DNA of 64,000 nt, from positions 1 to 64,000 of the forward strand of contig NZ_CP009755.1 of NCBI RefSeq assembly GCF_000772085.1. The letters are read 5' to 3'. The notes beneath the pieces are model-generated. The model saw only the letters and a list, made by a program, of their open reading frames with translations. It was not told the origin of the DNA and ran no database searches. Every line of letters starts with the position of its first letter. The first letter of the stretch is position 1. Shown in pieces: positions 1 through 64,000 of this stretch. The DNA comes from Curtobacterium sp. MR_MD2014 (GTDB lineage Bacteria > Actinomycetota > Actinomycetes > Actinomycetales > Microbacteriaceae). The position numbers and the translations under genes were made by a program.

Positions 1-1467
1 ATGACGATGCCGGCCGACCCCGTCGAGGACCTCTGGTCCTCCGTCCTGGGCCTCCTCTCCGAGGACGACCGCATCACCCCGCAGCTGCACGGCTTCCTCA
101 ACCTGGTCGAACCGAAGGGCGTGCTCGCCGGCACCCTCTACCTCGAGGTCCCCAACGACCTGACACGGGGCATGCTCGAGCAGCGGATCCGCGTCCCGAT
201 CACCGAGGCCGTGTCGCGGGTCGGTGACGACTCGGTCGCGAACTTCGCCATCACGGTGAACCCGGACATGGCGTCGGAACCGCGGGTCGAGGCGGTCGTC
301 CCGAGCCACGTCCCCGAGTACGCGGAGCCGGTGCAGGCGCCGGTGGAGCAGAGCGCGGCACCCCGCCAGTACATCGAGGCACCGTTCGTCCCGAGCCAGA
401 TCGACTCCCCGGGCACCGGTGGTCGCCCCGAGTCACGACTCAACCCGAAGTACAACTTCGACAACTTCGTCATCGGCTCGTCGAACCGCTTCGCCCACGC
501 CGCCGCGGTCGCGGTCGCCGAAGCTCCGGCCAAGGCGTACAACCCGCTCTTCATCTACGGCGACTCCGGTCTCGGCAAGACGCACCTCCTCCACGCGATC
601 GGCCACTACGCCGAGAGCCTCTACCCGGGCATCCGTGTCCGGTACGTGTCGAGCGAGGAGTTCACCAACGACTTCATCAACTCGATCGCGAACAACCGGT
701 CGAACCAGTTCCAGCAGCGCTACCGCGACATCGACATCCTGCTGATCGACGACATCCAGTTCCTGCAGGGGAAGGACTCCACGCAGGAGGCCTTCTTCCA
801 CACGTTCAACACGCTGCACGACCACAACAAGCAGGTCGTGATCACGTCGGACGTCGCGCCGAAGCACCTGACCGGCTTCGAGGACCGGATGCGCTCGCGG
901 TTCGAGTGGGGCCTCATCACGGACGTGCAGGCGCCGGACCTCGAGACGCGCATCGCGATCCTGCGCAAGAAGGCGCAGTCCGACCACCTGCAGGTCCCCG
1001 ACGACATCCTCGAGTTCATGGCGTCGAAGGTCTCGAGCAACATCCGTGAGCTCGAGGGGACGCTCATCCGCGTCACGGCGTTCGCGAGCCTGAACCGGAC
1101 GGCCGTCGACATGGCCCTGGTGCAGACGGTCCTCAAGGACCTGATCACCCTCGACGACGACAACGTGATCGCGCCGACGGACATCATCAACCACACCGCG
1201 GAGTACTTCAAGCTCTCGGTCGACGACCTGTACGGCTCGTCCCGGTCGCAGGCGATCGCGACCGCGCGGCAGATCGCCATGTACCTGTGCCGTGAGATGA
1301 CGAGCCTGTCGCTGCCGAAGATCGGGCAGCTGTTCGGCAACCGCGACCACACCACGGTCATGTACGCGAACAAGAAGATCACCGAGCTGATGAAGGAACG
1401 ACGGTCGATCTACAACCAGGTCACCGAGCTGACGAGCCGCATCAAGCAGGACCGCCGCTACCGCTGA
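1..1467 (+). CDS. dnaA: Chromosomal replication initiator protein DnaA
   Basis: DnaA binds 9-bp boxes at oriC, oligomerises with ATP and opens the duplex for the replisome. The 488-residue product has an N-terminal helicase/partner domain (about 1-80), a variable linker (about 85-145), an AAA+ core with Walker A GDSGLGKT at 187-194, Walker B ILLIDD at 246-251 and a box VII RSRFEWGL near 298-305, and the C-terminal DNA-binding signature GNRDHTTVMYA at 447-457. Length is normal for actinobacteria. ATG codons occur at positions 1 and 7; the upstream RBS lies outside the window, so the start is not verified. The gene is followed by the origin region and dnaN, the usual arrangement. Confidence 0.98.
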   Translation: MTMPADPVEDLWSSVLGLLSEDDRITPQLHGFLNLVEPKGVLAGTLYLEVPNDLTRGMLEQRIRVPITEAVSRVGDDSVANFAITVNPDMASEPRVEAVVPSHVPEYAEPVQAPVEQSAAPRQYIEAPFVPSQIDSPGTGGRPESRLNPKYNFDNFVIGSSNRFAHAAAVAVAEAPAKAYNPLFIYGDSGLGKTHLLHAIGHYAESLYPGIRVRYVSSEEFTNDFINSIANNRSNQFQQRYRDIDILLIDDIQFLQGKDSTQEAFFHTFNTLHDHNKQVVITSDVAPKHLTGFEDRMRSRFEWGLITDVQAPDLETRIAILRKKAQSDHLQVPDDILEFMASKVSSNIRELEGTLIRVTAFASLNRTAVDMALVQTVLKDLITLDDDNVIAPTDIINHTAEYFKLSVDDLYGSSRSQAIATARQIAMYLCREMTSLSLPKIGQLFGNRDHTTVMYANKKITELMKERRSIYNQVTELTSRIKQDRRYR

Positions 1468-1516
1468 CGCGGACGCGAGCAGGACGCGGACGCGAGCAGG
1501 ACGCGGACGCGACCAG
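1466..1516. repeat. Three tandem 17-bp repeats directly after dnaA
   Basis: Three head-to-tail copies of GACGCGGACGCGAGCAG lie at 1466-1482, 1483-1499 and 1500-1516. The third copy differs by one base. The array starts on the last bases of the dnaA stop codon and does not resemble DnaA boxes. Its role is unknown. Confidence 0.9.
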
Positions 1517-1518
1517 CT

Positions 1519-1566
1519 GACGGACGGGAGGCACGGTGCGACACGGCACCGTGCCTCCCGTCCGTC
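1519..1566. repeat. Palindromic repeat, copy 1 (likely terminator of dnaA)
   Basis: A perfect 21-bp inverted repeat (arms 1519-1539 and 1546-1566, 6-base loop) begins with the family core GACGGACGGGAGGC. Four further full copies occur at 38485, 44109, 52972 and 56444. It lies 52 bases after the dnaA stop and has no T-run, so a GC-hairpin terminator is the simplest reading. Confidence 0.8.
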
Positions 1567-1704
1567 GTCTCCCCTCGACCCGACATCCGTCGCACCGGTG
1601 TCCGACCGGGAGGCCCGCCCCACGGCCCCGGATCGGCCCGCCTCGGCGCGCATCCACCATCTGAGACGGTTCCATGCGCCGAGTTTCCCCCAGTGTGGAA
1701 AGCC

Positions 1705-1713
1705 TGTGGATAA
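1705..1713 (-). promoter_or_regulatory. DnaA box (TTATCCACA)
   Basis: Exact consensus on the minus strand within the dnaA-dnaN spacer, flanked by further TGTGGA half-matches at 1694 and 1715. Confidence 0.85.
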
Positions 1714-1873
1714 CTGTGGAGGACACGCGGTCCGGTTGTTCACAGTTCTGTACCCACCTGTGGAGACTGGGGATGGAAGCGGATAGATGAGATCTGTTCA
1801 TCCAGACGCTGCCAACACGGTACTCACAACTCACACGTGTGTAGTTCCCTGTGGAGAAGCGGGATGCACAGAG

Positions 1874-1882
1874 TTATCCACA
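1874..1882 (+). promoter_or_regulatory. DnaA box (TTATCCACA)
   Basis: Exact consensus on the plus strand, opposite in orientation to the 1705 box and adjacent to the A+T-richer segment 1891-1925. Confidence 0.85.
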
Positions 1883-2037
1883 CTGTGCACAGGCGTTAAC
1901 ACCATTGATCCTGGTTAACGATGAAGTTCCGCGGGCCAACCTTGTGGACGGCGGGATGACAAGAAATCCGTGCCCTGCTCCGCTGTGCCACAATGGGGCG
2001 GCCGGACAGTCCGCACCGATCGACAGGGGTCCCAGCT

Positions 2038-3183
2038 GTGAAGTTCGAGGTCAACCGGGACGTCTTCTCCGAAGCCGTCTCCTTCGCGGTGAAGCTCCTC
2101 CCACAGCGCACGACCCTCCCGATCCTGTCCGGAGTCCTCATCCACGCCGAGGGCGATCGGCTCACGCTGTCGTCGTTCGACTACGAGGTCTCGGCGCAGA
2201 CCTCGATCACGGCGCAGATCGACGAACCGGGCACCGTGCTCGTCTCCGGCCGTCTGCTCAACGACATCTCGAGCCGACTGCCGAACGCCCCGGTGACCTT
2301 CACCACCGAGGACACGAAGATCTCCGTCACCTGCGGATCGGCGCACTTCACGCTGCTGTCCATGCCGGTCGAGGAGTACCCGACGCTGCCGGAGATCGGT
2401 GAGCAGACCGGGGTCGTCCCCGGCGACGCCTTCTCCGAGGCCGTGTCCCAGGTGGCCGTCGCGGCGAGCCGCGACGACGTCACCCCGGTCATCACGGGTG
2501 TGCAGCTCGAGGTCGGCGACAACGACCTGTCGCTCATCGCGACCGACCGCTACCGCGTCGCGGTCCGCACGATCGCGTGGGACTCCGGTCGTGTCGGATC
2601 CGACCCGCTGCACGCGCTCGTCCCCGCTCGCACCCTGCAGGAGGTCGGCCGCACGTTCGGGTCGGCGTCCACGGTGTCGGTCTCGATCAGCGGGTCGTCG
2701 GACCGCGAGCTCATCGCGTTCCACGCCGACGACAAGACCGTGACCTCGCTGCTCATCAAGGGCAACTACCCGCCGGTCCGCCGGCTCTTCCCCGAGACGG
2801 TGAACGACCACGCGGTGATCAACACCGCTGAACTCGTCGAGGCCGTCCGACGGGTCTCCCTCGTCCTGGAGCGCGAAGCGGCGCTCCGGTTCTCCTTCTC
2901 GGTCGACGGGCTCACGCTCGAGGCGATCGGATCCGAACAAGCGCAGGCGTCAGAGTCGATCAGTGCGTTGCTGACCGGGGAGGAAACGGTGGTCTCGCTG
3001 AAGCCCGCCTTCCTCCTGGACGGGTTGAACGCGGTGCACTCCGAGTTCGTCCGCATCTCCTTCACCAAGACGGAGAACCCCAACAAGCCGGGTCCGGTGC
3101 TCATCACCGGGCAGACCTCGCAAGAGGCCGCGGCGACGGACGGATACCGGTACCTGCTGCAGCCCAATCTCCTGCTGCGATAG
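2038..3183 (+). CDS. dnaN: DNA polymerase III beta subunit (sliding clamp)
   Basis: The clamp encircles DNA as a dimer and tethers polymerase III and other factors. The 381-residue protein shows three clamp domains, with TTLPILSGVLI and the FDYEVSA block near the N terminus and a C terminus ending in the usual leucine-rich tail. I chose the GTG at 2038 because family homology begins at VKFEVNRDVF and an AGGGG motif lies about 9 bases upstream. The in-frame ATG at 1993 would add 15 residues unlike any clamp. It follows oriC and precedes gnd and recF. Confidence 0.96.
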   Translation: MKFEVNRDVFSEAVSFAVKLLPQRTTLPILSGVLIHAEGDRLTLSSFDYEVSAQTSITAQIDEPGTVLVSGRLLNDISSRLPNAPVTFTTEDTKISVTCGSAHFTLLSMPVEEYPTLPEIGEQTGVVPGDAFSEAVSQVAVAASRDDVTPVITGVQLEVGDNDLSLIATDRYRVAVRTIAWDSGRVGSDPLHALVPARTLQEVGRTFGSASTVSVSISGSSDRELIAFHADDKTVTSLLIKGNYPPVRRLFPETVNDHAVINTAELVEAVRRVSLVLEREAALRFSFSVDGLTLEAIGSEQAQASESISALLTGEETVVSLKPAFLLDGLNAVHSEFVRISFTKTENPNKPGPVLITGQTSQEAAATDGYRYLLQPNLLLR

Positions 3184-3252
3184 CGCAACAGCCGTACCAC
3201 TGCGCTGACGCGCCTCTGGCCACCAGCGCGACGACGAACAGAAGAGGAAATC

Positions 3253-4140
3253 ATGCACATCGGTCTTGTCGGCCTCGGTCGCATGGGCAACAACATGCGT
3301 GCCCGTCTCCGCAACGCAGGCATCGAGGTCACCGGGTACGACGCGAACCCCGCCGTCTCCGACGTCGCGGACCTCGGCGCCCTGGCAGCCGCACTGCCCG
3401 AGGGCAAGAAGCTCGTGTGGGTCATGGTCCCGCACGGCAAGATCACCGACGACGTGATCACGGACCTCGCCGGCGTCCTGGGCGAGGGCGACCTCGTCAT
3501 CGACGGTGGCAACTCGAAGTGGCTGGACGACACGATCCACGCCGAGCAGCTCGACGCCAAGGGCATCCGGTACATGGACGCCGGTGTCTCCGGCGGTGTC
3601 TGGGGCAAGGACAACGGCTACGGCCTGATGGTCGGTGGCGCCCCCGAGGACGTCGAGTTCGCCATGCCGGTCTTCGACGCGCTCCGCCCCGAGGGCCCCC
3701 GCGAGGAGGGCTTCTCGCACGCCGGCCCCGTCGGCGCCGGTCACTACGCCAAGATGGTCCACAACGGCATCGAGTACGCGATCATGCAGGCGTACGGCGA
3801 GGGCTACGAGCTCCTCGAGGCCAAGGACATCATCAAGGACGTCCCCGCGGTCTTCGCCGGGTGGCAGCGCGGCACCGTCGTGCGCTCCTGGCTGCTCGAC
3901 CTGATGGTCCTCGCGCTGAACGAGGACCCGAAGCTCGACGCCATCGAGGGCTACGTCGACGACTCCGGCGAGGGCCGTTGGACGGTGGAGGAGGCCATCG
4001 AGCACGCCGTGCCGATGCCGACCATCTCCGCGTCGATCTTCGCGCGCTTCGTCTCGCGTCAGGGCAGTGCGTCCCCGACGATGAAGGCCGTCGCGGCCCT
4101 GCGCAACCAGTTCGGCGGTCACGCCGTGAAGAAGGCGTAG
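3253..4140 (+). CDS. gnd: 6-phosphogluconate dehydrogenase, short NAD-type form
   Basis: The enzyme oxidatively decarboxylates 6-phosphogluconate to ribulose-5-phosphate in the cytosolic pentose phosphate pathway. The N-terminal Rossmann motif GLVGLGRMG opens the protein. DGGNSKW (about 81-87) and the catalytic-region GAGHYAKMVHNGIEYA (about 161-176) are clear. At 295 residues it is the short prokaryotic form rather than the ~470-residue enzyme. An AGAGGAAA-like ribosome site precedes the ATG. A gnd gene between dnaN and recF is also found in Streptomyces and other actinobacteria, so its presence here is conserved synteny. Confidence 0.93.
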   Translation: MHIGLVGLGRMGNNMRARLRNAGIEVTGYDANPAVSDVADLGALAAALPEGKKLVWVMVPHGKITDDVITDLAGVLGEGDLVIDGGNSKWLDDTIHAEQLDAKGIRYMDAGVSGGVWGKDNGYGLMVGGAPEDVEFAMPVFDALRPEGPREEGFSHAGPVGAGHYAKMVHNGIEYAIMQAYGEGYELLEAKDIIKDVPAVFAGWQRGTVVRSWLLDLMVLALNEDPKLDAIEGYVDDSGEGRWTVEEAIEHAVPMPTISASIFARFVSRQGSASPTMKAVAALRNQFGGHAVKKA

Positions 4141-4173
4141 TTCAGGTCACCACCTGAGCTCGTCCCGGCCCGC

Positions 4174-5352
4174 GTGCACGTCGACCACCTGCAACTCACC
4201 GACTTCCGGAACTACCGGGAGGCGGACGTCGACCTCGCACGCGGGCCGAACCTGTTCGTCGGGCGGAACGGACAGGGCAAGACCAACCTGGTCGAGGCGA
4301 TCGGCTACCTCTCGACCCTCGGGTCGCACCGGGTGCCGACCGATGCCGCCCTCGTCCGTCAGGGCTGCGACGCTGCGATCGTGCGCGCTCGACTGGCGCA
4401 CGAGGACCGCAGCATCCTGGCCGAGGTGCAGATCAACCGCACGGGGTCGAACCGAGCCCAGGTCAACCGGGCCGCGATCAAGCCCCGCGAACTGCCGCGG
4501 TACTGCACCAGCGTGCTCTTCGCCCCCGAGGACCTGGCCCTCGTCCGCGGTGAGCCCTCGGGCCGTCGGCGCATGCTGGACGAGCTGCTCGGTCAGATCG
4601 CACCCCGGATGCAGGGCGTGCTCGCCGACTACGACCGGACGCTCAAGCAGCGGAACACCCTGCTGAAGTCGGCACGGGCGACCGGTGCGCGGTCGGGGTC
4701 CCTCGCGACGCTGGACGTCTGGGACGACCGGCTCGTCGCGTTCGGTTCCGAGATCATCGCGGCCCGCGACCACCTCACCCGTCGCCTCGCGCCGTTCGTG
4801 ACCGAGGCCTACGCCACCGTCGCCGGCGAACGGCACGAGGCGACCATCTCGGGTGTGCTCAGCGTGCGCGGCGGTGACCCCGAGGACGCTGCCGCGACCG
4901 ACCCGGTGCTCGGGACGCCGGACGAACCGGTGTCCGTCGCCGCTGCGGCCGAGGCCTTCCGTGGTGCGCTCGAGCGTCGGCGTCGGGACGAACTCGACCG
5001 CGGACTGACCCTCGTCGGACCGCACCGCGACGACGTGCTCTTCCAGCTGAACGGGTTACCTGCGCGCGGGTACGCCAGCCACGGCGAGTCGTGGTCGTTC
5101 GCCCTCGCGATCAAGCTCGCCGGCGCCGCGGTGCTCCGGGCGGAGTCGACGCTCGGCGACCCGATCATCATCCTCGACGACGTGTTCGCCGAGCTCGACG
5201 AGTCACGGCGTGAACGGTTGGCGGGGGCGGTCGCCGACTACGAGCAGGTGCTCATCACCGCCGCGGTGTTCGGGGACGTGCCCGACCAGCTCGCCGCCCA
5301 CACCGTCCGGATCGAGGCGGGCACGATCGTGACGGACGAGGCTCGCGCCTGA
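4174..5352 (+). CDS. recF: DNA replication and repair protein RecF
   Basis: RecF is an SMC-like ATPase that helps RecO/RecR load RecA at gaps. The 392-residue product has Walker A GRNGQGKTN at about residues 31-39. The ABC-type signature and Walker B-like IIILDDVFAELD lie near the C terminus (about 331-342). The start is a GTG giving the family opening MHVDHLQLTDFRNY. The stop codon overlaps the next gene by one base (TGATG), so the two are translationally coupled. Confidence 0.96.
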   Translation: MHVDHLQLTDFRNYREADVDLARGPNLFVGRNGQGKTNLVEAIGYLSTLGSHRVPTDAALVRQGCDAAIVRARLAHEDRSILAEVQINRTGSNRAQVNRAAIKPRELPRYCTSVLFAPEDLALVRGEPSGRRRMLDELLGQIAPRMQGVLADYDRTLKQRNTLLKSARATGARSGSLATLDVWDDRLVAFGSEIIAARDHLTRRLAPFVTEAYATVAGERHEATISGVLSVRGGDPEDAAATDPVLGTPDEPVSVAAAAEAFRGALERRRRDELDRGLTLVGPHRDDVLFQLNGLPARGYASHGESWSFALAIKLAGAAVLRAESTLGDPIIILDDVFAELDESRRERLAGAVADYEQVLITAAVFGDVPDQLAAHTVRIEAGTIVTDEARA

Positions 5353-5852
5353 TGCCCAAGCCGTGGAAGCCCTCCGAGCCCTCGCGGGTGTACCGGCACC
5401 TGCGCGCCGTGTTCGGCGACCCGTCCCTCCGCACCGTCGACGCCCGACGTCGCCGGTCCCGCGAGCTCGACGCCGACACGGTCCCGTACGGCAAGGGTCG
5501 CGAACCCCGGGGGCTCGGCGACGTGGTCGGCGCGCTGGCCCAGGAACTCGGGTGGTCGGAGCCGTTGGCGCGCTCGGAGCTCTTCGTCGACTGGCCCGCC
5601 GTGGTGGGCGACGAACTCGCGAAGCACTCGCGCCCGATGACGATCGACGACGGCACGCTCGTCATCCGCTGCGACTCGACGGCATGGGCGACGCAGCTCC
5701 GTCTGATGCGCGCGACCGTGACGACGACGATCGCCGAGCGGCACCCGGGAGCGGGCGTGCAGTCGATCCGGGTTTCCGGCCCGGACGTCCCCACCTGGAA
5801 ACGCGGTCCCAGGACCGTCCAGGGGCGTGGTCCTCGCGACACCTACGGTTGA
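5352..5852 (+). CDS. dciA: DUF721 protein, DciA-type helicase loader/regulator
   Basis: This 166-residue DUF721 protein sits between recF and gyrB, as does mycobacterial Rv0004, which has been linked to the replicative helicase (DciA). The conserved part spans about residues 55-145, including LGWSEPLARSELFVDWPAVVG and a later VRCDS/WATQLRLM-type block. The N terminus is basic and charged. The ATG overlaps the recF stop by one base. The DciA role is by family and position; nothing in the sequence proves helicase interaction. Confidence 0.88.
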   Translation: MPKPWKPSEPSRVYRHLRAVFGDPSLRTVDARRRRSRELDADTVPYGKGREPRGLGDVVGALAQELGWSEPLARSELFVDWPAVVGDELAKHSRPMTIDDGTLVIRCDSTAWATQLRLMRATVTTTIAERHPGAGVQSIRVSGPDVPTWKRGPRTVQGRGPRDTYG

Positions 5853-5902
5853 CGCGACGAAATCGTCCTCGGGGATGAAGAACACCCGTCCAGCGGGCGG
5901 AT

Positions 5903-7995
<2,093 letters not shown>

Positions 7996-8047
7996 TACCG
8001 GCCTGGAGGCGCGGTGCCAGCCGCGTCGACCAGTCCCGACCCCCTGT

Positions 8048-8066
8048 GGTCGCGCCCGGCGCGACC
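8048..8066. other. GC-rich hairpin between gyrB and gyrA
   Basis: A perfect 9-bp stem (GGTCGCGCC and GGCGCGACC around one base) sits in the 131-base gyrB-gyrA spacer. Degenerate matches to the window's palindromic repeat core (GGAGGCGCGGTGCC near 8004, GTGCCTCCCGG near 8078) flank it. It may be a decayed copy or an attenuating hairpin. Confidence 0.4.
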
Positions 8067-8126
8067 GACGGAACCAGTGCCTCCCGGCCGACGACCGGAG
8101 GGCCACCAGAAAGGTGACCAAGCCAC

Positions 8127-10790
8127 ATGGCTGACGACAACGAGAACGGCGCCGACGAGCAGCCCGAGATCGTGCACGGCGAGGTAGGCGACATCGTGGT
8201 CTCCGGCGACCGCATCTCGCAGGTCGACCTGCAGCTCGAGATGCAGCGGTCGTACCTCGACTACGCGATGTCCGTCATCGTCGGACGTGCGCTGCCGGAG
8301 GTCCGTGACGGCCTGAAGCCGGTCCACCGCCGCGTCATCTACGCGATGTTCGACGGCGGCTACCGGCCGGACCGGGCGTTCTCGAAGTGCTCCCGCGTCG
8401 TCGGTGACGTCATGGGCCAGTTCCACCCGCACGGCGACAGCGCGATCTACGACGCGCTCGTCCGCCTCGTGCAGCCGTGGTCGCTCCGGTACCCGCTCGC
8501 GCTCGGCCAGGGCAACTTCGGGTCCCCGGGCAACGACGGCGCCGCGGCCCCGCGGTACACCGAGACCAAGATGGCACCGCTCGCCATGGAGATGGTCCGG
8601 GACATCGACGAGGACACCGTCGACTTCCAGGACAACTACGACGGCCGCACGCAGGAGCCGTCGATCCTGCCGGCGCGCTTCCCGAACCTGCTCGTCAACG
8701 GGTCGGTCGGCATCGCGGTCGGCATGGCCACGAACATCCCCCCGCACAACCTGCGCGAGGTCGCCGAGGGCGCCCAGTGGGCGCTCGCGCACCCGGACGC
8801 GACGCGCGAGGAGCTCCTCGGCGCGCTCATGCAGCGGATCAAGGGCCCGGACTTCCCGACCGGCGCGCAGATCCTCGGCACGAAGGGCATCCAGGACGCC
8901 TACCGCACCGGTCGTGGCTCGATCACGATGCGCGCGGTCGTCAACGTCGAGGAGATCCAGGGCCGCACGTGCCTGGTCGTCACCGAGCTGCCGTACCAGG
9001 TGAACCCGGACAACCTGGCGATCCGCATCGCCGAGGGCGTGAAGGACGGCAAGCTCGCCGGCATCGCGGACATCCGCGACGAGACCTCCGGCCGCACCGG
9101 TCAGCGCCTGGTCATCGTGCTGAAGCGCGACGCGGTGGCGAAGGTCGTGCTCAACAACCTGTACAAGCACACGCAGCTGCAGGAGAACTTCGGCGCGAAC
9201 ATGCTCGCCATCGTCGACGGGGTGCCGCGCACGCTGTCGCTCGACGGCTTCATCTCGGCGTGGGTCGACCACCAGATCGACGTCATCGTCCGCCGTACCC
9301 AGTACCGGCTCCGCGAGGCCGAGAAGCGCGCGCACATCCTGCGCGGCTACCTCGCGGCGCTCGACGCCCTCGACGAGGTCATCGCGCTCATCCGTCGGTC
9401 GCCCGACGTCGAGGAGGCGCGGACCGGCCTGATGGACCTGCTGTCCGTCGACGAGATCCAGGCACGCGCGATCCTCGAGCTGCAGCTCCGCCGCCTGGCC
9501 GCCCTCGAGCGCCAGAAGATCCACGACGAGGCCGAGGAACTCGAGCGCAAGATCGCCGACTTCCAGGACATCCTGGCGTCGGAGACCCGGCAGCGCACGA
9601 TCATCGGCGACGAGCTCGCCGAGATCGTCGACCGCTTCGGGGACGACCGTCGCAGCGAGATCATGCTCGGCTACGACGGTGACATGTCCATCGAGGACCT
9701 CATCCCGGAAGAGGAGATGGTCGTCACCATCACCCGCGGCGGGTACGTCAAGCGCACGCGGAGCGACAACTACCGGTCGCAGCACCGCGGCGGTCGCGGC
9801 GTCAAGGGTGCGCAGCTCCGCGCGGACGACATCGTCGAGCACTTCTTCGTCACGACGACCCACCACTGGCTGCTCTTCCTCACCGACCAGGGTCGCGTGT
9901 ACCGCGCCAAGGCGTACGAGCTGCAGGAGGCGAGCCGTGACGCCAAGGGGCAGCACGTCGCCAACCTGCTCGCCATGCAGCCCGACGAGCAGATCCAGCA
10001 GGTGCTCGACATCCGCGACTACGAGGCGGCGCAGTACCTCGTGCTCGCGACCGAGCAGGGTCTGGTCAAGAAGACCGCGCTGACCGAGTACGACACCAAC
10101 CGCACCGGCGGCATCATCGCGATCAACCTCCGCGAGGGCGACAAGCTCCGCCAGGCGCTGCTCGTCGACGAGACCGACGACCTGCTGCTCGTGTCGAAGC
10201 ACGGCATGTCGCTCCGCTTCACGGCGACCAACGACACCCTCCGTCCGATGGGCCGGTCGACCTCCGGCGTGAAGGGCATGTCCTTCCGCGGCGACGACGC
10301 ACTGCTCGCCGCACGTGTGGTGTCGGACGACGGCTACGTGTGGGTGATGACCGAGGGCGGCTACGCCAAGCGCACCTCGGTCGACCAGTACCGGGTGCAG
10401 GGCCGCGGTGGTCTCGGCATCAAGGTGGCCAAGCTGGCCGCCGATCGGGGCGACCTCGTGGGGGCGCTCATCGTCGGCGAGGACGACGAGGTGCTCGTCG
10501 TGCTGCAATCGGGCAAGGTGGTAAGGTCTGCCGTGTCCGAGGTGCCCGCCAAGGGTCGCGACACGATGGGTGTGGTCTTCGCGAGGTTCGCGGAGAACGA
10601 CCGGATCATCGCGGTGGCCCGGAACAGCGAGCGGAACCTGGATGACCAGGACGACGCCGACCCCGAGATCGAGCCTGCGGGCCCGGTGGAGACGGTGAGC
10701 CCTGACGAAGCGGCCCCCGAACCCGCCGACCCCGCCGACACCGAGCCTGTCGAGGACGAGGCCGGAGAGGACCAGTCGAACAATGAGTAG
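8127..10790 (+). CDS. gyrA: DNA gyrase subunit A
   Basis: GyrA carries the DNA breakage-reunion activity. The quinolone-determining region [10 protein letters not shown] is at 100-109. The positions equivalent to E. coli 83 and 87 are Ser105 and Asp109, the usual susceptible residues. The catalytic tyrosine is Tyr144 in APRYTE. The C-terminal beta-pinwheel contains GyrA-box-like repeats (for example [10 protein letters not shown]). An acidic, Pro/Glu-rich tail of about 45 residues ends the 887-residue protein. The gene overlaps the following DUF3566 gene by 8 bases. Confidence 0.97.
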
Positions 10791-11190
10791 TGTCGCCGAG
10801 AAGCTCCAGAAGAAGGCGAAACGTCCCAGCGGTACCCGGCAGGTCCGCCTGCGTCTGGTGTACCTCGACTTCTGGTCGATGGTGAAGCTGAGCTTCCTCA
10901 TCGCGCTCGCCGGTTCGATCGTGATCATCGTCGCGACCGCGCTGGTCTGGGTCATCCTCAACCAGACCGGTGTGTTCACCCAGATCGACGCCCTGCTCAA
11001 GGACGTCACCGGGCAGAACAGCTACTCGATCATGGACCAGTTCTCGCTCGGGCAGGTCCTCGGGTTCTCGGTCGTGGTGGGCATCCTCAACGTGGTCGTC
11101 GGCACCGTGCTCGGCGCGATCGTGAGTGTCCTCTACAACCTCAGTGTGCGGATCACGGGCGGCCTGCTCGTGGGCTTCACGAACAACTGA
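10783..11190 (+). CDS. DUF3566 membrane protein downstream of gyrA
   Basis: This 135-residue protein has a basic N terminus (about 1-30) and two hydrophobic segments, about 37-60 and 90-118, matching the DUF3566 transmembrane family that follows gyrA in many actinobacteria. It starts inside the end of gyrA (8-base overlap), so it is co-translated with gyrase. The molecular role is not established. The conserved position links it to the origin-proximal cell-cycle cluster, but that is only context. Confidence 0.85.
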
Positions 11191-11246
11191 CACACCCGGG
11201 CCGGACGGCAGTCGCCCCTCGATTTCGTTCTCCGAGATCGGTACGG

Positions 11247-11252
11247 TAGGCT
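11247..11252 (+). promoter_or_regulatory. Candidate -10 of the tRNA-Ile gene
   Basis: TAGGCT lies 14 bases before the tRNA 5' end, a suitable distance for a short leader. No convincing -35 is visible. Confidence 0.4.
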
Positions 11253-11266
11253 TTCTTCTGGTCTGA

Positions 11267-11340
11267 GGGGCTATAGCTCAGGCGGTTAGAGCGCTTCGCT
11301 GATAACGAAGAGGTCCAAGGTTCAAGTCCTTGTAGCCCCA
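11267..11340 (+). tRNA. tRNA-Ile (anticodon GAT)
   Basis: A cloverleaf is complete. The acceptor stem pairs GGGGCTA (11267-11273) with TAGCCCC (11333-11339). The anticodon stem CTTCG/CGAAG encloses the loop with GAT at 11301-11303, and the T arm contains GGTTCAAGT. The discriminator A is 11340 and the CCA end is encoded (11341-11343). The tRNA-Ile/tRNA-Ala pair after gyrA is conserved in actinobacteria. Confidence 0.97.
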
Positions 11341-11375
11341 CCACTTCCCACCGGGACCAGTACGCTGGTCCTCAC

Positions 11376-11448
11376 GGGGCCTTAGCTCAGTTGGTAGAGC
11401 GCCTGCTTTGCAAGCAGGATGTCGGGAGTTCGATTCTCCCAGGCTCCA
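11376..11448 (+). tRNA. tRNA-Ala (anticodon TGC)
   Basis: The acceptor stem pairs GGGGCCT (11376-11382) with AGGCTCC (11441-11447) and shows the G3-U70 wobble, the identity element of alanine tRNA. The anticodon stem CCTGC/GCAGG encloses TGC at 11409-11411. The CCA end is not encoded. It lies 32 bases after the tRNA-Ile CCA, so the two are probably co-transcribed. Confidence 0.97.
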
Positions 11449-11754
11449 CTCCCTCAGGGCGGATACTGCTCCGCTCGTTCCTCGCTCCGCCGGTTTCGGT
11501 CGTCGTGTTCGTCGGCGCCTCCGGCGCGCCGCTCCGCGATGGTCGCCTTCTTCCGGGCGTTGCCGCTGCGGGATGGTCGTCTCGGTCGTCTTCGGGCGAG
11601 GGGTGCTGCCGCTGCGGGCGTTCGGCCCGGCGCTGGCGCACGACATGCCGTCTGTGGTGCTTCGACGCGGCATGTCGTGGCACCTGGGCAAGCGACGGCG
11701 GCATGTTGCGCGACGGCGCATCAGCGGCTGACGGGATGAGGGCGTGCCTCCAGT

Positions 11755-11844
11755 CTGTGGCTGTGGCTGTGGCTGTGGCTGGGGCTGAGGCCGGGCCTGT
11801 GCCTGAGGCTGGGGCCGGTGCTGTGCCTGAGGCTGGGGCTGCCG
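11755..11844. repeat. Degenerate hexanucleotide array (CTGTGG/CTGNGG)
   Basis: Fifteen consecutive hexamers start with four perfect CTGTGG copies (11755-11778) and continue with variants such as CTGGGG, CTGAGG, CTGTGC and CCGGGC. Register is kept throughout, which points to slippage expansion. Confidence 0.85.
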
Positions 11845-11928
11845 AGCGGGCAGGACGTGCCGCGTGCGGGGCGTCGACAGGGTTCTTCTCGTCGAGTCTC
11901 AGCGGTGAGCGGGCCGTATGTCGCCCGT

Positions 11929-11970
11929 TCGGGGCTCGGGGTTCGGGGTTCGGGGCTCGGGGCTCGGGGC
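11929..11970. repeat. Heptanucleotide array, six copies of TCGGGG(C/T)
   Basis: Six contiguous 7-base units TCGGGGY run from 11929 to 11970 with only C/T variation at the last base. Because the unit is 7 bases, copy changes would shift any reading frame, another reason to regard the area as non-coding. Confidence 0.9.
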
Positions 11971-12028
11971 AGGTGGCATGGGGCCGGGGCCGGGGCAGGT
12001 TCTGCGGCGTGCGGGACGGCCGGGGACG

Positions 12029-12063
12029 ACGAAGGGCCCCGGCGCGGCGCCGGGGCCCTTCGT
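12029..12063. terminator. Intrinsic-type terminator of the 12077-12652 gene
   Basis: A 15-bp perfect stem (12029-12043 with 12049-12063, 5-base loop) lies 14 bases beyond the stop of the leftward gene ending at 12077. It is very GC-rich and lacks a long T-run, as is common in high-GC actinobacteria. Confidence 0.75.
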
Positions 12064-12076
12064 ACGAACCGGGAGG

Positions 12077-12652
12077 TCAGGCGGCGGGCTTCTCCGCCGT
12101 GTCGGCGTCGTCGGCGACCCAGAGGTCGTCGTCGGCGCGGAGCGTCTGGTAGGCGGCGTACGCGGCACCGGCAACGGCGACCACACCGACGACGATGAGG
12201 GCGACCCCACCGAACCCGAGGCCCTTCTTCTGCTGCCCCGGCGTGTACTTCGCCGCGGCCTTCTTCGCCTTCTTGCCCTTCTTCTGGGCGTCCTTCACGA
12301 TCTTCTTGACGCGCGGGTCCTTCGCGAGGTCCTTCACGCTCATCACCGAACCAGCGGTCGCCACGAGGCCGGGGACGACCTCGGTCTGGAAGCGGTGCGA
12401 CGCGCTGTGCGCGGCCGAGGTCGCTGCGTGCACGCCCGTCGCGACGGCGGGACGGATCCCGTTGTCGATCGCGTTCTGCACGCGGGGGGCGATGTCCTTG
12501 CGGGCTGCGTCAGCAGCGTGCGAGCGGGCCTCGGCGAGGATCGCGTTCGCGTGCTCGAGGACCTTGCGCTGCTCGCCGAGGAGCGAGGCCGTCTTGCCCT
12601 TGAGCTTCTTGATCTGCTTCCGACGCTTGCGCGGGATCTCGATCGTCGTCAT
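12077..12652 (-). CDS. Small C-terminally anchored membrane protein in the cwsA position
   Basis: This 191-residue product has a very basic N terminus (MTTIEIPRKRRK), a helical alanine-rich middle, a lysine-rich stretch near residues 120-140, and one transmembrane segment at about 150-172 followed by an acidic tail. I chose the ATG at 12652 because GGAGG sits 6 bases upstream; the longer open frame to 12712 adds residues without a ribosome site. The gene lies between tRNA-Ala and ppiA in reverse orientation, where mycobacteria have cwsA, a cell-wall synthesis factor. Layout is similar to CwsA, but I see no clear sequence match, so function is inferred from position only. Confidence 0.75.
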   Translation of the reverse strand: MTTIEIPRKRRKQIKKLKGKTASLLGEQRKVLEHANAILAEARSHAADAARKDIAPRVQNAIDNGIRPAVATGVHAATSAAHSASHRFQTEVVPGLVATAGSVMSVKDLAKDPRVKKIVKDAQKKGKKAKKAAAKYTPGQQKKGLGFGGVALIVVGVVAVAGAAYAAYQTLRADDDLWVADDADTAEKPAA

Positions 12653-12768
12653 CTGGTACCTCCATCGGATCGGCGTGACCCCATCCTGCCACCGAGCACC
12701 CTGACAGGTCACGGATCGTCGGCTGTGTGATCCGTGTCACCGTCAGGAGTGCATGCGAGAATCGACAC

Positions 12769-13308
12769 ATGTCTCTGCACACCGCTGTCGCAACGATCCA
12801 CACGAACAAGGGCGACATCCGCGTCAACCTGTTCGGCAACCACGCCCCGAAGACCGTCAAGAACTTCGTCGACCTCGCGACCGGCAAGCAGGAGTGGACG
12901 CACCCCGGCACGGGCAAGGTCTCGACCGACAAGCTCTACGACGGTGTCGTCTTCCACCGCATCATCAAGGACTTCATGATCCAGGGCGGCGACCCGCTCG
13001 GTCAGGGCATCGGTGGTCCGGGCTACCGCTTCGACGACGAGATCCACCCGGAGCTCACCTTCCAGGAGCCGTACATCTTCGCGATGGCGAACGCCGGCAT
13101 CCAGGGCGGGCGCGGCACGAACGGCTCGCAGTTCTTCATCACGACCGTGGCGACCCCCTGGCTGCAGGGCAAGCACACCATCTTCGGTGAGGTCGCCGAC
13201 GACGAGTCGCGCGCGGTCGTCGACGCGATCGAGGGCGTGCCGACCGACGGTCGCGACAAGCCCGTCGAGGACGTCGTCATCGAGAGCATCGACGTCGAGG
13301 ACGTCTGA
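12769..13308 (+). CDS. ppiA: Cyclophilin-type peptidyl-prolyl cis-trans isomerase
   Basis: The protein catalyses proline cis/trans isomerisation. Cyclophilin motifs include FHRIIKDFMIQGGDP (about 64-78) with the catalytic Arg, NGSQFFIT (about 119-126), and the substrate-pocket segment LQGKHTIFGEV (about 130-140). The chosen ATG (MSLHTAVATI) gives 179 residues, typical for actinobacterial PpiA without a signal peptide. The longer frame to 12727 is not supported. GAGAAT ends six bases before the ATG, so the mRNA may be leaderless. It is followed closely by the rhomboid gene. Confidence 0.94.
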   Translation: MSLHTAVATIHTNKGDIRVNLFGNHAPKTVKNFVDLATGKQEWTHPGTGKVSTDKLYDGVVFHRIIKDFMIQGGDPLGQGIGGPGYRFDDEIHPELTFQEPYIFAMANAGIQGGRGTNGSQFFITTVATPWLQGKHTIFGEVADDESRAVVDAIEGVPTDGRDKPVEDVVIESIDVEDV

Positions 13309-13313
13309 ACCCG

Positions 13314-14180
13314 GTGACCGACCAGGCCCCGGGGCGGGACAACTACTGCTACCGGCACCCGGACCGGCAGAGCTTCATCCTGTGCCAGCGGTGCGGGCGG
13401 ACGATCTGCACCGAGTGCCAGACGCCGGCGGCCGTCGGCGTGCACTGCCCGGAGTGCGTGCGTGAACAGCGCGCGCAGTTCCAGGCGAACCGTCGTGCCT
13501 CCGGGGCCCCGGGCGGCCTGACCGTCGCCCGTCGTCGGTTCGCGATGATGGACCAGAAGGCGACCACGGTGATCATCGCCGTGTCGGTCGTGATCTGGCT
13601 GCTGAACCTGCTGTCCGGCAACGTCGTCAACCAGTGGCTCAGCTACTGGACGCCGTTGGTCGGGACACAGCCGTGGCGCCTCGTCACGGGGCTGTTCGTC
13701 CACTCGTCGATCTTCCACATCGGGTTCAACATGCTCGCGGTGTTCATCTTCGGGCGGATCCTCGAGAACCTCCTCGGCACGTGGCGCTTCGTCGCGCTGT
13801 ACTTCCTGGCGGGCCTCGGCGGTGACCTCGCGGTGTCCCTGCTGACCCCCGGTACGCCGGTGGTCGGTGCCTCGGGTGCGATCTTCGGGCTGTTCGCGGC
13901 GTTCTTCGTGATCCAGCGCAGCCTCGGCTACAACGCCGTCCAGCTGCTCGTCATCATGGGGCTCAACCTCGTCGTCGGCTTCCTGCCCGGGACCAACATC
14001 TCGTGGCAGGCCCACGTCGGTGGCATCGTGCTCGGGTTCGTCACGGGCTTCGTCTTCTCGAAGACCCGGAACGTCCGGCAGCGTGGCCTGCAGGTCGGGC
14101 TCCTCGTCGCCGAAGCGGTCCTGCTCGTGGCCGGGATCGGCGCCGCGTACATCAGCATCGGTGGCTACGCGATCGGCTGA
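13314..14180 (+). CDS. Rhomboid-family intramembrane serine protease with N-terminal zinc ribbon
   Basis: Rhomboids cleave substrates inside the membrane. This 288-residue protein begins with a cysteine-rich ribbon (Cys12, Cys24, Cys27, Cys32, Cys35, Cys45, Cys48) like a B-box zinc domain. At least six membrane segments follow from about residue 84. The catalytic pair is Ser187 in GASG and His234 in WQAHVGG, with HIGFN at 135-139 in the second helix. The GTG start is 5 bases after the ppiA stop. Rhomboid genes occupy this place in other actinobacteria. Substrates are unknown. Confidence 0.92.
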   Translation: MTDQAPGRDNYCYRHPDRQSFILCQRCGRTICTECQTPAAVGVHCPECVREQRAQFQANRRASGAPGGLTVARRRFAMMDQKATTVIIAVSVVIWLLNLLSGNVVNQWLSYWTPLVGTQPWRLVTGLFVHSSIFHIGFNMLAVFIFGRILENLLGTWRFVALYFLAGLGGDLAVSLLTPGTPVVGASGAIFGLFAAFFVIQRSLGYNAVQLLVIMGLNLVVGFLPGTNISWQAHVGGIVLGFVTGFVFSKTRNVRQRGLQVGLLVAEAVLLVAGIGAAYISIGGYAIG

Positions 14181-14530
14181 CGAGTCCGCCGCCGCTCAGG
14201 ACGTCCCGTCCCACCACAGTGTGGGGCGGGGCGTTCTGCGTCTCCGGAGGCCGCTTTCCACAGCCCTCCGGCGAGTTCTCCACAGTTGGGGACAACTCGG
14301 TGAGTTACACGGGTGTGATTATCCCCACTGTGGACGGGCCTGTGGACAACTCGGGGGCCATGGTGTGGATGGCCGTGTGGAAAGTGTGGACAACTGTGGA
14401 GAACGCGGTTGCGGGTGTGGACGGATGCGTCCGGGTGCTGTCGGGCTTGTGGACAGCGAGCAGGAACCCGGGCCGAGACGGGACGGGCCGGGACAGGACG
14501 GGCCGGGAGGGGACGGGCCGGGGCGAACGA
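14181..14530. other. Intergenic region between the rhomboid and crgA genes
   Basis: About 350 non-coding bases separate the two convergent genes. The segment 14255-14456 holds a dense cluster of DnaA-box-like 9-mers, annotated separately. The segment 14457-14530 is GGGACGGGCC-rich low-complexity sequence. Confidence 0.7.
14255..14456. promoter_or_regulatory. Second DnaA-box cluster, outside oriC
   Basis: Two perfect TTGTCCACA boxes (the actinobacterial consensus) are on the minus strand at 14341-14349 and 14385-14393. Single- or double-mismatch boxes occur at 14255 (TTTCCACAG), 14277, 14319 (TTATCCCCA), 14329, 14416 and 14448. Eight matches in 200 bases match or exceed oriC box density. No helicase-loading gene is adjacent. 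A DnaA-titration or regulatory site is more likely than a second origin, but this is inference. Confidence 0.6.
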
Positions 14531-14566
14531 CGACGCCCGCCGTACCGGGCGGTACGACGGGCGTCG
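14531..14566. terminator. Terminator of crgA
   Basis: A two-step stem (CGACGCCCG at 14531-14539 with CGGGCGTCG at 14558-14566, inner CGTACC/GGTACG with a GGGC loop) lies 18 bases past the crgA stop codon on the minus strand. Confidence 0.75.
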
Positions 14567-14584
14567 GGAGATGCTGGGCGGCGG

Positions 14585-14839
14585 TCAGCGCCACCGCGTG
14601 GTCATGAGGAACCCGATGAACATGATCCCGAAGCCGATCAGGATGTTCCACGACCCGAGCGACGGTACGGGCAGGGTCGTGTTCGAGATGTAGAAGACGA
14701 TGACCCAGGCCAGCCCGATGAGCATGAAGCCGAACATGACCGGCTTGAACCACACGGGGTTGGGCTGGTCGCCCGCCGTGTCGACCGAGTCGGCTCGGGT
14801 CCTCCGGGCGGGCTTGGTGCGGTCCTTGTCCTTGGCCAT
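14585..14839 (-). CDS. crgA: Cell division protein CrgA
   Basis: CrgA is a small septum-localised membrane protein that interacts with FtsZ and the divisome in actinobacteria. The 84-residue product has a charged, Lys/Arg-rich N terminus and two transmembrane helices at about 33-51 and 62-79, the family layout, ending in TTRWR. The minus-strand TAGGAT (14847-14852) ends seven bases before the ATG, so the transcript is probably leaderless. It lies between the rhomboid gene and the trpG-like gene, the conserved position. Confidence 0.93.
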   Translation of the reverse strand: MAKDKDRTKPARRTRADSVDTAGDQPNPVWFKPVMFGFMLIGLAWVIVFYISNTTLPVPSLGSWNILIGFGIMFIGFLMTTRWR

Positions 14840-14921
14840 GGCCGGTATCCTACCGTGACCACGTCTGTGGGAAGACCCTCAGCAGCCCGCGCACATCCCC
14901 CACGAGTACGGTGATCCGACC

Positions 14922-15566
14922 ATGACCAAGATCCTCGTCGTCGACAACTACGACAGCTTCGTCTACACGCTCAACGGCTACCTGCAGCAGCTCGGTGCGG
15001 ACACCGACGTCGTCCGGAACGACGCGTTCCCCGAGGACGAGATCGCCGAGCGCATCGCCGACTACGACGGTGTGCTGCTCTCGCCCGGGCCGGGCACCCC
15101 CGCGGACGCCGGTGTCTCGATCCCCACCGTGCGTGCGGCCGTCGACGCCGAGACCCCGCTGCTCGGCGTGTGCCTCGGGCACCAGGCGATCGCTGAAGCC
15201 ATGGGCGCCACGGTGACCCACGCCGAGGAACTCATGCACGGGAAGACCTCGCAGGTCGACCACGACGACAGCGTGCTCTTCGCCGGTGTCCCGCACCCGT
15301 TCACCGCCACGCGGTACCACTCGCTCGCGATCGTCGACGGGACGGTGCCCGACGAGCTCACCGTCACGGCGCGGACCGCAGGTGGGGTGATCATGGGCGT
15401 GCAGCATCGTGACCACCCGGTGTACGGCGTGCAGTTCCACCCGGAGTCCGTCCTCACCGAGGGCGGGTACCGGATGGTCGGCAACTGGCTCGAGACCACC
15501 GGTCTGACCGGTGCTGCCGAGCGGGCCGCAGCGCTCAACCCGCTGATCGCCGAACACCGGTCCTGA
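14922..15566 (+). CDS. pabA: Glutamine amidotransferase, anthranilate/aminodeoxychorismate synthase component II
   Basis: The class I glutaminase releases ammonia from glutamine for p-aminobenzoate or anthranilate synthesis with a partner synthase. The nucleophile is in GVCLGHQA (Cys near residue 85) and the His/Glu pair is in VQFHPES (about 173-179). The oxyanion motif LSPGPGTP is near 50-57. The product is 214 residues. The same gene is called trpG in mycobacteria at this chromosomal place; whether it serves folate, tryptophan or both cannot be told, since no partner synthase is in the window. Confidence 0.92.
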   Translation: MTKILVVDNYDSFVYTLNGYLQQLGADTDVVRNDAFPEDEIAERIADYDGVLLSPGPGTPADAGVSIPTVRAAVDAETPLLGVCLGHQAIAEAMGATVTHAEELMHGKTSQVDHDDSVLFAGVPHPFTATRYHSLAIVDGTVPDELTVTARTAGGVIMGVQHRDHPVYGVQFHPESVLTEGGYRMVGNWLETTGLTGAAERAAALNPLIAEHRS

Positions 15567-15691
15567 CGCCGGAGCGGTACGACCGCCGACGCGTCCGGTG
15601 ACCACCGGCGCAGGCGACGTCCGCGGGGATGCTGCCGCGTGCCTCCAGGCCGACGGACGGACGCCCGCCGCAGCCGACGTGACGGAGCGGA

Positions 15692-17527
15692 CTACTGTCC
15701 GGCGCCGCCGCCCTGGACGGTCCCGCTGCCGCCGCCACCGTCACTACCGCTGCTGTCGTCGCCACCCCGGTCGGGGACGGACGGCGCCTGCGACGGCCGC
15801 TGTGCCGAGGCTGCGCAGTACGTCAGCGTGATGGTGCTGCCCTGCGCGACGTCGCCCTGCGGCACGCTCTGCTGCACCACGGTGCTGCCCGTGCACGTGT
15901 ACGTCGGGGACGCCACGACCTTCAGCCCGAGGTTCGCGAGTGCCTCGTTGGCGGCGCTGATCGGCTGCTGCGTGACGTCCGGCATCTGCACCTTGCCGTT
16001 GGAGACCGTCAGGTTGACGACGGAACCCTTCGTCAGCTGCGTGCTGCTGCCCGGGTCGCTGCTCATCACGGTGCCCTCGGGCACGTCGCTCGAGTAGTCG
16101 CTGTTGATCGCTCCGACCGCGAACCCGGCGTCCTTCAGGGCCTGTTCCGCCGCGTCCTGCGTCTGGTTGGCGACGTCCGGGACGGCGACCTGCTCCGGTC
16201 CCAGGGAGACGACGACGCGGATGCTCTGCTTGCGGGCGACGTTCGTGCCCTCCCCGGGCTCGGTGCGGATGACCGTGTCCTTGGCGACGTCGTCGGAGTT
16301 CTCGCCGACCTCGACGGCACTGAGGTCCCGCTTCTCGAGTTCGGTCCGCGCCGAGTCCCACGTGGCGCCGACGACGTTCGGTACGGACACCGACGACGAC
16401 ACCGGTGCCTTGCCGGGCTGCAGGTTCGCGACGAAGAACACCACGCCCGCGATGACGGCGGCGGTGAGGATGATGCCGAGCCAGATCCAGGCGACCGGAG
16501 GGCGGTTCTGCGTGCGCTGGGGTCGGTGGTCAGCGGCGTCGTCGTCGAGCTCGCGGAACGCCACGGCAGGGTTCGAGGTCGTGCGGGGGTTCACGCCGAA
16601 GAGCATCGTGGACGCGTCGTGTGCCGCGTTCTGCTGGAGCGTGCGCGTGGACACCGGGACCTTGCCGGCGGCGGCCTGCTGCAGGTCGGTCCGGAAGTCC
16701 GCGGCGGTCTGGAACCGACGGGTGCGGTCCTTCACCAGGGCGTGCAGCGTCACCGCGTCGAGCGCCGGGGACACCTCGGGCACGAGCGTGGAGGGCGCGA
16801 CCGGCTGCTCGCTCACGTGCTGGTAGGCCACGGCGACCGGGGAGTCGCCGACGAAGGGCGGGCGGCCGGTGAGCAGCTCGAAGAGCAGCACGCCGGTCGA
16901 GTACAGGTCGGTCCGGGCGTCGACGGTCTCACCGCGGGCCTGCTCCGGCGAGAAGTACGAGGCCGTCCCGAGGATCGAGGTCGTCTGCGCGACCGTCGCG
17001 GACGTGTCGGTGATGGCACGGGCGATGCCGAAGTCCATCACCTTGACCTGGCCGCTGTGCGTCACCATGACGTTCGCGGGCTTGATGTCGCGGTGCACCA
17101 CGCCGGCGCGGTGCGAGTACTCGAGGGCGGTGAGGATCCCCTCGGTGATGCGGACCGCCTCGGCCGGGTCGAGCGGGCCGTCGTCGAGCACGTCGGAGAG
17201 TGCGCGACCGTCGACGTGCTCCATGACGATGTAGGGCACCTGGACCTGGGCGCCGGAGGGCTCGGTGACCGTCTCCTCGCCCGCGTCGTAGACGCGCACG
17301 ATCGTCGGGTGCGCCATGCGGGCCGCCGCCTGGGCCTCCTGCCGGAAGCGGATCCGGAAGGTCGGGTCCGTGGCGAGGCTCGGCTTGAGGAGCTTCACCG
17401 CCACCTTGCGACCGAGTCGCGTGTCGGTGCCCACGTGCACCGTCGCCATGCCCCCACGACCGATGACGTCACCGATCTCGTAGCGGTCGGCGAGGAGCGT
17501 GATCCCCGCGGTCACACCTTCTGGCAC
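15692..17527 (-). CDS. pknB: PASTA-domain serine/threonine protein kinase PknB
   Basis: PknB is a membrane sensor kinase controlling peptidoglycan synthesis and division. The kinase domain (about 16-285) has the ATP lysine Lys45, HRD at 145-147 and DFG at 165-167. A juxtamembrane linker precedes one transmembrane helix (about 345-368). Three extracellular PASTA repeats follow (about 378-580), then a Gly/Ser-rich tail. The GTG start has GGAGGAG about 4 bases upstream. It is the last gene of the leftward fhaA-pknB operon. A hairpin at 17590-17637 separates it from pknA. Confidence 0.95.
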   Translation of the reverse strand: MPEGVTAGITLLADRYEIGDVIGRGGMATVHVGTDTRLGRKVAVKLLKPSLATDPTFRIRFRQEAQAAARMAHPTIVRVYDAGEETVTEPSGAQVQVPYIVMEHVDGRALSDVLDDGPLDPAEAVRITEGILTALEYSHRAGVVHRDIKPANVMVTHSGQVKVMDFGIARAITDTSATVAQTTSILGTASYFSPEQARGETVDARTDLYSTGVLLFELLTGRPPFVGDSPVAVAYQHVSEQPVAPSTLVPEVSPALDAVTLHALVKDRTRRFQTAADFRTDLQQAAAGKVPVSTRTLQQNAAHDASTMLFGVNPRTTSNPAVAFRELDDDAADHRPQRTQNRPPVAWIWLGIILTAAVIAGVVFFVANLQPGKAPVSSSVSVPNVVGATWDSARTELEKRDLSAVEVGENSDDVAKDTVIRTEPGEGTNVARKQSIRVVVSLGPEQVAVPDVANQTQDAAEQALKDAGFAVGAINSDYSSDVPEGTVMSSDPGSSTQLTKGSVVNLTVSNGKVQMPDVTQQPISAANEALANLGLKVVASPTYTCTGSTVVQQSVPQGDVAQGSTITLTYCAASAQRPSQAPSVPDRGGDDSSGSDGGGGSGTVQGGGAGQ

Positions 17528-17589
17528 GTACTCCTCCGAATGTTCGTCCGGGCAAGTGTACGGCAGGGGTTCCTGCCCGAACGCTGACG

Positions 17590-17637
17590 ACGGGGGCTGC
17601 CGACGAACCGTTACACAACGGTGTCGACAGCCCCCGT
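17590..17637. terminator. Hairpin between pknA and pknB
   Basis: An outer 10-bp stem (ACGGGGGCTG at 17590-17599 with CAGCCCCCGT at 17628-17637) encloses an inner 6-bp stem (17607-17612 with 17617-17622). It lies just after the pknA stop on the minus strand, so it may partly uncouple pknB from the upstream operon. Confidence 0.7.
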
Positions 17638-17648
17638 TCGGGTGACGA

Positions 17649-19379
17649 TCAGTTGGCGTCCTGCGGGCCCGTCGGGGTCGGGGTCGGGGTGCCCGAGGGC
17701 GTCGGGTCCTCGGCCTGTTCCCACGTCGCCGTCGCGGCGTCCGAGGACTCGGAGGCAGCGAGCGAGCCGCACGTGACCGTGTAGGTGAAGGACACCTCGT
17801 CGTTCACGGCGTCCGCCTGGATGGTGACGGCCGTCGAGCTGGTGTCCCCGGAGGTGGCTCCCGAGGCGTCCTTGCCGCCCGTGACCGTCCACGTGTACTT
17901 CGACACGTCGTAGCCGTCGGGGCACGTCGCGCCCGACCAACTGAAGGTGACCTGGCCGGACTCGGACACCGTCCCCGCGGTCGGGGTGTTCGGCTTGTTG
18001 GCCGTCGGCGGCGTCGTGTACTGGGTGAGCGTCACGAGGGTGCCCTCGACGACGCTGCCCGTCGGGGTGAGGTCTGCGACGGTGCCGGCCTGCTCTGCCG
18101 TCGGCGCGGGGCTGCCGTCCTGCACGGTGACCTCGAAGCCGCGGCCCTGGAGCTCGTTCCGGACCTCGTCGGCGCTGCGGCCGACGTAGTCGCTCTTGTT
18201 CAGGAACACCCGTGCCGTGGTCGGTGTCGGTGTCGGCGTCGACCTGGTCGGCGCGGCCGAGGCCGACGTCGGTGCGGGGTCCGGATCGTCGGAGCCGCCG
18301 AGCGCGAAGGCCGCGATGACCCCACCGATGACGAGCACTGCGAGGACCCCGACGAGCCACCAGATCCAGGCGCGCTTCTTGGTCGGCTCCTCGTCCTCCG
18401 GCGCTGCCGGTGACCGCGGCGTGCCGGGAGGGCCGGCGACGGCTCCGGCCTGCGTGCCGATGAGCGCGGTCGCCGCGTCGTTGCCCGGACGCTGCGGCGG
18501 GTTGAACGCGACGGTGCCCGCGCCGCCGACTGCAGGCACGGCGACGGTCGCTGCGGCGACGTCCCCGCGCCGCAGCGCCTGGGACGCGCGGGCCAGGTTC
18601 GCCGCGGTCGCCGGACGGTCCGCCGGCTTCTTGGCGATGCAGGACAGCACGAGTGCCGAGACCGGCTCGGGCACGTCACCGGGCAGCGCGGGCGGCTGCT
18701 CGTTGATGTGCGCCATCGCGATCGCGACCTGGGACTCGCCGGTGAACGGACGACGTCCGGCCAGGCACTCGTACGCGACGATGCCGAGCGAGTAGATGTC
18801 GGTCGACGGCGATGCCGGGTGGCCGCTCGCCTGCTCCGGGGACAGGTACTGGACGGTGCCCATCACCTGGCCCGTCGCGGTGAGCGGGACCTGGTCGGCG
18901 ATGCGCGCGATGCCGAAGTCGGTGATCTTCACACGGCCGTCGGGCGTGATGAGCAGGTTCCCGGGCTTGATGTCACGGTGCACCAGGCCGACGGCGTGGG
19001 CGGCCTGCAGGGCGTTCGCCGTCTGGGCGACGATGTCGAGCACCTTGTCGACCGGCAGCGTGTGCTCCCGCTCGATCATGGTGGACAGGGCCTCGCCCGG
19101 GACGAGTTCCATCACCAGGTAGGCGCTGCCGTCCTCCTCGCCGTAGTCGAAGACGTTGGCGATCCCCTCGTGGTTGACGAGGGCAGCGTGGCGCGCCTCT
19201 GCGCGGAAGCGCTCGAGGAAGCCCGGGTCGCCGAGGTACTCGTCCTTGAGGATCTTGAGTGCGACGGTCCGGCCGATGACGAGGTCGGTCGCCTGCCACA
19301 CCTCACCCATGCCGCCGATCGCGACCCGCGAGGAGAGCTGGTACCGCCCACCGAAGGTGAGTCCGCTGGTGGGTCTCAT
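17649..19379 (-). CDS. pknA: Serine/threonine protein kinase PknA with PASTA and Ig/FN3-like extracellular part
   Basis: The kinase domain (about 11-275) has Lys42, HRD at 134-136 and DFG at 154-156. One transmembrane helix follows near residues 345-370. The outside part is unusual. A Thr/Pro-rich stalk leads to one PASTA-like domain (LNKSDYVGRSADEVRNELQG region), then a beta-sandwich, Ig/FN3-like domain with two spaced cysteines, and a Pro/Thr tail. Mycobacterial PknA lacks PASTA domains. The ATG at 19379 overlaps the pbpA stop (ATGA) and is preferred over the longer frame, which extends into pbpA. 576 residues. Confidence 0.92.
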   Translation of the reverse strand: MRPTSGLTFGGRYQLSSRVAIGGMGEVWQATDLVIGRTVALKILKDEYLGDPGFLERFRAEARHAALVNHEGIANVFDYGEEDGSAYLVMELVPGEALSTMIEREHTLPVDKVLDIVAQTANALQAAHAVGLVHRDIKPGNLLITPDGRVKITDFGIARIADQVPLTATGQVMGTVQYLSPEQASGHPASPSTDIYSLGIVAYECLAGRRPFTGESQVAIAMAHINEQPPALPGDVPEPVSALVLSCIAKKPADRPATAANLARASQALRRGDVAAATVAVPAVGGAGTVAFNPPQRPGNDAATALIGTQAGAVAGPPGTPRSPAAPEDEEPTKKRAWIWWLVGVLAVLVIGGVIAAFALGGSDDPDPAPTSASAAPTRSTPTPTPTTARVFLNKSDYVGRSADEVRNELQGRGFEVTVQDGSPAPTAEQAGTVADLTPTGSVVEGTLVTLTQYTTPPTANKPNTPTAGTVSESGQVTFSWSGATCPDGYDVSKYTWTVTGGKDASGATSGDTSSTAVTIQADAVNDEVSFTYTVTCGSLAASESSDAATATWEQAEDPTPSGTPTPTPTGPQDAN

Positions 19380-20830
19380 TTGTTCAGCACCGCCTCCATG
19401 ACCTTCTTCGCGACCGGGGCCGCGACCGTGTTGCCGACGCCGGACTGCCCGAGTCCGCCGCCGTTCCCGACGACGACCGCGACGGCCACCTCCGGGTTCT
19501 TCGCCGGGGCGAACCCCGTGAACCACAGCGTGTACGGATCACCCGTACCGCCTTCCGCCGTACCCGTCTTGCCGGCGACGTCGACTCCGTCGATCTTGGC
19601 ATTGGTGCCGGTCCCGCCGCTCACGACGCTCTGCATCGCCTCGGTCAGGTCGGCGGCCTCGGAGCCGGACAGCGGGTCGCTGTACTGCTTCGGCGAGAAC
19701 GACTCGACGGTCTTCAGGTCGCTCGTGGTGATCGAGTCGACGAGCGAGGGCTGCATGACCTTGCCGCCGTTCGCGATGCCGGCCGACACCATCGCCATCT
19801 GCAGCGGCGAGACGCGCACGCTGGCCTGCCCGAACGCGCTCAGCATGAGCTGGGCGGTCGAGTCGACGTCGGGGTACTGGCTCGCGGTGGCGCGCATCGG
19901 GACCTCGATCGCGTCACCGAAGCCGTACTCGTCCGCGACGGACTTGATCGTGTCGTACCCGAGCTTCTGGCCGAGCTCGGCGAACGGGATGTTGCACGAG
20001 AACTGGATCGCCGTCCGGAGCTTCACCGTGTCGCCACCGCCGCAGGAGCCGCCCTCGGCGTTGTTGATGTACGAGCTGGTGCCCGGCAGCTGCAGGCGCG
20101 ACGGGTTCGGGAACTCGGAGTCGAGCGAGTACTTGCCGTCCTTGAGCGCGGCGGAGGCCACGACGAGCTTGAAGACCGATCCCGGCGTGTACAGGTCACC
20201 GCCGATCGCCCGGTTCTGCAGCGGGGTCGGGGTCTGCTGCAGCAGGGCGTCGTACTGCTGCTTGACCTGCGCGGTGTCGTGCGAGGTCAGGGCGTTCGGG
20301 TCGTACGCCGGCTTCGACACCATCGCCAGGATCTTGCCCGTGCTGGGCTGGATCGCAACGACCGCACCGCTGTTCTCGCCGAGTGCGTCGTACGCGGCCT
20401 GCTGCACGTCCGGGTCGATGGTGAGGTTGACGTTGTCGCCCTGGACGTCCTGCCCGGTGAGGATCGCGTTGAGGTTCTGGAAGAACGACGCGTCGGAGTT
20501 GCCGGAGAGCACGGCGTTCTCGGCGCTCTCGATACCCGTGTTGCCCTGGCCGATCGTGAAGTAGCCGGTCACGGCGGAGTACAGCGCACCGTTCGTGTAC
20601 TTGCGCTGGTACTGGTACTGGTCGTCGGAGGGGGTCGACTCGGCGATCGGGCTGCCGTCGACCAGGATCGCGCCGCGCTTGGTCGAGTAGCTGTCCAGGA
20701 TCGTGCGGGAGTTCCGCGAGTCGGCACGCAGGGTGTCGGCGGCGAAGAACTGGATCGAGGTCGTCGACACGAAGAGCGCGACGAACATGAGCACGATGAC
20801 GGTCGAGACGCCGCGGAGCTGTCGGTTCAC
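19376..20830 (-). CDS. pbpA: Class B penicillin-binding protein PbpA
   Basis: This peptidoglycan transpeptidase works with the adjacent SEDS glycosyltransferase. After a short cytoplasmic start and one membrane anchor (about 8-30), the transpeptidase domain shows the active serine motif SVFK at 218-221, SCN and KTGT. The GTG at 20830 overlaps the rodA/ftsW stop (GTGA) and has AAGGAG upstream; the much longer open frame runs through rodA in another frame and is rejected. 484 residues, matching mycobacterial PbpA. Confidence 0.95.
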   Translation of the reverse strand: MNRQLRGVSTVIVLMFVALFVSTTSIQFFAADTLRADSRNSRTILDSYSTKRGAILVDGSPIAESTPSDDQYQYQRKYTNGALYSAVTGYFTIGQGNTGIESAENAVLSGNSDASFFQNLNAILTGQDVQGDNVNLTIDPDVQQAAYDALGENSGAVVAIQPSTGKILAMVSKPAYDPNALTSHDTAQVKQQYDALLQQTPTPLQNRAIGGDLYTPGSVFKLVVASAALKDGKYSLDSEFPNPSRLQLPGTSSYINNAEGGSCGGGDTVKLRTAIQFSCNIPFAELGQKLGYDTIKSVADEYGFGDAIEVPMRATASQYPDVDSTAQLMLSAFGQASVRVSPLQMAMVSAGIANGGKVMQPSLVDSITTSDLKTVESFSPKQYSDPLSGSEAADLTEAMQSVVSGGTGTNAKIDGVDVAGKTGTAEGGTGDPYTLWFTGFAPAKNPEVAVAVVVGNGGGLGQSGVGNTVAAPVAKKVMEAVLNK

Positions 20831-22275
20831 CGGGTGCGCTCCTTCCTGGTCGTCGCACCGCGTCCGGAACGGCCACGGGCGGCGGGGACCGCGCCCTGCT
20901 GGACGCGCTGTTCTGCGGGGATCGAGTCGGTCAGTCGCAGCAGCATCGCCGCGATGATCCAGTTCGCGATGAGCGACGAGCCACCCGCGGCCATGAAGGG
21001 TGTGGTCAGACCGGTCACCGGGATGATCCGGGTGATGCCGCCGACGACGACGAACACCTGCAGGGCGATGATGAAGCCGAAGCCGACACCGAGCAGCTTG
21101 CCGAAGTCGTCCTGCGCCATGAAGGCCACGCGGAGGCCCCGCGACGCCAGCACGATGAACAGGGCGAGGATCGCGAAGACGCCGATCAGCCCGAGTTCCT
21201 CGCCGAGCGACGCGACGATGTAGTCCGCGTTGGCGACGGGCGTGATGTACGGACGGCCCTGACCGAGGCCGGTGCCCGTGATGCCGCCGTTCGCGAAGCC
21301 GAACAGGCCCTGGACGAGCTGGTAGCTGCCCTGGGTCTGTCGGTCGAAGATCGCCTGGTCGAACGGGTCGAGCCACTGCTCGAAGCGACCCCGCACGTAG
21401 ACCAGGACCGACTGCGCGACGAGGGCACCGCCGACGAACAGCCCGAGCCCGATGACGACCCAGCCGAGCCGGGCGGTCGCGACGTAGATCATCACGAGGA
21501 ACAGGCCGAAGTAGAGCAGCGCCGTGCCGAGGTCGCGCTGGAACACCAGGACGGCCATGGCCGACGCCCACATCACCAGGATCGGGCCGAGGTCACGGGC
21601 GCGCGGGAACGTCATGCCGGCGAACTTCTTGCCGACGATCGACAGCGAGTCCCGGGCGGTGACGAGGTACCCGGCGAAGAACAGCGCCATCGTGATCTTC
21701 GCGAGCTCACCGGGCTGGAACGAGAACGGGCCGACGCGGATCCACACGCGGGCGCCCCCGACGTTCTCCCCGATGCCGGGGAGCATCGGGAGGAGCAGCA
21801 GCGCGATCGTCGCGAACATGAAGATGTAGCGGTAGCGCTGCAGGAAGCGGTGGTTGCGGACCGCGACGACGGTGATCGTCGCCAGGACCATCGCGAGCAT
21901 CGTCCAGACGATCTGCTTGACGCCGATCGCGTCCCAGCCGGTCAGGCCGTTGTGCACGTCGATGCGGTAGATCTCGGCGATGCCGATGCCGTTGAGCACC
22001 AGGGCGATGGGCAGCACGAACGGGTCCGCGTGCTTCGCGACGACGCGGAGCACCACGTGCATGACGAGCGCGAGGCCGAGGATCCCGCCGCCGACCCAGA
22101 GCACACCGGTGTCGAAGATGCGGCCCTTCGTGCCGAGCTGGACGAGCACCATCGCGCCGGCGCAGATGCCGCACGCGATGACGAGCAGCACGAGCTCGAG
22201 GTTCCGGGCCCGGGCCGGCTCCCGCAGCTTGATGGTGATCGCCTGCGTGAAGGACTGCGCGGTCGCGGTGCTCAT
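20827..22275 (-). CDS. rodA: SEDS-family peptidoglycan glycosyltransferase (FtsW/RodA type)
   Basis: SEDS proteins polymerise lipid II and pair with class B PBPs. The 482-residue protein has about 12 membrane segments. The family motif around FQPGELAKI (about 189-197) and the catalytic-loop Asp region FQRDLGTALLYFG are clear, as is the C-terminal TGLTTPFMAAGGSS block. It overlaps pstP upstream and pbpA downstream by four bases each. In mycobacteria the gene here is rodA; in others it is labelled ftsW. Confidence 0.93.
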   Translation of the reverse strand: MSTATAQSFTQAITIKLREPARARNLELVLLVIACGICAGAMVLVQLGTKGRIFDTGVLWVGGGILGLALVMHVVLRVVAKHADPFVLPIALVLNGIGIAEIYRIDVHNGLTGWDAIGVKQIVWTMLAMVLATITVVAVRNHRFLQRYRYIFMFATIALLLLPMLPGIGENVGGARVWIRVGPFSFQPGELAKITMALFFAGYLVTARDSLSIVGKKFAGMTFPRARDLGPILVMWASAMAVLVFQRDLGTALLYFGLFLVMIYVATARLGWVVIGLGLFVGGALVAQSVLVYVRGRFEQWLDPFDQAIFDRQTQGSYQLVQGLFGFANGGITGTGLGQGRPYITPVANADYIVASLGEELGLIGVFAILALFIVLASRGLRVAFMAQDDFGKLLGVGFGFIIALQVFVVVGGITRIIPVTGLTTPFMAAGGSSLIANWIIAAMLLRLTDSIPAEQRVQQGAVPAARGRSGRGATTRKERTR

Positions 22276-23657
22276 CGGCCGTCCCCCGGGCTCTCGGACG
22301 GCGAGGCGCTGCCGGACGGCGAGGCGCTGCCCGACGGTGACCCCGACCGGGTCGGGGTGGGCGACGGCGACGAGTCCGCATCGCCGCCCGTGCCGGCCTG
22401 GTCCTGGCCGGTCTCGGCGGCCTTCCGCAGCCGGTCCACGATGTCGCGCGCGTCGGAGAGCGAGGTCGCGTTGATCGTCGACCGCACGTTCTCGCGCGTG
22501 TAGTCCGGGAGCGACGTGACCGAGATGTCGGTGTCCTCGTAGACGTCCGACAGCGCGATCGGCCCGATCGACTGCTGCACGCCCTGGTAGATGGCGACCG
22601 TGCCGCGGTCGGTGCCGACGTAGTAGTGCGCCTGGGTGATCCGCCAGCCCAGGAACACCGCCCCCACGAGGGCCGCGACGGCGACGACGAGCGCGATCGA
22701 CCAGGCCACGCGGCGTCGGATGCGCCGACGGCGGTCCTCGGCGATGAGCTCGGCGAAGTACTGGTCGGACTCGGGCTCGAAGTGGGAGTCCTCCGGCACG
22801 GCGCTCACCTTGAGCGGGTGGAGCAGGATCGTGGGGAGGCGGATCGGCTTGCGACCGGTCGACGCCTCGAAGGTCAGGGGTGCCGCGGCGGAACCGACCG
22901 TGGTGGCGGCGGCGTCGTCGTCCTCGGGTTCCGTGTCGGTGACGTCCATCACGACGACGGTCACGTTGTCCGGGGCACCGTGGTCGAGCGTCTCCTTGAC
23001 CAGGCGCTGCGTCACCTGGTTCGCGTCCATGGTCGACGCGAGCGCGTGCCGGATCCGCTCCTCGGCCAGGTACGACGACAGACCGTCCGAGCAGAGCAGC
23101 CAGCGGTCGCCGGTCTGGATGTCCATGACGGCGGTGTCGACCTCGGGGGCGGCGTCGACGTCGCCGAGCACGCGCATGAGCACCGAGCGCCGGGGGTGGA
23201 CGGCGGCTTCCTCCGGCGTGATGCGACCGCTGTCGACGAGGCGCTGCACGAAGGTGTGGTCGGAGGTGATCTGCTGCAGCTCGCCGTCGCGCAGGCGGTA
23301 GATGCGGGAGTCGCCGATGTGCGCGATGGCGATCTGCTCGCCGACCCGGATGAGTGCGGACACCGTGGTGCCCATGCCGGTGAGTTCCTGGTGCTCGAAC
23401 ACCGTCTCGGTGATGAGCTGGTTCGCGGCGATGAGCGCGGACTGCAGGGCGAACTCGGCATCGTGCGCGGACGGGAACTCGCGGTCGACCTCGCGGATGC
23501 GGCGGATGGCGATCGCGGACGCGACGTCGCCGCCGGCGTGGCCGCCCATGCCGTCCGCGACGGCGAAGAGGTGCGTGCCGGCGTAGCCGGAGTCCTGGTT
23601 GTTGGCGCGGATGCGCCCCACGTGGGACACAGCGGCGCTCAGCGTGCGAGCCGTCAT
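22272..23657 (-). CDS. pstP: PP2C-family serine/threonine phosphatase PstP
   Basis: PstP reverses phosphorylation by PknA and PknB. The metal-binding PP2C motifs are present: RANNQDS (about 17-23), VADGMGGHAGGD (33-44), GDSRIYR and the C-terminal GAPDNVTVVV block. A membrane helix near 312-332 leads to an extracellular region with a Ser/Pro/Gly tail. The tail is encoded by an 18-bp tandem repeat near 22290-22335 (residues SGSASPSG). 461 residues. The stop overlaps the rodA start, and the start is 7 bases from fhaB. Confidence 0.95.
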   Translation of the reverse strand: MTARTLSAAVSHVGRIRANNQDSGYAGTHLFAVADGMGGHAGGDVASAIAIRRIREVDREFPSAHDAEFALQSALIAANQLITETVFEHQELTGMGTTVSALIRVGEQIAIAHIGDSRIYRLRDGELQQITSDHTFVQRLVDSGRITPEEAAVHPRRSVLMRVLGDVDAAPEVDTAVMDIQTGDRWLLCSDGLSSYLAEERIRHALASTMDANQVTQRLVKETLDHGAPDNVTVVVMDVTDTEPEDDDAAATTVGSAAAPLTFEASTGRKPIRLPTILLHPLKVSAVPEDSHFEPESDQYFAELIAEDRRRRIRRRVAWSIALVVAVAALVGAVFLGWRITQAHYYVGTDRGTVAIYQGVQQSIGPIALSDVYEDTDISVTSLPDYTRENVRSTINATSLSDARDIVDRLRKAAETGQDQAGTGGDADSSPSPTPTRSGSPSGSASPSGSASPSESPGDGR

Positions 23658-23664
23658 GTCCCGG

Positions 23665-24234
23665 TTACCGCCGCAGCTCGAACGTCGTCGTCCCGATCGT
23701 GATCGGCGTCCGTTCCGCGATGGTCACGGGCCCGGTCACCTTCTGACCGTTGACGAACGTGCCGTTCGTGGACTCGAGGTCGGACAGGACCCAGCCCTCG
23801 CCGCGGAGGTCGAGGCGGGCGTGGTTGGTCGACGTGTAGTCGTCGCGGATGACGACGTTCGACTCGCTGGAGCGTCCGATGGTGATCGGACCGCCGCCGA
23901 GGGGCATCTCCATGCCCTCGCGGGAGCCCTCGGTGATGACGAGGCGCGTCGCGACGCCGGTCGACGGTGCGGAGCCGGACTGCTGCTGTGTCGGGCCCGC
24001 GGGTTGGCCGATCAGCTCCGTGAACGCGCCGGGCGCTGCGGCTGCAGGAGCTGCGGCGGCGGGCACGGTCGGCGTCGTCGGTGCGGACGCTCCGGCCTTC
24101 GGGTCGGTCGGGATGGTGCGGACGCGTTGGCCGAACAGGTCGCTCCGCAGGGCGAAGACGATGACGAACACGAACAGCCACAGCACCGCGAGGAAGGCGA
24201 AGCGCAGGACGAGCAGGGTCAGGCCCGTGGTCAT
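23665..24234 (-). CDS. fhaB: Membrane-anchored FHA-domain protein FhaB (FipA-like)
   Basis: FHA domains bind phosphothreonine made by PknA/PknB. This 189-residue protein starts with a membrane helix (about 4-26), has an Ala/Pro-rich linker (about 45-90), and ends with an FHA domain (about 100-188) showing IGRSSESNV, STNHARL and LESTNGTFVNG. The ATG at 24234 overlaps the fhaA stop (ATGA). Longer frames upstream are in the wrong register for fhaA and are rejected. Confidence 0.94.
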   Translation of the reverse strand: MTTGLTLLVLRFAFLAVLWLFVFVIVFALRSDLFGQRVRTIPTDPKAGASAPTTPTVPAAAAPAAAAPGAFTELIGQPAGPTQQQSGSAPSTGVATRLVITEGSREGMEMPLGGGPITIGRSSESNVVIRDDYTSTNHARLDLRGEGWVLSDLESTNGTFVNGQKVTGPVTIAERTPITIGTTTFELRR

Positions 24235-24911
24235 CGCGCACCTCCGTCGTTCTCCGGGATCACCCGGAACACCATACGGGTACGACCGATCTCGATGGTG
24301 GAGTCCGGCTCGACGATGGCCTGCTGGAAGCGTTCGCCGTTCAGCTTCGACCCGTTCGTGGACCCGAGGTCGTTGGCCTGCGCGTGCTTGCCGTCCCAGA
24401 TGATCTCGACGTGCTTCCGACTCGTCCCGGTGTCGGCGACGGTGATGTCCGCGTCGGTGCCGCGCCCGATCACGGTGCGGCCGCGGTGCAGCCGGTGGCG
24501 CTGCGACCCGATGTCGAGCACGGCGACCCACGCCACGTCACGCTGCACCGTCGACGAGTCGACCTGCAGGATGCCGGTGGACAGCGTGCCGTCCTGCTGC
24601 AGCGTGATCGAGACCGGTCCGGAGAAGGAGTAGTTCTGAGCCACCGCGTGCTGCTGCACCATCTGCGACAGCTCGTCGATGAGCGGGCGCCCGATGTCGT
24701 TCATCCGCGTGTGGTCCGGCGGCGCGAGGCGCACCGTGAACTCGTTCGGGACGAGGATCCGCTCGCGGGAGACCACGGCGGCCTTCGTGTCGAGCTCCCG
24801 CCGCAGCGCGCTGGAGATCTCGACGGGCTGCACGCCGGAGCGGAAGGTCTTCGCGAAGGTGCCGTTGACGGCGCGCTCCAACCCTCGCTCGAAGCTGTCC
24901 AAGAGGCCCAT
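24231..24911 (-). CDS. fhaA: FHA-domain protein FhaA with DUF3662 domain
   Basis: FhaA binds phosphorylated MviN and regulates peptidoglycan synthesis in mycobacteria. The 226-residue product has the conserved N-terminal MGLLDSFERGLE (DUF3662, about 1-125) and a C-terminal FHA domain (about 140-225) with IGRGTDADI, SRKHVE and LGSTNGSKLNG. The middle linker is much shorter than in M. tuberculosis FhaA (527 residues). GGAG lies 5 bases before the ATG. It is the first gene of the leftward operon. Confidence 0.94.
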   Translation of the reverse strand: MGLLDSFERGLERAVNGTFAKTFRSGVQPVEISSALRRELDTKAAVVSRERILVPNEFTVRLAPPDHTRMNDIGRPLIDELSQMVQQHAVAQNYSFSGPVSITLQQDGTLSTGILQVDSSTVQRDVAWVAVLDIGSQRHRLHRGRTVIGRGTDADITVADTGTSRKHVEIIWDGKHAQANDLGSTNGSKLNGERFQQAIVEPDSTIEIGRTRMVFRVIPENDGGAR

Positions 24912-25005
24912 GTGTCTCCGTGTTCGTCGGTCAGGGACCACTGCATGGTAGTGGGTGGCGCTCGTGCCCGTCTGTGCGTGGTCACGGGCACCCTCCGTCG
25001 CGTGC

Positions 25006-25011
25006 TAGTGT
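25006..25011 (+). promoter_or_regulatory. -10 element of tRNA-Leu
   Basis: TAGTGT with an extended TGC upstream lies 11 bases before the mature tRNA 5' end. Confidence 0.5.
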
Positions 25012-25021
25012 TGCCGGGCTG

Positions 25022-25105
25022 GCGCGAGTGGCGGAATTGGTAGACGCGCACGGTTCAGGTCCGTGTGCTGGAAACGGCGTGGGGGTTCAAGTCCCCCCTC
25101 GCGCA
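25022..25105 (+). tRNA. tRNA-Leu (anticodon CAG)
   Basis: The acceptor stem pairs GCGCGAG (25022-25028) with CTCGCGC (25098-25104). The anticodon CAG is at 25056-25058 inside a CACGG/CCGTG stem. A long variable arm follows, as expected for class II leucine tRNA, and the T arm GGGGG/CCCCC is perfect. CCA is encoded at 25106-25108. Confidence 0.97.
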
Positions 25106-25113
25106 CCAGGTGA

Positions 25114-25147
25114 GGAACGGCCCCCGGAGGAATCCGGGGGCCGTTCC
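25114..25147 (+). terminator. Terminator of tRNA-Leu
   Basis: A 15-bp perfect stem (25114-25128 with 25133-25147, 4-base loop) begins five bases after the tRNA CCA end. Confidence 0.85.
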
Positions 25148-25380
25148 GCGTTCCGGCGCCGATGCTCCCCACGACCGGCCTGGAGGCTCGTCCCACCTCC
25201 GTCCGTCGGCCGCAGCCGTGCACGGATCGGGTCCGCCTCGGCGCGCCGACCGGGTCGGCCCACCGACCCCGTGGTGACCGCCGGCCTGCCCGTTCTGGGG
25301 GTTGCCCCTCCGCTGCCGCTCTCCGCACACTGATCGGCGTCGTACCGGGTCGTGCCGGTGCGCCTGCTCCTGGAGGACCC

Positions 25381-26376
25381 ATGCGGACGTCGTCCGTGAC
25401 CGCTGCCGTGGTCGCACTCGGGACCGCGCTCGTCGCGGTCGTCACCACCAGCGTCGGGGTCGCCCCCGCGCACGCCGCGCCGTCGTGCCGCGGTGACCGG
25501 ATCACGGTCGCCGAGCTGTCCGGTGGCTGCGTCGTCGCGTCCGGCTCGGTCGTGCTCCCCGACGGTCGCGTCTTCGCGGTGCCCGACGCCGGCACGACGG
25601 TGACGGCGCTGCCCGTGGCGACGACGACCGGTGGTGACCCCGGGGACGCCTCGGTGACGAACACCGGCGCGGCAGGCATCGCCGTGGCGATCGACGGCCG
25701 CTGGTCCGGCGCCCCTGCTGCCGTCCGGCGGGTGCTCGCACTGCGCGAGGGCCGCGTCGCCGCCGGGCACGACGCCGGTGCGGGTGCGGCCACGACCGGC
25801 ACCGGATCGGCGGCCTCGAGCTGCACGGACCGGTCCTACACGCTCCTGGCGTACCGCTGGACGAGGGACGTCCGGTGGTGGTCGAACCCGACGGGAGCGA
25901 AGGCGGCGGACCGCGTGGCGATCCGCGCGGGTGCGACGGCGTGGAGCGGACGGCTCGGGACCTGCGGGCGCTCGATCACGTCGAGTGCCGCGAACACCTG
26001 GGTCAGCACGACGGCGAGGACCCCCGCGGTCTCGAGCACCGGGGGCTGCGGCGACCCCGACCGTCGGAGCGTCACCGGCTGGGGCTCCCTGCCCGCGGGC
26101 ACGCTCGCGACCACGTGCGTGTGGTCGCAGGACGGCATCGCGGTCGAGGCGGACCAGCGCTACTCGACCCGGTACGCGTGGTCGTCGACGGCGACGTGCT
26201 CCGGGAACCGGTACGACCTGCGCGGCGTCGCGACGCACGAGTGGGGGCACGCGTACGGCCTCGGGCACACCGCAGCCTCGTCGGCCCTCGTCATGAAGCC
26301 CGCGGCCGCGCCGTGCGACGTCGCCCAGCGCAGCCTCGGGCTCGGGGACGCCCTGGGCATCGACGCCCGGTACTGA
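25381..26376 (+). CDS. Secreted metzincin-type zinc metalloprotease
   Basis: This 331-residue product starts with a Sec signal peptide (about 1-32, ending AHA-A). It ends in a metzincin catalytic site, HEWGHAYGLGH at 286-296, with a Met-turn candidate at Met305 in VMKP. The region 38-145 is an unassigned N-terminal domain, perhaps a propeptide. Several cysteines (37, 50, 148, 195, 223, 246, 273, 312) could form disulphides outside the cell. GGAGGACCC precedes the ATG. It resembles matrixin-like (M10/M43-type) peptidases; the exact family and substrate are not clear. The gene stands alone between tRNA-Leu and gntR. Confidence 0.82.
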   Translation: MRTSSVTAAVVALGTALVAVVTTSVGVAPAHAAPSCRGDRITVAELSGGCVVASGSVVLPDGRVFAVPDAGTTVTALPVATTTGGDPGDASVTNTGAAGIAVAIDGRWSGAPAAVRRVLALREGRVAAGHDAGAGAATTGTGSAASSCTDRSYTLLAYRWTRDVRWWSNPTGAKAADRVAIRAGATAWSGRLGTCGRSITSSAANTWVSTTARTPAVSSTGGCGDPDRRSVTGWGSLPAGTLATTCVWSQDGIAVEADQRYSTRYAWSSTATCSGNRYDLRGVATHEWGHAYGLGHTAASSALVMKPAAAPCDVAQRSLGLGDALGIDARY

Positions 26377-26457
26377 CGATCGCCACCGGTGCCAGGCGCC
26401 GGCGCACACCGGCCACCGCCGCCGCGGGACGCGCAGGTCGCGGGACCCTGCACTCTC

Positions 26458-26463
26458 TAGGAT
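26458..26463 (+). promoter_or_regulatory. -10 element giving a leaderless gntR transcript
   Basis: TAGGAT ends seven bases before the gntR ATG at 26471, and no ribosome-binding site is visible. This spacing is the usual mark of leaderless mRNAs in actinobacteria. Confidence 0.55.
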
Positions 26464-26470
26464 CGACCGC

Positions 26471-27187
26471 ATGACGAGCACGATGCCGGGCTTCGGCTCC
26501 GCGCGGATCACCCAGATCGGGTTGCGCGACCGCGTGTACGACCGGGTGCTCGAGGTGCTCATGGGGCACGACGTCGAGCCCGGGATGCGCCTGTCGATCG
26601 ACGGTCTCGCCCGGACGCTCGGCGTCTCCCCGACCCCGGTGCGCGAGGCCCTCGTGCAGCTCGAGCGGACCGGCCTGGTCACGCGCGAGGCCAACAAGGG
26701 GTACCGCGTCGCGCCGCCGCTCGCCGGCGACCAGCTCGAGGCGCTGTTCGACGCGCGGCTCATCGTCGAGAGCGGGGCGGTCGAGCTCGCGGCACGCGGG
26801 GACGTGGACGTGCTGCGGGAGCGGCTCGCTGCGGCGCTCGCCGAGCAGGAGGCCGTGGCCGCCGAGGTCGCCCGGGTCGGCGCCCGCCGTGCGTCCGAGG
26901 AGCTGATGGCCCGGTTCTTCCGCTCCGACTGGCGGTTCCACCAGCTCGTGTTCGACGCGACGAGGAACCCCTTCCTCGAGGAGATGTCCGCGATCATCAC
27001 GACGCGGGTGCACCGCATGCGGCAGATCGTCGAGGGCGGGGACGACGACACCGAGCGGGCGGTCGCCGAGCACCGTGCGGTCCTCGATGCCCTCGCCGTG
27101 GACGCGCCCACGGCCGTGGCGGCGATGCGGCACCACATCGACGCGGTGCGGGTGCGCTCCCGGGCCGACGCGTCACACTCCGCCTGA
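26471..27187 (+). CDS. GntR-family (FadR/FCD) transcriptional regulator
   Basis: The 238-residue protein has an N-terminal winged helix-turn-helix (about 18-82) with SIDGLARTLGVSPTPVREAL, and an all-helical FCD ligand-binding domain (about 90-225). In that domain, histidines in the WRFHQ, EHRAV and MRHHI segments are placed like FCD metal ligands. Such regulators usually bind a sugar acid or organic acid. It lies immediately upstream of the eight-gene sugar-acid-like locus, and a 16-bp palindrome at 27223-27238 lies between them. It is therefore the probable local repressor. Confidence 0.88.
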   Translation: MTSTMPGFGSARITQIGLRDRVYDRVLEVLMGHDVEPGMRLSIDGLARTLGVSPTPVREALVQLERTGLVTREANKGYRVAPPLAGDQLEALFDARLIVESGAVELAARGDVDVLRERLAAALAEQEAVAAEVARVGARRASEELMARFFRSDWRFHQLVFDATRNPFLEEMSAIITTRVHRMRQIVEGGDDDTERAVAEHRAVLDALAVDAPTAVAAMRHHIDAVRVRSRADASHSA

Positions 27188-27222
27188 CGGAACGGGGTTG
27201 CGCTCTGACTCAGCGCGAGTAT

Positions 27223-27238
27223 CTTTCCTATAGGAAAG
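27223..27238. promoter_or_regulatory. Perfect 16-bp palindrome, candidate GntR operator
   Basis: CTTTCCTATAGGAAAG lies 40 bases before the GTG of the first catabolic gene, in the only promoter-sized gap between gntR and the operon. It is unusually A+T-rich for this genome, consistent with an overlapping promoter. Confidence 0.6.
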
Positions 27239-27277
27239 AGGTTCAAGGACGAACCGCGTGATGCAAGGGAGCACTCC

Positions 27278-28276
27278 GTGAGCACACTGCAGGACTGGGT
27301 CGAGCAGGACTGGGACCCGGACAGCTGGACCGACCGGACGTGGCCGATCGCCGTCTGCCTGCACGGCTTCGACCGGGTCACCCGGGACGGCACCGCCTTC
27401 CACGACGCCCCCGTCGAGGTGTGGGACGACGTGTTCGCCCAGATCGCCGCAGCGGGCTTCTCGCTCGCCGAGCTGGCCGACAGCCACATCCGCCCCGCGG
27501 ACCTCGAACGGTCCCGGCGCGACGAGCTCTTCGCGGTCGCGGCGGCCCACGGCGTGGGGATCCCGTCGGTGCACCTGCAGCGTCGGAGCGTGATCCAGCC
27601 CGGGCACGAGGAGGAGAACCTCGCCTACGCCCACCGCACGATCGACGCGGCGGCCGAGTGGGGCATGCAGGTGTTCTCGACCGGACTGCACCAGCCGTTC
27701 TCGGAGGCCCAGCAGCGCGCGCTCTGGTTCTGGACGGCTCCCGGGCCGAAGGACCCCGAGGACCCCGACGTGTGGGACGCGGCCGTCCGACGCCTCCGCG
27801 AACTCGGGGAGCACGCGGCGAGCGTCGGCCTGCCGATGGCCCTCGAACTGTACGAGGACACCTACCTCGGCACCGCGGACAGCGCGGTCCGGCTCGTCGA
27901 GGAGATCGGGCTCGACACCGTCGGTCTCAACGCCGACGTGGCGAACCTCGTCCGCCTGCACCGTCCGGTCGAGGACTGGCGGGAGCTCTTCGCGAAGACG
28001 ATGCCCCACACGAACTACCTGCACGTGAAGAACTACACGCGCGACGAGGCGGGCGACGGCAGCTGGGCGACGAGTGCGCCGAGCACGATGGAGACCGGGC
28101 TCATCAACTACCGCCAGGTCCTCCGGGACGCGGTCGCCGACGGCTTCCGCGGGATCGTCATGACCGAGCAGTACGGCGGGGACAGCCTCGGCGTCTGCGC
28201 CACCAACCAGCAGTACATCCGGTCGGTGCTCGCCACGACGAGCATCGGCACGAAGCACGGAGGAGCAGTCCGATGA
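27278..28276 (+). CDS. Xylose-isomerase-like TIM-barrel enzyme (isomerase or sugar-acid decarboxylase)
   Basis: This 332-residue AP-endonuclease-2/xylose-isomerase-like TIM barrel shows metal-site features: ALELYEDT (about 187-194), LNADVANLVRLH (about 212-223), LHVKNY (about 249-254) and MTEQYGGD (about 294-301). The family includes sugar isomerases, epimerases and the 3-oxo-isoapionate decarboxylase type. GGGAG lies 7 bases before the GTG start. It is the first gene of the operon; its stop overlaps the next ATG. With a 3-hydroxyacid dehydrogenase next door, decarboxylation of a 3-oxo sugar acid is plausible, but isomerase activity is equally possible from sequence alone. Confidence 0.75.
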   Translation: MSTLQDWVEQDWDPDSWTDRTWPIAVCLHGFDRVTRDGTAFHDAPVEVWDDVFAQIAAAGFSLAELADSHIRPADLERSRRDELFAVAAAHGVGIPSVHLQRRSVIQPGHEEENLAYAHRTIDAAAEWGMQVFSTGLHQPFSEAQQRALWFWTAPGPKDPEDPDVWDAAVRRLRELGEHAASVGLPMALELYEDTYLGTADSAVRLVEEIGLDTVGLNADVANLVRLHRPVEDWRELFAKTMPHTNYLHVKNYTRDEAGDGSWATSAPSTMETGLINYRQVLRDAVADGFRGIVMTEQYGGDSLGVCATNQQYIRSVLATTSIGTKHGGAVR

Positions 28277-29226
28277 GCACCCTCGACATCGCCGTCGTCG
28301 GGTCCGGGTACATGGGCGGCGGGATCGCCCAGGTCCTCGCCCTCGCCGGTCACACCGTCCGCATCGCCGACGTCTCGGCCGAGATCGCGCAGCAGAACCT
28401 CGAGCGGCTGATCCGCGAGACGGGCCAGTTCGTCGCCGACGGCCTGTTCCCGGAGGACGCCGTCGCGCGGGTCACCGCGCACCTCAGTGCCGCCGAGTCG
28501 ATCGAGGCCGCCGTCGCGGACGCCGACTTCATCGAGGAGGCGGTCCCCGAGAAGCTCGCGATCAAGCACGAGACCCTGCGTCGGATCAGCGCCGCCGCCC
28601 GACCCGACGCCGTCATCGGCTCGAACACGTCGACGATCCTCATCGAGAGCCTCGCCGAGGCCGTCACCGGTCCGGAGCGCTTCCTCGGCGTGCACTTCTC
28701 GAACCCGGCGCCGTTCATCCCCGGTGTCGAGCTCATCCCGCACCCCACCACCGGCGAGCACGCCGTCACCGTCGGCGAAGCAGTCGTCGCGGCGACCGGC
28801 AAGCAGTCCGCACGGGTGCAGGACTCGACCGGGTTCGTGCTGAACCGCCTGCAGTACGCCCTGTTCGAGGAAGCATCGAAGATCGCGGACGAGGGCATCG
28901 CCAGCCCCGACGACATCGACACGATCGTCCGGACGACCTTCGGGTTCCGCCTGCCCTTCTTCGGCCCGTTCGCGATCGCGGACATGGCGGGACTCGACGT
29001 CTACGCGTTCTGCTTCGAGTCGCTGCAGACCCGCTGGCCCGAGCGCTTCGCCACCCCGCCGACGCTGCAGCAGCACGTCGACGCCGGCGAGCTCGGCACG
29101 AAGACCGGATCGGGCTACCTCGACGTGCCCGCCGACCGCACGCCGGAGCTCGTCGCCTACCGGAACAGGGCCTACGTCGCCATGCAGGAGCTCCTCGACG
29201 AGCTCGGCCCGGCCCCGATCCACTGA
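28273..29226 (+). CDS. 3-hydroxyacyl-CoA dehydrogenase-family oxidoreductase (sugar-acid 3-dehydrogenase type)
   Basis: The 317-residue protein has the N-terminal NAD site VVGSGYMGGGIA (about 8-19), EEAVPE (about 91-96) and SNTST (about 117-121). The catalytic-histidine region VHFSNPAPFIPGVEL is near 140-155, and a C-terminal helical domain begins about 190. It lacks any CoA-ligase or thiolase neighbours, so fatty-acid oxidation is unlikely. Relatives such as L-gulonate 3-dehydrogenase oxidise the C3 hydroxyl of sugar acids, which suits this operon. ATGA overlap with the preceding gene shows coupling. Confidence 0.8.
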   Translation: MSTLDIAVVGSGYMGGGIAQVLALAGHTVRIADVSAEIAQQNLERLIRETGQFVADGLFPEDAVARVTAHLSAAESIEAAVADADFIEEAVPEKLAIKHETLRRISAAARPDAVIGSNTSTILIESLAEAVTGPERFLGVHFSNPAPFIPGVELIPHPTTGEHAVTVGEAVVAATGKQSARVQDSTGFVLNRLQYALFEEASKIADEGIASPDDIDTIVRTTFGFRLPFFGPFAIADMAGLDVYAFCFESLQTRWPERFATPPTLQQHVDAGELGTKTGSGYLDVPADRTPELVAYRNRAYVAMQELLDELGPAPIH

Positions 29227-29237
29227 AGGAGCACGCG

Positions 29238-29999
29238 ATGCGCAACGAGCAGCAGACCGTCGTCCTCACCGGCGCGGCGTCCCCGCGCGGCATCGGCCGT
29301 GCGACCGCCCACCACCTGGCCGAGCAGGGCTGGAACGTGGGGATCGTCGACCTCGACCAGGCCGCGAGCGAGGCCGTCGCCGCCGAACTCCGCGAGCAGC
29401 ACGGCGTGCAGGCCGTCGGCGCGGGCGCGGACGTCGCCGACGAGGCCGCCGTCCGGGCCGCCTTCGACACCATCGAGGCCGGGCTCCCGCCGATCGCGGC
29501 ACTCGTGAACCTCGCGGGTGTCTCGTCGGCGCACGCCTACCTCGACCTGCCCGAGGGGGAGTGGCACCGGGTGCTGAGCATCAACCTCGACGGGGTGCAC
29601 TTCGCCGGTCTCCGGGCAGCCGAGTCGATGGTGCGGAACGGGTACGGCCGCATCGTCAACCTGTCGTCGGTCTCCGCGCAGCGCGGCGGCGGGACGTTCA
29701 GCAAGACGCCGTACTCGGTCGCGAAGGCCGGCGTGATCGGCCTCACCCGCGGGATGGCCCGCGAGCTCGGGCAGCACGGCGTGACGGTGAACGCCATCGC
29801 GCCCGGCCCGATCGACACCGACATCATGGGCGGCACCCTCTCCGAGGAGCGCAAGGCCGAGATGGCTGCCGACGGTGTCATGCCGCGCATCGGCACGCCG
29901 CGGGACGTCGCCGCCGCGGTCGCCTACCTCGTCAGCGCCGACGCCGGGTTCGTGACGGGTCAGACCCTGAACGTCGACGGCGGCCTCTACATGCACTGA
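29238..29999 (+). CDS. Short-chain dehydrogenase/reductase
   Basis: A classical SDR of 253 residues: the cofactor glycine motif TGAASPRGIG (about 11-20), NLAG (about 91-94), catalytic Ser in NLSSVS (about 140-145) and YSVAK (about 157-161). The C terminus GQTLNVDGG is typical. An Asp after the second strand (VDLD) suggests NAD preference. It lies 11 bases after the dehydrogenase with GAAGGAG upstream. It probably oxidises a polyol or sugar-acid hydroxyl in the same pathway; the substrate cannot be read from sequence. Confidence 0.85.
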   Translation: MRNEQQTVVLTGAASPRGIGRATAHHLAEQGWNVGIVDLDQAASEAVAAELREQHGVQAVGAGADVADEAAVRAAFDTIEAGLPPIAALVNLAGVSSAHAYLDLPEGEWHRVLSINLDGVHFAGLRAAESMVRNGYGRIVNLSSVSAQRGGGTFSKTPYSVAKAGVIGLTRGMARELGQHGVTVNAIAPGPIDTDIMGGTLSEERKAEMAADGVMPRIGTPRDVAAAVAYLVSADAGFVTGQTLNVDGGLYMH

Positions 30000-30072
30000 A
30001 CCCGACGGCACGCACCGGAGCCGACGGCTCCGACCACCAGAACGACCACTCATGATCGCGAAGGAGCGATTC

Positions 30073-31461
30073 GTGTCCGCAAGCAGCCCCGCCCTGGGGT
30101 CCACCCACGACCCGGCACTGAGGTCCGCGATCGCCAAGGCGACCAAGCACCTCATGCCGATGCTGGTCATCCTGTACTTCGTCGCCTTCCTCGACCGCAC
30201 CAACGTCGGCTTCGCCGAGGAGGCCCTGAGCGTCGACCGGAACATCTCCGACGCGGCCTTCGCCCTCGGCGCCGGCATCTTCTTCATCGGCTACGCGATC
30301 TTCGAGATCCCGTCCAACCTGCTGCTCAAGCGCTTCGGGGCGCGCTTCTGGCTCGCCCGGATCGCCGTCACGTGGGGCATCGTCGCCGCACTGTTCTCGT
30401 TCACGACGAACGACACGATGTTCATCGTCCTGCGCTTCCTGCTCGGTGTGACCGAGGCGGGACTGTTCCCGGGCGTGATCATGTACCTGTCCGAGTGGTT
30501 CCCGAACAAGGTCCGCGTGCGGATGTTCGCGATCTTCTACCTCGCGCAGCCGTTCTCGCAGATGATCGGCGCACCGCTGTCCGGCGGGCTCATCAGCGTC
30601 GGTGACCAGGTCACCCCGTTCCACGGCTGGCAGGTCATGTTCTTCGGCGAGGGCATCCTCGCGGTGCTGGCCGGCGTCGCGGCGCTGTTCTTCCTGACGA
30701 ACAGCCCGCAGCAGGCGAAGTGGCTGGAACCGGGGGAGAAGCAGTCGCTCACCGCGGCGATGGACCGTGAGGACACCGCCCGCACCGAGGACGGCCCGGA
30801 GGGCATCTGGAAGGCGATGGCGAGCGGCCGCGTCTGGTACTTCACGATCATCTACTTCTGCCTGCAGGTCGCCGTGTACGGCACGACGTTCTACCTGCCG
30901 CAGCAGGTGTCGTCGCTGCTCGGGCAGGACGTCGGCTGGCAGGTCGGCCTCGTCGCGGCGATCCCGTGGCTCGTCGGCCTGGTCGCCTGCTACCTCGTCG
31001 GGTCGAAGGCCGACACCGTGGGTCGTCGCCGCCGCTGGGGGACGATGTTCTACATCACGACCGGGCTGTCCATCCTCGGGTCGGCGTGGGCGGGTGCGAA
31101 CGGCCAGCCGGTCCTCGGCATCCTGTTCATCACCCTCGCCGTCGCGAGCTTCCTGGCGGTCGGCCCGATCACCTGGGCCTACCCGACGGCGTTCCTCACC
31201 GGTGCGGCGGCGGCCGCGGGCATCGGCCTGATCAACTCGCTCGGCAACCTCGGTGGCTTCGTCGCCCCGATCATGCGCACCGCGATCAACGAGGCGGTCC
31301 CGACCGACAGCGGGGCCTTCGGCATCGTGTCGCTCGGCGTCCTGGCGTTCGTCGCCGCCGTGATGATCTCCTGCACCAGGTTCTTCCGGGGCGCGAAGGC
31401 CGACGAGCTGCTCGACACCTCGCACGTGGCCACCACCTCGACGAAGGGGACGACGCGATGA
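30073..31461 (+). CDS. MFS transporter, anion:cation symporter (sugar-acid) type
   Basis: Twelve membrane segments and MFS signatures DRTNVGFA (after helix 1) and the cytoplasmic loop after helix 2 are visible in this ~462-residue protein. The helix-1 [13 protein letters not shown] pattern is characteristic of the ACS group, which imports tartrate, gluconate/galactonate and similar acids. I chose GTG 30073 because AAGGAG at 30061-30066 lies 6 bases upstream; the ATG at 30052 has no site. Its stop overlaps the kinase ATG. It likely imports the operon's substrate, which argues for an acidic sugar. Confidence 0.85.
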
Positions 31462-33191
31462 CCCGGTTGTACAACGACCCGGCAGCCTTCGCCGACGAGG
31501 CCACCGACGGCTTCGTCGCGGCGAACGAGCGGTGGGTCCGCAGGGTGCACGGCGGTGTCGCCCGCGCGACCACCAGTCCGGACGGCACGGTCGCCGTCGT
31601 GATCGGCGGCGGCTCGGGGCACTACCCGGCGTTCGGCGGTCTCGTCGGGCACGGGCTGGCCGCCGGCGCGGCGATGGGGAACCTGTTCGCCAGCCCGTCC
31701 GCGCAGCAGGTCGCCGCGGTCTGCCGTGCCGCCGAGCACGGTGGCGGCGTGCTGCTCAGCTACGGCAACTACGCCGGCGACGTGCTGAACTTCGACGCCG
31801 CGGCCCGCACGCTCGAGGACGAGGGCATCCCCGTCCGCACGGTCCGGGTGACCGACGACGTCGTGTCCGCCCCGGCCGGTGCCGAGGCCGACCGGCGCGG
31901 GATCGCGGGCGACCTCTGCGTGTTCAAGGTCGCCGGGGCCGCGGCCGAGCAGGGACGCCCGCTCGACGACGTCACCGCCGTGGCGGCCCGCGCGAACGAT
32001 CGGACCCGGAGCTTCGGCGTCGCGTTCTCGGGCTGCTCGCTGCCCGGTGCCGAGGAGCCCCTGTTCGAGGTGCCCGAGGGACGGATGGCGATCGGCATGG
32101 GCATCCACGGCGAACGCGGCATCGACGAGACCGACGTGCCGAGCGCCGACGGTCTGGCGGCGCTGCTCGTCGAACGGCTGCTCGACGAGGTGCCCGCGGG
32201 CGTCACGGTCGAGGGCGCCCGGGTGGTCCCGGTGCTCAACGGACTCGGCAGCGTGAAGTACGAGGAGCTCTTCGTCGTCTACGGCTCGGTGCAGCGACGG
32301 CTCCGGGACGCCGGTGTCGTGATCGTGGAGCCGGAGGTGGGCGAGCTCGTCACGAGCTTCGACATGGCCGGGGTCTCGCTGACGCTGTTCTGGCTCGACG
32401 ACGAGCTCGAGGAGCTGTGGTCGGCACCCGCGGACACGCCCGCCTTCCGCAAGGGCGGGGCGGTCCCGCAGGAGCGGGTCGCCGACGACGTGGTCGCCGC
32501 CGACGAGGAGGGCATCGTGATCGGTCCGGCGGGCGACGACTCGCGTGCCGCGGCCGGTCGCATCGCAGCGGGCATCAGCGCCGTGCGCGCGGTGCTCGAC
32601 GACCACGCGGACGAACTGGGCCGCATCGACCAGGTCGCGGGGGACGGCGACCACGGCATCGGGATGCAGCGCGGGTCGCACGCGGCGGACACCGCCGCCG
32701 CGGACGCGCTCGCTCGGGGCGCGGGAGCGGGGACGCTCCTGCGGGTCGCGGGCGACGCCTGGTCCGACCGGGCAGGCGGGACGTCCGGTGCGATCTGGGG
32801 TGCCGCCCTGGAGGCGCTGGGTCGCGTCGTCGGGGACGACGCGCGTCCGACGTCGGCGACGGTCGCGGACGCGGTGCGGGCCGCCACCGAGGCGGTCCTG
32901 GCCTTCGGGGCGGTGCCCGGCGACAAGACGATGGTGGACGCCCTCGTCCCCTTCGACGAGGAACTGCGGCGCCGGCTCGAGGCCGGCGATGCCCTGGACA
33001 CCGCGTGGCGGACGGCGGTGGACGCCGCCCGCCGGGCAGCGGACGCCAGCGCGGACCTGCTGCCGCGGAAGGGCCGCGCGCGGACGCACGCGGAACAGGC
33101 CGTCGGGACCCCCGACCCGGGCGCGGTGTCCTTCGCGCTCGTCGTCGAGACCCTGACGGCGACGATCGACGAGGAAGGAGTGGACGCATGA
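31458..33191 (+). CDS. Dihydroxyacetone-kinase family DhaK-DhaL fusion (tetrulose kinase candidate)
   Basis: This 577-residue single-chain kinase has DhaK (about 1-330) with [10 protein letters not shown] at 50-59 and the substrate-binding His217 in GIHGERG. The DhaL ATP domain (about 360-575) carries GDGDHG at 395-400 and a Mg-site GGTSGA. Relatives phosphorylate dihydroxyacetone or, in erythritol/threitol and apionate pathways, L- or D-erythrulose. The adjoining RpiB- and TPI-like isomerases favour erythrulose. Overlaps the MFS gene and the RpiB gene by 4 bases each. The far longer open frame upstream is a shadow of the MFS gene. Confidence 0.85.
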
Positions 33192-33691
33192 CGCTACGAC
33201 TGGTGGTGGGCTCGGACGACGCGGGCTTCGACTACAAGGAGGTCATCAAGCGGGACCTCGAGGCCGACGACCGCGTGGCCAGCGTGGTCGACGTGGGCGT
33301 CGACGCGGACGGCCACACGGCGTACCCGCACGTCGCCGTCGATGCCGCCCGGATGGTCGCGGACGGCGAGGCCGACCGGGCGATCCTGGTCTGCGGCACC
33401 GGGCTCGGCGTCGCGATCAGCGCGAACAAGGTGCCCGGCATCCGGGCCGTCACGGCGCACGATTCGTTCAGCGTCGAGCGGTCGGTGCTGTCGAACGACG
33501 CCCAGGTGCTCTGCATGGGCCAGCGCGTGATCGGTGTCGAGGTCGCCCGGCGGATGGCGAAGGAGTGGCTCGGGTACACGTTCGACCCGTCGAGCGCGAG
33601 CGCGGAGAAGGTCGCCGCGATCTGCGGCTACGACGGCTCCGCGCCGGTCGGCACCGACGCCCCTGGGGACGGGACGGACCCGGGCGCATGA
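33188..33691 (+). CDS. RpiB/LacAB-family sugar-phosphate isomerase (erythrulose-4-phosphate isomerase candidate)
   Basis: The 167-residue protein is an RpiB-family aldose-ketose isomerase with the catalytic Cys69 in [13 protein letters not shown] and the phosphate-binding GIRAV block. The N-terminal motif usually read D-H-x-G-F is D-D-A-G-F here (Asp10-Asp11), a change from ribose-5-phosphate isomerases. It overlaps the kinase and the TPI-like gene by ATGA. In known tetrulose pathways an RpiB relative (EryI/DerI) converts D-erythrulose-4-phosphate to D-erythrose-4-phosphate; that is the favoured role. Confidence 0.82.
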
Positions 33692-34449
33692 CGATCGTCG
33701 GGGTGTCGCTGAAGATGTACTTCTCGCACGCGCAGACGCTCTCGTGGGCGAGCGCGGTGGCGGACATCGCCCGGCGGCACCCCGCGGTCGCCGCCGGCGC
33801 GGTGGAGCTCTTCGTCGCGCCGACCTTCCCCGCGCTCGTCCCGGTGCGCGAGCTGCTCGCCGGGTCGGGCATCCGGCTCGCCGCGCAGGACCTGTCGGCG
33901 TCGGACGAGGGCGCGTCCACCGGCGAGGTGTCCGGCGCCGAGCTCCGCGAGATCGGCGTCGACCTCGTCGAGATCGGGCACGCCGAGCGGCGCTCCCGGT
34001 TCCACGAGACGGACGAGGTCGTCGCGCGCAAGGTGCACGCGGCCTTCCGGCACCACCTCGAACCGCTGGTGTGCGTCGGCGAAGCTGTCCGCGCCTCCCG
34101 TGCGGAGGCCGTGGCGGAGGTCACCGGGCAGCTCGACCGGGCGCTGGCGGTGGCCGCGGAGGCCGGGACGACCGGACGGGTCACCGTGGCGTACGAGCCC
34201 GTGTGGGCGATCGGCGCCGCCGAGCCGGCGCCGCACGAGCACGTCGTCGGGGTCCTCGAGGGGATCGAGCAGTCCCTGGCGGCCCGGCCGGCGTTCGCGG
34301 GGTCGCGGGTGGTCTACGGCGGCAGCGCCGGACCGGGGCTGCTCACCCGGGGACGCGGACGGATCGGCGGAGTGTTCCTCGGGCGCTTCGCGCACGAACC
34401 CGCGGCGGTCGGTGCGGTGCTCGACGAGGCGGCGGCCCTGGCCTCCTGA
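33688..34449 (+). CDS. Triose-phosphate-isomerase-family enzyme (erythrulose-1-phosphate isomerase candidate)
   Basis: This 253-residue TIM barrel keeps the catalytic Lys9, His98 and Glu170 (AYEPVWAIG). It departs from housekeeping TPI in SLKMYF for the usual NWKMN, GHAERR for GHSERR, and an altered C-terminal phosphate loop. Those are features of the EryH/LerI branch acting on L-erythrulose-1-phosphate. It is the last gene of the operon, coupled to the RpiB gene by ATGA. The longer in-frame start at 33565 would overlap RpiB heavily and is rejected. A central-glycolysis TPI is expected elsewhere in the genome. Confidence 0.82.
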
Positions 34450-34461
34450 CCGGGTCGCCGG

Positions 34462-35133
34462 TCACCCCTCCCGGGCGCCCGCCAGGCCGTGGTCGTGCGC
34501 GTAGACCACGAGCTGCACCCGGTCGCGGAGCTCGAGCTTGCCGAGGATGCTCGAGATCTGCGACTTGACGGTCGACTCGGTGACGAACTCCTTCGCCGCG
34601 ATCTCGGCGTTCGAGAGCCCTCGGGACGCCCACCCGAAGACGATGCGCTCCCGGTCCGTCAGGGTCTGGAACGCCTCGGGCTGGGGAGCAGGGGCTCGGT
34701 CGACGTCGGCGCCGAACAGCTGCGACAGGTCGTTCGGGGCGATCACCGAGCTGCCCTCGTGCACGGCCCGCACCGCGGCGAACAGGAACGGCGGTGTCGT
34801 GTCCTTGAGCAGGAACCCGCTCGCACCGAGCCGGATCGCGGTGGCGGCAGCGGGGTCGAGGCCGAACGTCGTGAGCACCACCACGCGGGGGAGCGGCCCC
34901 GGGACGGCGCCGGAGAACAGCTGGCGCACCGTCTCGACGCCGTCCATCCCGGCCATGCGCATGTCGAGCAGGACGACGTCGGGCCGCAGCTCCCGGACGC
35001 GGTCGAGGGCCTCGGCGCCGTCCGAGGCCTCGCCCACCACCTGCATGTCGGGCTGCGCGTCGAGCACCACGCGCAGGCCCGCCCGGAAGAGCGCCTGGTC
35101 GTCGGTGAGCAGGATGCGGATCGGGTCGGTCAT
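34462..35133 (-). CDS. NarL/LuxR-family response regulator
   Basis: The 223-residue protein has a receiver domain with Asp11-Asp12, phospho-acceptor Asp57 in LLDMRM and the conserved LLKD lysine near 108. The C-terminal LuxR helix-turn-helix (about 160-220) shows LTDRERIVFGWASRGLSN and STVKSQISSILGKL. Its start overlaps the kinase stop (ATGA), so the two form a two-component pair. It converges on the TPI-like gene with a 12-base gap and no visible terminator. Target genes are unknown. Confidence 0.92.
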   Translation of the reverse strand: MTDPIRILLTDDQALFRAGLRVVLDAQPDMQVVGEASDGAEALDRVRELRPDVVLLDMRMAGMDGVETVRQLFSGAVPGPLPRVVVLTTFGLDPAAATAIRLGASGFLLKDTTPPFLFAAVRAVHEGSSVIAPNDLSQLFGADVDRAPAPQPEAFQTLTDRERIVFGWASRGLSNAEIAAKEFVTESTVKSQISSILGKLELRDRVQLVVYAHDHGLAGAREG

Positions 35134-36467
35134 CGGGTCGTCCCCCCTCGGACGTCGAACGGGATGCGGGCGCGCGCGACGAACACGGCGTCCAGCACGG
35201 CGGCGTCGAACGACCCGCCGATCGTGGTCAGTCGGGTCTGCATGCCGGTCAGGCCCCGGCCGGAGCCACGGGTCGACGTGACCGTCGGCTGCTCGGCGGT
35301 CGCGGTCGGCTGTCCTGCGGTCGCGGTCGCGCGGACGGGGACGCCGCCGGTGGCCGCCGCGGCGAGTTCCTCGAGCCCGAGCCCGGGCCCGACCGGCAGC
35401 GCGTCCGACGGGACGGCGTTCTCCACCTCGAGCACGAGGTCGGCGGACCGCCAGGTCTCCCGGACCTCGACGGCACCGCCCGGTGCCCCGTGCCGGAGGG
35501 CGTTCGTGAGCATCTCCTGCAGGACCCGGCGGGCAGCCGTGCCGTGCACCGCGCCGAGCGGTCGGGCGACACCGCGCACGGCGTGCTCGACGTCCACCCC
35601 GGCGTCGCGGATGCCGCGGACGATCTCCTCGAAGGACGTCGGGTCGCTCGCGGTGTCCGACCCGTCGATGTGCCCGAGGACCTGTCGCACCTCGACCAGG
35701 GAGCTCCGGGCGGTGCTGGCGATGGTGGCGCTGACCTCGCGGATCCGCGCCTCGTCGTCGAGGAAGGGCACCGAGTCCGCCTGCGCGATGATGACCGCGA
35801 GCGAGTGGCCGACGACGTCGTGCACGTCGCGGGCGATGTCCGCACGGATGCGTTCCGCCTCGGCCTCGTCGACCGCGCGCGTGGCCACGGCCTCGGCACG
35901 GTTGGCCACGGCCTCCGCCCGGCTGGCGGCCGCCTCGGCGTCGGCACGCCGGACGGCCTCGGCGTTCTGTGACCGGATCGCCCGACCGGCGAGGCCCGCC
36001 GCCCAGAAGGAGAGCAGGACGAGTGCCGGGGCGGCCAGGACGAGGACGACCTGGTCACGCGGCCCGTTCAGCAGTAGTGCGTAGCGGTAACCGGTCGTGG
36101 AGAGGTACATCGACGCCGAAGCCCCGGCGACCACGGCGAGCAGACCGGCCAGCACGGCCTCGAACCGCGTCCCGACGACGGCGACGGTGCCGATGACGAC
36201 GGCGATGGCGAGGTCGACCAACGACGGTCGCTCGCCGCCGGCCACCTGCACCGCGCCCAGGGCGACGGTCGCGGTCATCGCCGCGCTCGGCGAGAGGCGG
36301 CGGACGGCGATGGCGACGGTGGCGATCACGACGGCGAGGGGGCTGGCGTGCTCGAGCTCGACGTCGATCGGGGCGGCGGACACCAGCGCGGCGAGGCCCG
36401 CCCAGAGGAGGTCGACGACGACCGACCGGGTCCGCATCGGCCGGAGGAACGTGCGCCGGTCCGTCAC
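35130..36467 (-). CDS. Membrane sensor histidine kinase (HisKA_3 type)
   Basis: About five or six membrane segments (about 15-160) are followed by an Ala/Arg/Glu-rich heptad region (about 167-208) that likely forms a signalling coiled coil. The phosphoacceptor His216 lies in DIARDVHDVVGHS, and an N-box is near NALRHG. Between the N-box and the G-box SGRGLTGM there is a low-complexity Ala/Thr/Pro/Gln linker, longer than usual. 445 residues, GTG start. No extracellular sensor domain is seen, so it probably senses a membrane signal. Confidence 0.88.
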   Translation of the reverse strand: MTDRRTFLRPMRTRSVVVDLLWAGLAALVSAAPIDVELEHASPLAVVIATVAIAVRRLSPSAAMTATVALGAVQVAGGERPSLVDLAIAVVIGTVAVVGTRFEAVLAGLLAVVAGASASMYLSTTGYRYALLLNGPRDQVVLVLAAPALVLLSFWAAGLAGRAIRSQNAEAVRRADAEAAASRAEAVANRAEAVATRAVDEAEAERIRADIARDVHDVVGHSLAVIIAQADSVPFLDDEARIREVSATIASTARSSLVEVRQVLGHIDGSDTASDPTSFEEIVRGIRDAGVDVEHAVRGVARPLGAVHGTAARRVLQEMLTNALRHGAPGGAVEVRETWRSADLVLEVENAVPSDALPVGPGLGLEELAAAATGGVPVRATATAGQPTATAEQPTVTSTRGSGRGLTGMQTRLTTIGGSFDAAVLDAVFVARARIPFDVRGGTTR

Positions 36468-36492
36468 GGCTCGATCATCGCACGACGCGGGC

Positions 36493-36594
36493 TCACGGCA
36501 CGGGGGACATCGCGACGAGGGCCACCGCGGTGACGACGATGATCGCCGCGCAGGTGGCGAGGGTGGCGATCACGTGCTTGGTCGAGCTCTCCAT
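36493..36594 (-). CDS. Putative 33-residue single-pass membrane peptide
   Basis: A short open frame starts at ATG 36594 and encodes a charged N terminus (MESSTKH) followed by one hydrophobic helix of about 22 residues. It lies just upstream of the kinase-regulator pair on the same strand, 25 bases before the kinase GTG. The ribosome site is weak. The gene could equally be chance in a hydrophobic-coding-rich genome. Confidence 0.35.
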   Translation of the reverse strand: MESSTKHVIATLATCAAIIVVTAVALVAMSPVP

Positions 36595-36673
36595 GCCACC
36601 GAGCCTGTCGGTCGACCAGGTCGTCGGGCATCGTGCGGAGGGACGAACGGGGTCGTCCTGCAGGACGAACCCG

Positions 36674-37357
36674 TCAGATCGTCAGTTGTCCCAGCACGCG
36701 GTGCCCGATCGACACCGACTCCCCGCTGACGACCGAGCGCGGGGACGACAGGAACGCGACGAGGTCGGCGATCTGCTGCGGGCTGGACTCGCCACCGGCC
36801 CCGGGCTGCACCGTCCTGGCGGGCTCGTCCGTCACCGCACCGGGGTTCACCACGTTCACGGTGACCCCCGTGCCGACGGACTGGTCGGCCAGGTTCCCCG
36901 CGATGATGCTCGTCGCCGCGTTCCGGAGCGAGGTCGTGACGTTGCCGGACAGGTAGGCGTTCTGCCCGCTCACCACCACGACGCGGCCGAAGCCCGCCTC
37001 GCGCTGCACGGGCAGCACGGCGTTCGCGACCCGGAGGAAGCCCAGTGCCTTGCCGTCGATCGCCGCGGCGACCTGCTCGGGGTCCGACGCACGCTCCGGG
37101 TCGAGGGTCCCGGCCGCCGGCGCGGCGGTGACGACGAGGACGTCGATGCGTCCGTGCTGGTCGAGGACACGGGCGACCCCGGCGTCCACCGACTCCTGCG
37201 ACGCGGTGTCCATCGCCACGGCGTCGTCCCCGTCGGCGTTCCGCGACGCGACGACGACCCGGGCGCCCTCGCGACGCAGGGTCTCGGCGACGACGGAGCC
37301 GATGTACCCCCGTCCGCCGACGACGAGGGCGACACGGCCGGTGAGTTCGAGGTCCAT
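36674..37357 (-). CDS. Short-chain dehydrogenase-like protein with altered active site
   Basis: A Rossmann-fold SDR of 227 residues with the cofactor motif GGRGYIG (about 15-21) and an Arg (VVASRN) that suggests NADP. The catalytic Ser is retained in VVSGQ. The usual YxxxK reads TSLRN at the aligned place, so catalytic Tyr and Lys seem to be missing. It may bind a cofactor without being a normal reductase. Start MDLELTG at 37357 fits the family; the longer frame to 37429 lacks support. Divergent from the catalase gene. Confidence 0.75.
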   Translation of the reverse strand: MDLELTGRVALVVGGRGYIGSVVAETLRREGARVVVASRNADGDDAVAMDTASQESVDAGVARVLDQHGRIDVLVVTAAPAAGTLDPERASDPEQVAAAIDGKALGFLRVANAVLPVQREAGFGRVVVVSGQNAYLSGNVTTSLRNAATSIIAGNLADQSVGTGVTVNVVNPGAVTDEPARTVQPGAGGESSPQQIADLVAFLSSPRSVVSGESVSIGHRVLGQLTI

Positions 37358-37559
37358 GCGCCACACGCTAGGCCGATCACCCGCGCTCGGACCGGGGGCA
37401 GCGGGACGTCGTCCGCGCGATCCGGCCAACGGACCCGCGCGATCCGTCCACCCCGAACGCCCGCCCAGTCATCCGAGCGGAGCGTCGGCCACGACGACGG
37501 ACCCCGCCACGCCGCCGTGCACCACGACGACGTGACGACCATCGAGACAGGAGAACGAG

Positions 37560-38441
37560 TTGTACTTCCACAAGCAGGAGCTCCAGTTCAAGGCCACCCC
37601 CGACAAGCCCGACGCGGTGTACGCGCGCAAGCTGCAGGAGGTGCTCGGGGGTCAGTACGGCGAGATCTCCGTCGCCCTGCAGTACCAGTTCCAGGCGTGG
37701 AACATGCACATCCCGGGCAAGTACCGCGACATGGTGTTCGGCATCGGGGCCGAGGAGATGGGCCACGTCGAGATGCTCGCGACGATGATCGCGCAGCTGC
37801 TCGAGAAGAGCCCGCTCGGCATCACCGAGGACGCGCTGCAGGACGACCCGACCGTGGCCGCGATCGTCGGCGGGACCGACGTGCAGCACGCCATCGTCGC
37901 GGGTGCAGGCGCCCGTCCGGTCGACAGCAACGGCAACCCCTGGCAGGGTTCGTACATCACCGCGTCGGGCAACCTGCTCGCGGACTTCACGGCCAACGAG
38001 AACGCCGAGATGCAGGGCCGTGTCCAGGCTGCCCGGCTCTACCACATGACAGACGACCACGGCGTGCGGGACCTGCTCTCGTTCCTCATCGCCCGCGACA
38101 CCATGCACCAGAACATGTGGGCGACCGCCGCGGCCGAGCTCCGCGAGCAGGGCGTCGAGGGCTTCCCGGTGCCGAGCAACTTCCCGCAGTCGAAGGAGCA
38201 CACCGAGTCCAGCTACCAGTACCTCAACTTCTCGGACGGCAAGGAGGCCGGCGACGGCCCCTGGGCGAGCGGCCCGTCGTTCGACGGCAAGGGCGAGTAC
38301 TCCTACCACGACGGCCCCACGTCGTCGGTGCCGATGCCGCCGCCCACGCACCCGGACGTGCGGTTCTACGGCACGACGGAGCTGCCGAACGTGGTCGAGA
38401 AGACCGCCGGGCTCGTGCAGGACAAGCTCAACAAGGAGTGA
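37560..38441 (+). CDS. Manganese catalase
   Basis: This non-haem catalase breaks hydrogen peroxide using a di-manganese site. Ligands are in QYGEISVALQYQ (Glu35), the EEMGHVE block (about 66-72), NAEMQGRVQAARLY and RDTMHQNMW. The C-terminal part (about 215-290) is the extended strand-rich tail of the family. The start is a TTG with AGGAG 6 bases upstream, giving MYFHKQELQF, the family opening. 293 residues, normal. Convergent with the small membrane protein gene at 38547 across a palindromic repeat. Confidence 0.93.
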   Translation: MYFHKQELQFKATPDKPDAVYARKLQEVLGGQYGEISVALQYQFQAWNMHIPGKYRDMVFGIGAEEMGHVEMLATMIAQLLEKSPLGITEDALQDDPTVAAIVGGTDVQHAIVAGAGARPVDSNGNPWQGSYITASGNLLADFTANENAEMQGRVQAARLYHMTDDHGVRDLLSFLIARDTMHQNMWATAAAELREQGVEGFPVPSNFPQSKEHTESSYQYLNFSDGKEAGDGPWASGPSFDGKGEYSYHDGPTSSVPMPPPTHPDVRFYGTTELPNVVEKTAGLVQDKLNKE

Positions 38442-38484
38442 CGGTCCGCCGGTCGCGCGGCCTCAGCACCCGACGCGACCGGGA

Positions 38485-38532
38485 GACGGACGGGAGGCGC
38501 GGTGCCAGCCGGTACCGCGCCTCCCGTCCGTC
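38485..38532. repeat. Palindromic repeat, copy 2 (bidirectional terminator)
   Basis: A 19-bp stem (38485-38503 with 38514-38532) with the family core lies between the convergent catalase gene and the 38547 gene, so it can serve both. Confidence 0.8.
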
Positions 38533-38546
38533 ACGTGGTCACGCCG

Positions 38547-38861
38547 TCACGACTCCACGCCCACCGTCGCCAGCGCGGCGGTGTCGTCGTCGCGCGGTGC
38601 GCGCGGTGGCTCGAAGATGCCGGACCAGAGGCGCGTCGCGCTCCAGAGTGCGATGAGCGCGACCGTGCCGGCAACCGCGGCGAGCCAGGGGACGAGCGGG
38701 ACCTGTGCCCACGCGCCGGGCGCGACCAGCCAGGTGAGGAAGTTCCCCGCCGTGCTGCCGGCCGCGCCGAGGAGCACGGCCACCCGACGGTCAAGGCTCG
38801 TCGCGACCAGCGCTCCCGTCACGACCGCGACGGCGAGGAAGGCGTTGATGATCGTCGTCAC
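38547..38861 (-). CDS. Small membrane protein, three predicted helices
   Basis: A 104-residue product starting with a GTG has hydrophobic segments at about 4-22, 27-47 and 56-77 and a charged Asp-rich C-terminal tail. No family is recognised. It lies 14 bases downstream of hsp20 on the same strand, so it is probably in the heat-shock transcript. The ribosome site is a weak GGGGG. Confidence 0.6.
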   Translation of the reverse strand: MTTIINAFLAVAVVTGALVATSLDRRVAVLLGAAGSTAGNFLTWLVAPGAWAQVPLVPWLAAVAGTVALIALWSATRLWSGIFEPPRAPRDDDTAALATVGVES

Positions 38862-38875
38862 CGCACGCCCCCGGA

Positions 38876-39319
38876 CTACTCGGTGGAACCGCTGCCGACC
38901 GCGAGCTGCTGCGCCCCGCCACCGGTGGTGACGTCGATCTTCCGGGGCTTCGCGGACTCCTTGACCGGGATCGTGACGCTCAGCACGCCGTTGTCGTAGG
39001 CGGCACTGATGCGCGCGGTGTCCAAGTGGTCGCCGAGCGTCAGCTGCCGGACGAACGTGCCCGGCTGGCGCTCGCGGGTCAGCCACTGCGAACCCTCGGG
39101 GGCACCGAGCGTGCGCTCGGCGCGGATGGTGAGCACCGAGCCGTCGACGTCCACGTCCACCGATCCGGGGTCGATGCCCGGCAGGTCGACGTCGAGGACG
39201 TAGTGGTCGCCGGTCCGGTACAGGTCCATCGGCATCGAGCGGGGAGCACCGGCGCCGGCACCGAGCAGGGAGCCGGCGAGTCGGTCGAGCTCGCGGAACG
39301 GGTCGAACTGCATCGTCAT
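38876..39319 (-). CDS. Small heat shock protein (Hsp20/alpha-crystallin)
   Basis: This ATP-independent holdase prevents aggregation. The alpha-crystallin domain runs from about 35 to 125 of 147 residues, with VDLPGID, the VRAER-like strand and the end motif GVLSVTIPV. I chose ATG 39319 with AAGGAG about 8 bases upstream; the longer frame starting at 39370 would run across the HAIR operator. Two operators lie upstream: HAIR (39342-39362) and CIRCE (39374-39400), implying double repression by HspR and HrcA. Confidence 0.92.
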   Translation of the reverse strand: MTMQFDPFRELDRLAGSLLGAGAGAPRSMPMDLYRTGDHYVLDVDLPGIDPGSVDVDVDGSVLTIRAERTLGAPEGSQWLTRERQPGTFVRQLTLGDHLDTARISAAYDNGVLSVTIPVKESAKPRKIDVTTGGGAQQLAVGSGSTE

Positions 39320-39341
39320 CGAGATCAACTCCTTCGTCCTT

Positions 39342-39362
39342 GTTGAGTCCCTTCGACTCAAC
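39342..39362. promoter_or_regulatory. HAIR element (HspR operator)
   Basis: GTTGAGT-N7-ACTCAAC matches the HspR consensus CTTGAGT-N7-ACTCAAG except for the outermost pair. It ends 23 bases before the hsp20 ATG. Confidence 0.85.
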
Positions 39363-39373
39363 TGCGTCATGTT

Positions 39374-39400
39374 CTAGCACTCTCCCCTCAGGAGTGCCAA
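39374..39400. promoter_or_regulatory. CIRCE element (HrcA operator)
   Basis: CTAGCACTC-N9-GAGTGCCAA matches TTAGCACTC-N9-GAGTGCTAA at 16 of 18 positions and has the exact 9-base spacer. It lies just upstream of the HAIR element. Confidence 0.85.
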
Positions 39401-39442
39401 GAGAACGCTCGGAGGGCGCTGGGAGCACCGGGTCGCCGACGA

Positions 39443-39913
39443 TCAGTGGTCGCCGCGGTGCGCGATCTCGCGGTGGAGGTGCTCGAGTGCGGGGAGCGCT
39501 GCGGCCAGCGCGGCTCGGTCCTCGGGGGGCAGCCGGTCGAGCGCCTCGACGAGCACGGTGGTCGAGGCGTCGTCGTAGGCGGCGAGTCGTTCCTCGGCGA
39601 GGGGTGTCAGGCGGAGTTCGGTCCGGCGTCCGTCACCCGCTGCCAGTCGTCGCTCGAGGAGCCCGGCGGTCTCCATCGCCGACACGAGGTTGCTCACCGT
39701 CGAGCGAGCCAGTCCGAGCCGGCCGGCGAGGGCAGAGGGCGTGGTCGTGGTCCCCGTCAGGGCCCGCATCACCTCGACCTGGGCGTCGGGCAGGTCCGGC
39801 AGGTCGGCGACCTCACGCGACGTGCGGAGGAGGGCGCGTCGGAACGGGCCGATGCGGTCGCTCAGTCTGCGCGCGACCTGCGTCGTGCCGCCCGGTCCGT
39901 CCGTACCCTGCAC
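39443..39913 (-). CDS. MarR-family regulator divergent from the phenolic acid decarboxylase
   Basis: The winged helix MarR domain contains STVSNLVSAMETAGLLERR (recognition helix) and the wing DGRRTELRLT. Acting as a dimer, such proteins release DNA on binding aromatic acids. The start is uncertain: the ATG at 39949 lies inside the candidate operator, so I favour the in-frame GTG at 39913, giving about 156 residues. It is divergent from the decarboxylase gene, with the palindrome 39934-39953 in between. That arrangement suggests a hydroxycinnamate-responsive repressor. Confidence 0.82.
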   Translation of the reverse strand: MQGTDGPGGTTQVARRLSDRIGPFRRALLRTSREVADLPDLPDAQVEVMRALTGTTTTPSALAGRLGLARSTVSNLVSAMETAGLLERRLAAGDGRRTELRLTPLAEERLAAYDDASTTVLVEALDRLPPEDRAALAAALPALEHLHREIAHRGDH

Positions 39914-39933
39914 ACACGGCAACCTAGCAGCGA

Positions 39934-39953
39934 GGTTTGTTTGCAACAAAACC
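39934..39953. promoter_or_regulatory. MarR operator in the marR/padC divergent promoter
   Basis: A 20-bp inverted repeat has outer arms GGTTT/AAACC and a central TTGCAA, with 16 of 20 positions symmetric. It lies 22 bases before the decarboxylase ATG and overlaps the longer possible marR start. Confidence 0.72.
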
Positions 39954-39975
39954 AGTTCGGGAGCAAACTCGACGC

Positions 39976-40503
39976 ATGAGCACGCAGACCTCCGTCGAGC
40001 ACCCCGAACCGCCCCAGGACCTCACCGGCATCGTCGGCCACCGGTTCGTCTACACGTACGCCAACGGCTGGCAGTACGAGATGTACGTCAAGAACGCGAC
40101 GACCATCGACTACCGCATCCACACCGGCCACGTCGGCGGTCGCTGGGTGAAGGACCAGACCGTCGACCTCGTCGCCCTCGCCCCCGGCGTCTACAAGGTG
40201 TCCTGGAACGAGCCGACCGGCACCAGCGTCGTCGTCAACGTCGTCCCGGAGCAGCGCGTCCTGCACGGCACGATCTTCTTCCCGCGCTGGATCGAGCTCG
40301 ACGGGCAGAAGACCGTGCTGTTCCAGAACGACCACCTGGACGACATGCAGCGCTTCCGCGACGAGGGTCCGACCTACCCGATCTACGTCGTGCCGGAGTT
40401 CGCGCACATCACGCTGTTCGAGCACGTCGGCGCGGACGACGAGACCGTGATCGACACCGCTCCCGGTGACCTGCCGGCCGGCTGGGCGGACCGGACGAAC
40501 TGA
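39976..40503 (+). CDS. padC: Phenolic acid decarboxylase
   Basis: The enzyme removes CO2 from p-coumaric, ferulic and caffeic acids to give vinylphenols, without a cofactor. Family blocks are clear: [15 protein letters not shown] (about 23-37) with the two active-site tyrosines, [14 protein letters not shown] (about 49-62) with the Arg, [10 protein letters not shown] (about 77-86) with the Glu, and [11 protein letters not shown] chose ATG 39976, giving 175 residues; the frame from 39937 enters the operator. It overlaps the following hydrolase by one base. This is a plant-associated detoxification trait. Confidence 0.93.
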
Positions 40504-41294
40504 TGTCCGTCGTGCCGCTGCGGGGCGCCGATCCCCGCACCACCCCGACCACGCTCGACCACCACGGTCGGACGGTCCGCGGATGGCAGTGGGAGCCGCA
40601 GGACGGTGCGGCCGCGGATGCGCCCGTCGTGCTGCTCGTGCACGGCTTCAGCGACAGTGCGCTCGGCGGGCACCAGCTCTTCGTGCAGACCGCACGACAC
40701 CTGGTCGCCCGAGGCGCGGTCGTCCGCAGTCACGACCGACTCGGACAGGGCGCCAGTGACGGGGAGTTCGCGGACATCACCATCCGTGACGAGGTGGAGC
40801 AGGTCGTCACGATGATCCGCGCCGCCGACCGTGGGCAGGGCGTGCACGTCGTCGCGCACAGCCTGGGGGCCGTCGAGTCGGCGCTCGCCGCGGCGCAGGA
40901 GCCCTCGCTCGTCCGGACGCTCACGCTGTGGTCGCCCGCCGGCGTCGTCGTGGACGACATCACGGAGCACGACGTGATCCAGGGGCAGCCGCTCGCCCCG
41001 GTGCGCGAGCACGGATGGTTCGACTTCGGCGGGATGCCCCTCGGTGGCGCGTTCATCGCCGACGTGCAGGACGACCTCGACGTGTACGGGCCGGTGTCGG
41101 GCTACGGCGGACCGGCCGACGTGGTGCACGGCAGCGAGGACGCGATCGTGCCGGTGTCGTACGGTCGCCGGTACGCCGACCTCCTGCCGGGTGCGCGACT
41201 CACGGTCGTCGACGGTGCGGACCACGGCTGGTCCTCGGTGCCCTTCCGCGAGCGGCTCCTGGCGCTGCTGGACGAGCGGCTCGGCCTGCGCTGA
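40503..41294 (+). CDS. Alpha/beta hydrolase, cinnamoyl (feruloyl) esterase-like
   Basis: The 263-residue serine hydrolase has the oxyanion motif HGFSDSALGG (about 47-56). The block DRLGQGASDGEFADITI (about 78-94) resembles cinnamoyl esterases. The nucleophile is in AHSLGA and the His in DGADHGWSS. No signal peptide is present, so it acts in the cytoplasm. The TGATG overlap with the decarboxylase means they are co-translated. I infer that it frees hydroxycinnamates from imported esters for the decarboxylase; a general lysophospholipase activity is the alternative. Confidence 0.8.
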   Translation: MSVVPLRGADPRTTPTTLDHHGRTVRGWQWEPQDGAAADAPVVLLVHGFSDSALGGHQLFVQTARHLVARGAVVRSHDRLGQGASDGEFADITIRDEVEQVVTMIRAADRGQGVHVVAHSLGAVESALAAAQEPSLVRTLTLWSPAGVVVDDITEHDVIQGQPLAPVREHGWFDFGGMPLGGAFIADVQDDLDVYGPVSGYGGPADVVHGSEDAIVPVSYGRRYADLLPGARLTVVDGADHGWSSVPFRERLLALLDERLGLR

Positions 41295-41311
41295 CGCCAC
41301 CGTCCCGCACG

Positions 41312-41371
41312 ACGCAACGTCGGCGGCAACTCGCAGCGGTACAGCGCTGCGAGCGACCGCCGACGTTGCGT
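41312..41371. terminator. Bidirectional two-step terminator
   Basis: An outer 15-bp stem (41312-41326 with 41357-41371) and an inner 9-bp stem (CTCGCAGCG/CGCTGCGAG) are separated by small CAA/CGA bulges. It lies between the convergent esterase and aldo-keto reductase genes. Confidence 0.85.
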
Positions 41372-41425
41372 TCCGCGATCCGCGCCGGGCCAGGCCGGAC
41401 GGAACCGGGTCGAACCTCGCGGGGG

Positions 41426-42469
41426 TCAGCTCACCTGACCGGAACGGGCTCCCGACCACAGGTCGACGTCGAGCACGCCGACCGAGTGCTCGTCGATGCG
41501 GCGCAGCTCGTCGTCCGTGAAGGACAGGTTGCCGAGCGCCGCGACGTTCTGCTCGAGCTGCTCGACGCGCGACGCCCCGATGACGAGCGAGGTCACCCGC
41601 TCGTCGCGCAGTGCCCACGCGAGTGCGAGCTGCGCGAGGCTCTGCCCGCGGTCGGACGCGATGTCGTTCAACGCCCGCAGGTGTCCGACGACCTCGTCCG
41701 TCAGGGACCCGGCGTCGAGGGACTTCCCGGCGGCGGCGCGCGAGTCCTCCGGCACGCCGTCGAGGTACCGCCCGGTGAGCAGGCCCTGCGCGAGCGCGGT
41801 GAAGCCGATGACGCCGAAGCCCAGGTCGCCCGCGGCGTCGAGCAGGCCCTCGTCCTCGATCCAGCGGTTGAGCATCGAGTACGAGGGCTGGTGGATGAGG
41901 AGCGGCGTGCCCAGGTCGCGGAGGATCTCGGCGGCCTGTCGGGAGCGCTCCGCGTCGTAGGACGAGATCCCGACGTAGAGCGCCTTGCCCTGCTGGACCG
42001 CGGTGTGGAGTGCGCCCATGGTCTCCTCGAGCGGGGTCGAGGCGTCGAGGCGGTGCGAGTAGAAGACGTCGACGTAGTCCAGGCCCATCCGCTCGAGCGA
42101 CTGGTCGAGCGAGGCGAGCACGTACTTCCGCGAGCCGCCGCCCTGCCCGTACGGCCCGGGCCACATGTCCCAGCCCGCCTTCGTCGAGATCACCATCTCG
42201 TCGCGGTAGGGACGGAAGTCCTCGCGCATGAGCCGGCCGAAGTTCACCTCGGCGGCGCCGTAGGGCGGGCCGTAGTTGTTCGCGAGGTCGTGGTGCGTGA
42301 TGCCGAGGTCGAACGCCCGACGGCTGATCGCCCGCTGCGTCTCGAAGGGCTTGTCGTCGCCGAAGTTGTGCCAGTAGCCCAGCGAGAGCAGTGGCAGGTC
42401 GAGGCCGGAGCGGCCGGTCCGGCGGTAGGGCATGGAGTCGTAGCGGTCGTCCGCGGCGATGTAGGACAT
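41426..42469 (-). CDS. Aldo-keto reductase, YghZ/L-glyceraldehyde-3-phosphate reductase type
   Basis: The 347-residue NADPH-dependent TIM-barrel reductase aligns closely with E. coli YghZ. Catalytic features are DLANNYGPP (Asp/Tyr), ISTKAGWDMWPGPYG (Lys) and FYSHRLD (His). The cofactor site is VIGASRVEQLEQN near the C terminus. YghZ detoxifies methylglyoxal and reduces L-glyceraldehyde-3-phosphate. I chose the ATG at 42469 (MSYIAADDRYD) because homology starts there; ATG 42478 is also possible, and the frame to 42538 is not supported. Confidence 0.88.
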   Translation of the reverse strand: MSYIAADDRYDSMPYRRTGRSGLDLPLLSLGYWHNFGDDKPFETQRAISRRAFDLGITHHDLANNYGPPYGAAEVNFGRLMREDFRPYRDEMVISTKAGWDMWPGPYGQGGGSRKYVLASLDQSLERMGLDYVDVFYSHRLDASTPLEETMGALHTAVQQGKALYVGISSYDAERSRQAAEILRDLGTPLLIHQPSYSMLNRWIEDEGLLDAAGDLGFGVIGFTALAQGLLTGRYLDGVPEDSRAAAGKSLDAGSLTDEVVGHLRALNDIASDRGQSLAQLALAWALRDERVTSLVIGASRVEQLEQNVAALGNLSFTDDELRRIDEHSVGVLDVDLWSGARSGQVS

Positions 42470-42552
42470 GGGACCCATCCTGGCCCCGCCCCGTCGAGTG
42501 CCGCGCGAACCGTACAGAACGCGAAAGGTTCGTTGCACTGATCGTTCGCGTC

Positions 42553-42566
42553 GTGAAACAGTTCAC
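42553..42566. promoter_or_regulatory. Candidate operator in the AKR/MarR divergent region
   Basis: GTGAA-ACAG-TTCAC is a 14-bp inverted repeat about 85 bases before the aldo-keto reductase start and upstream of the rightward small ORF and marR gene. It may be the MarR (42841) site. Confidence 0.4.
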
Positions 42567-42610
42567 TCGTCCGACCAGGACGGCAACGACGCAGGAAGGC
42601 GGGATCAGCC

Positions 42611-42793
42611 ATGCACAGCACGTACTCCGGGATGCCGCGCACCACACGGATGTCCGCGACCCACACGCGGGTCGGCCTGACCGACCCCGCCGTGATCGAC
42701 GCCTGGGTGTCCCGGCGCATCCAGGACCCGTCGCTCCTGTCGACGCGCAGCGAACCGTCGTACGCTGACTTCTTCACGGCGCCCACCGCGTAG
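42611..42793 (+). CDS. Hypothetical 60-residue protein
   Basis: A short ORF begins at ATG 42611 with a distant GGAAGG upstream. The product has no recognised domain; its C-terminal half resembles a small soluble helix. Codon use is like neighbouring genes. It lies 47 bases before the MarR gene and could be co-transcribed or spurious. Confidence 0.4.
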   Translation: MHSTYSGMPRTTRMSATHTRVGLTDPAVIDAWVSRRIQDPSLLSTRSEPSYADFFTAPTA

Positions 42794-42840
42794 CCACCCG
42801 CTCCGACCGGATCCGCCCGACAGAGAGACCCCACCAGCCG

Positions 42841-43398
42841 ATGCCCCTGACCGTCGTCCGCCGTGAGCACGTCCACCTCTACGCCAGGGAGCCGCGGTCG
42901 AAGGCCGCGAAGGTCGCCGTCGACGCGCTCCTGCGTCTGCAGCACGTCGAGGAGCAGCAGCTCGAGCAGGCCCGCACCGAGAGCGGCCTGACGAAGAACG
43001 AGTTCCTGACGGTGCGGTACATGCTGCAGGCGCACCGGGACGGTCGGGCGATGGGCCCGAAGGACCTCGCCGTCATGCTCAACGTCTCGAACGCGTCGGT
43101 CACGAAGATCGTCGACGGGCTCGCGGCGAAGGGCGACATCGTCCGCGTCCCGCACCCCACCGACCGACGGGCGCAGGTGCTCGAGCCGACGGTGCAGGCC
43201 GCCGAGAAGATCGACTCGTCGTACGCCCGGTTCCACGAGGCCGTGGTCGGCGTGATGGACCACCTGTCGAGCGAGGACAACGAGGTGCTCGCGCGCTGCC
43301 TGTCGCAGATCACCGACGCCCTCGCGGTCGGGACCCCGACACCCGTCGACGAGTACACGGTCGACCCCGACGGCGCTGCGGAGCCGAACGACTCCTAG
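42841..43398 (+). CDS. MarR-family transcriptional regulator
   Basis: The 185-residue protein has a helical N-terminal extension (about 15-45) and a MarR wHTH (about 55-120) with MGPKDLAVMLNVSNASVTKIVDGL and the wing HPTDRRAQVLEP. A helical dimerisation end and an acidic tail follow. ATG 42841 has no strong ribosome site nearby. It lies downstream of a small ORF and is divergent from the aldo-keto reductase, which may be its target. The ligand is unknown. Confidence 0.85.
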   Translation: MPLTVVRREHVHLYAREPRSKAAKVAVDALLRLQHVEEQQLEQARTESGLTKNEFLTVRYMLQAHRDGRAMGPKDLAVMLNVSNASVTKIVDGLAAKGDIVRVPHPTDRRAQVLEPTVQAAEKIDSSYARFHEAVVGVMDHLSSEDNEVLARCLSQITDALAVGTPTPVDEYTVDPDGAAEPNDS

Positions 43399-43418
43399 TG
43401 GCGACCGCAGGGTGGCGC

Positions 43419-43440
43419 GAAAACCTTCCAGCGGTAAGTT
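43419..43440. promoter_or_regulatory. Candidate TetR autoregulatory operator
   Basis: The sequence GAAAACCTTCCAGCGGTAAG plus TT contains imperfect arms AACCTTCC and GGTAAGTT and includes the -10-like TAAGTT (43435-43440) six bases before the tetR ATG. It matches the site at 58609-58630 at 16 of 22 positions. Confidence 0.55.
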
Positions 43441-43446
43441 GGGGGG

Positions 43447-44064
43447 ATGACGCACGAGGTCGACGACGACGGCGCGACCCCGCCCCGACGCGGCGGGTAC
43501 CGCAAGGGCGCCGAACGCCGTGCGCAGATCCTCGACGAGATGATCCGCATGGTCGCGGCGCAGGGCGTCGACGCGTCGTCGCTCCGCTCGGTCGCCGACG
43601 CGCTCGGGATCACCCACGCGGCGCTCCGGCACTACTTCCCGAGCCGCGACGAACTGCTGCTCGCCGTCTACCGCGAGCACGAGGTGCGTGAGCAGGACGC
43701 CCCGGACCGCCTGCGGTCCGCGATCGGCGACATGCGCGAGAGCGCGTCGCGGAACCGCGCGGTCCCCGGGCTCGTGCAGCTCTACACGACGCTCGCGGCC
43801 GACGCCGTGCAGGAGGGGCACCCCGCCACGCGCGACTTCATGCGCGAGCGCTTCACCCGGCTCCGCGCCGACCTCGCCGAGCTGATCGCCGCGGACCAGG
43901 CCGCCGGACGGATCCGGGCCGACCTGGACCCGGTCGACCTGGCCAGCCTCGGCATCGCCGCGTCCGACGGCCTGCAGGTGCAGTGGCTGCTCGACCCGGA
44001 GGCGGTCGACGGCGAGCGGGTGCTCCGCCTGCTCGAGTCGATCATCCCCGCCGCGGACGACTGA
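43447..44064 (+). CDS. TetR-family transcriptional regulator
   Basis: The 205-residue protein has an N-terminal TetR helix-turn-helix (about 22-68) with SSLRSVADALGITHAALRHYF, and an all-helical ligand/dimer domain. No ribosome site is seen; TAAGTT ends six bases before the ATG, so the mRNA is probably leaderless and the operator overlaps the promoter. The neighbouring GH20 gene is convergent, so it is not an obvious operon target. A similar site in front of the sugar MFS gene at 58654 suggests regulation at a distance. Confidence 0.85.
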   Translation: MTHEVDDDGATPPRRGGYRKGAERRAQILDEMIRMVAAQGVDASSLRSVADALGITHAALRHYFPSRDELLLAVYREHEVREQDAPDRLRSAIGDMRESASRNRAVPGLVQLYTTLAADAVQEGHPATRDFMRERFTRLRADLAELIAADQAAGRIRADLDPVDLASLGIAASDGLQVQWLLDPEAVDGERVLRLLESIIPAADD

Positions 44065-44108
44065 GGCGGCTCCGCGCGGCCGGACCCGTCGCCGGTGCGC
44101 CACCAGCG

Positions 44109-44154
44109 ACGGACGGGAGGCGCGTGGCGGTGCCGCCACGCGCCTCCCGTCCGT
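44109..44154. repeat. Palindromic repeat, copy 3 (bidirectional terminator)
   Basis: A 22-bp inverted repeat (44109-44130 with 44133-44154) with the family core lies between the convergent tetR and GH20 genes. Confidence 0.8.
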
Positions 44155-44166
44155 AGGTCGCCCCGT

Positions 44167-45870
44167 TCAGGACGCCGGCGCACCGTCCGCGATGTTCGCC
44201 GTGATCGCGTCGACGTACGCCGCGCGTTCCTCGCGGCTGTGGGGGCGACCCGGCACACCGGGCCGTTCCTCCCACGGGCGCGGGCCGGACTCGTGCCGGT
44301 ACGCGACGCCGAGCGCGTCGAGCCGGGCGAGGTGGTGCGTCAACCGCTGCCGGAACTCCTCGACGTCGCGAGGGCGGGCGACGTCCGCCGACCAGAGCGC
44401 CTCGGACAGGGCGACCACGCGCGGGAACAGCTGGTAGTCGAGTCGGCCGACGGTGTCGACGTGCTCGGTCCACATGTTCGCCTGCCCGCCGATGACGTGT
44501 GCCCGCTCCGCCTCGGTGAGCTCCGCGGGCACCGGGTCGAAGGCGTACACGTCGTCGACGGTGAGCACGATCGACACCGGGATCGGCTCGTTCGGCAGGT
44601 CGCTCTGCCGGTAGTCGAGGTAGACCTGGTCGTCCGGTGTCGAGATGACGTCGTGCCCACGCCGTGCGGCGGTGATCGCACCCTGCAACCCGCGCCACGA
44701 GACGACGGTCGCCGACGGGGACAGCGTGCCGCCCTCGAGGATCTCGTCCCACCCGAACGCCCGGCGTCCGTGCGACTCGAGGTGCGCCGCGAGCTGTCCG
44801 ACGATCCAGGCCTGCAGCTGCTCCTCGTCCGCGAGGCCGAGCTCCCGGATGCGCTCCTGGGTGCGGGGATCGTCCTCCCACTGGTCCTTCGGGCACTCGT
44901 CGCCGCCGAGGCCGATGTACTCGGAGGGGAAGAGCGCGACGACCTCGTCGAGCACGTCCGTGAAGAACCGCACCGTGCTGTCCTCGGCGTTCATCACGTC
45001 GTGCGCGATGCCCCACTCGGTCCACACGTCGAGCTGCCGCTCCGGGTGCACGCCGAGCTCCGGGTACGCGGCCAGCGCGGCGCGGACGTGTCCGGGGGTC
45101 TCGATCTCCGGCACGACCGTGACGAACCGGTCGGCCGCGTAGGCCACGATCTCGCGGATGTCGTCCTGGGTGTAGGAGCCGCCGTGCGGGCGTCCGTCCT
45201 TCCCCGCGACCCGGAGGGTGCCGTCCGCGTCCGGCACGTGTGCGCCGACCTGCGACTCGGTGCGCCACGACCCGACCTCGGTGAGCCGCGGGTACTTCGT
45301 GATCTCGATGCGCCAGCCCTGGTCCTCGGTCAGGTGGAAGTGCAGGCGGTTGAGCCGGTGCACGGCGAGCTGGTCGACGAGGCGCAGGACCTCCGCCTTC
45401 GTGCGGAAGTGCCGGGCGACGTCGAGCATCACGCCGCGCCAGGCGAAGGCCGGGGCGTCCTCGACGACCGTCACCGGGAGCGTCCATCCCTCGGTGCGCA
45501 CCTGGCCGCGGCGGTACACGTCGGCGGGGAGCAGCTGGAGGAGTGCCTGGACGCCGTAGAAGACGCCGGCGGGGCCACCGCCGGTGACGACGACGCCCTC
45601 GGTGGTGACCTCCAGCCGGAAGGCCTCCGAGCGGTCACCGCCGGGGCCCTCCGGCAGGTCACTCGGATCGGCGGCGATCCGGAGGGCGACCAGGGGGACG
45701 TCGGTCGCGCCGGCGGCGCCGAACAGGGGGAGACGGGTGGAGGCGCGCAGGACCTGCTGCAGGTACTGCGCGACCGGCTCGGCCGCGGGGTCGGCGGTGA
45801 CGCGGGTCCGCTCGTCGAGGGTGAACGAGCCGGCGCCGTCGACGCGGGAGCGGGGGCGGGGGATGAGCAT
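44167..45870 (-). CDS. Beta-N-acetylhexosaminidase, glycoside hydrolase family 20
   Basis: GH20 enzymes release terminal N-acetylhexosamine by substrate-assisted catalysis. The catalytic Asp-Glu pair is in GLGGDECPKDQW, after an N-terminal GH20b domain (about 1-130). The substrate-pocket features FHLTEDQGWR and IPEIETPGH-type blocks and TEHVD are present. No signal peptide is visible, so it probably acts on imported chito-oligosaccharides or recycled wall fragments. I chose ATG 45870 (MLIPRPRS) with GGAAGGA upstream; 567 residues. Downstream of the Tat-exported protein with a 43-base gap. Confidence 0.9.
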   Translation of the reverse strand: MLIPRPRSRVDGAGSFTLDERTRVTADPAAEPVAQYLQQVLRASTRLPLFGAAGATDVPLVALRIAADPSDLPEGPGGDRSEAFRLEVTTEGVVVTGGGPAGVFYGVQALLQLLPADVYRRGQVRTEGWTLPVTVVEDAPAFAWRGVMLDVARHFRTKAEVLRLVDQLAVHRLNRLHFHLTEDQGWRIEITKYPRLTEVGSWRTESQVGAHVPDADGTLRVAGKDGRPHGGSYTQDDIREIVAYAADRFVTVVPEIETPGHVRAALAAYPELGVHPERQLDVWTEWGIAHDVMNAEDSTVRFFTDVLDEVVALFPSEYIGLGGDECPKDQWEDDPRTQERIRELGLADEEQLQAWIVGQLAAHLESHGRRAFGWDEILEGGTLSPSATVVSWRGLQGAITAARRGHDVISTPDDQVYLDYRQSDLPNEPIPVSIVLTVDDVYAFDPVPAELTEAERAHVIGGQANMWTEHVDTVGRLDYQLFPRVVALSEALWSADVARPRDVEEFRQRLTHHLARLDALGVAYRHESGPRPWEERPGVPGRPHSREERAAYVDAITANIADGAPAS

Positions 45871-45913
45871 GCGGTGCTGTCCTTCCGGGGTGGTCGGGGA
45901 CGGATCGGGATGG

Positions 45914-47236
45914 TCAGAGGCGGAACGGGTTCGTGCGGGTGACGGCGAGCAGGTACCAGGCCGTCGCACCGGTGTGCAGGCTCGAGTGGTAGAGGTCGCC
46001 GAACCCGGTGTCGAGTCCGTCGGACGACGCCGAGACGATGCCCTTCCCGTCGCCGTTCGCCTGCGTGCGCTGCGCGAGCTGGACGCTGTCGAGGACCGAG
46101 GCGGACCGGGTGCGGTCCGTTCGCGTGCCCCGCGCCTCCAGGGCGAGCGCCAGCTGACCGGACCCCTCGAACCAGACCTTGCTGACGTCCGTGTCCGAGA
46201 AGGACGGGCCGGTGTACGGACCGTCGTGGGCGATGAGGTGGTCGAGCACCCAGGTGACCGATGCGGAGTACCGGCGATCGAGCGTGGCGAGGTACGCCCA
46301 GACCTGCACGTCCTCGGGGATCGGCGTGCGGTTGATCGTCGTGCCGTCCGGGTCGGTGCCGGTCCAGAGGTGCCCGTCGGTCCGGTCCTGCATCGCGCGG
46401 ACGAAGGTCTCCGCCAGGGTCGCTCGTCGGGACCAGGTGCGGTCGCCGGTGAGCCGGGCGAGCTGGGTGAAGAACGCCGTCACGTCGATGTTGTGCTCGG
46501 TCGACTTGTAGGTGATCGGCTGGTCGTCGGCGTTCCGTCCGCCCGTGTACCCGGCGGGCTGCCGTACGTCGTCGCGGGCGTTCGTCTCGATCCAGGCGCC
46601 GAGCCGGAGCGCCCCGTCGAGGAACCGACGTTCCCGGGTGACCACGAACAGGCGGCAGAACGCCATGCCGACCCACGACTGGTTCCCCGTGTAGGCGGCG
46701 GGGGAACCGATGTCGATCGGACGCGGGGGCGTCGCGACGGGGAAGGTGTCGGGTTGGTACGAGGCCCGGGTCCGACCGTCGCCGATCGGGTCCGCAGCCT
46801 GCAGCGCCAGCAGGGTGTCCCCGAGCACCGTGGCCCGCTGGACGTCGCGGTGCCGGCCCCGGCCGAGCCAGGCCAGCACCATGAGGGCATCGTCGTAGGC
46901 GAACGACGACACGAACTCGGTGGGCAGCGACGCGAAGTACCCACCGAAGTAGCTGCGGGGGAGGCGGAGCTCCGTGCCGGAGCCGTACTCGTCCATGCGG
47001 AGGTCGAGGTACTCGTAGGCGAGGTCGCGGGAACGGCCGCGCGACACCGGACCGGCCGGGGGTCGAGCACCCCCGCGCGGTACGGCCGGCGGCGTCGCGG
47101 CGGCGATGCCCGGGGCGCCGAGCGTGACCGCGGCGGACGCGACGGTCGCCGCGGCGCCGAGCACGATCCCTCGGCGCGTCAGCGTGCCGCTCGCTCGGGG
47201 GCTGTCGTGGTCGGAGGGACGGGATGTTCCGGTCAT
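45914..47236 (-). CDS. Tat-exported protein, six-hairpin glycosidase-like
   Basis: A twin-arginine signal (TRRGIVLG near residue 20, then a hydrophobic Ala-rich core ending around 48) starts this 440-residue protein. The mature part is helix-rich with repeated Trp/Tyr/Gly patterns (AYDDALMVLAWLGRG, TGNQSWVGMAFCRL, STEHNIDVTAFF) typical of (alpha/alpha)6 barrels. I do not recognise the family or assign a catalytic residue with confidence. Its place between a GH20 gene and a ROK kinase points to carbohydrate breakdown outside the cell. Confidence 0.72.
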   Translation of the reverse strand: MTGTSRPSDHDSPRASGTLTRRGIVLGAAATVASAAVTLGAPGIAAATPPAVPRGGARPPAGPVSRGRSRDLAYEYLDLRMDEYGSGTELRLPRSYFGGYFASLPTEFVSSFAYDDALMVLAWLGRGRHRDVQRATVLGDTLLALQAADPIGDGRTRASYQPDTFPVATPPRPIDIGSPAAYTGNQSWVGMAFCRLFVVTRERRFLDGALRLGAWIETNARDDVRQPAGYTGGRNADDQPITYKSTEHNIDVTAFFTQLARLTGDRTWSRRATLAETFVRAMQDRTDGHLWTGTDPDGTTINRTPIPEDVQVWAYLATLDRRYSASVTWVLDHLIAHDGPYTGPSFSDTDVSKVWFEGSGQLALALEARGTRTDRTRSASVLDSVQLAQRTQANGDGKGIVSASSDGLDTGFGDLYHSSLHTGATAWYLLAVTRTNPFRL

Positions 47237-47305
47237 GGCGTGCTCACTTCCGCTGCGTCGGGACGCGATCGGTGGGTTCGAGGCTTCGGTGGTGCGGGCG
47301 GCCGG

Positions 47306-47365
47306 TCGACCGCGGTCAGGCGGTCGAGACGGCTGGCTCGACCGCGGTCAGGCGGTCGAGACGGC
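47306..47365. repeat. 28-bp direct repeat at the ROK kinase 3' end
   Basis: Two perfect 28-base copies (47306-47333 and 47338-47365) are separated by 4 bases. The second copy contains the kinase stop codon and last residues, the first lies in the spacer, so a tandem duplication extended past the gene end. Confidence 0.85.
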
Positions 47366-48253
47366 CGGCGCGGGTGCGAGGAACGCGGCCCCGAGTGCGG
47401 CGAGCGGACGGTCGACGGGGGCGATGTGGACCCTGGACGACAGGTCGAGCGAGGCGGCGAAGGGGGACGTGCGCGCGGCGCCGTCGAAGCCGGCGCGCAC
47501 GAGGGCGAGCAGGCGTTCGCCGAGGGTGGCGAGCCCACCGCCGACGACGACCGACTCGACGTCGGCCGTGACGACGAGGATGCGCACGGCCGATGCGAGG
47601 CCCGAGACGAAGCGGTCGCGGACGGCGACGGCAGCGGGATCACCCGCGTCGGCCGAGTCGAACAGGGCCGTCGCTGCGGAGCTGCCGTGGCCCGGCCACG
47701 CGACTGCCAGGGCGGACCCCGATGCGAGGGTCTCGAGGCAGCCGCGCTGACCGCACACGCAGGGCTGCCCGTCCGGCACGACCGGGATGTGCCCGACCTC
47801 GCCGGCGTTGCCCCGTGCTCCGCGCCACAGGCGCCGGTCGACGACGAGTCCGGCGGCGAGTCCCGTCCCGATGTTCAGGTACGCGTGCGGCCCGTCGAGC
47901 TGCATCGCCTGCGCGGCACCGAGCGCGGCGACGTTCACGTCGTTCTCGACCTGGACCGCCGCGCCCGTCGCAGCGGCCACCAGCGGACCGAGTGCGACCT
48001 CCGAGAGCCCGAGGTTGACAGCGTGTCGCACCCAGCCGGTCTCGTGGTCGACCAGACCGGGGACACCGATGCCGATCGTGTCCGCGGTCGAGCGCGTCCG
48101 GACCTCGAGCGATCGGACGACGGCGAGCGTCTCGGCCACCACCGCGTCGGGCCCGAAGCCGGTCGGGACCCGGACCCGATCGACCACGTCGCCCGCCGGT
48201 GAGACGGCGACGGCGTCGATCTTCGTCCCGCCGATGTCGAGGCCGATCCTCAT
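47348..48253 (-). CDS. ROK-family sugar kinase
   Basis: The 301-residue cytosolic kinase shows the phosphate motif LDIGGTK (about 5-11), catalytic-region ENDVNVAALG (about 103-112) and GEVGHIPV. It also has the ROK zinc cluster CVCGQRGCLE. The substrate is probably glucose, N-acetylglucosamine or a related hexose; GlcNAc would fit the nearby hexosaminidase but is inference. GGAG precedes the ATG. It is divergent from the ROK repressor, sharing a 216-base promoter region. Confidence 0.88.
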   Translation of the reverse strand: MRIGLDIGGTKIDAVAVSPAGDVVDRVRVPTGFGPDAVVAETLAVVRSLEVRTRSTADTIGIGVPGLVDHETGWVRHAVNLGLSEVALGPLVAAATGAAVQVENDVNVAALGAAQAMQLDGPHAYLNIGTGLAAGLVVDRRLWRGARGNAGEVGHIPVVPDGQPCVCGQRGCLETLASGSALAVAWPGHGSSAATALFDSADAGDPAAVAVRDRFVSGLASAVRILVVTADVESVVVGGGLATLGERLLALVRAGFDGAARTSPFAASLDLSSRVHIAPVDRPLAALGAAFLAPAPAVSTA

Positions 48254-48319
48254 GGTGCTCCCGTCCTGGGGGTGCGCGGCCTCGTCAGCGAGGACGCGGC
48301 GTCAAGGCTGCGCATGCGG

Positions 48320-48338
48320 GTTAGTAAACACGCCTAAC
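48320..48338. promoter_or_regulatory. Candidate ROK operator 1
   Basis: The inverted repeat GTTAGTAAACACGCCTAAC (5-bp arms, 9-base spacer) lies 67 bases before the ROK kinase start. Its TTAGTAAA half recurs inverted in operator 2. Confidence 0.55.
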
Positions 48339-48410
48339 TCGACGCTGGCAAGAGCGTGTCGAGCAGTGTTTCCCCGAGATCACGGGGCTGTTACGGCTTC
48401 AGATCGGTGC

Positions 48411-48440
48411 TTGACATCGGATTAGGAACGGTCCTTTACT
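48411..48440 (+). promoter_or_regulatory. Sigma-70-like promoter of the ROK repressor operon
   Basis: TTGACA (48411-48416) and TTTACT (48435-48440) are separated by 18 bases. The spacer and -10 overlap operator 2, a repression geometry. Confidence 0.6.
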
Positions 48441-48442
48441 AA
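48422..48442. promoter_or_regulatory. Candidate ROK operator 2
   Basis: Arms TTAGGAA (48422-48428) and TTACTAA (48436-48442) form an imperfect inverted repeat covering the -10 region of the repressor promoter. The second arm is the reverse complement of the TTAGTAA half-site in operator 1. Confidence 0.55.
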
Positions 48443-48469
48443 GGCAACCACTCGGAGGGAGGAACCCCA

Positions 48470-49618
48470 TTGGCGAACGACACGGATGCTCCGGCACCCT
48501 TCGCGGCGCAGGTACGGCGTCAACGGAGCAAGGCCCTGCCGCAGCACAGCCGGGCGCTCAACCGCTCCCTGATCCTGCAGACGCTCTTCACCGACGGCGC
48601 GATGAGCCGAGCGGACCTCTCCCGGCACTCGGGGCTCACCCGGCCGACCGTCTCCGGTCTGGTCGCCGAACTCGAGGCCGATGCCCTCGTCACCGAACTC
48701 GGGCCCCGCGAGGACCTGCGCGTCGGGAAGCCCGCGACCCTGATCAACCTGAACGTCGACGCCTTCCACATCGTCGTCCTGGACCTCTCCGTCCCCGACC
48801 ACTTCGTCGGGGCGGTCACGAACCTGCGTGGCGACGTCGTCGACAGCGCGAAGATCGAGGTCGACGGTGCCGTCGGGGACCAGGCCCTCAACCGCATCAT
48901 CCGACTCGTCGAGCGCCTGGCGGCGACGACGTCGCGTCGCCTGCTCGGGATCGCCGTCGGGTGCCCCGGCGTCATCGACGAGACGGGCACGGTCCTCGAC
49001 TCGGTCGCACTCGGGGGCGGCTTGCCCCTGCAGCGGCAGCTCGCCGAGCACTTCCGGCTCCCGGTGCACGTCCTCAACGACGCGAACGTCGCGGCGCTCG
49101 GCGTCCACGCCTTCGAGGTCGACCCGACCCGGGACGTGCTCGTCGTCGCGCTCGAGCACGGCGTGGGGACGGGGATGGTGCTCGGCGGACGACTCGTGCT
49201 CGGCGAGCGCTACGCGGCAGGTGAGATCGGCCACCTGACGATCGACGAGGACGGCGAGCCGTGCCCCTGCGGGCGCCGTGGGTGCCTCGAGGTGATCATC
49301 GGGGCCGACCACCTGGCTCGGCGGCTCGACGCTGCCCCCGTCGCCGACCGTGCCGGCCTCCTCCGGTCTGCGGGGGACACCCTCGGCCGGGTGCTCGCTC
49401 CGATCGTCAGTGCCGTGAACATCACCGAGATCGTCGTCACCGGGCCCGCCGACCTCGTCGAGGGCCCCCTCGTGCAAGCCGTGCACGACACCGTCTCGGC
49501 CCGCACGCTCGCGAGCGTGGGTGACGACCTCGCCGTGACGGCCACGTCCACCAACAGCGACCTGATCCTCCGGGGCGGGGCAGCGTTCCTGCTCGCCGCG
49601 GAGCTCGGGGTCAGCTGA
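48470..49618 (+). CDS. ROK-family transcriptional repressor (NagC/XylR type)
   Basis: The 382-residue protein has an N-terminal winged helix (about 30-90) with MSRADLSRHSGLTRPTVSGL, and a C-terminal ROK domain that includes LNDANVAALG and the zinc cluster CPCGRRGCLEV. The ATP-binding kinase motif DIGGTK is absent, as in regulatory ROK proteins. The start is a TTG with GGAGG 7 bases upstream. It is followed after 34 bases by the ABC importer genes, so it is their probable sugar-responsive repressor, and likely also controls the divergent ROK kinase. Confidence 0.9.
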   Translation: MANDTDAPAPFAAQVRRQRSKALPQHSRALNRSLILQTLFTDGAMSRADLSRHSGLTRPTVSGLVAELEADALVTELGPREDLRVGKPATLINLNVDAFHIVVLDLSVPDHFVGAVTNLRGDVVDSAKIEVDGAVGDQALNRIIRLVERLAATTSRRLLGIAVGCPGVIDETGTVLDSVALGGGLPLQRQLAEHFRLPVHVLNDANVAALGVHAFEVDPTRDVLVVALEHGVGTGMVLGGRLVLGERYAAGEIGHLTIDEDGEPCPCGRRGCLEVIIGADHLARRLDAAPVADRAGLLRSAGDTLGRVLAPIVSAVNITEIVVTGPADLVEGPLVQAVHDTVSARTLASVGDDLAVTATSTNSDLILRGGAAFLLAAELGVS

Positions 49619-49652
49619 TCCGACACAGCAGAACGACCACCAAGGAGAAGCA

Positions 49653-50981
49653 ATGCGTACGAAGAAGTTCGCGGCAGCAGCTGCCGTGGCCCTGACCGTC
49701 GCCCTCGGGGTGACCGCGTGCTCCAGCGCCGGCAACACCGGTGCTGGTGGCAGCGGTGGCACCAAGGAGATCGGGGACGTCAAGGGGGACGGCAAGACGC
49801 TGACCGTGTGGGCGATGACCGGGGACTACTCCGACAAGACCATCGCCGCGATCAACGACCAGTTCGAGAAGGAGACCGGCGCGAAGGTCAAGGTGCAGAT
49901 CCAGCAGTGGGACGGCATCACGACCAAGGTCTCGACCGCGCTGGCCACGAACACGCCGCCGGACGTCCTCGACCTCGGCAACACGCAGGTCGCGAGCTAC
50001 GCCGCGAACGGCGCGTTGCTGGACCTCACCCCGTACGAGTCGGACCTGGCACAGGGGCAGACCTGGCTCGACGGCCTGTCCGACCCGGCCACGGTGGAGG
50101 GCTCGCTCTACGGCGTCCCCGGTTTCGCCGGCGCCCGATCGGTCATCTACAACAAGCAGATGTGGAAGGACGCCGGCATCACGGAGGTCCCGACCACCTA
50201 CGAGGAACTGACGGCCGACCTCGACAAGGTCAAGGCAGCGAACACCGCGAAGGACTTCTCCGCCTTCTACATGCCCGGTCAGTACTGGTACGCCGGGATG
50301 CAGTTCGTCTGGGACGCGGGCGGTGACATCGCGACCGAGGACGGCGGGACGTGGAAGGCCGGGTTCGGCGACGCGAAGGCGCAGCAGGGCCTCGAGGACT
50401 TCCGGGCGTTCGCGAACGCGTACTCGACGAAGGCCTCGGCCACCCTCAACACCGACAGCCCGGACATGAACCAGGTCTTCGCGGACGGCAAGACATCGGC
50501 CATCCTCAGCACCAGCGGCACGCTCGGCCTCATCGAGCAGGCGAACCCGGAGATGACGGCGGACACGATGGGCACCTTCCCGTTCCCGGGGAAGTCCGGG
50601 AAGACACAGCCGGTCATGCTCGGTGGATCGGACTGGGGCATCGCAGCGAAGTCCGGCAACACCGACCTGGCGCTCAAGTGGGTCGAGATCGCGTCGAGCC
50701 CGGACGTCCAGAGCAAGTACGTCTACGGCGACAACGGCTGGATCCCGAACAGCACCGAGGGCATCAAGGCCGCCGACTCCAGCCTGAGCGAGATCAACAA
50801 GGCCTTCTTCACCGCGGCGTTGAACTCGAAGGCGACCCCGGCCAACGCCCGGTGGGCCGACCTCGAGGGTGACCAGAGCATCAACACCCTCTTCTCGAGC
50901 ATCGTCTCCGGTTCGAAGACGCCGGAGGAAGCCGCGGCGACCTTCGACAAGGCCGCCGACGACGTCCTGAACAAGCAGTAG
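49653..50981 (+). CDS. ABC transporter sugar-binding lipoprotein
   Basis: A family 1 solute-binding protein of 442 residues. The signal peptide ends with the lipobox VTAC (Cys23), so it is tethered to the outer face of the membrane. Motifs include WAMTGDYSD near the start, YGVPGFAGARSVIYNKQMW, and GGSDWGIAAKSGN. AAGGAGAAG lies 4 bases before the ATG. The sugar is unknown; the linked GH20 and ROK genes suggest amino-sugar or glucoside oligosaccharides. Confidence 0.92.
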   Translation: MRTKKFAAAAAVALTVALGVTACSSAGNTGAGGSGGTKEIGDVKGDGKTLTVWAMTGDYSDKTIAAINDQFEKETGAKVKVQIQQWDGITTKVSTALATNTPPDVLDLGNTQVASYAANGALLDLTPYESDLAQGQTWLDGLSDPATVEGSLYGVPGFAGARSVIYNKQMWKDAGITEVPTTYEELTADLDKVKAANTAKDFSAFYMPGQYWYAGMQFVWDAGGDIATEDGGTWKAGFGDAKAQQGLEDFRAFANAYSTKASATLNTDSPDMNQVFADGKTSAILSTSGTLGLIEQANPEMTADTMGTFPFPGKSGKTQPVMLGGSDWGIAAKSGNTDLALKWVEIASSPDVQSKYVYGDNGWIPNSTEGIKAADSSLSEINKAFFTAALNSKATPANARWADLEGDQSINTLFSSIVSGSKTPEEAAATFDKAADDVLNKQ

Positions 50982-51060
50982 GACGACCCACCAGGACGGT
51001 GCGGGCGCCGTCGTCACGCGACGGCTCCCGCACCGCCCGCCCCGACCGGAAAGGCCAGAC

Positions 51061-52044
51061 GTGACCGTCTCAGCCACCCGCCCGAGCACGGAGCGCCGCA
51101 GCCGCCCCGACCGCTCGCCCGGGGATCGTCCCGGCGGCGCTCCGCAGCGCCGGGCAACCCGCTCGTTCGCCCCCCTCTGGCTCCTGACCCCAGCAGGGCT
51201 CGTGCTCGTCTTCGTGACGGTCGCCCCCATCGTCTTCCTGGTCTTCACGTCGTTCACCGACTACGACCAGCGCTCGCTCTTCACCGGTGCGTACGACGCC
51301 GTCGGGCTGGCGCAGTACGGGCAGATCCTCTCCGACCCGGCCTTCTGGGCATCGCTCGTCCGCACCGTGCTGTTCACGGCGGCGATGGTCCTCGGGAGCA
51401 TCCTGATCGGCGCGGGCGTCTCGCACCTGATGACCCGGCTGGGCGTGGTGCTCCGCTACGCCGTCACGATCGTCCTGATCTGTGCGTGGGGCATGCCGAA
51501 CGTGGCGTCCTCGCTCGTGTGGAACTGGCTCTTCCAGCCGGGCTACGGGGTCGTGAACTGGGCGCTCACGCAGCTCCGGGTCTTCGGTGACATGACCGAC
51601 ACCGACTGGGGCAACAGCGCCGGCCTGGCGTACACGTCCATCTGGATGCTCGTCGTCTGGCAGGCGGTGCCCTTCATCGCGCTCACCCTGTACGCCGCCG
51701 AGACGCAGATCCCGATCGAGGTGAAGGAGGCCGTCCGGCTCGACGGCGGCTCCGAGTGGACGGTGTACCGCGTCGTCACGATCGAGTACCTCCGACCGAC
51801 CCTGCTCCTCGTCACGATGCTCTCGATCATCTGGGACTTCAACGTCTTCAACCAGATCTGGCTCGTCTCGCAGGGCGGTCCGGACGGTGCGACGTCCACC
51901 CTCGGTGTCTTCACCTACGTCACCGCATTCGTCGGGCACGACATCGGGACCGGCTCGGCGGTCGCCGTGATCGCGGCGCTGATCCTCATGGCGCTCAGTG
52001 CCCTCTACATCCGGAACCTCGTCCGATCGGGAGAAGAGCTGTGA
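51061..52044 (+). CDS. ABC sugar permease, MalF/UgpA type
   Basis: The 327-residue permease has an N-terminal charged extension, six membrane helices and the EAA loop EVKEAVRLDGGSEW (about 221-234) that docks the ATPase. The GTG start has GGAAAGG upstream. The stop overlaps the next gene's GTG by four bases. It forms the heterodimer channel with that gene's product. Confidence 0.93.
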   Translation: MTVSATRPSTERRSRPDRSPGDRPGGAPQRRATRSFAPLWLLTPAGLVLVFVTVAPIVFLVFTSFTDYDQRSLFTGAYDAVGLAQYGQILSDPAFWASLVRTVLFTAAMVLGSILIGAGVSHLMTRLGVVLRYAVTIVLICAWGMPNVASSLVWNWLFQPGYGVVNWALTQLRVFGDMTDTDWGNSAGLAYTSIWMLVVWQAVPFIALTLYAAETQIPIEVKEAVRLDGGSEWTVYRVVTIEYLRPTLLLVTMLSIIWDFNVFNQIWLVSQGGPDGATSTLGVFTYVTAFVGHDIGTGSAVAVIAALILMALSALYIRNLVRSGEEL

Positions 52045-52967
52045 CCACCGCGATGCCGACGGGCGTCCCCGTCCGAGCCGACGTCCCCGAAGCCGTCCCC
52101 ACCCCCGAGGGCGTCGCGGCGACGAGACGCATCCGCCGTCGCCGGCGCCCCGTGCGCTGGATCAGCAGCTCCATCGCGATCGTGTTCTGCGTCGTCTGGA
52201 TCTTCCCGGTCTACTGGATGATCAACACGGCCTTCAAGCCCCGCTCCGAGGCCCTGACCAGCACCCCGCTCTTCGCTCCGGCTCACCCCACGCTCGACAA
52301 CTTCGTGACGGCCTTCACCCGAGCGGACTTCCTGATCTACCTGGGCAACTCGACCATCGTCGTGGCAGGGGCCGTCGTGCTCTCGCTGGCCCTGGGCATC
52401 CTGGCGTCGGCGGCACTCTCGCGGTTCCGGTTCCGTGGCCGTCGCACGATCCTCGTCACGATCCTGCTCGTCCAGATGCTGCCGGGGACCGCACTGCTCA
52501 TCCCGCAGTTCCTCATCTTCAACCAGGTCGGCCTCACCGGTACCTACGCGGGGCTGATCCTGGCCTACGTGGCTGCGGTGCTGCCGTTCTCGATCTGGGT
52601 CATGCGCGGCTTCTTCCTCGCGATCCCGATGGAGGTCGAGGAGGCAGCGCGCATCGACGGTGCCAGTACGTGGCAGGTCCTGACGAAGGTGCTCTTCCCC
52701 CTGGTGATGCCGGGCATGATCGCGACGAGCGTCTTCGCGTTCATCGCCGCGTGGAACGACTACATCGTCGCGTACACGTTCATGCAGGACCAGGCGCACT
52801 ACACGCTGCCCGTGTGGCTCGCGTCGTTCACCACCCAGACGACCGGCACCGACTTCACCGGTCAGATGGCCGCGTCCGTGCTGTTCTCGCTGCCGGTCGT
52901 GGTGTTCTTCATGATCATCCAGCGCAACCTGGTCTCGGGGATGTCGGCGGGAGCGGTGAAGGGCTGA
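52041..52967 (+). CDS. ABC sugar permease, MalG/UgpE type
   Basis: The 308-residue partner permease has six membrane helices and the EAA loop EVEEAARIDGASTW (about 198-211). The GTG at 52041 overlaps the MalF-type stop (GTGA); the longer frame from 51756 runs in the wrong register through the preceding gene. No ATPase gene follows, so a shared MsmK/UgpC-type ATPase encoded elsewhere is needed. Confidence 0.93.
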   Translation: MTTAMPTGVPVRADVPEAVPTPEGVAATRRIRRRRRPVRWISSSIAIVFCVVWIFPVYWMINTAFKPRSEALTSTPLFAPAHPTLDNFVTAFTRADFLIYLGNSTIVVAGAVVLSLALGILASAALSRFRFRGRRTILVTILLVQMLPGTALLIPQFLIFNQVGLTGTYAGLILAYVAAVLPFSIWVMRGFFLAIPMEVEEAARIDGASTWQVLTKVLFPLVMPGMIATSVFAFIAAWNDYIVAYTFMQDQAHYTLPVWLASFTTQTTGTDFTGQMAASVLFSLPVVVFFMIIQRNLVSGMSAGAVKG

Positions 52968-52971
52968 CTCG

Positions 52972-53017
52972 ACGGACGGGAGGCACGGTGCGGGTCCGCA
53001 CCGTGCCTCCCGTCCGT
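52972..53017. repeat. Palindromic repeat, copy 4 (bidirectional terminator)
   Basis: A 22-bp inverted repeat (52972-52993 with 52996-53017) lies 4 bases after the permease stop and 5 bases before the convergent esterase stop at 53023. Confidence 0.85.
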
Positions 53018-53022
53018 GCGCG

Positions 53023-54015
53023 TCAGGTGCGCGGCGCCGGGTCGGGTTCCCCGAGCAGCCGGGTCGTCCAGTCGGCGAGGGCCGCGACCGCCGACCGCGA
53101 GACCGCCGCTCCCGGCACCATGCTCGTGAAGCCGTGGAACGCGCCCGGCCACACGTGCAGCTCGGCGTCGACCCCGGCGGCCCACAGCGCGCTCGCGAAC
53201 GCCACGGTCTCGTCACGGAAGACCTCGGCGCTGCCGCAGTCGACGTAGGTGCGGGGGAGTCCGGACAGGTCCTCGGCGCGCGCCGGTGCCGCGTACGGGG
53301 ACACGTCGTCGGTGCCCCGGCGCTCGCCGAGGTACGCGCCCCAGCTGAAGTGCATCGCCTGGCGGTCGGCCACGCCGACGCCGTCGATCTGCCGGGTCGA
53401 CACGGAGGCGTCGCGGTCGTCGAGCATCGGGGAGACCAGGACCTGCGCGAGGACCTCGGGGCCGCTGCGGTCCCGGGCAAGGAGGACGGTCCCCGCGGCG
53501 AGGCCCCCGCCGGCGCTCTGGCCGGCGACGACGAGGCGCGCCCGGTCGATGCCGAGCTCGTCGGCGTGCTCCGCGACCCAGACGAGTCCGGCGTAGCAGT
53601 CCTCGACCGGGGTCGGGTCGGGGTGCTCCGGGGCGAGACGGTAGTCCACGCTGACCAGCACGACGTCGTGGTCGAGCAGCCAGTCGTCGTACGATTCGAG
53701 GTTGCCGAGGTGGTGGCCCATCACCATGCCCCCGCCGTGGATCGTGTAGACGCCCGTGGTCGGACCGGTCCGGCCGGCGCGCTGGATGACCGCGAGGTCG
53801 ATCGGGTCACCGCCGTGTCCGGGGACGGTGATGCGCCGCCGCTCGAGCCCGCGGGCGCGCAGGCGGTCGTCGAGCTCCTGCTCGGTGATCTCGAGCGCAC
53901 GCATCCGGGGCAGGGCCGCGGCGTCGATGGTGAACGGTCCACGGGCCTCGAGTGCGGTGAGGAAGACGCCGAGTTCGGGGTCGAAGGGCGGGCGGGGCGA
54001 GGTGGTGTCAGGCAC
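53023..54015 (-). CDS. Alpha/beta hydrolase, hormone-sensitive-lipase type esterase
   Basis: The 330-residue serine esterase has HGGG in IHGGGMVMG (oxyanion hole), YRLAPEHP, the nucleophile in GQSAGGG and the late His in GAFHGF. The Asp of the triad is likely in the AEVFRDE region. No signal peptide. It overlaps the upstream MFS gene by 8 bases. The pair may handle a toxic ester, with the exporter removing products, but this is inferred from linkage only. Confidence 0.88.
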   Translation of the reverse strand: MPDTTSPRPPFDPELGVFLTALEARGPFTIDAAALPRMRALEITEQELDDRLRARGLERRRITVPGHGGDPIDLAVIQRAGRTGPTTGVYTIHGGGMVMGHHLGNLESYDDWLLDHDVVLVSVDYRLAPEHPDPTPVEDCYAGLVWVAEHADELGIDRARLVVAGQSAGGGLAAGTVLLARDRSGPEVLAQVLVSPMLDDRDASVSTRQIDGVGVADRQAMHFSWGAYLGERRGTDDVSPYAAPARAEDLSGLPRTYVDCGSAEVFRDETVAFASALWAAGVDAELHVWPGAFHGFTSMVPGAAVSRSAVAALADWTTRLLGEPDPAPRT

Positions 54016-55531
54016 GGGAGGGCTCCTGGTGGTGGTCGGCGGAAGTGGACGAGGAAGAGGAAGAGGAAGAGGACGTGGACGGCACCGGCGGGGTCGGGGT
54101 CGGCGTCGGTTCCGGCGTGCCCGCGCCGCGTCGCGCGCGGAGCACCCCGACGGCGACGAACAGCGCCGCGACCACGGTGATCACGGCCCCGGCGACCTGC
54201 AGCGCACCGACGACGGCGGCAGCGTGCGCTGCCGTGGTCCGGGCGACGGTCACGCTGCCGGGGACGAGCGCGGCGAGCACCGTCCCGGTCGCAGCGATCC
54301 CCACCGCCGTGGCGAGTTCGCTCGCGGTGTCGACGAGTGCCGCCCCGATCGACGTGCGGTCCGTCGGGAGCCCGGACAGGACACTCGCGCCGGCGACCGC
54401 TCCGACGACACGCATCCCGGCCGCGACGAGCACGAGGGCGACCGCGACCGCCGGGTACCCGGTACGCCCGGACAGGGTGAACACGGCGAGCCCGACGACG
54501 ACGGCCGTGGCGCTCGTCCACGCGGCCCGATCGAGCCCGACCCGCCGGACGAAGGGCCCGACGAAGCGGCCGCTCGCGAGGAGCACCACGACCTGGGGCA
54601 GGGTGCCGAGCGCGGCGAGGGCCGGCGGCCACCCCCACGCAGCCTGCAGCTGCAGGGTCACCGCGTAGGACAGCCCGGCGGTGGCGAGCCCGGCGGCGGC
54701 CTTGTACGCCAGACCGCTCGCGACGAGGGGCCGTGCCACCAGGGTGAGGTCGAGCAGCGGGTGCGGGGCCGTCCGCTCCCGCACGACGAAGCCCGCGACG
54801 GCGGCGACGGTGGCGGTCGCCGCGGCCCAGGTCGGCCAGCCGGTGGTGGACACGGCGAGCGTCGGGGTCACCAGGACGCCGACGACGGCGGCCGTGCCGA
54901 GCACGGCGCCGACGAGGTCGAGAGGGTGCCGGTGCAGGTCCGCCGGCCGATCGGCCACGATCCCGGAGCGGATGCCGACGAGCGCGACGAGGGCGATCGG
55001 CACGTTCGCCACCAGGAGCACCTGCCACGGCGCCACCGCGAGCACGAACCCGCCGATCGTCGGGCCGACCGCCAGCCCGACGAGCCCGGCGGTCGACACC
55101 ACGGTCAACGCCCGGACGCGCAGGTGGTCGGCGGAGAAGAGCCGGAAGGTCAGGGCCATCGAGCCGGGCGTGGTCATCGCGGCGGCGAGGCCCGTGAGGA
55201 CCCGGACGACGACGAGCTGCTCCACGCTGGTCACCAGGACGGTCGCGGCGCTCGCCGCGGCGAGCAGCACCAGCCCGACGAGCATCGTTCGGCGGCGGCC
55301 GAACCGGTCGGCGACCGCCCCGAACAGGAGCATGAGCCCGCCGAACGCGACCGAGTACGCGCTCGAGACCCACTGGAGCGAGGCAGTGGACGCGGCGAGG
55401 TCTCGACCGATCGTCGGCAGGGCGACGGTGAGGACCGAGTTGTCGAGCATCTCGAACAGGAACACGGCGGACAGCCCGGACAGGGCGATCCACGCGTCAC
55501 GGAGACGGGCGGGTGGGGTGTGTGCAGACAC
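54008..55531 (-). CDS. MFS transporter of the DHA2 (14-helix) drug-efflux type
   Basis: About 14 membrane helices and MFS motifs (LDNSVLTVALPTIGRDL near 30-44, DRFGRRR in the first loop, and the helix 5 block VGPTIGG) mark this 507-residue exporter. The C-terminal tail is low-complexity with a Pro/Thr stretch and nine consecutive serines, encoded by a GAGGAA-type hexamer array near 54051-54075. The ATG at 55531 has a weak AGGAG site. No regulator is adjacent, and substrates are unknown. Confidence 0.88.
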   Translation of the reverse strand: MSAHTPPARLRDAWIALSGLSAVFLFEMLDNSVLTVALPTIGRDLAASTASLQWVSSAYSVAFGGLMLLFGAVADRFGRRRTMLVGLVLLAAASAATVLVTSVEQLVVVRVLTGLAAAMTTPGSMALTFRLFSADHLRVRALTVVSTAGLVGLAVGPTIGGFVLAVAPWQVLLVANVPIALVALVGIRSGIVADRPADLHRHPLDLVGAVLGTAAVVGVLVTPTLAVSTTGWPTWAAATATVAAVAGFVVRERTAPHPLLDLTLVARPLVASGLAYKAAAGLATAGLSYAVTLQLQAAWGWPPALAALGTLPQVVVLLASGRFVGPFVRRVGLDRAAWTSATAVVVGLAVFTLSGRTGYPAVAVALVLVAAGMRVVGAVAGASVLSGLPTDRTSIGAALVDTASELATAVGIAATGTVLAALVPGSVTVARTTAAHAAAVVGALQVAGAVITVVAALFVAVGVLRARRGAGTPEPTPTPTPPVPSTSSSSSSSSSTSADHHQEPSRA

Positions 55532-55697
55532 GGGTGCACTCCTTTGATGAAGAAGTGGCGACTCCCGTGAGACGCGTGCACGCTCCCGGCCGGCGAGCGG
55601 CGCGGGATTTTTCCCTCTGCGAGGAACAGTAGCCCATCAGCGGCACGTGCAGAAGAGTGGCTGGGGACCTGCCGGGCGGCTCAGTGCAACGAGTCGC

Positions 55698-56252
55698 TCA
55701 CCCGTAGCCCTCGTCGTACAGTCGCCACCCGTCCTCGGTGTGGCGGAAGCAGAACTGCCACCCCTCGAGGGTCCCGGGGTCGGCGCCGTTCATGTTCGTC
55801 TCGGTGACGTCGACGGGGATGCACTCCTCGGCGACCCCGCCGCGCTCGTCGGCCGGGATCCGCTCGACGGCGCCGACGTTCCGGTGGGCGAGCAGGTCCG
55901 GGTGCTCGTCGAACCAGGACGTCGGCTGCCGCTGCCCGCACCACGCCTGGTCGGGTGACGACGGTGCGTGCGCAGCCGTGAGGGCTTCGGTCACCGCGCA
56001 GTCGTGGGCCTCGGCTGCGCGGAGGTACACCCGCAGGACCTGCTCCGACGAGGCGCTCGCCGGAGGGAGGCGTCGTGCGGTCTCGGCAGCGTGCTCGAGG
56101 TGCACGCCGATGCCGACCCCCGTGGCGATGACGGCCAGCGCGGCAGCGGACACGAGGACCGGCAGGACCCGTCGTCGTGGCGCTCGGTCGTGCGTCGTGT
56201 CCGTGGCGCCTCCTTCGACAGCGGTCGGATCCCCCTTGCTCGACCCTGACAC
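55698..56252 (-). CDS. Hypothetical single-pass membrane protein
   Basis: This 184-residue product has a charged cytoplasmic start, one membrane helix (about 27-50), and an extracellular domain with several cysteines and Trp (CAVTEAL, AWCGQRQ, CFRHTEDGWRLYDEG). I chose the GTG at 56252 because GGGAG lies 7 bases upstream; a longer frame to 56474 runs into the palindromic repeat. The family is not recognised. Confidence 0.65.
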   Translation of the reverse strand: MSGSSKGDPTAVEGGATDTTHDRAPRRRVLPVLVSAAALAVIATGVGIGVHLEHAAETARRLPPASASSEQVLRVYLRAAEAHDCAVTEALTAAHAPSSPDQAWCGQRQPTSWFDEHPDLLAHRNVGAVERIPADERGGVAEECIPVDVTETNMNGADPGTLEGWQFCFRHTEDGWRLYDEGYG

Positions 56253-56288
56253 GACAGCGCTCCCGTCGGCATCCCCCTGCGGGACGAA

Positions 56289-56306
56289 GCCGACCGGCCG
56301 GTCGGC
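56289..56306. promoter_or_regulatory. Perfect 18-bp palindrome upstream of 55698-56252 gene
   Basis: GCCGACCGGCCGGTCGGC lies 37 bases before the GTG start of the leftward gene. It could be an operator or a stem-loop; the partial GCCGATCGGC that follows overlaps it. Confidence 0.35.
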
Positions 56307-56443
56307 CGATCGGCTTGTCGTGTCACCCACGAGCGGGCAGGACACGCCGCTCGTCCTCCGCCCGGAGGGCGGAGGACGTCGGTGTGCGGCTCCGGACGTG
56401 ACGGATCTGGCCCGCTCGGTGGGCCGGACGCACCCACGACGCG

Positions 56444-56491
56444 GACGGACGGGAGGCGCGGTGCCAGCTGGCACCGCGCCTCCCGTCCGTC
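56444..56491. repeat. Palindromic repeat, copy 5 (terminator of the Gfo/Idh gene)
   Basis: A perfect 48-base palindrome (arms 56444-56467 and 56468-56491) with the family core. It lies 11 bases beyond the stop of the leftward Gfo/Idh/MocA gene. Confidence 0.85.
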
Positions 56492-56501
56492 ACGTGGCTG
56501 G

Positions 56502-57617
56502 CTAGGCGTTCGCGCCCTCCGCCAGCACCGCAGCAGCCGGGTCGAAGTCCTCCGGCAGCGGCTCCGGCTTCGTGATGCGCGAGGTGATCTCGACGGGCTG
56601 GCCGGAGTCGGCGGCGTCCCGGATGCCGAGCATGACGTCGAGCGCGTGGGACGCGACGGCACCGGAGGCGCGCTCCGGGCGGCCCTCGGCGATCGCACGT
56701 GCCATCTCGACGACGCCCGTGCCGCGACCCCAGGTCGAGCCCTTGTGCTCGAGGGTCGTCGGCTCGTCCTTGCCGAGCGTCCACAGCGTGCTGTCGCCGT
56801 CGAAGACGTTCGGGTCCGGCAGCACGATCGTGCCCTCGGAACCGTTGATCTCGACGAAGCCGTTGCGGGGCAGGGCGTGCTGGAACGACAGGGTCGTCTG
56901 CGCGGACTGCCCGTCGGCGAACGAGATGAGCGCGGCGTGGTGCGTGGGCACCTCGACCGCGAACTCGGTGCCGGCACGGGGGCCGGAGCCGATCACGCGG
57001 GTCTCGCGGGACTTCGACGACACGGCCTGCACGCGCGAGGCCGAGCCGAACGCGTGGAGCAGGGTCGTCACGTAGTACGGGCCGATGTCGAACAGCGGAC
57101 CGGCGCCCTCGGCGTAGAGGAACTCGGGGTCCGGGTGCCACTGGTCCGGGCCGGGCACGTGGAACATCGTCGTCGCGGTGAGCGGCGTGCCGATGTCACC
57201 GCGGGCGATGGCGCGGATCGCGGTCTGGATGCCGGCACCGAGCACGGTGTCGGGGGCGGTCGCGTACCGCACGCCGGCGGCCGACGCGGCGGCCAGGAGC
57301 GCCTGGGCGTCCTCGGCGGTGGTGGCGACCGGCTTCTCGCTCCAGGTGTGCTTGCCGGCGGCGATGATCTGCTGGCCGACCTTCGCGTGCTCGGCCGGGA
57401 TCGTGATGTTGACGACGATCGAGATGTCGTCGCGGGCGAGGAGCTCCTCGACCGTGCCCGACGACGGCACGCCGTACTTCTCGGCCTGCGATGCCGCGCG
57501 CTCGAGGATGAGGTCGGCGACCATCAGGACCTCGACGTCGGCGAACTGCGTCAGGTTGGTCAGGTACTGGTCCGAGATGTTGCCGGCACCGATGATGCCG
57601 ACTCCGACGCGGCTCAC
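56502..57617 (-). CDS. Gfo/Idh/MocA-family sugar oxidoreductase
   Basis: An NAD(P)-dependent dehydrogenase of about 371 residues. The N-terminal Rossmann motif is GVGIIGAGNIS and the conserved EKP is at about 93-95 (SEKPVATT). The DIGPYYV block near residue 175 marks the C-terminal domain. The GTG at 57617 overlaps the isomerase stop (GTGA). Family members oxidise sugars, inositols or glycosides. With the isomerase and divergent MFS carrier it forms a small sugar-catabolic unit. Confidence 0.88.
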   Translation of the reverse strand: MSRVGVGIIGAGNISDQYLTNLTQFADVEVLMVADLILERAASQAEKYGVPSSGTVEELLARDDISIVVNITIPAEHAKVGQQIIAAGKHTWSEKPVATTAEDAQALLAAASAAGVRYATAPDTVLGAGIQTAIRAIARGDIGTPLTATTMFHVPGPDQWHPDPEFLYAEGAGPLFDIGPYYVTTLLHAFGSASRVQAVSSKSRETRVIGSGPRAGTEFAVEVPTHHAALISFADGQSAQTTLSFQHALPRNGFVEINGSEGTIVLPDPNVFDGDSTLWTLGKDEPTTLEHKGSTWGRGTGVVEMARAIAEGRPERASGAVASHALDVMLGIRDAADSGQPVEITSRITKPEPLPEDFDPAAAVLAEGANA

Positions 57618-58414
57618 TTGTCGTTGCCCTTCAGCCACTCGAGCGACTCGGTGATGCCCTGGAAGACGTCGCCCGAGTACGCGTCGAACTCGACGACGCG
57701 GATGGCCTGCGGTGCGGCGGCGAGGATGCCCCGCACGTCGACGTCGCCCTGGCCGGCCGGGGTCTGGTTCTCGAAGGCGCGCTGCAGTGCCTCCGGCACG
57801 ACGAGGGCGCTCTCGGACGAGGGCAGCGCGGTGAGGATGTCACCGTCGACCTTGCCGTCCTTGACGTGGATGGCGACGACGCGGTCGCCGAGCGACTGCA
57901 GGACGGCCGGGGCGTCGGCGCCGCCGACGGTCGCCCAGAAGGTGTCGACCTCGAGGACGGTCTCCGGCGAGAGCTGCGACACGAAGAGCTCGTAGACGGT
58001 CTTGCCGTCGACCTTGTTCGTGAACTCCCACTGGTGGTTGTGGTACCCGAACTTCAGGCCGCGCGCGGTGGCCTCGGCGGTGAGCTCGTTGACGCGCTCG
58101 GCGATCTTCGCGACGTCGTCAGCGGTCTGCCAGCGGTCGGTCGGGATGAACGGGTCGATGACGGTCTGGATGCCGAGGCGCTGGGCGGCGTCCCAGATCG
58201 GCGCGGTGTCCTCGGCGTCGATCACGGCGACGTGGCCGGACGGGGCCTTCAGGCCCGTGGCGGCGAAGGCCTTCTCGAGGTCGGCGGCGCGCTCGACGAA
58301 CGCGTACGGCTCGACGTTCTCGTAGCCGATCTCGCGCACCCGGGCGATGGCCTTGTCGAGGTCTTCGGCGATGGCGTCGCGCAGCGAGTACAGCTGCACA
58401 GAGGTGGTGGGCAT
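57614..58414 (-). CDS. Sugar phosphate isomerase/epimerase (xylose-isomerase-like TIM barrel)
   Basis: The 266-residue TIM barrel has metal-site blocks FGYHNHQWEF (about 122-131), EVDTFWATVGG, IHVKDG and VEFDAYSG. ATG 58414 has AAGGAG about 9 bases upstream; the longer frame to 58570 runs through the promoter. It is the first gene of a two-gene leftward operon with the Gfo/Idh dehydrogenase. Such pairs often act in 3-keto-sugar or inositol metabolism, not provable here. Confidence 0.87.
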   Translation of the reverse strand: MPTTSVQLYSLRDAIAEDLDKAIARVREIGYENVEPYAFVERAADLEKAFAATGLKAPSGHVAVIDAEDTAPIWDAAQRLGIQTVIDPFIPTDRWQTADDVAKIAERVNELTAEATARGLKFGYHNHQWEFTNKVDGKTVYELFVSQLSPETVLEVDTFWATVGGADAPAVLQSLGDRVVAIHVKDGKVDGDILTALPSSESALVVPEALQRAFENQTPAGQGDVDVRGILAAAPQAIRVVEFDAYSGDVFQGITESLEWLKGNDK

Positions 58415-58500
58415 GGCAGAGGGCTCCTTCGGTCCTGTCAGGTTGTCGGGGCCCGTCGAGGATCGATGCTCCCCGGCGAGATCGAGACCGACGCTACCCC

Positions 58501-58525
58501 AAAAACCACCCGCTGTGTAGTTTTT
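58501..58525. promoter_or_regulatory. Candidate operator near the isomerase promoter
   Basis: Imperfect inverted repeat of AAAAACCAC (58501-58509) and GTAGTTTTT (58517-58525). It is unusually A/T-rich and lies in the isomerase/MFS divergent region. Confidence 0.4.
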
Positions 58526-58606
58526 GTCGCGCGTCGCCGGTGCCGCACTCGCGCGCCGTCTGGACGACACGTGTCGATCACCCCTCGGGAGATGTATGCT
58601 CGCCGA

Positions 58607-58634
58607 CGGAAAACCTTGCAGTACAAGGTTTCCG
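58607..58634. promoter_or_regulatory. Candidate operator of the sugar MFS gene
   Basis: Eleven-bp arms CGGAAA(A)CCTTG and CAAGGTTTCCG with a one-base bulge flank CAGTA, 20 bases before the MFS ATG. The left half matches the tetR promoter site at 43419. Confidence 0.65.
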
Positions 58635-58653
58635 ATCGACTCAAGGAGGCGTC

Positions 58654-59949
58654 ATGAGCACACCCGAACCCGGCAGCCCCGCACTGCTGGACCCGGAAGC
58701 GGGCATCACCCAGCCCGTCAGCACCGTCAAGGTGGGGATCGGCTACCAGGTCGCCCTGTTCCTCGGACAGTTCGGCCTGTTCGTGGCGCTCATGGCCCCG
58801 GTCTACGTCAGCATGCAGATCAAGGCACAGGCCCTGGTCGGCGACGACGCGGCGAACGTCATCGGCTCCGTGCTGCCGATCGGCGCGTTCGGTGCGCTCA
58901 TCATGAACCCGCTGGCCGGCGCGCTGTCCGACCGGACCCGCACGCGCTGGGGCCGCCGACGCCCGTGGCTGCTCGGCGGTGTCGTCGTCTTCGCGATCGC
59001 GCTCGCCTGGATCGCCTACGCGCCCGACGTCCTCAACCTGACGCTCGGCTGGCTGCTCGCGCAGCTCGCCGCGAACGCCACGCTCGCCACCCTGCTCGCG
59101 AGCTTCGCCGACAACGTGCCGCAGCTCCAACGCGGCCGGGCGTCGAGCATCATCGCCCTGGCGCAGAACATCGCCGTGCTCGCCGGCACCTACCTGTCGG
59201 TGTTCTTCGTCGCGAACCTGCCGGTGCTGTTCATCGCTCCCGGCATCCTGGCGATCGTCCTGGTCGTCGTGTACGCCCTGGTCGCCCGTGACGACCTGCC
59301 CACCTACAAGCTCAAGCCGTTCACCTGGATCAACCTCATCTCGTCGTTCTGGACGAACCCGATCAAGAACCCCGACTTCGCGTTCGCGTGGTGGTCGCGC
59401 TTCCTGATCATCCTGGCGACGTTCATGTTCACGACCTACCGCCTGCTCTACATGCAGGAGCACCTCGGGATCGCGGACCTGAAGGAGGCCACCGAGGCCG
59501 TCGCGTTCGGCGTGCTCCTCTACACGCTCGCCCTGCTCGTCAGCGCGGCACTCTCCGGCTGGGCGTCGGACCGGATCGGCCGCCGCAAGGTCTTCGTCGG
59601 CGGATCGACGGCGCTGTTCGCGGTCGGCCTGGTGATCCTCGCCCACGCCGACACCGTGACGGGCTTCTACGTCGCCGAGGTCGTCATGGGCTTCGCCTAC
59701 GGCATCTACTCGGCCATCGACACCGCGCTCGTCGTGGACGTGCTGCCGAACGCCGACCGTCCGGGCAAGGACCTCGGTGTGATCAACATCGCGAACGCGC
59801 TGCCGCAGTCGCTCGCACCCGCCATCTCGCTCTTCTTCCTGAAGATCGGCAGCAGCCACCCGGACAACTACGAGCTCATGTGCTGGGCCGCCGGCATCGT
59901 CGCCCTGCTCGGTGCGCTGGTGGTCATCCCGATCAAGCGGGTCCGCTGA
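58654..59949 (+). CDS. MFS sugar transporter
   Basis: The 431-residue carrier has 12 membrane helices and the MFS loop LSDRTRTRWGRRRP after helix 2, which resembles glycoside-pentoside-hexuronide-type symporters. AAGGAG at 58643-58648 lies five bases before the ATG; the frame from 58540 crosses the operator and is rejected. Divergent from the isomerase/Gfo dehydrogenase operon, it probably imports their substrate. The hairpin at 59971 follows. Confidence 0.88.
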   Translation: MSTPEPGSPALLDPEAGITQPVSTVKVGIGYQVALFLGQFGLFVALMAPVYVSMQIKAQALVGDDAANVIGSVLPIGAFGALIMNPLAGALSDRTRTRWGRRRPWLLGGVVVFAIALAWIAYAPDVLNLTLGWLLAQLAANATLATLLASFADNVPQLQRGRASSIIALAQNIAVLAGTYLSVFFVANLPVLFIAPGILAIVLVVVYALVARDDLPTYKLKPFTWINLISSFWTNPIKNPDFAFAWWSRFLIILATFMFTTYRLLYMQEHLGIADLKEATEAVAFGVLLYTLALLVSAALSGWASDRIGRRKVFVGGSTALFAVGLVILAHADTVTGFYVAEVVMGFAYGIYSAIDTALVVDVLPNADRPGKDLGVINIANALPQSLAPAISLFFLKIGSSHPDNYELMCWAAGIVALLGALVVIPIKRVR

Positions 59950-59970
59950 CGCCCGTCGCACCGACGGACT

Positions 59971-60017
59971 GGCGCGCCCCGCTCAGCGGCAACGCGAAGC
60001 GTTGTGCGGGGCGCGCC
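59971..60017. terminator. Terminator of the sugar MFS gene
   Basis: A 12-bp stem (59971-59982 with 60006-60017) encloses an inner AACGC/GCGTT stem, 21 bases past the MFS stop. Confidence 0.8.
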
Positions 60018-60030
60018 GACCGAGCCTGCG

Positions 60031-60070
60031 AGGGAGGACGGTGCCAGCTGGCACCGCGCCTCCGGTCCGT
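60031..60070. repeat. Degenerate copy of the palindromic repeat
   Basis: AGGGAGGACGGTGCCAGCTG and GCACCGCGCCTCCGGTCCGT, joined at 60050/60051, keep the centre (60040-60055) but have lost the left GACGGACGG core. Confidence 0.5.
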
Positions 60071-60120
60071 TCGTCTGGCGTCCGCCGTCCGTCCGCAGGT
60101 CGCGTCGTTACCGTGGGTCG

Positions 60121-61443
60121 GTGCGCTCCACCGAAACCCGTTCCTTCGACTCCCCGGCCGGCACGATCGAGGCGGTCGTCGACGGCGACGTGACCCGCGC
60201 CCTCGGGATCCCCTACGCGCAGGCCGAGCGCTTCGCGCCGCCGTCGCCGCAACCGCCGTTCAGCGGGCCGTTCCGCGCGGACACCCCGGCGCCCGTCCCA
60301 CCGCAGCCGAGCGCGCAGTTCGTCGACCAGCTCCTGCCGTCGATGGACCACCTGCAGGTCGACGAGCACTGCCAGCGACTCAGCATCACGGTGCCCTCGG
60401 ACGTCCGACCCGACGAGCGCCTGCCCGTGGTGGTCTGGGTGCACGGCGGGTCCTACGTGCTCGGCGGCGGTGACCTGCCGATCCACGACGCCCACGACCT
60501 GGTGACCGAGCAGCGCGTGGTCGTCGTCACGGTGACCTACCGGCTCGGGGTGCTCGGGTTCCTCGGTGACGGCGAGACGGTGCCGGCCAACCTCGGACTG
60601 CTCGACCTGGTCGAGGCGTTCCGGTGGGTGCAGCGGAACATCGCGGCGTTCGGCGGGGACCCCGACTCCGTCACCGCGTCCGGGCAGTCCGCCGGAGCCG
60701 ACGCGATCGCGCACCTCATGATCAGCGAGGGCGCCCGCGGCCTGTTCCGCCGCGCGATCGTGCAGAGCGCGCCGCTCGGGCTCTCGCGCGGGCGGGCGCG
60801 GATGAACCGGGCGATGGTCCGGGCCGTCGGGTCGGTCGCGGCGGACACGTCGCTCGACGAGGTCCTCGAGCGGCAGGCCCTCGCGGCGAAGGCCGGTGGC
60901 CGGTACGGCCTGGCCGGCGGCATGCCGTTCGGCACGCAGTACGGGTTCGCACCGTTGCCCGCCGAGCGCGACACCGACCGGGCCTGGCGGTCGGTCGCAC
61001 CGGAGGTCGACGTGCTCATCGGGTCCGGCTCGGACGAGGCGGGCATGTACGTGCCGCTCGTCCCGGGGCTCCGGACGGCCGCGCGGTCCCGCCTGGTCCG
61101 ACCCCTGCTGCGCTGGCTGCTCGTGCGGCCCCTGTCCGAGGTGATCTACGGCCGCGATGCGCGGCGCTTCGCCGATCGTCACCGGGCCACCGGTGGACGG
61201 GCGACGGTCTACCGGTTGCTGCGGCACCCGTCCGTGGCGCCGGTCGGTGCGGTGCACATGAGCGACCTGCCGTTGCTGCTCGGCGGTCGGTCGGCGTGGG
61301 TGGGCAGTCGCTTCGTGCCGGAGCGGGACTGGCCGGAGGTCGAACGGCGCGGGCGGGCGTTCCGGGCGGTCTGGGCGGAGTTCGCGCGGACCGGACGGGT
61401 GACGGCGGCGGACGACGAGACGCTGGTGTTCGACCGGGGGTGA
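60121..61443 (+). CDS. Type B carboxylesterase
   Basis: The 440-residue serine esterase shows VWVHGGSYVLGGG (oxyanion hole), the nucleophile in GQSAGADA and a His-region APVGAVHMSD. The N-terminal part has the type B opening SPAGTIEAVVDGDVTRALGIPYA. No signal peptide. I chose GTG 60121; TACCGT ends six bases upstream, suggesting a leaderless mRNA. The longer frame from 60004 would run through the repeat. Stands alone; substrate unknown. Confidence 0.88.
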   Translation: MRSTETRSFDSPAGTIEAVVDGDVTRALGIPYAQAERFAPPSPQPPFSGPFRADTPAPVPPQPSAQFVDQLLPSMDHLQVDEHCQRLSITVPSDVRPDERLPVVVWVHGGSYVLGGGDLPIHDAHDLVTEQRVVVVTVTYRLGVLGFLGDGETVPANLGLLDLVEAFRWVQRNIAAFGGDPDSVTASGQSAGADAIAHLMISEGARGLFRRAIVQSAPLGLSRGRARMNRAMVRAVGSVAADTSLDEVLERQALAAKAGGRYGLAGGMPFGTQYGFAPLPAERDTDRAWRSVAPEVDVLIGSGSDEAGMYVPLVPGLRTAARSRLVRPLLRWLLVRPLSEVIYGRDARRFADRHRATGGRATVYRLLRHPSVAPVGAVHMSDLPLLLGGRSAWVGSRFVPERDWPEVERRGRAFRAVWAEFARTGRVTAADDETLVFDRG

Positions 61444-61530
61444 CCTCCACCGGGCCCGTACCGGCTGCACCGCGAGGGGCCGGGCACTCGGCCCCGACCC
61501 CTGCGACGGTGTGCTGCGGTGTCGCGGTGC

Positions 61531-62775
61531 TCAGCCGCGACGCGTCGCCCCGATCGCCCAGACCCGGGGCGGTTCGACCCCGTTGACGGCGTGGTCGCCG
61601 ACGATCCGGGCCTTGAACACCCACGGGTTGTGGCTCCCCGCGGTGCGGGCGTTCCGCCAGTGCCGGTCGAGGTTCTTCGTCGTGCTCACACCCGAGGCCG
61701 CGAGGGCGTCGAACAGGTGTGACGTCGCCGTGGTCGCGAGGGACGTGAGCGAGACCTGCGCCTGTGCGGTCGCGAGCTCGGCGCGGTCGTTGCGGCGCTC
61801 GTCCTCTGCCTCGTCGAGGGCAGCACCCTCGTACGCGGCCTGCAGCGCCTCGGCTGCCCGGTCGACGATCGCGGTCGCCGCGAATCCGGCCGCGGACACC
61901 TCGCCGACGACCTGCAGGATCTGCGGGTCCGCGGCGAAGGTGTCGGCGTTGCCGTGCGAGAACACCCGGTTGCGGTTCCTGACCTGCAGCGCGATCTCCC
62001 GCTCGGCGGCCAGGACGGAGCCGGCGAGCACGGTGAGGAGCACCGCCTGGTAGAACGCGGTCTGGTACTTGAACCGGTCGTCGAACAGCACGACCGCGTC
62101 GGCCTGCACGACGGCGTCGGTGAACGTGCTCGTCCCCGAGCCCGTGGTCCGCTGGCCGAAGCCGTCCCAGTCGTCCGAGTGGGCGACCCCCGGCTGGTGT
62201 GCGTCGACGATCGCGATGACCCGCTCGCCGGTGTCGGTGCGCTCCGCGTACGTGTCGATCCAGTCCGCGAAGATGCTGCCCGTCGAGTAGTACTTCTGCC
62301 CGCTGACGCGGAAGGTGCCGTCGTCCTGCGGCGTGACCTTCGTGACGACGTCGCCGACCTGCACGGCCCCGACCTCGGTCCAGGAGTTGCCGGCGATCTC
62401 GCCCCGACCGAAGCGTCCGAGCCAGGCATCGCGTTCGCCGGAGCGCCCGACGAGCCGGTCCTCCACGAGGGCGAAGTGCCCGCGCAGGGCCTGCGGGATG
62501 TTGCTGTCCGCGGCGGCGAGCTCGGTGAGCAGGCGGAAGAGCTGCGGGAGGGTCGCGCCCGCGCCACCGAACGCGACGGGGACGCGGACCGCGCCGAACC
62601 CGGCGGCTGCGAGTTCGCGGATCTCGTCGAAGGGGAGCCGATGGTCCTGCTCCCGCTCGGAGGCGCCGGCGGCGATGCGGTCGAAGATCGGCCGGAAGCG
62701 ACCGGCAAGGGTCTCGTAGTCGACCGGTGCGGTGGTCTGGGCGGTGCCGAGCTGGTCGGCCGTGGTGTCGGTCAT
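61531..62775 (-). CDS. Acyl-CoA-dehydrogenase-fold flavin monooxygenase (DszC/SfnB-like)
   Basis: The 414-residue protein has the acyl-CoA dehydrogenase fold with three domains. A Ser-Thr-Gly block (KYYSTGSIFADW) and the C-terminal ARTAGSHNPWVFK are typical of DszC/SfnB-type FMNH2-dependent monooxygenases, which act on sulphur compounds or related substrates. GGAAGG lies 9 bases before the ATG. It is downstream of the AmiS/UreI gene. A flavin reductase partner is not in the window. Confidence 0.82.
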   Translation of the reverse strand: MTDTTADQLGTAQTTAPVDYETLAGRFRPIFDRIAAGASEREQDHRLPFDEIRELAAAGFGAVRVPVAFGGAGATLPQLFRLLTELAAADSNIPQALRGHFALVEDRLVGRSGERDAWLGRFGRGEIAGNSWTEVGAVQVGDVVTKVTPQDDGTFRVSGQKYYSTGSIFADWIDTYAERTDTGERVIAIVDAHQPGVAHSDDWDGFGQRTTGSGTSTFTDAVVQADAVVLFDDRFKYQTAFYQAVLLTVLAGSVLAAEREIALQVRNRNRVFSHGNADTFAADPQILQVVGEVSAAGFAATAIVDRAAEALQAAYEGAALDEAEDERRNDRAELATAQAQVSLTSLATTATSHLFDALAASGVSTTKNLDRHWRNARTAGSHNPWVFKARIVGDHAVNGVEPPRVWAIGATRRG

Positions 62776-62812
62776 GGTGTCGTGCCTTCCGGGTTGCGTG
62801 TGCGGGTGCTGT

Positions 62813-63451
62813 TCAGGCGGTGGCCGTCGGTGTGACGACCTGGGGCTGGGCGGGGGTCGACGGTGCTCTGCGACCCCCGCGTCGGGAGAGCACGGCCGCG
62901 CCGACGAAGACGACGAGCGCGACCAGGGCGGCGCCGACGGTCCACGCGGCCCCGGCCGGCCACCGACCGGAGAGCCCGAGGAGCGCCGGCGCGGTCGTGG
63001 TGGTCTGGCTGGCGAGGACGAGGGCCCAGGCGGTGTACCGGCCGAGGTCACGACCCAGGGCGAGCAGGAGGAAGAAGAGCGTCCAGAGCCCGGCCCAGGT
63101 CGCCCACAGCACGGCGAGGACCGGGTCGACGGTGACGTTCGTGACCGCGAAGACGACGGCGATCGCGGCGACGAGGCCGCAGAACCAGCCGAGCCCCGTC
63201 GAGCCGAGCCCCGCGAGCGCGTCGATCCCCACGTACAGGTAGGTGAGGCCGAAGAGGAACGTCCCCGCGATCGAGAGCAGGACGGGCAGTGACCCGTCGG
63301 CCGTGACGGAGACGGCCGTGCACAGCACGAGCTGCAGCCCGCCGATCAGGACGTTGAACACACCGCTGTCACGGCCGGGGACCCGACCGAGCAGGGTGAG
63401 CCCGTTGATGAGCAGTGCCGCTCCGGAGAGCACCAAGCAGATGTACGCCAT
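62813..63451 (-). CDS. AmiS/UreI-family amide or urea channel
   Basis: The 212-residue protein has about six membrane helices with family motifs TYLYVGIDALAGLGS and WATWAGLWTLFFLLL. AmiS/UreI proteins pass short amides or urea through the membrane. I chose ATG 63451 (MAYICLVLSG); the longer frame to 63586 adds a charged, non-homologous extension. It lies 37 bases upstream of the monooxygenase gene and is probably co-transcribed. Divergent from the TetR gene at 63613. Confidence 0.85.
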   Translation of the reverse strand: MAYICLVLSGAALLINGLTLLGRVPGRDSGVFNVLIGGLQLVLCTAVSVTADGSLPVLLSIAGTFLFGLTYLYVGIDALAGLGSTGLGWFCGLVAAIAVVFAVTNVTVDPVLAVLWATWAGLWTLFFLLLALGRDLGRYTAWALVLASQTTTTAPALLGLSGRWPAGAAWTVGAALVALVVFVGAAVLSRRGGRRAPSTPAQPQVVTPTATA

Positions 63452-63612
63452 GGCGACGACCGTGGCAGCGAGGGGACCGCCGCGGAAGGGTTGTGTCGCA
63501 CTGTGTCCGACGGTGACGATCCGTGAGGTCGAGCGCTCACTGCTGCTCCCGACGTCGCTCGCCCCCGGACGGGAGGTCGCGCGCACACCGCTCCGTGGGC
63601 AGGATCGACCAC

Positions 63613-64000
63613 ATGCCCGACGCCGACCTCCGCGCCCGCATCGTCTCCGGTGCTGCCGATGCCTTCCGTGACGGCGACTTCCACACGGTCGGCCCGGACG
63701 ACGTCGCCCGGGCCGCCGACGTCACGGTGGCCGAGGTGCACCGCGTGTTCCCGTCGTGGGACCTGCTCGTCGTGGCCGTCGTCGACCGGTGGACCAAGGA
63801 CGGCCGCGATGCGCTCCGCGGGGTCGCCGAGCAGGAGGGGGCCGTCGCGTACCTCCGAGCCCGGCTCGACCGCGGGCACCGGCACCCCGCGGTCGTGCGG
63901 GTCCGCGTCGCGCTGCTCAGCGCGACCTCGACCCCGGGCCACCCGGCGTCGGGGTGGTTCCGGCAGCAGTACACGATGCTCTTCGAGGACGTGACCCTCG
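63613..64000 (+). CDS. TetR-family regulator, cut by the window end
   Basis: An open frame starts at ATG 63613 and runs out of the window after 129 codons. The first 50 residues form a TetR helix-turn-helix (GPDDVARAADVTVAEVHRVFPS). CAGGAT ends seven bases before the ATG, so the mRNA may be leaderless. It is divergent from the AmiS/UreI-monooxygenase pair, its likely target. The C terminus is unseen. Confidence 0.75.
   Translation, partial: MPDADLRARIVSGAADAFRDGDFHTVGPDDVARAADVTVAEVHRVFPSWDLLVVAVVDRWTKDGRDALRGVAEQEGAVAYLRARLDRGHRHPAVVRVRVALLSATSTPGHPASGWFRQQYTMLFEDVTL

Follow-up and report, generated by a model that had tools for sequence, protein, structure and literature searches.

A GntR-associated operon of Curtobacterium sp. 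MR_MD2014 as a candidate route from C5 sugar acids to erythrose-4-phosphate

Described pathways and the layout of the operon

The LerK/LerI/DerI enzymes reportedly form the tail of tetritol catabolism in Mycobacterium smegmatis. A kinase, a special triosephosphate isomerase (TPI) and an RpiB paralogue occur together in that system, as in the operon analysed here, but the head of the operon differs and consists of a 3HCDH-family enzyme and a TIM barrel. With the model for GolD/DthD-like polyol dehydrogenases (NF005309), the SDR of the operon scored 153.8 bits, below the cut-off of 286.

The D-apionate pathway is said to run through ApnO-OiaC-LerK-LerI-DerI. We take ApnO to be a PGDH_C protein, OiaC to be a PF01261 barrel and the PGDH_C operons (loci L151-L153 and L237) to encode this pathway. 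The tail is alike, and an oxidoreductase likewise lies beside an AP_endonuc_2 barrel; however, this oxidoreductase is a PGDH_C protein and thus of another family than the 3HCDH enzyme. A search of the host genome with PGDH_C (PF16896) gave no match. The operon barrel was just 19–21% identical to those of L151-L153 and is not of the PGDH_C-operon type. For these two reasons, membership in the D-apionate pathway was ruled out.

Threonate and erythronate pathways use a DUF1537 kinase, LtnD and PdxA2. There, oxidation and decarboxylation turn the acid into a ketose phosphate, as proposed for the operon, but in the operon phosphorylation would follow the loss of CO2. None of these three proteins is encoded in the window operon, while LtnD-like and DUF1537 genes lie close to the barrel in relatives. 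Non-phosphorylative pentonate pathways also have pentonate substrates and, according to PMC6336799, proceed via 2-keto-3-deoxypentonate and begin with a dehydratase. In contrast, no dehydratase was found among the domain matches of the eight-gene operon.

A literature search, run without the key papers Huang 2015 and Carter 2018, yielded no paper on the combination of 3HCDH enzyme, barrel and tail. The suggestion of the preliminary description that the 3HCDH-family head may be new stands, as no description of it was found. The pairing of a 3HCDH enzyme with an unassigned barrel, followed by an already known second half, is unusual and may be new.

The window is the whole stretch of 64,000 nucleotides analysed, and the operon lies at 26471–34449 with all eight genes on the + strand (Table 1). 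Domain matches for every gene bore out the gene content, and domain matches and gene calls gave the order described before. The intergenic distances from gntR to TPI were 90, −4, 11, 52, −4, −4 and −4 bases; four of the seven junctions are therefore 4-base overlaps. A scan of 26300–34700 for sigma-70-like promoters found no site and was uninformative.

Table 1. Features of the operon in the window
Feature	Position	Strand	Domains or remarks
GntR-FCD regulator	26471–27187	+	PF00392 + PF07729
Palindrome CTTTCCTATAGGAAAG, predicted GntR operator	27223–27238	.	39 bases 5' of barrel start codon
AP_endonuc_2 xylose-isomerase-like TIM barrel	27278–28276	+	GTG start
3HCDH-family NAD dehydrogenase (3HCDH_N + 3HCDH)	28273–29226	+	PF02737 + PF00725
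SDR dehydrogenase	29238–29999	+	PF13561
MFS_1, ACS-type carrier	30052–31461	+	PF07690
Dak1-Dak2, fused DhaK-DhaL kinase	31458–33191	+	PF02733 + PF02734
LacAB_rpiB, RpiB paralogue	33188–33691	+	PF02502
TIM (triosephosphate isomerase), TPI paralogue	33688–34449	+	PF00121

The barrel and its partner enzymes

The operon barrel belongs to the 5TNV subfamily of AP_endonuc_2, based on full-length similarity and the presence of all four proposed metal-site residues (E190, D220, H249 and E297). These residues would hold a metal in the operon barrel and would also bind the magnesium in 5TNV. The structure 5TNV (M. smegmatis, magnesium) is likewise a xylose-isomerase-like TIM barrel; it is 40–41% identical to the operon barrel across the barrel and has the same conserved motifs, but its title names no function. 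Relatives numbered at least 581 in one scan. The comparison set comprised 299 genomes of the host family (Microbacteriaceae), and the barrel profile matched 76 of them. A phylum-wide search (E ≤ 1e-40) matched 4 of 346 genomes, the host genome among them, meaning that the barrel is patchy outside the host family.

The barrel and the 3HCDH dehydrogenase are a conserved pair. The 3HCDH query matched 63 of the 299 genomes, and both proteins were found in 56 (Fisher p 1.3e-35, kinship ignored). Of 58 3HCDH matches with at least 55% identity, 54 were located within 6 kb of the barrel, and 44 of these within 200 bp. Two observations count against the route proposed below: in genome G149, 2.5 Mb separate the 3HCDH gene from the barrel, and 20 of the 76 barrel genomes had no 3HCDH match. 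The operon enzyme was placed in the 3HCDH superfamily by its two domains and by S120, H141, E153 and N191, all present, which we take to be the positions of the catalytic Ser, His, Glu and Asn of 3-hydroxyacyl-CoA dehydrogenases. From its sequence, the enzyme is proposed to be a pentonate C3 dehydrogenase. L-Gulonate 3-dehydrogenase (lambda-crystallin) was considered as its closest kin and rejected, since the PDB match to a hydroxybutyryl-CoA dehydrogenase (1.1e-45) outranked 3f3s (E 7e-32) and 3ado (4.8e-31).

In the 20 family genomes with a barrel and no 3HCDH match, the nearby genes were PdxA (nine), threonate/HIBADH-type (three), SDR (three) and isocitrate-type (one); none was recognised in four. 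SDR homologues (45–63% identical) adjoin the barrel in the 3HCDH-free loci L238, L241, L243 and L255, and the operon SDR, to which the preliminary description assigned no function, is proposed as a second entry dehydrogenase for another isomer. Transporters at barrel loci were of the ACS-MFS, TctABC and GntP types. On rhizobial plasmids, the gene order was GntR-PdxA-TctCBA-barrel-DhaKL in three annotated loci; the unannotated plasmid records L053, L057 and L058 were read via our own gene calls or tblastn only. The operon carrier, a proposed sugar-acid importer, had TIGR00893 (D-galactonate transporter) as its best NCBIfam model with 276 bits, under the cut-off of 395. Lactonase-type SGL genes were found near the barrel in L024, L250 and L251, and lactonase-like genes of the Amidohydro_2 type in L138, L200, L240, L242, L250 and L251. 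GH51 or GH39 genes adjoin some barrel loci. This hints that sugars rather than acids are imported there, which counts against the proposed sugar-acid route.

The fused DhaK-DhaL kinase, the TPI paralogue and the RpiB paralogue lie together in the operon, as in the LerK/LerI/DerI tail. The chemistry of that tail is published, and its enzymes have been used in E. coli (PMC10733421). Compared with the PGDH_C operons L151-L153, the kinase was 61–64%, the RpiB 73–74% and the TPI 54–55% identical. The kinase reached 732.6 bits with NF011049 (cut-off 492) and is proposed, from sequence, to be an L-erythrulose 1-kinase of the LerK type. For the RpiB, the generic actinobacterial model TIGR02133 gave 204 (cut-off 168.2), and the D-erythrulose-4-phosphate isomerase model NF051858, whose name suggests a rhizobial model, gave 149.5 bits (cut-off 240); this pair of scores speaks against the proposed route without deciding it.

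The operon TPI was separate from canonical TPI and formed one clade with a TPI from a PGDH_C operon (99/99 support); in the tree, the TPIs of both operon types were intermixed. This special TPI was present in 93 of the 299 family genomes but in 52 of the 53 with a close barrel-3HCDH pair; in the 53rd (G009), it is split into two broken pieces. Nine of the 76 barrel genomes had no special TPI, which counts against the proposed route. The naming of TPI and RpiB as paralogues held up in the genome-wide comparison: both are additional to housekeeping-like copies, namely a second TPI (39–40% identical) in an apparent gap-pgk-tpi array and a second RpiB (27–29% identical). A split DhaK/DhaL is also present besides the fused kinase. 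Neighbour names of these second copies were read from the starts of called proteins. The operon rpiB gene also has an almost identical counterpart at 2.55 Mb (L164; 97.5% DNA identity over 474 bp).

Proposed route and its alternatives

The best explanation, which we consider probable, is a GntR-controlled catabolic operon that converts one or more C5 sugar acids, most likely L-pentonates, to erythrose-4-phosphate. The substrates are perhaps L-xylonate or L-lyxonate from plant ascorbate. The MFS carrier would import the acid, and the 3HCDH-family enzyme would oxidise the C3 hydroxyl with NAD to the 3-oxo acid; the SDR may perform this oxidation on another isomer. The barrel, with its metal at the four residues named above, would release CO2 to give L-erythrulose. 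Judged by relatives with published LerK/LerI/DerI chemistry, the DhaKL kinase would form L-erythrulose 1-phosphate, the TPI paralogue would convert it to D-erythrulose 4-phosphate, and the RpiB paralogue would yield D-erythrose 4-phosphate. This logic of 3-hydroxy-acid oxidation, barrel decarboxylation, a kinase and two isomerases was put forward in the preliminary description. It agrees with the comparative results, including the exchange of dehydrogenases and transporters around the barrel, and stays predictive at the level of the individual enzyme steps.

Because the same barrel is found next to varied dehydrogenase families and acid transporters, the simplest candidate for a common step is the loss of CO2 from a 3-oxo acid. 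The barrel is proposed from sequence to be a metal-dependent 3-oxo-pentonate decarboxylase. The fold neighbours count against this: among the matches listed, they were mostly isomerases and epimerases, ketose 3-epimerases among them, and one neighbour (5h1w) was solved with L-erythrulose. No decarboxylase was among the best 50 fold matches listed per search, which excludes nothing. The barrel could accordingly be an isomerase or epimerase on an unchanged route with the same end product, turning a 2-oxo into a 3-oxo acid, as OtnI does, or interconverting D- and L-erythrulose, with decarboxylation occurring spontaneously or by the dehydrogenase. Dehydrogenases of the PdxA and isocitrate types, which lie beside the barrel in some loci, often carry out a decarboxylation of their own, and the threonate-dehydrogenase-type enzymes that likewise pair with it oxidise C2. 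However, 3HCDH enzymes are not known to decarboxylate, so the 3HCDH head still requires a decarboxylase. A D/L-erythrulose epimerase is disfavoured even within this explanation, as it would render the widely retained special TPI superfluous. Overall, we regard an isomerase or epimerase role as rather unlikely.

Other substrates appear less probable still. If the acid were branched, with five carbons (an isomer of apionate or isoapionate), the operon would be a variant apionate pathway, and the tail common to PGDH_C operons, the side-by-side position of a barrel operon and a PGDH_C operon in L237, and the LExYE, DxxN, HVK and EH motifs kept in both barrels are consistent with this. We nevertheless consider it improbable, given the missing PGDH_C match in the host and the low barrel identity (251–255 aligned positions). 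Moreover, C3 of apionate is chemically a tertiary alcohol that the 3HCDH enzyme could not oxidise, and only isoapionate would fit. The least probable substrate is L-gulonate or a similar C6 acid, with C3 oxidation and decarboxylation leading to a pentulose. L-Gulonate 3-dehydrogenase is a 3HCDH-family enzyme, RpiB proteins normally act on pentose phosphates, and 3f3s does match; but hydroxybutyryl-CoA dehydrogenases match better, the operon has no pentulose-phosphate aldolase or epimerase, and it is hard to see what a TPI-type isomerase, kept in nearly all pair genomes, would do in a route through a pentulose.

Returning to the pentonate route, a broader version has a fairly low probability. 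Here, the barrel would decarboxylate 3-oxo-pentonates in general and form the centre of a modular route not described so far, in which at least five dehydrogenase and three acid-transporter families feed erythrulose and erythrose-4-phosphate. In plant-associated Actinomycetota, the natural substrates would be L-xylonate and L-lyxonate, acids that arise when vitamin C is broken down, and they would be used along with L-threonate. If true, this would give a function to the structure 5TNV. The proposal provides a testable function for a large barrel subfamily that includes this solved structure. One probable decarboxylation step ringed by interchangeable dehydrogenases and transporters would also help to predict sugar-acid pathways from gene neighbourhoods.

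Regulator and predicted operator

A GntR match was found in 74 of 80 barrel loci, although part of these were only distantly similar. The GntR/FCD regulator is probably the repressor of the operon. It would bind TCCTATAGGA, 39 bases ahead of the first enzyme gene. This core occurs once in the 3.44-Mb genome, preceding the operon. The perfect palindrome CTTTCCTATAGGAAAG around it, missing from the preliminary description, is a probable GntR operator; in 100 shuffles, no palindrome of this kind was found with up to three mismatches allowed (mean 0.00).

In relatives, the palindrome stands ahead of barrel, kinase and PdxA units. In 69 of the 80 loci, it lies upstream of the barrel at a distance of up to 300 bp; 68 loci have a kinase, and in 37 of them it lies upstream of that gene; in L098, it comes before PdxA. 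The exact 10-mer was absent from 9 of 42 genomes searched, and a backward control pattern matched 10 of the 42, which counts against specificity. The identical 10-mer also occurs in L199 and L205, two operons of the L-fuconate-like kind whose GntR proteins are related. The palindrome is therefore not private to barrel operons, and its value as proof of a single regulator is weakened. Further palindromes away from the locus, in G652, in G017 and three of the four in G658 (L201-L204 and L206), stood next to genes with no recognisable link to the pathway.

Setting of the operon and its tail

The operon is located in the start region of a 3.44-Mb single-contig genome. All eight genes of the preliminary description were found in their places, with 4-base overlaps at four of the seven junctions. 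Downstream, on the opposite strand, are genes for a response regulator and a histidine kinase. Among the matches listed from named genomes, the closest barrels were from Curtobacterium (identity up to 91%). Genes for tRNA-Ile and tRNA-Ala lie near each other in the window, and one for tRNA-Leu lies a little upstream of the operon.

Features of the operon (genes in order), its surroundings and related loci
Feature	Position	Strand
Operon, eight genes	window 26471–34449	+
GntR-FCD		+
AP_endonuc_2 TIM barrel (barrel)	window 27278–28276	+
3HCDH_N+3HCDH (3HCDH)	window 28273–29226	+
SDR		+
MFS_1		+
Dak1-Dak2 (kinase)		+
LacAB_rpiB (RpiB)	window 33188–33691	+
TIM (TPI)		+
tRNA-Ile and tRNA-Ala	window 11267–11449	
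tRNA-Leu	window 25022–25108	
Second kinase-RpiB locus, L164	genome 2542000–2561500	
RpiB of L164	genome ~2552614–2553114	
Interrupted special TPI of G009	G009:C1:1138535–1139217	

The kinase, RpiB and TPI (the tail) are additional copies in this genome. The RpiB and TPI genes had been called paralogues, and this was borne out: a further TPI (39–40% identical) sits in an apparent gap-pgk-tpi array, and a further RpiB is 27–29% identical. A split DhaK/DhaL pair is also present, and a second fused kinase (54% protein identity) lies at 2.55 Mb with its own RpiB. This RpiB gene and that of the window share 97.5% DNA identity over 474 bases (window 33188–33661); when the two were compared without gaps, the identity dropped toward both gene ends. 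Because the identity is this high and falls at the gene ends, with the kinases beside them only 54% identical, the pair points to a probable recent copy or gene conversion. The 2.55-Mb locus also carries genes of SDR, alcohol-dehydrogenase-like and MFS-like type, with an apparently SorC-type regulator; it is perhaps a tetritol or D-erythrulose locus. Across 80 named-genome loci, the best 80 of at least 581 barrel relatives (25 of them Curtobacterium), RpiB was near the barrel in only 50.

A similar tail was found in two family mates and one class mate (L151, L152, L153), where kinase and RpiB stand beside a different AP_endonuc_2 barrel and a PGDH_C oxidoreductase. TPI is present in L152 and L153; L151 additionally has an SGL lactonase and a LacI regulator. 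We take the PGDH_C protein to be ApnO and this barrel to be OiaC of D-apionate catabolism, which yields L-erythrulose. The tails resemble that of the window (kinase 61–64%, RpiB 73–74% and TPI 54–55% identical), whereas the barrels are only 19–21% identical. In its available text, one paper names the D-apionate oxidoisomerase without a protein family (PMC11747546). In a TPI tree, TPIs of the operon type (special TPIs) from 3HCDH, PdxA and PGDH_C operons were intermixed. The PGDH_C-operon TPI of L237 fell inside the window TPI clade (support 99/99), and a TPI fragment of L150 was closer to canonical TPIs (support 80/94). In L237 (genome G110), a PdxA-barrel operon adjoins the PGDH_C operon, presumed to be of the ApnO type, with kinase, RpiB and TPI in each.

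The barrel and its dehydrogenases

The family sample comprised 299 genomes, evenly drawn from a larger set. The 3HCDH query matched 63 and the barrel profile 76 of these (E ≤ 1e-60 each), and 56 had both; Fisher tests on gene co-occurrence in the 299 genomes were uncorrected for relatedness. Of the 67 3HCDH matches, 54 lay ≤6 kb from a barrel, or 54 of 58 at ≥55% identity. Of the four exceptions, the match lay 2.5 Mb from the barrel in G149 and on another contig in G147; the other two were second copies (G141, G268). None of the nine matches below 55% was near a barrel. Barrel and 3HCDH enzyme form one unit.

Special TPI, defined by E ≤ 1e-45 against the window TPI, was found in 93 of the 299 genomes, yet in 52 of the 53 with a close barrel-3HCDH pair. 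In the remaining one, G009, the gene is split into two pieces that overlap and its frame is interrupted, which may reflect gene decay or an assembly error. A separate TPI search in 19 barrel genomes (18 without TPI in the barrel locus, plus G116) found both the special and the canonical type in all 19, the G009 fragments counted.

The dehydrogenase beside the barrel is exchangeable. In the best 80 of at least 581 loci, 3HCDH lay ≤200 bases from the barrel in 71 and PdxA in four. PdxA was ~3 kb away in L121 and L125, L098 had both, and L122, L123 (which ends at a contig end) and L130 had neither. Three annotated loci on rhizobial plasmids carry GntR, a PdxA-type dehydrogenase, TctCBA, barrel and kinase without 3HCDH; the kinase of one (L055) was found by tblastn in two pieces. 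A Streptomyces locus (L058) combines barrel, kinase, RpiB, GntP and an L-threonate-dehydrogenase-like enzyme. Twenty family genomes with a barrel but without a 3HCDH match were sorted by the adjacent dehydrogenase, with Pfam checks on L228, L238, L239 and L241. The barrel matches in L234 and L247 were only 35% identical.

Dehydrogenases near the barrel in 20 family genomes without a 3HCDH match
Type	Genomes	Loci	Special TPI
PdxA	9/20	L229, L231, L232, L233, L236, L237, L240, L242, L246	present in 9/9
Threonate/3-hydroxyisobutyrate type	3/20	L228, L230, L235	absent in 2/3
SDR	3/20	L238, L241, L243	absent in 1/3
Isocitrate/isopropylmalate type	1/20	L239	absent in 1/1
None recognised	4/20	L234, L244, L245, L247	absent in 3/4

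These dehydrogenase families act on hydroxy acids, in most cases by oxidation of the carbon beta to the carboxylate. We read the TPI distribution as a sign that L-erythrulose routes would require special TPI and D-erythrulose routes would do without it. It would place the barrel at the step common to both, decarboxylation.

Transporters and lactonases follow the same exchange logic. Three separate families carrying acids occur at barrel loci: ACS-type MFS, TctABC and GntP. Near the barrel, L024, L250 and L251 have genes for SGL-type lactonases, and L234, L244, L247 and L253 a different SGL type. Amidohydro_2 proteins related to L-fuconolactonase were found in L200, L138, L240, L242, L250 and L251; the two scanned were below the curated L-fuconolactonase cut-off.

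A palindrome upstream of the barrel

The palindrome CTTTCCTATAGGAAAG precedes the barrel start codon by 39 bases; with up to three mismatches allowed, it had no match in 100 shuffled versions of the window. The genome contains a single copy of its core TCCTATAGGA, against ~0.5 expected from base composition; its significance is its place, not its number. Among the best 80 of at least 581 loci, it lay ≤300 bases upstream of the barrel in 69 and additionally upstream of the kinase in 37 of the 68 with a kinase. L098 has it additionally before PdxA-Tct.

The core was present in 33 of 42 genomes searched and absent in nine; a backward control pattern was present in 10. Away from the locus, the core was also found at a PdxA-type second barrel operon (L200) and at a full barrel operon (L207). 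Other such sites belong to two L-fuconate-like operons whose GntR proteins are related (L199, L205) or lie at several places without an evident pathway link. Because of these other sites, the palindrome may be the mark of a subfamily of GntR regulators for sugar acids, beyond this pathway alone.

Candidate substrates

The sugar-acid pathway of the preliminary description is the best-supported explanation on the comparative data, with each catalytic step inferred. The operon is a known tail with a head absent from the literature searched, around a barrel subfamily of still unassigned function.

A substrate of this pathway must be a C5 acid whose C3 carries a free secondary hydroxyl. Special TPI indicates L-erythrulose, the product expected from all four L-pentonates, and thus points to L-pentonates. 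Which of them is used is suggested differently by two hints. Genes for GH51 arabinofuranosidases accompany the pair in L030, L033, L034, L035 and L039, most with apparent ABC sugar carriers, and GH39 genes do so in L088 and L114; in the best 80 of at least 581 loci, GH51 was found in none and GH39 in two. These genes suggest, as a hypothesis, L-arabinonate derived from L-arabinose. The second hint combines plant ascorbate breakdown, which leads to L-threonate, L-xylonate and L-lyxonate (PMC6225978; PMC11066805), with the L-threonate-dehydrogenase-like and DUF1537 genes that many loci carry close to the pair; by it, L-xylonate or L-lyxonate could be the substrate.

DUF1537 matches were found near the pair in 11 of 15 loci checked (three of them only 31–35% identical) and also in L090. 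L-threonate-dehydrogenase-like and DUF1537 kinase genes lie near the barrel operon in L014, L027, L090, L099, L100, L102, L105, L110 and L118, which suggests that C4 and C5 acids are used jointly.
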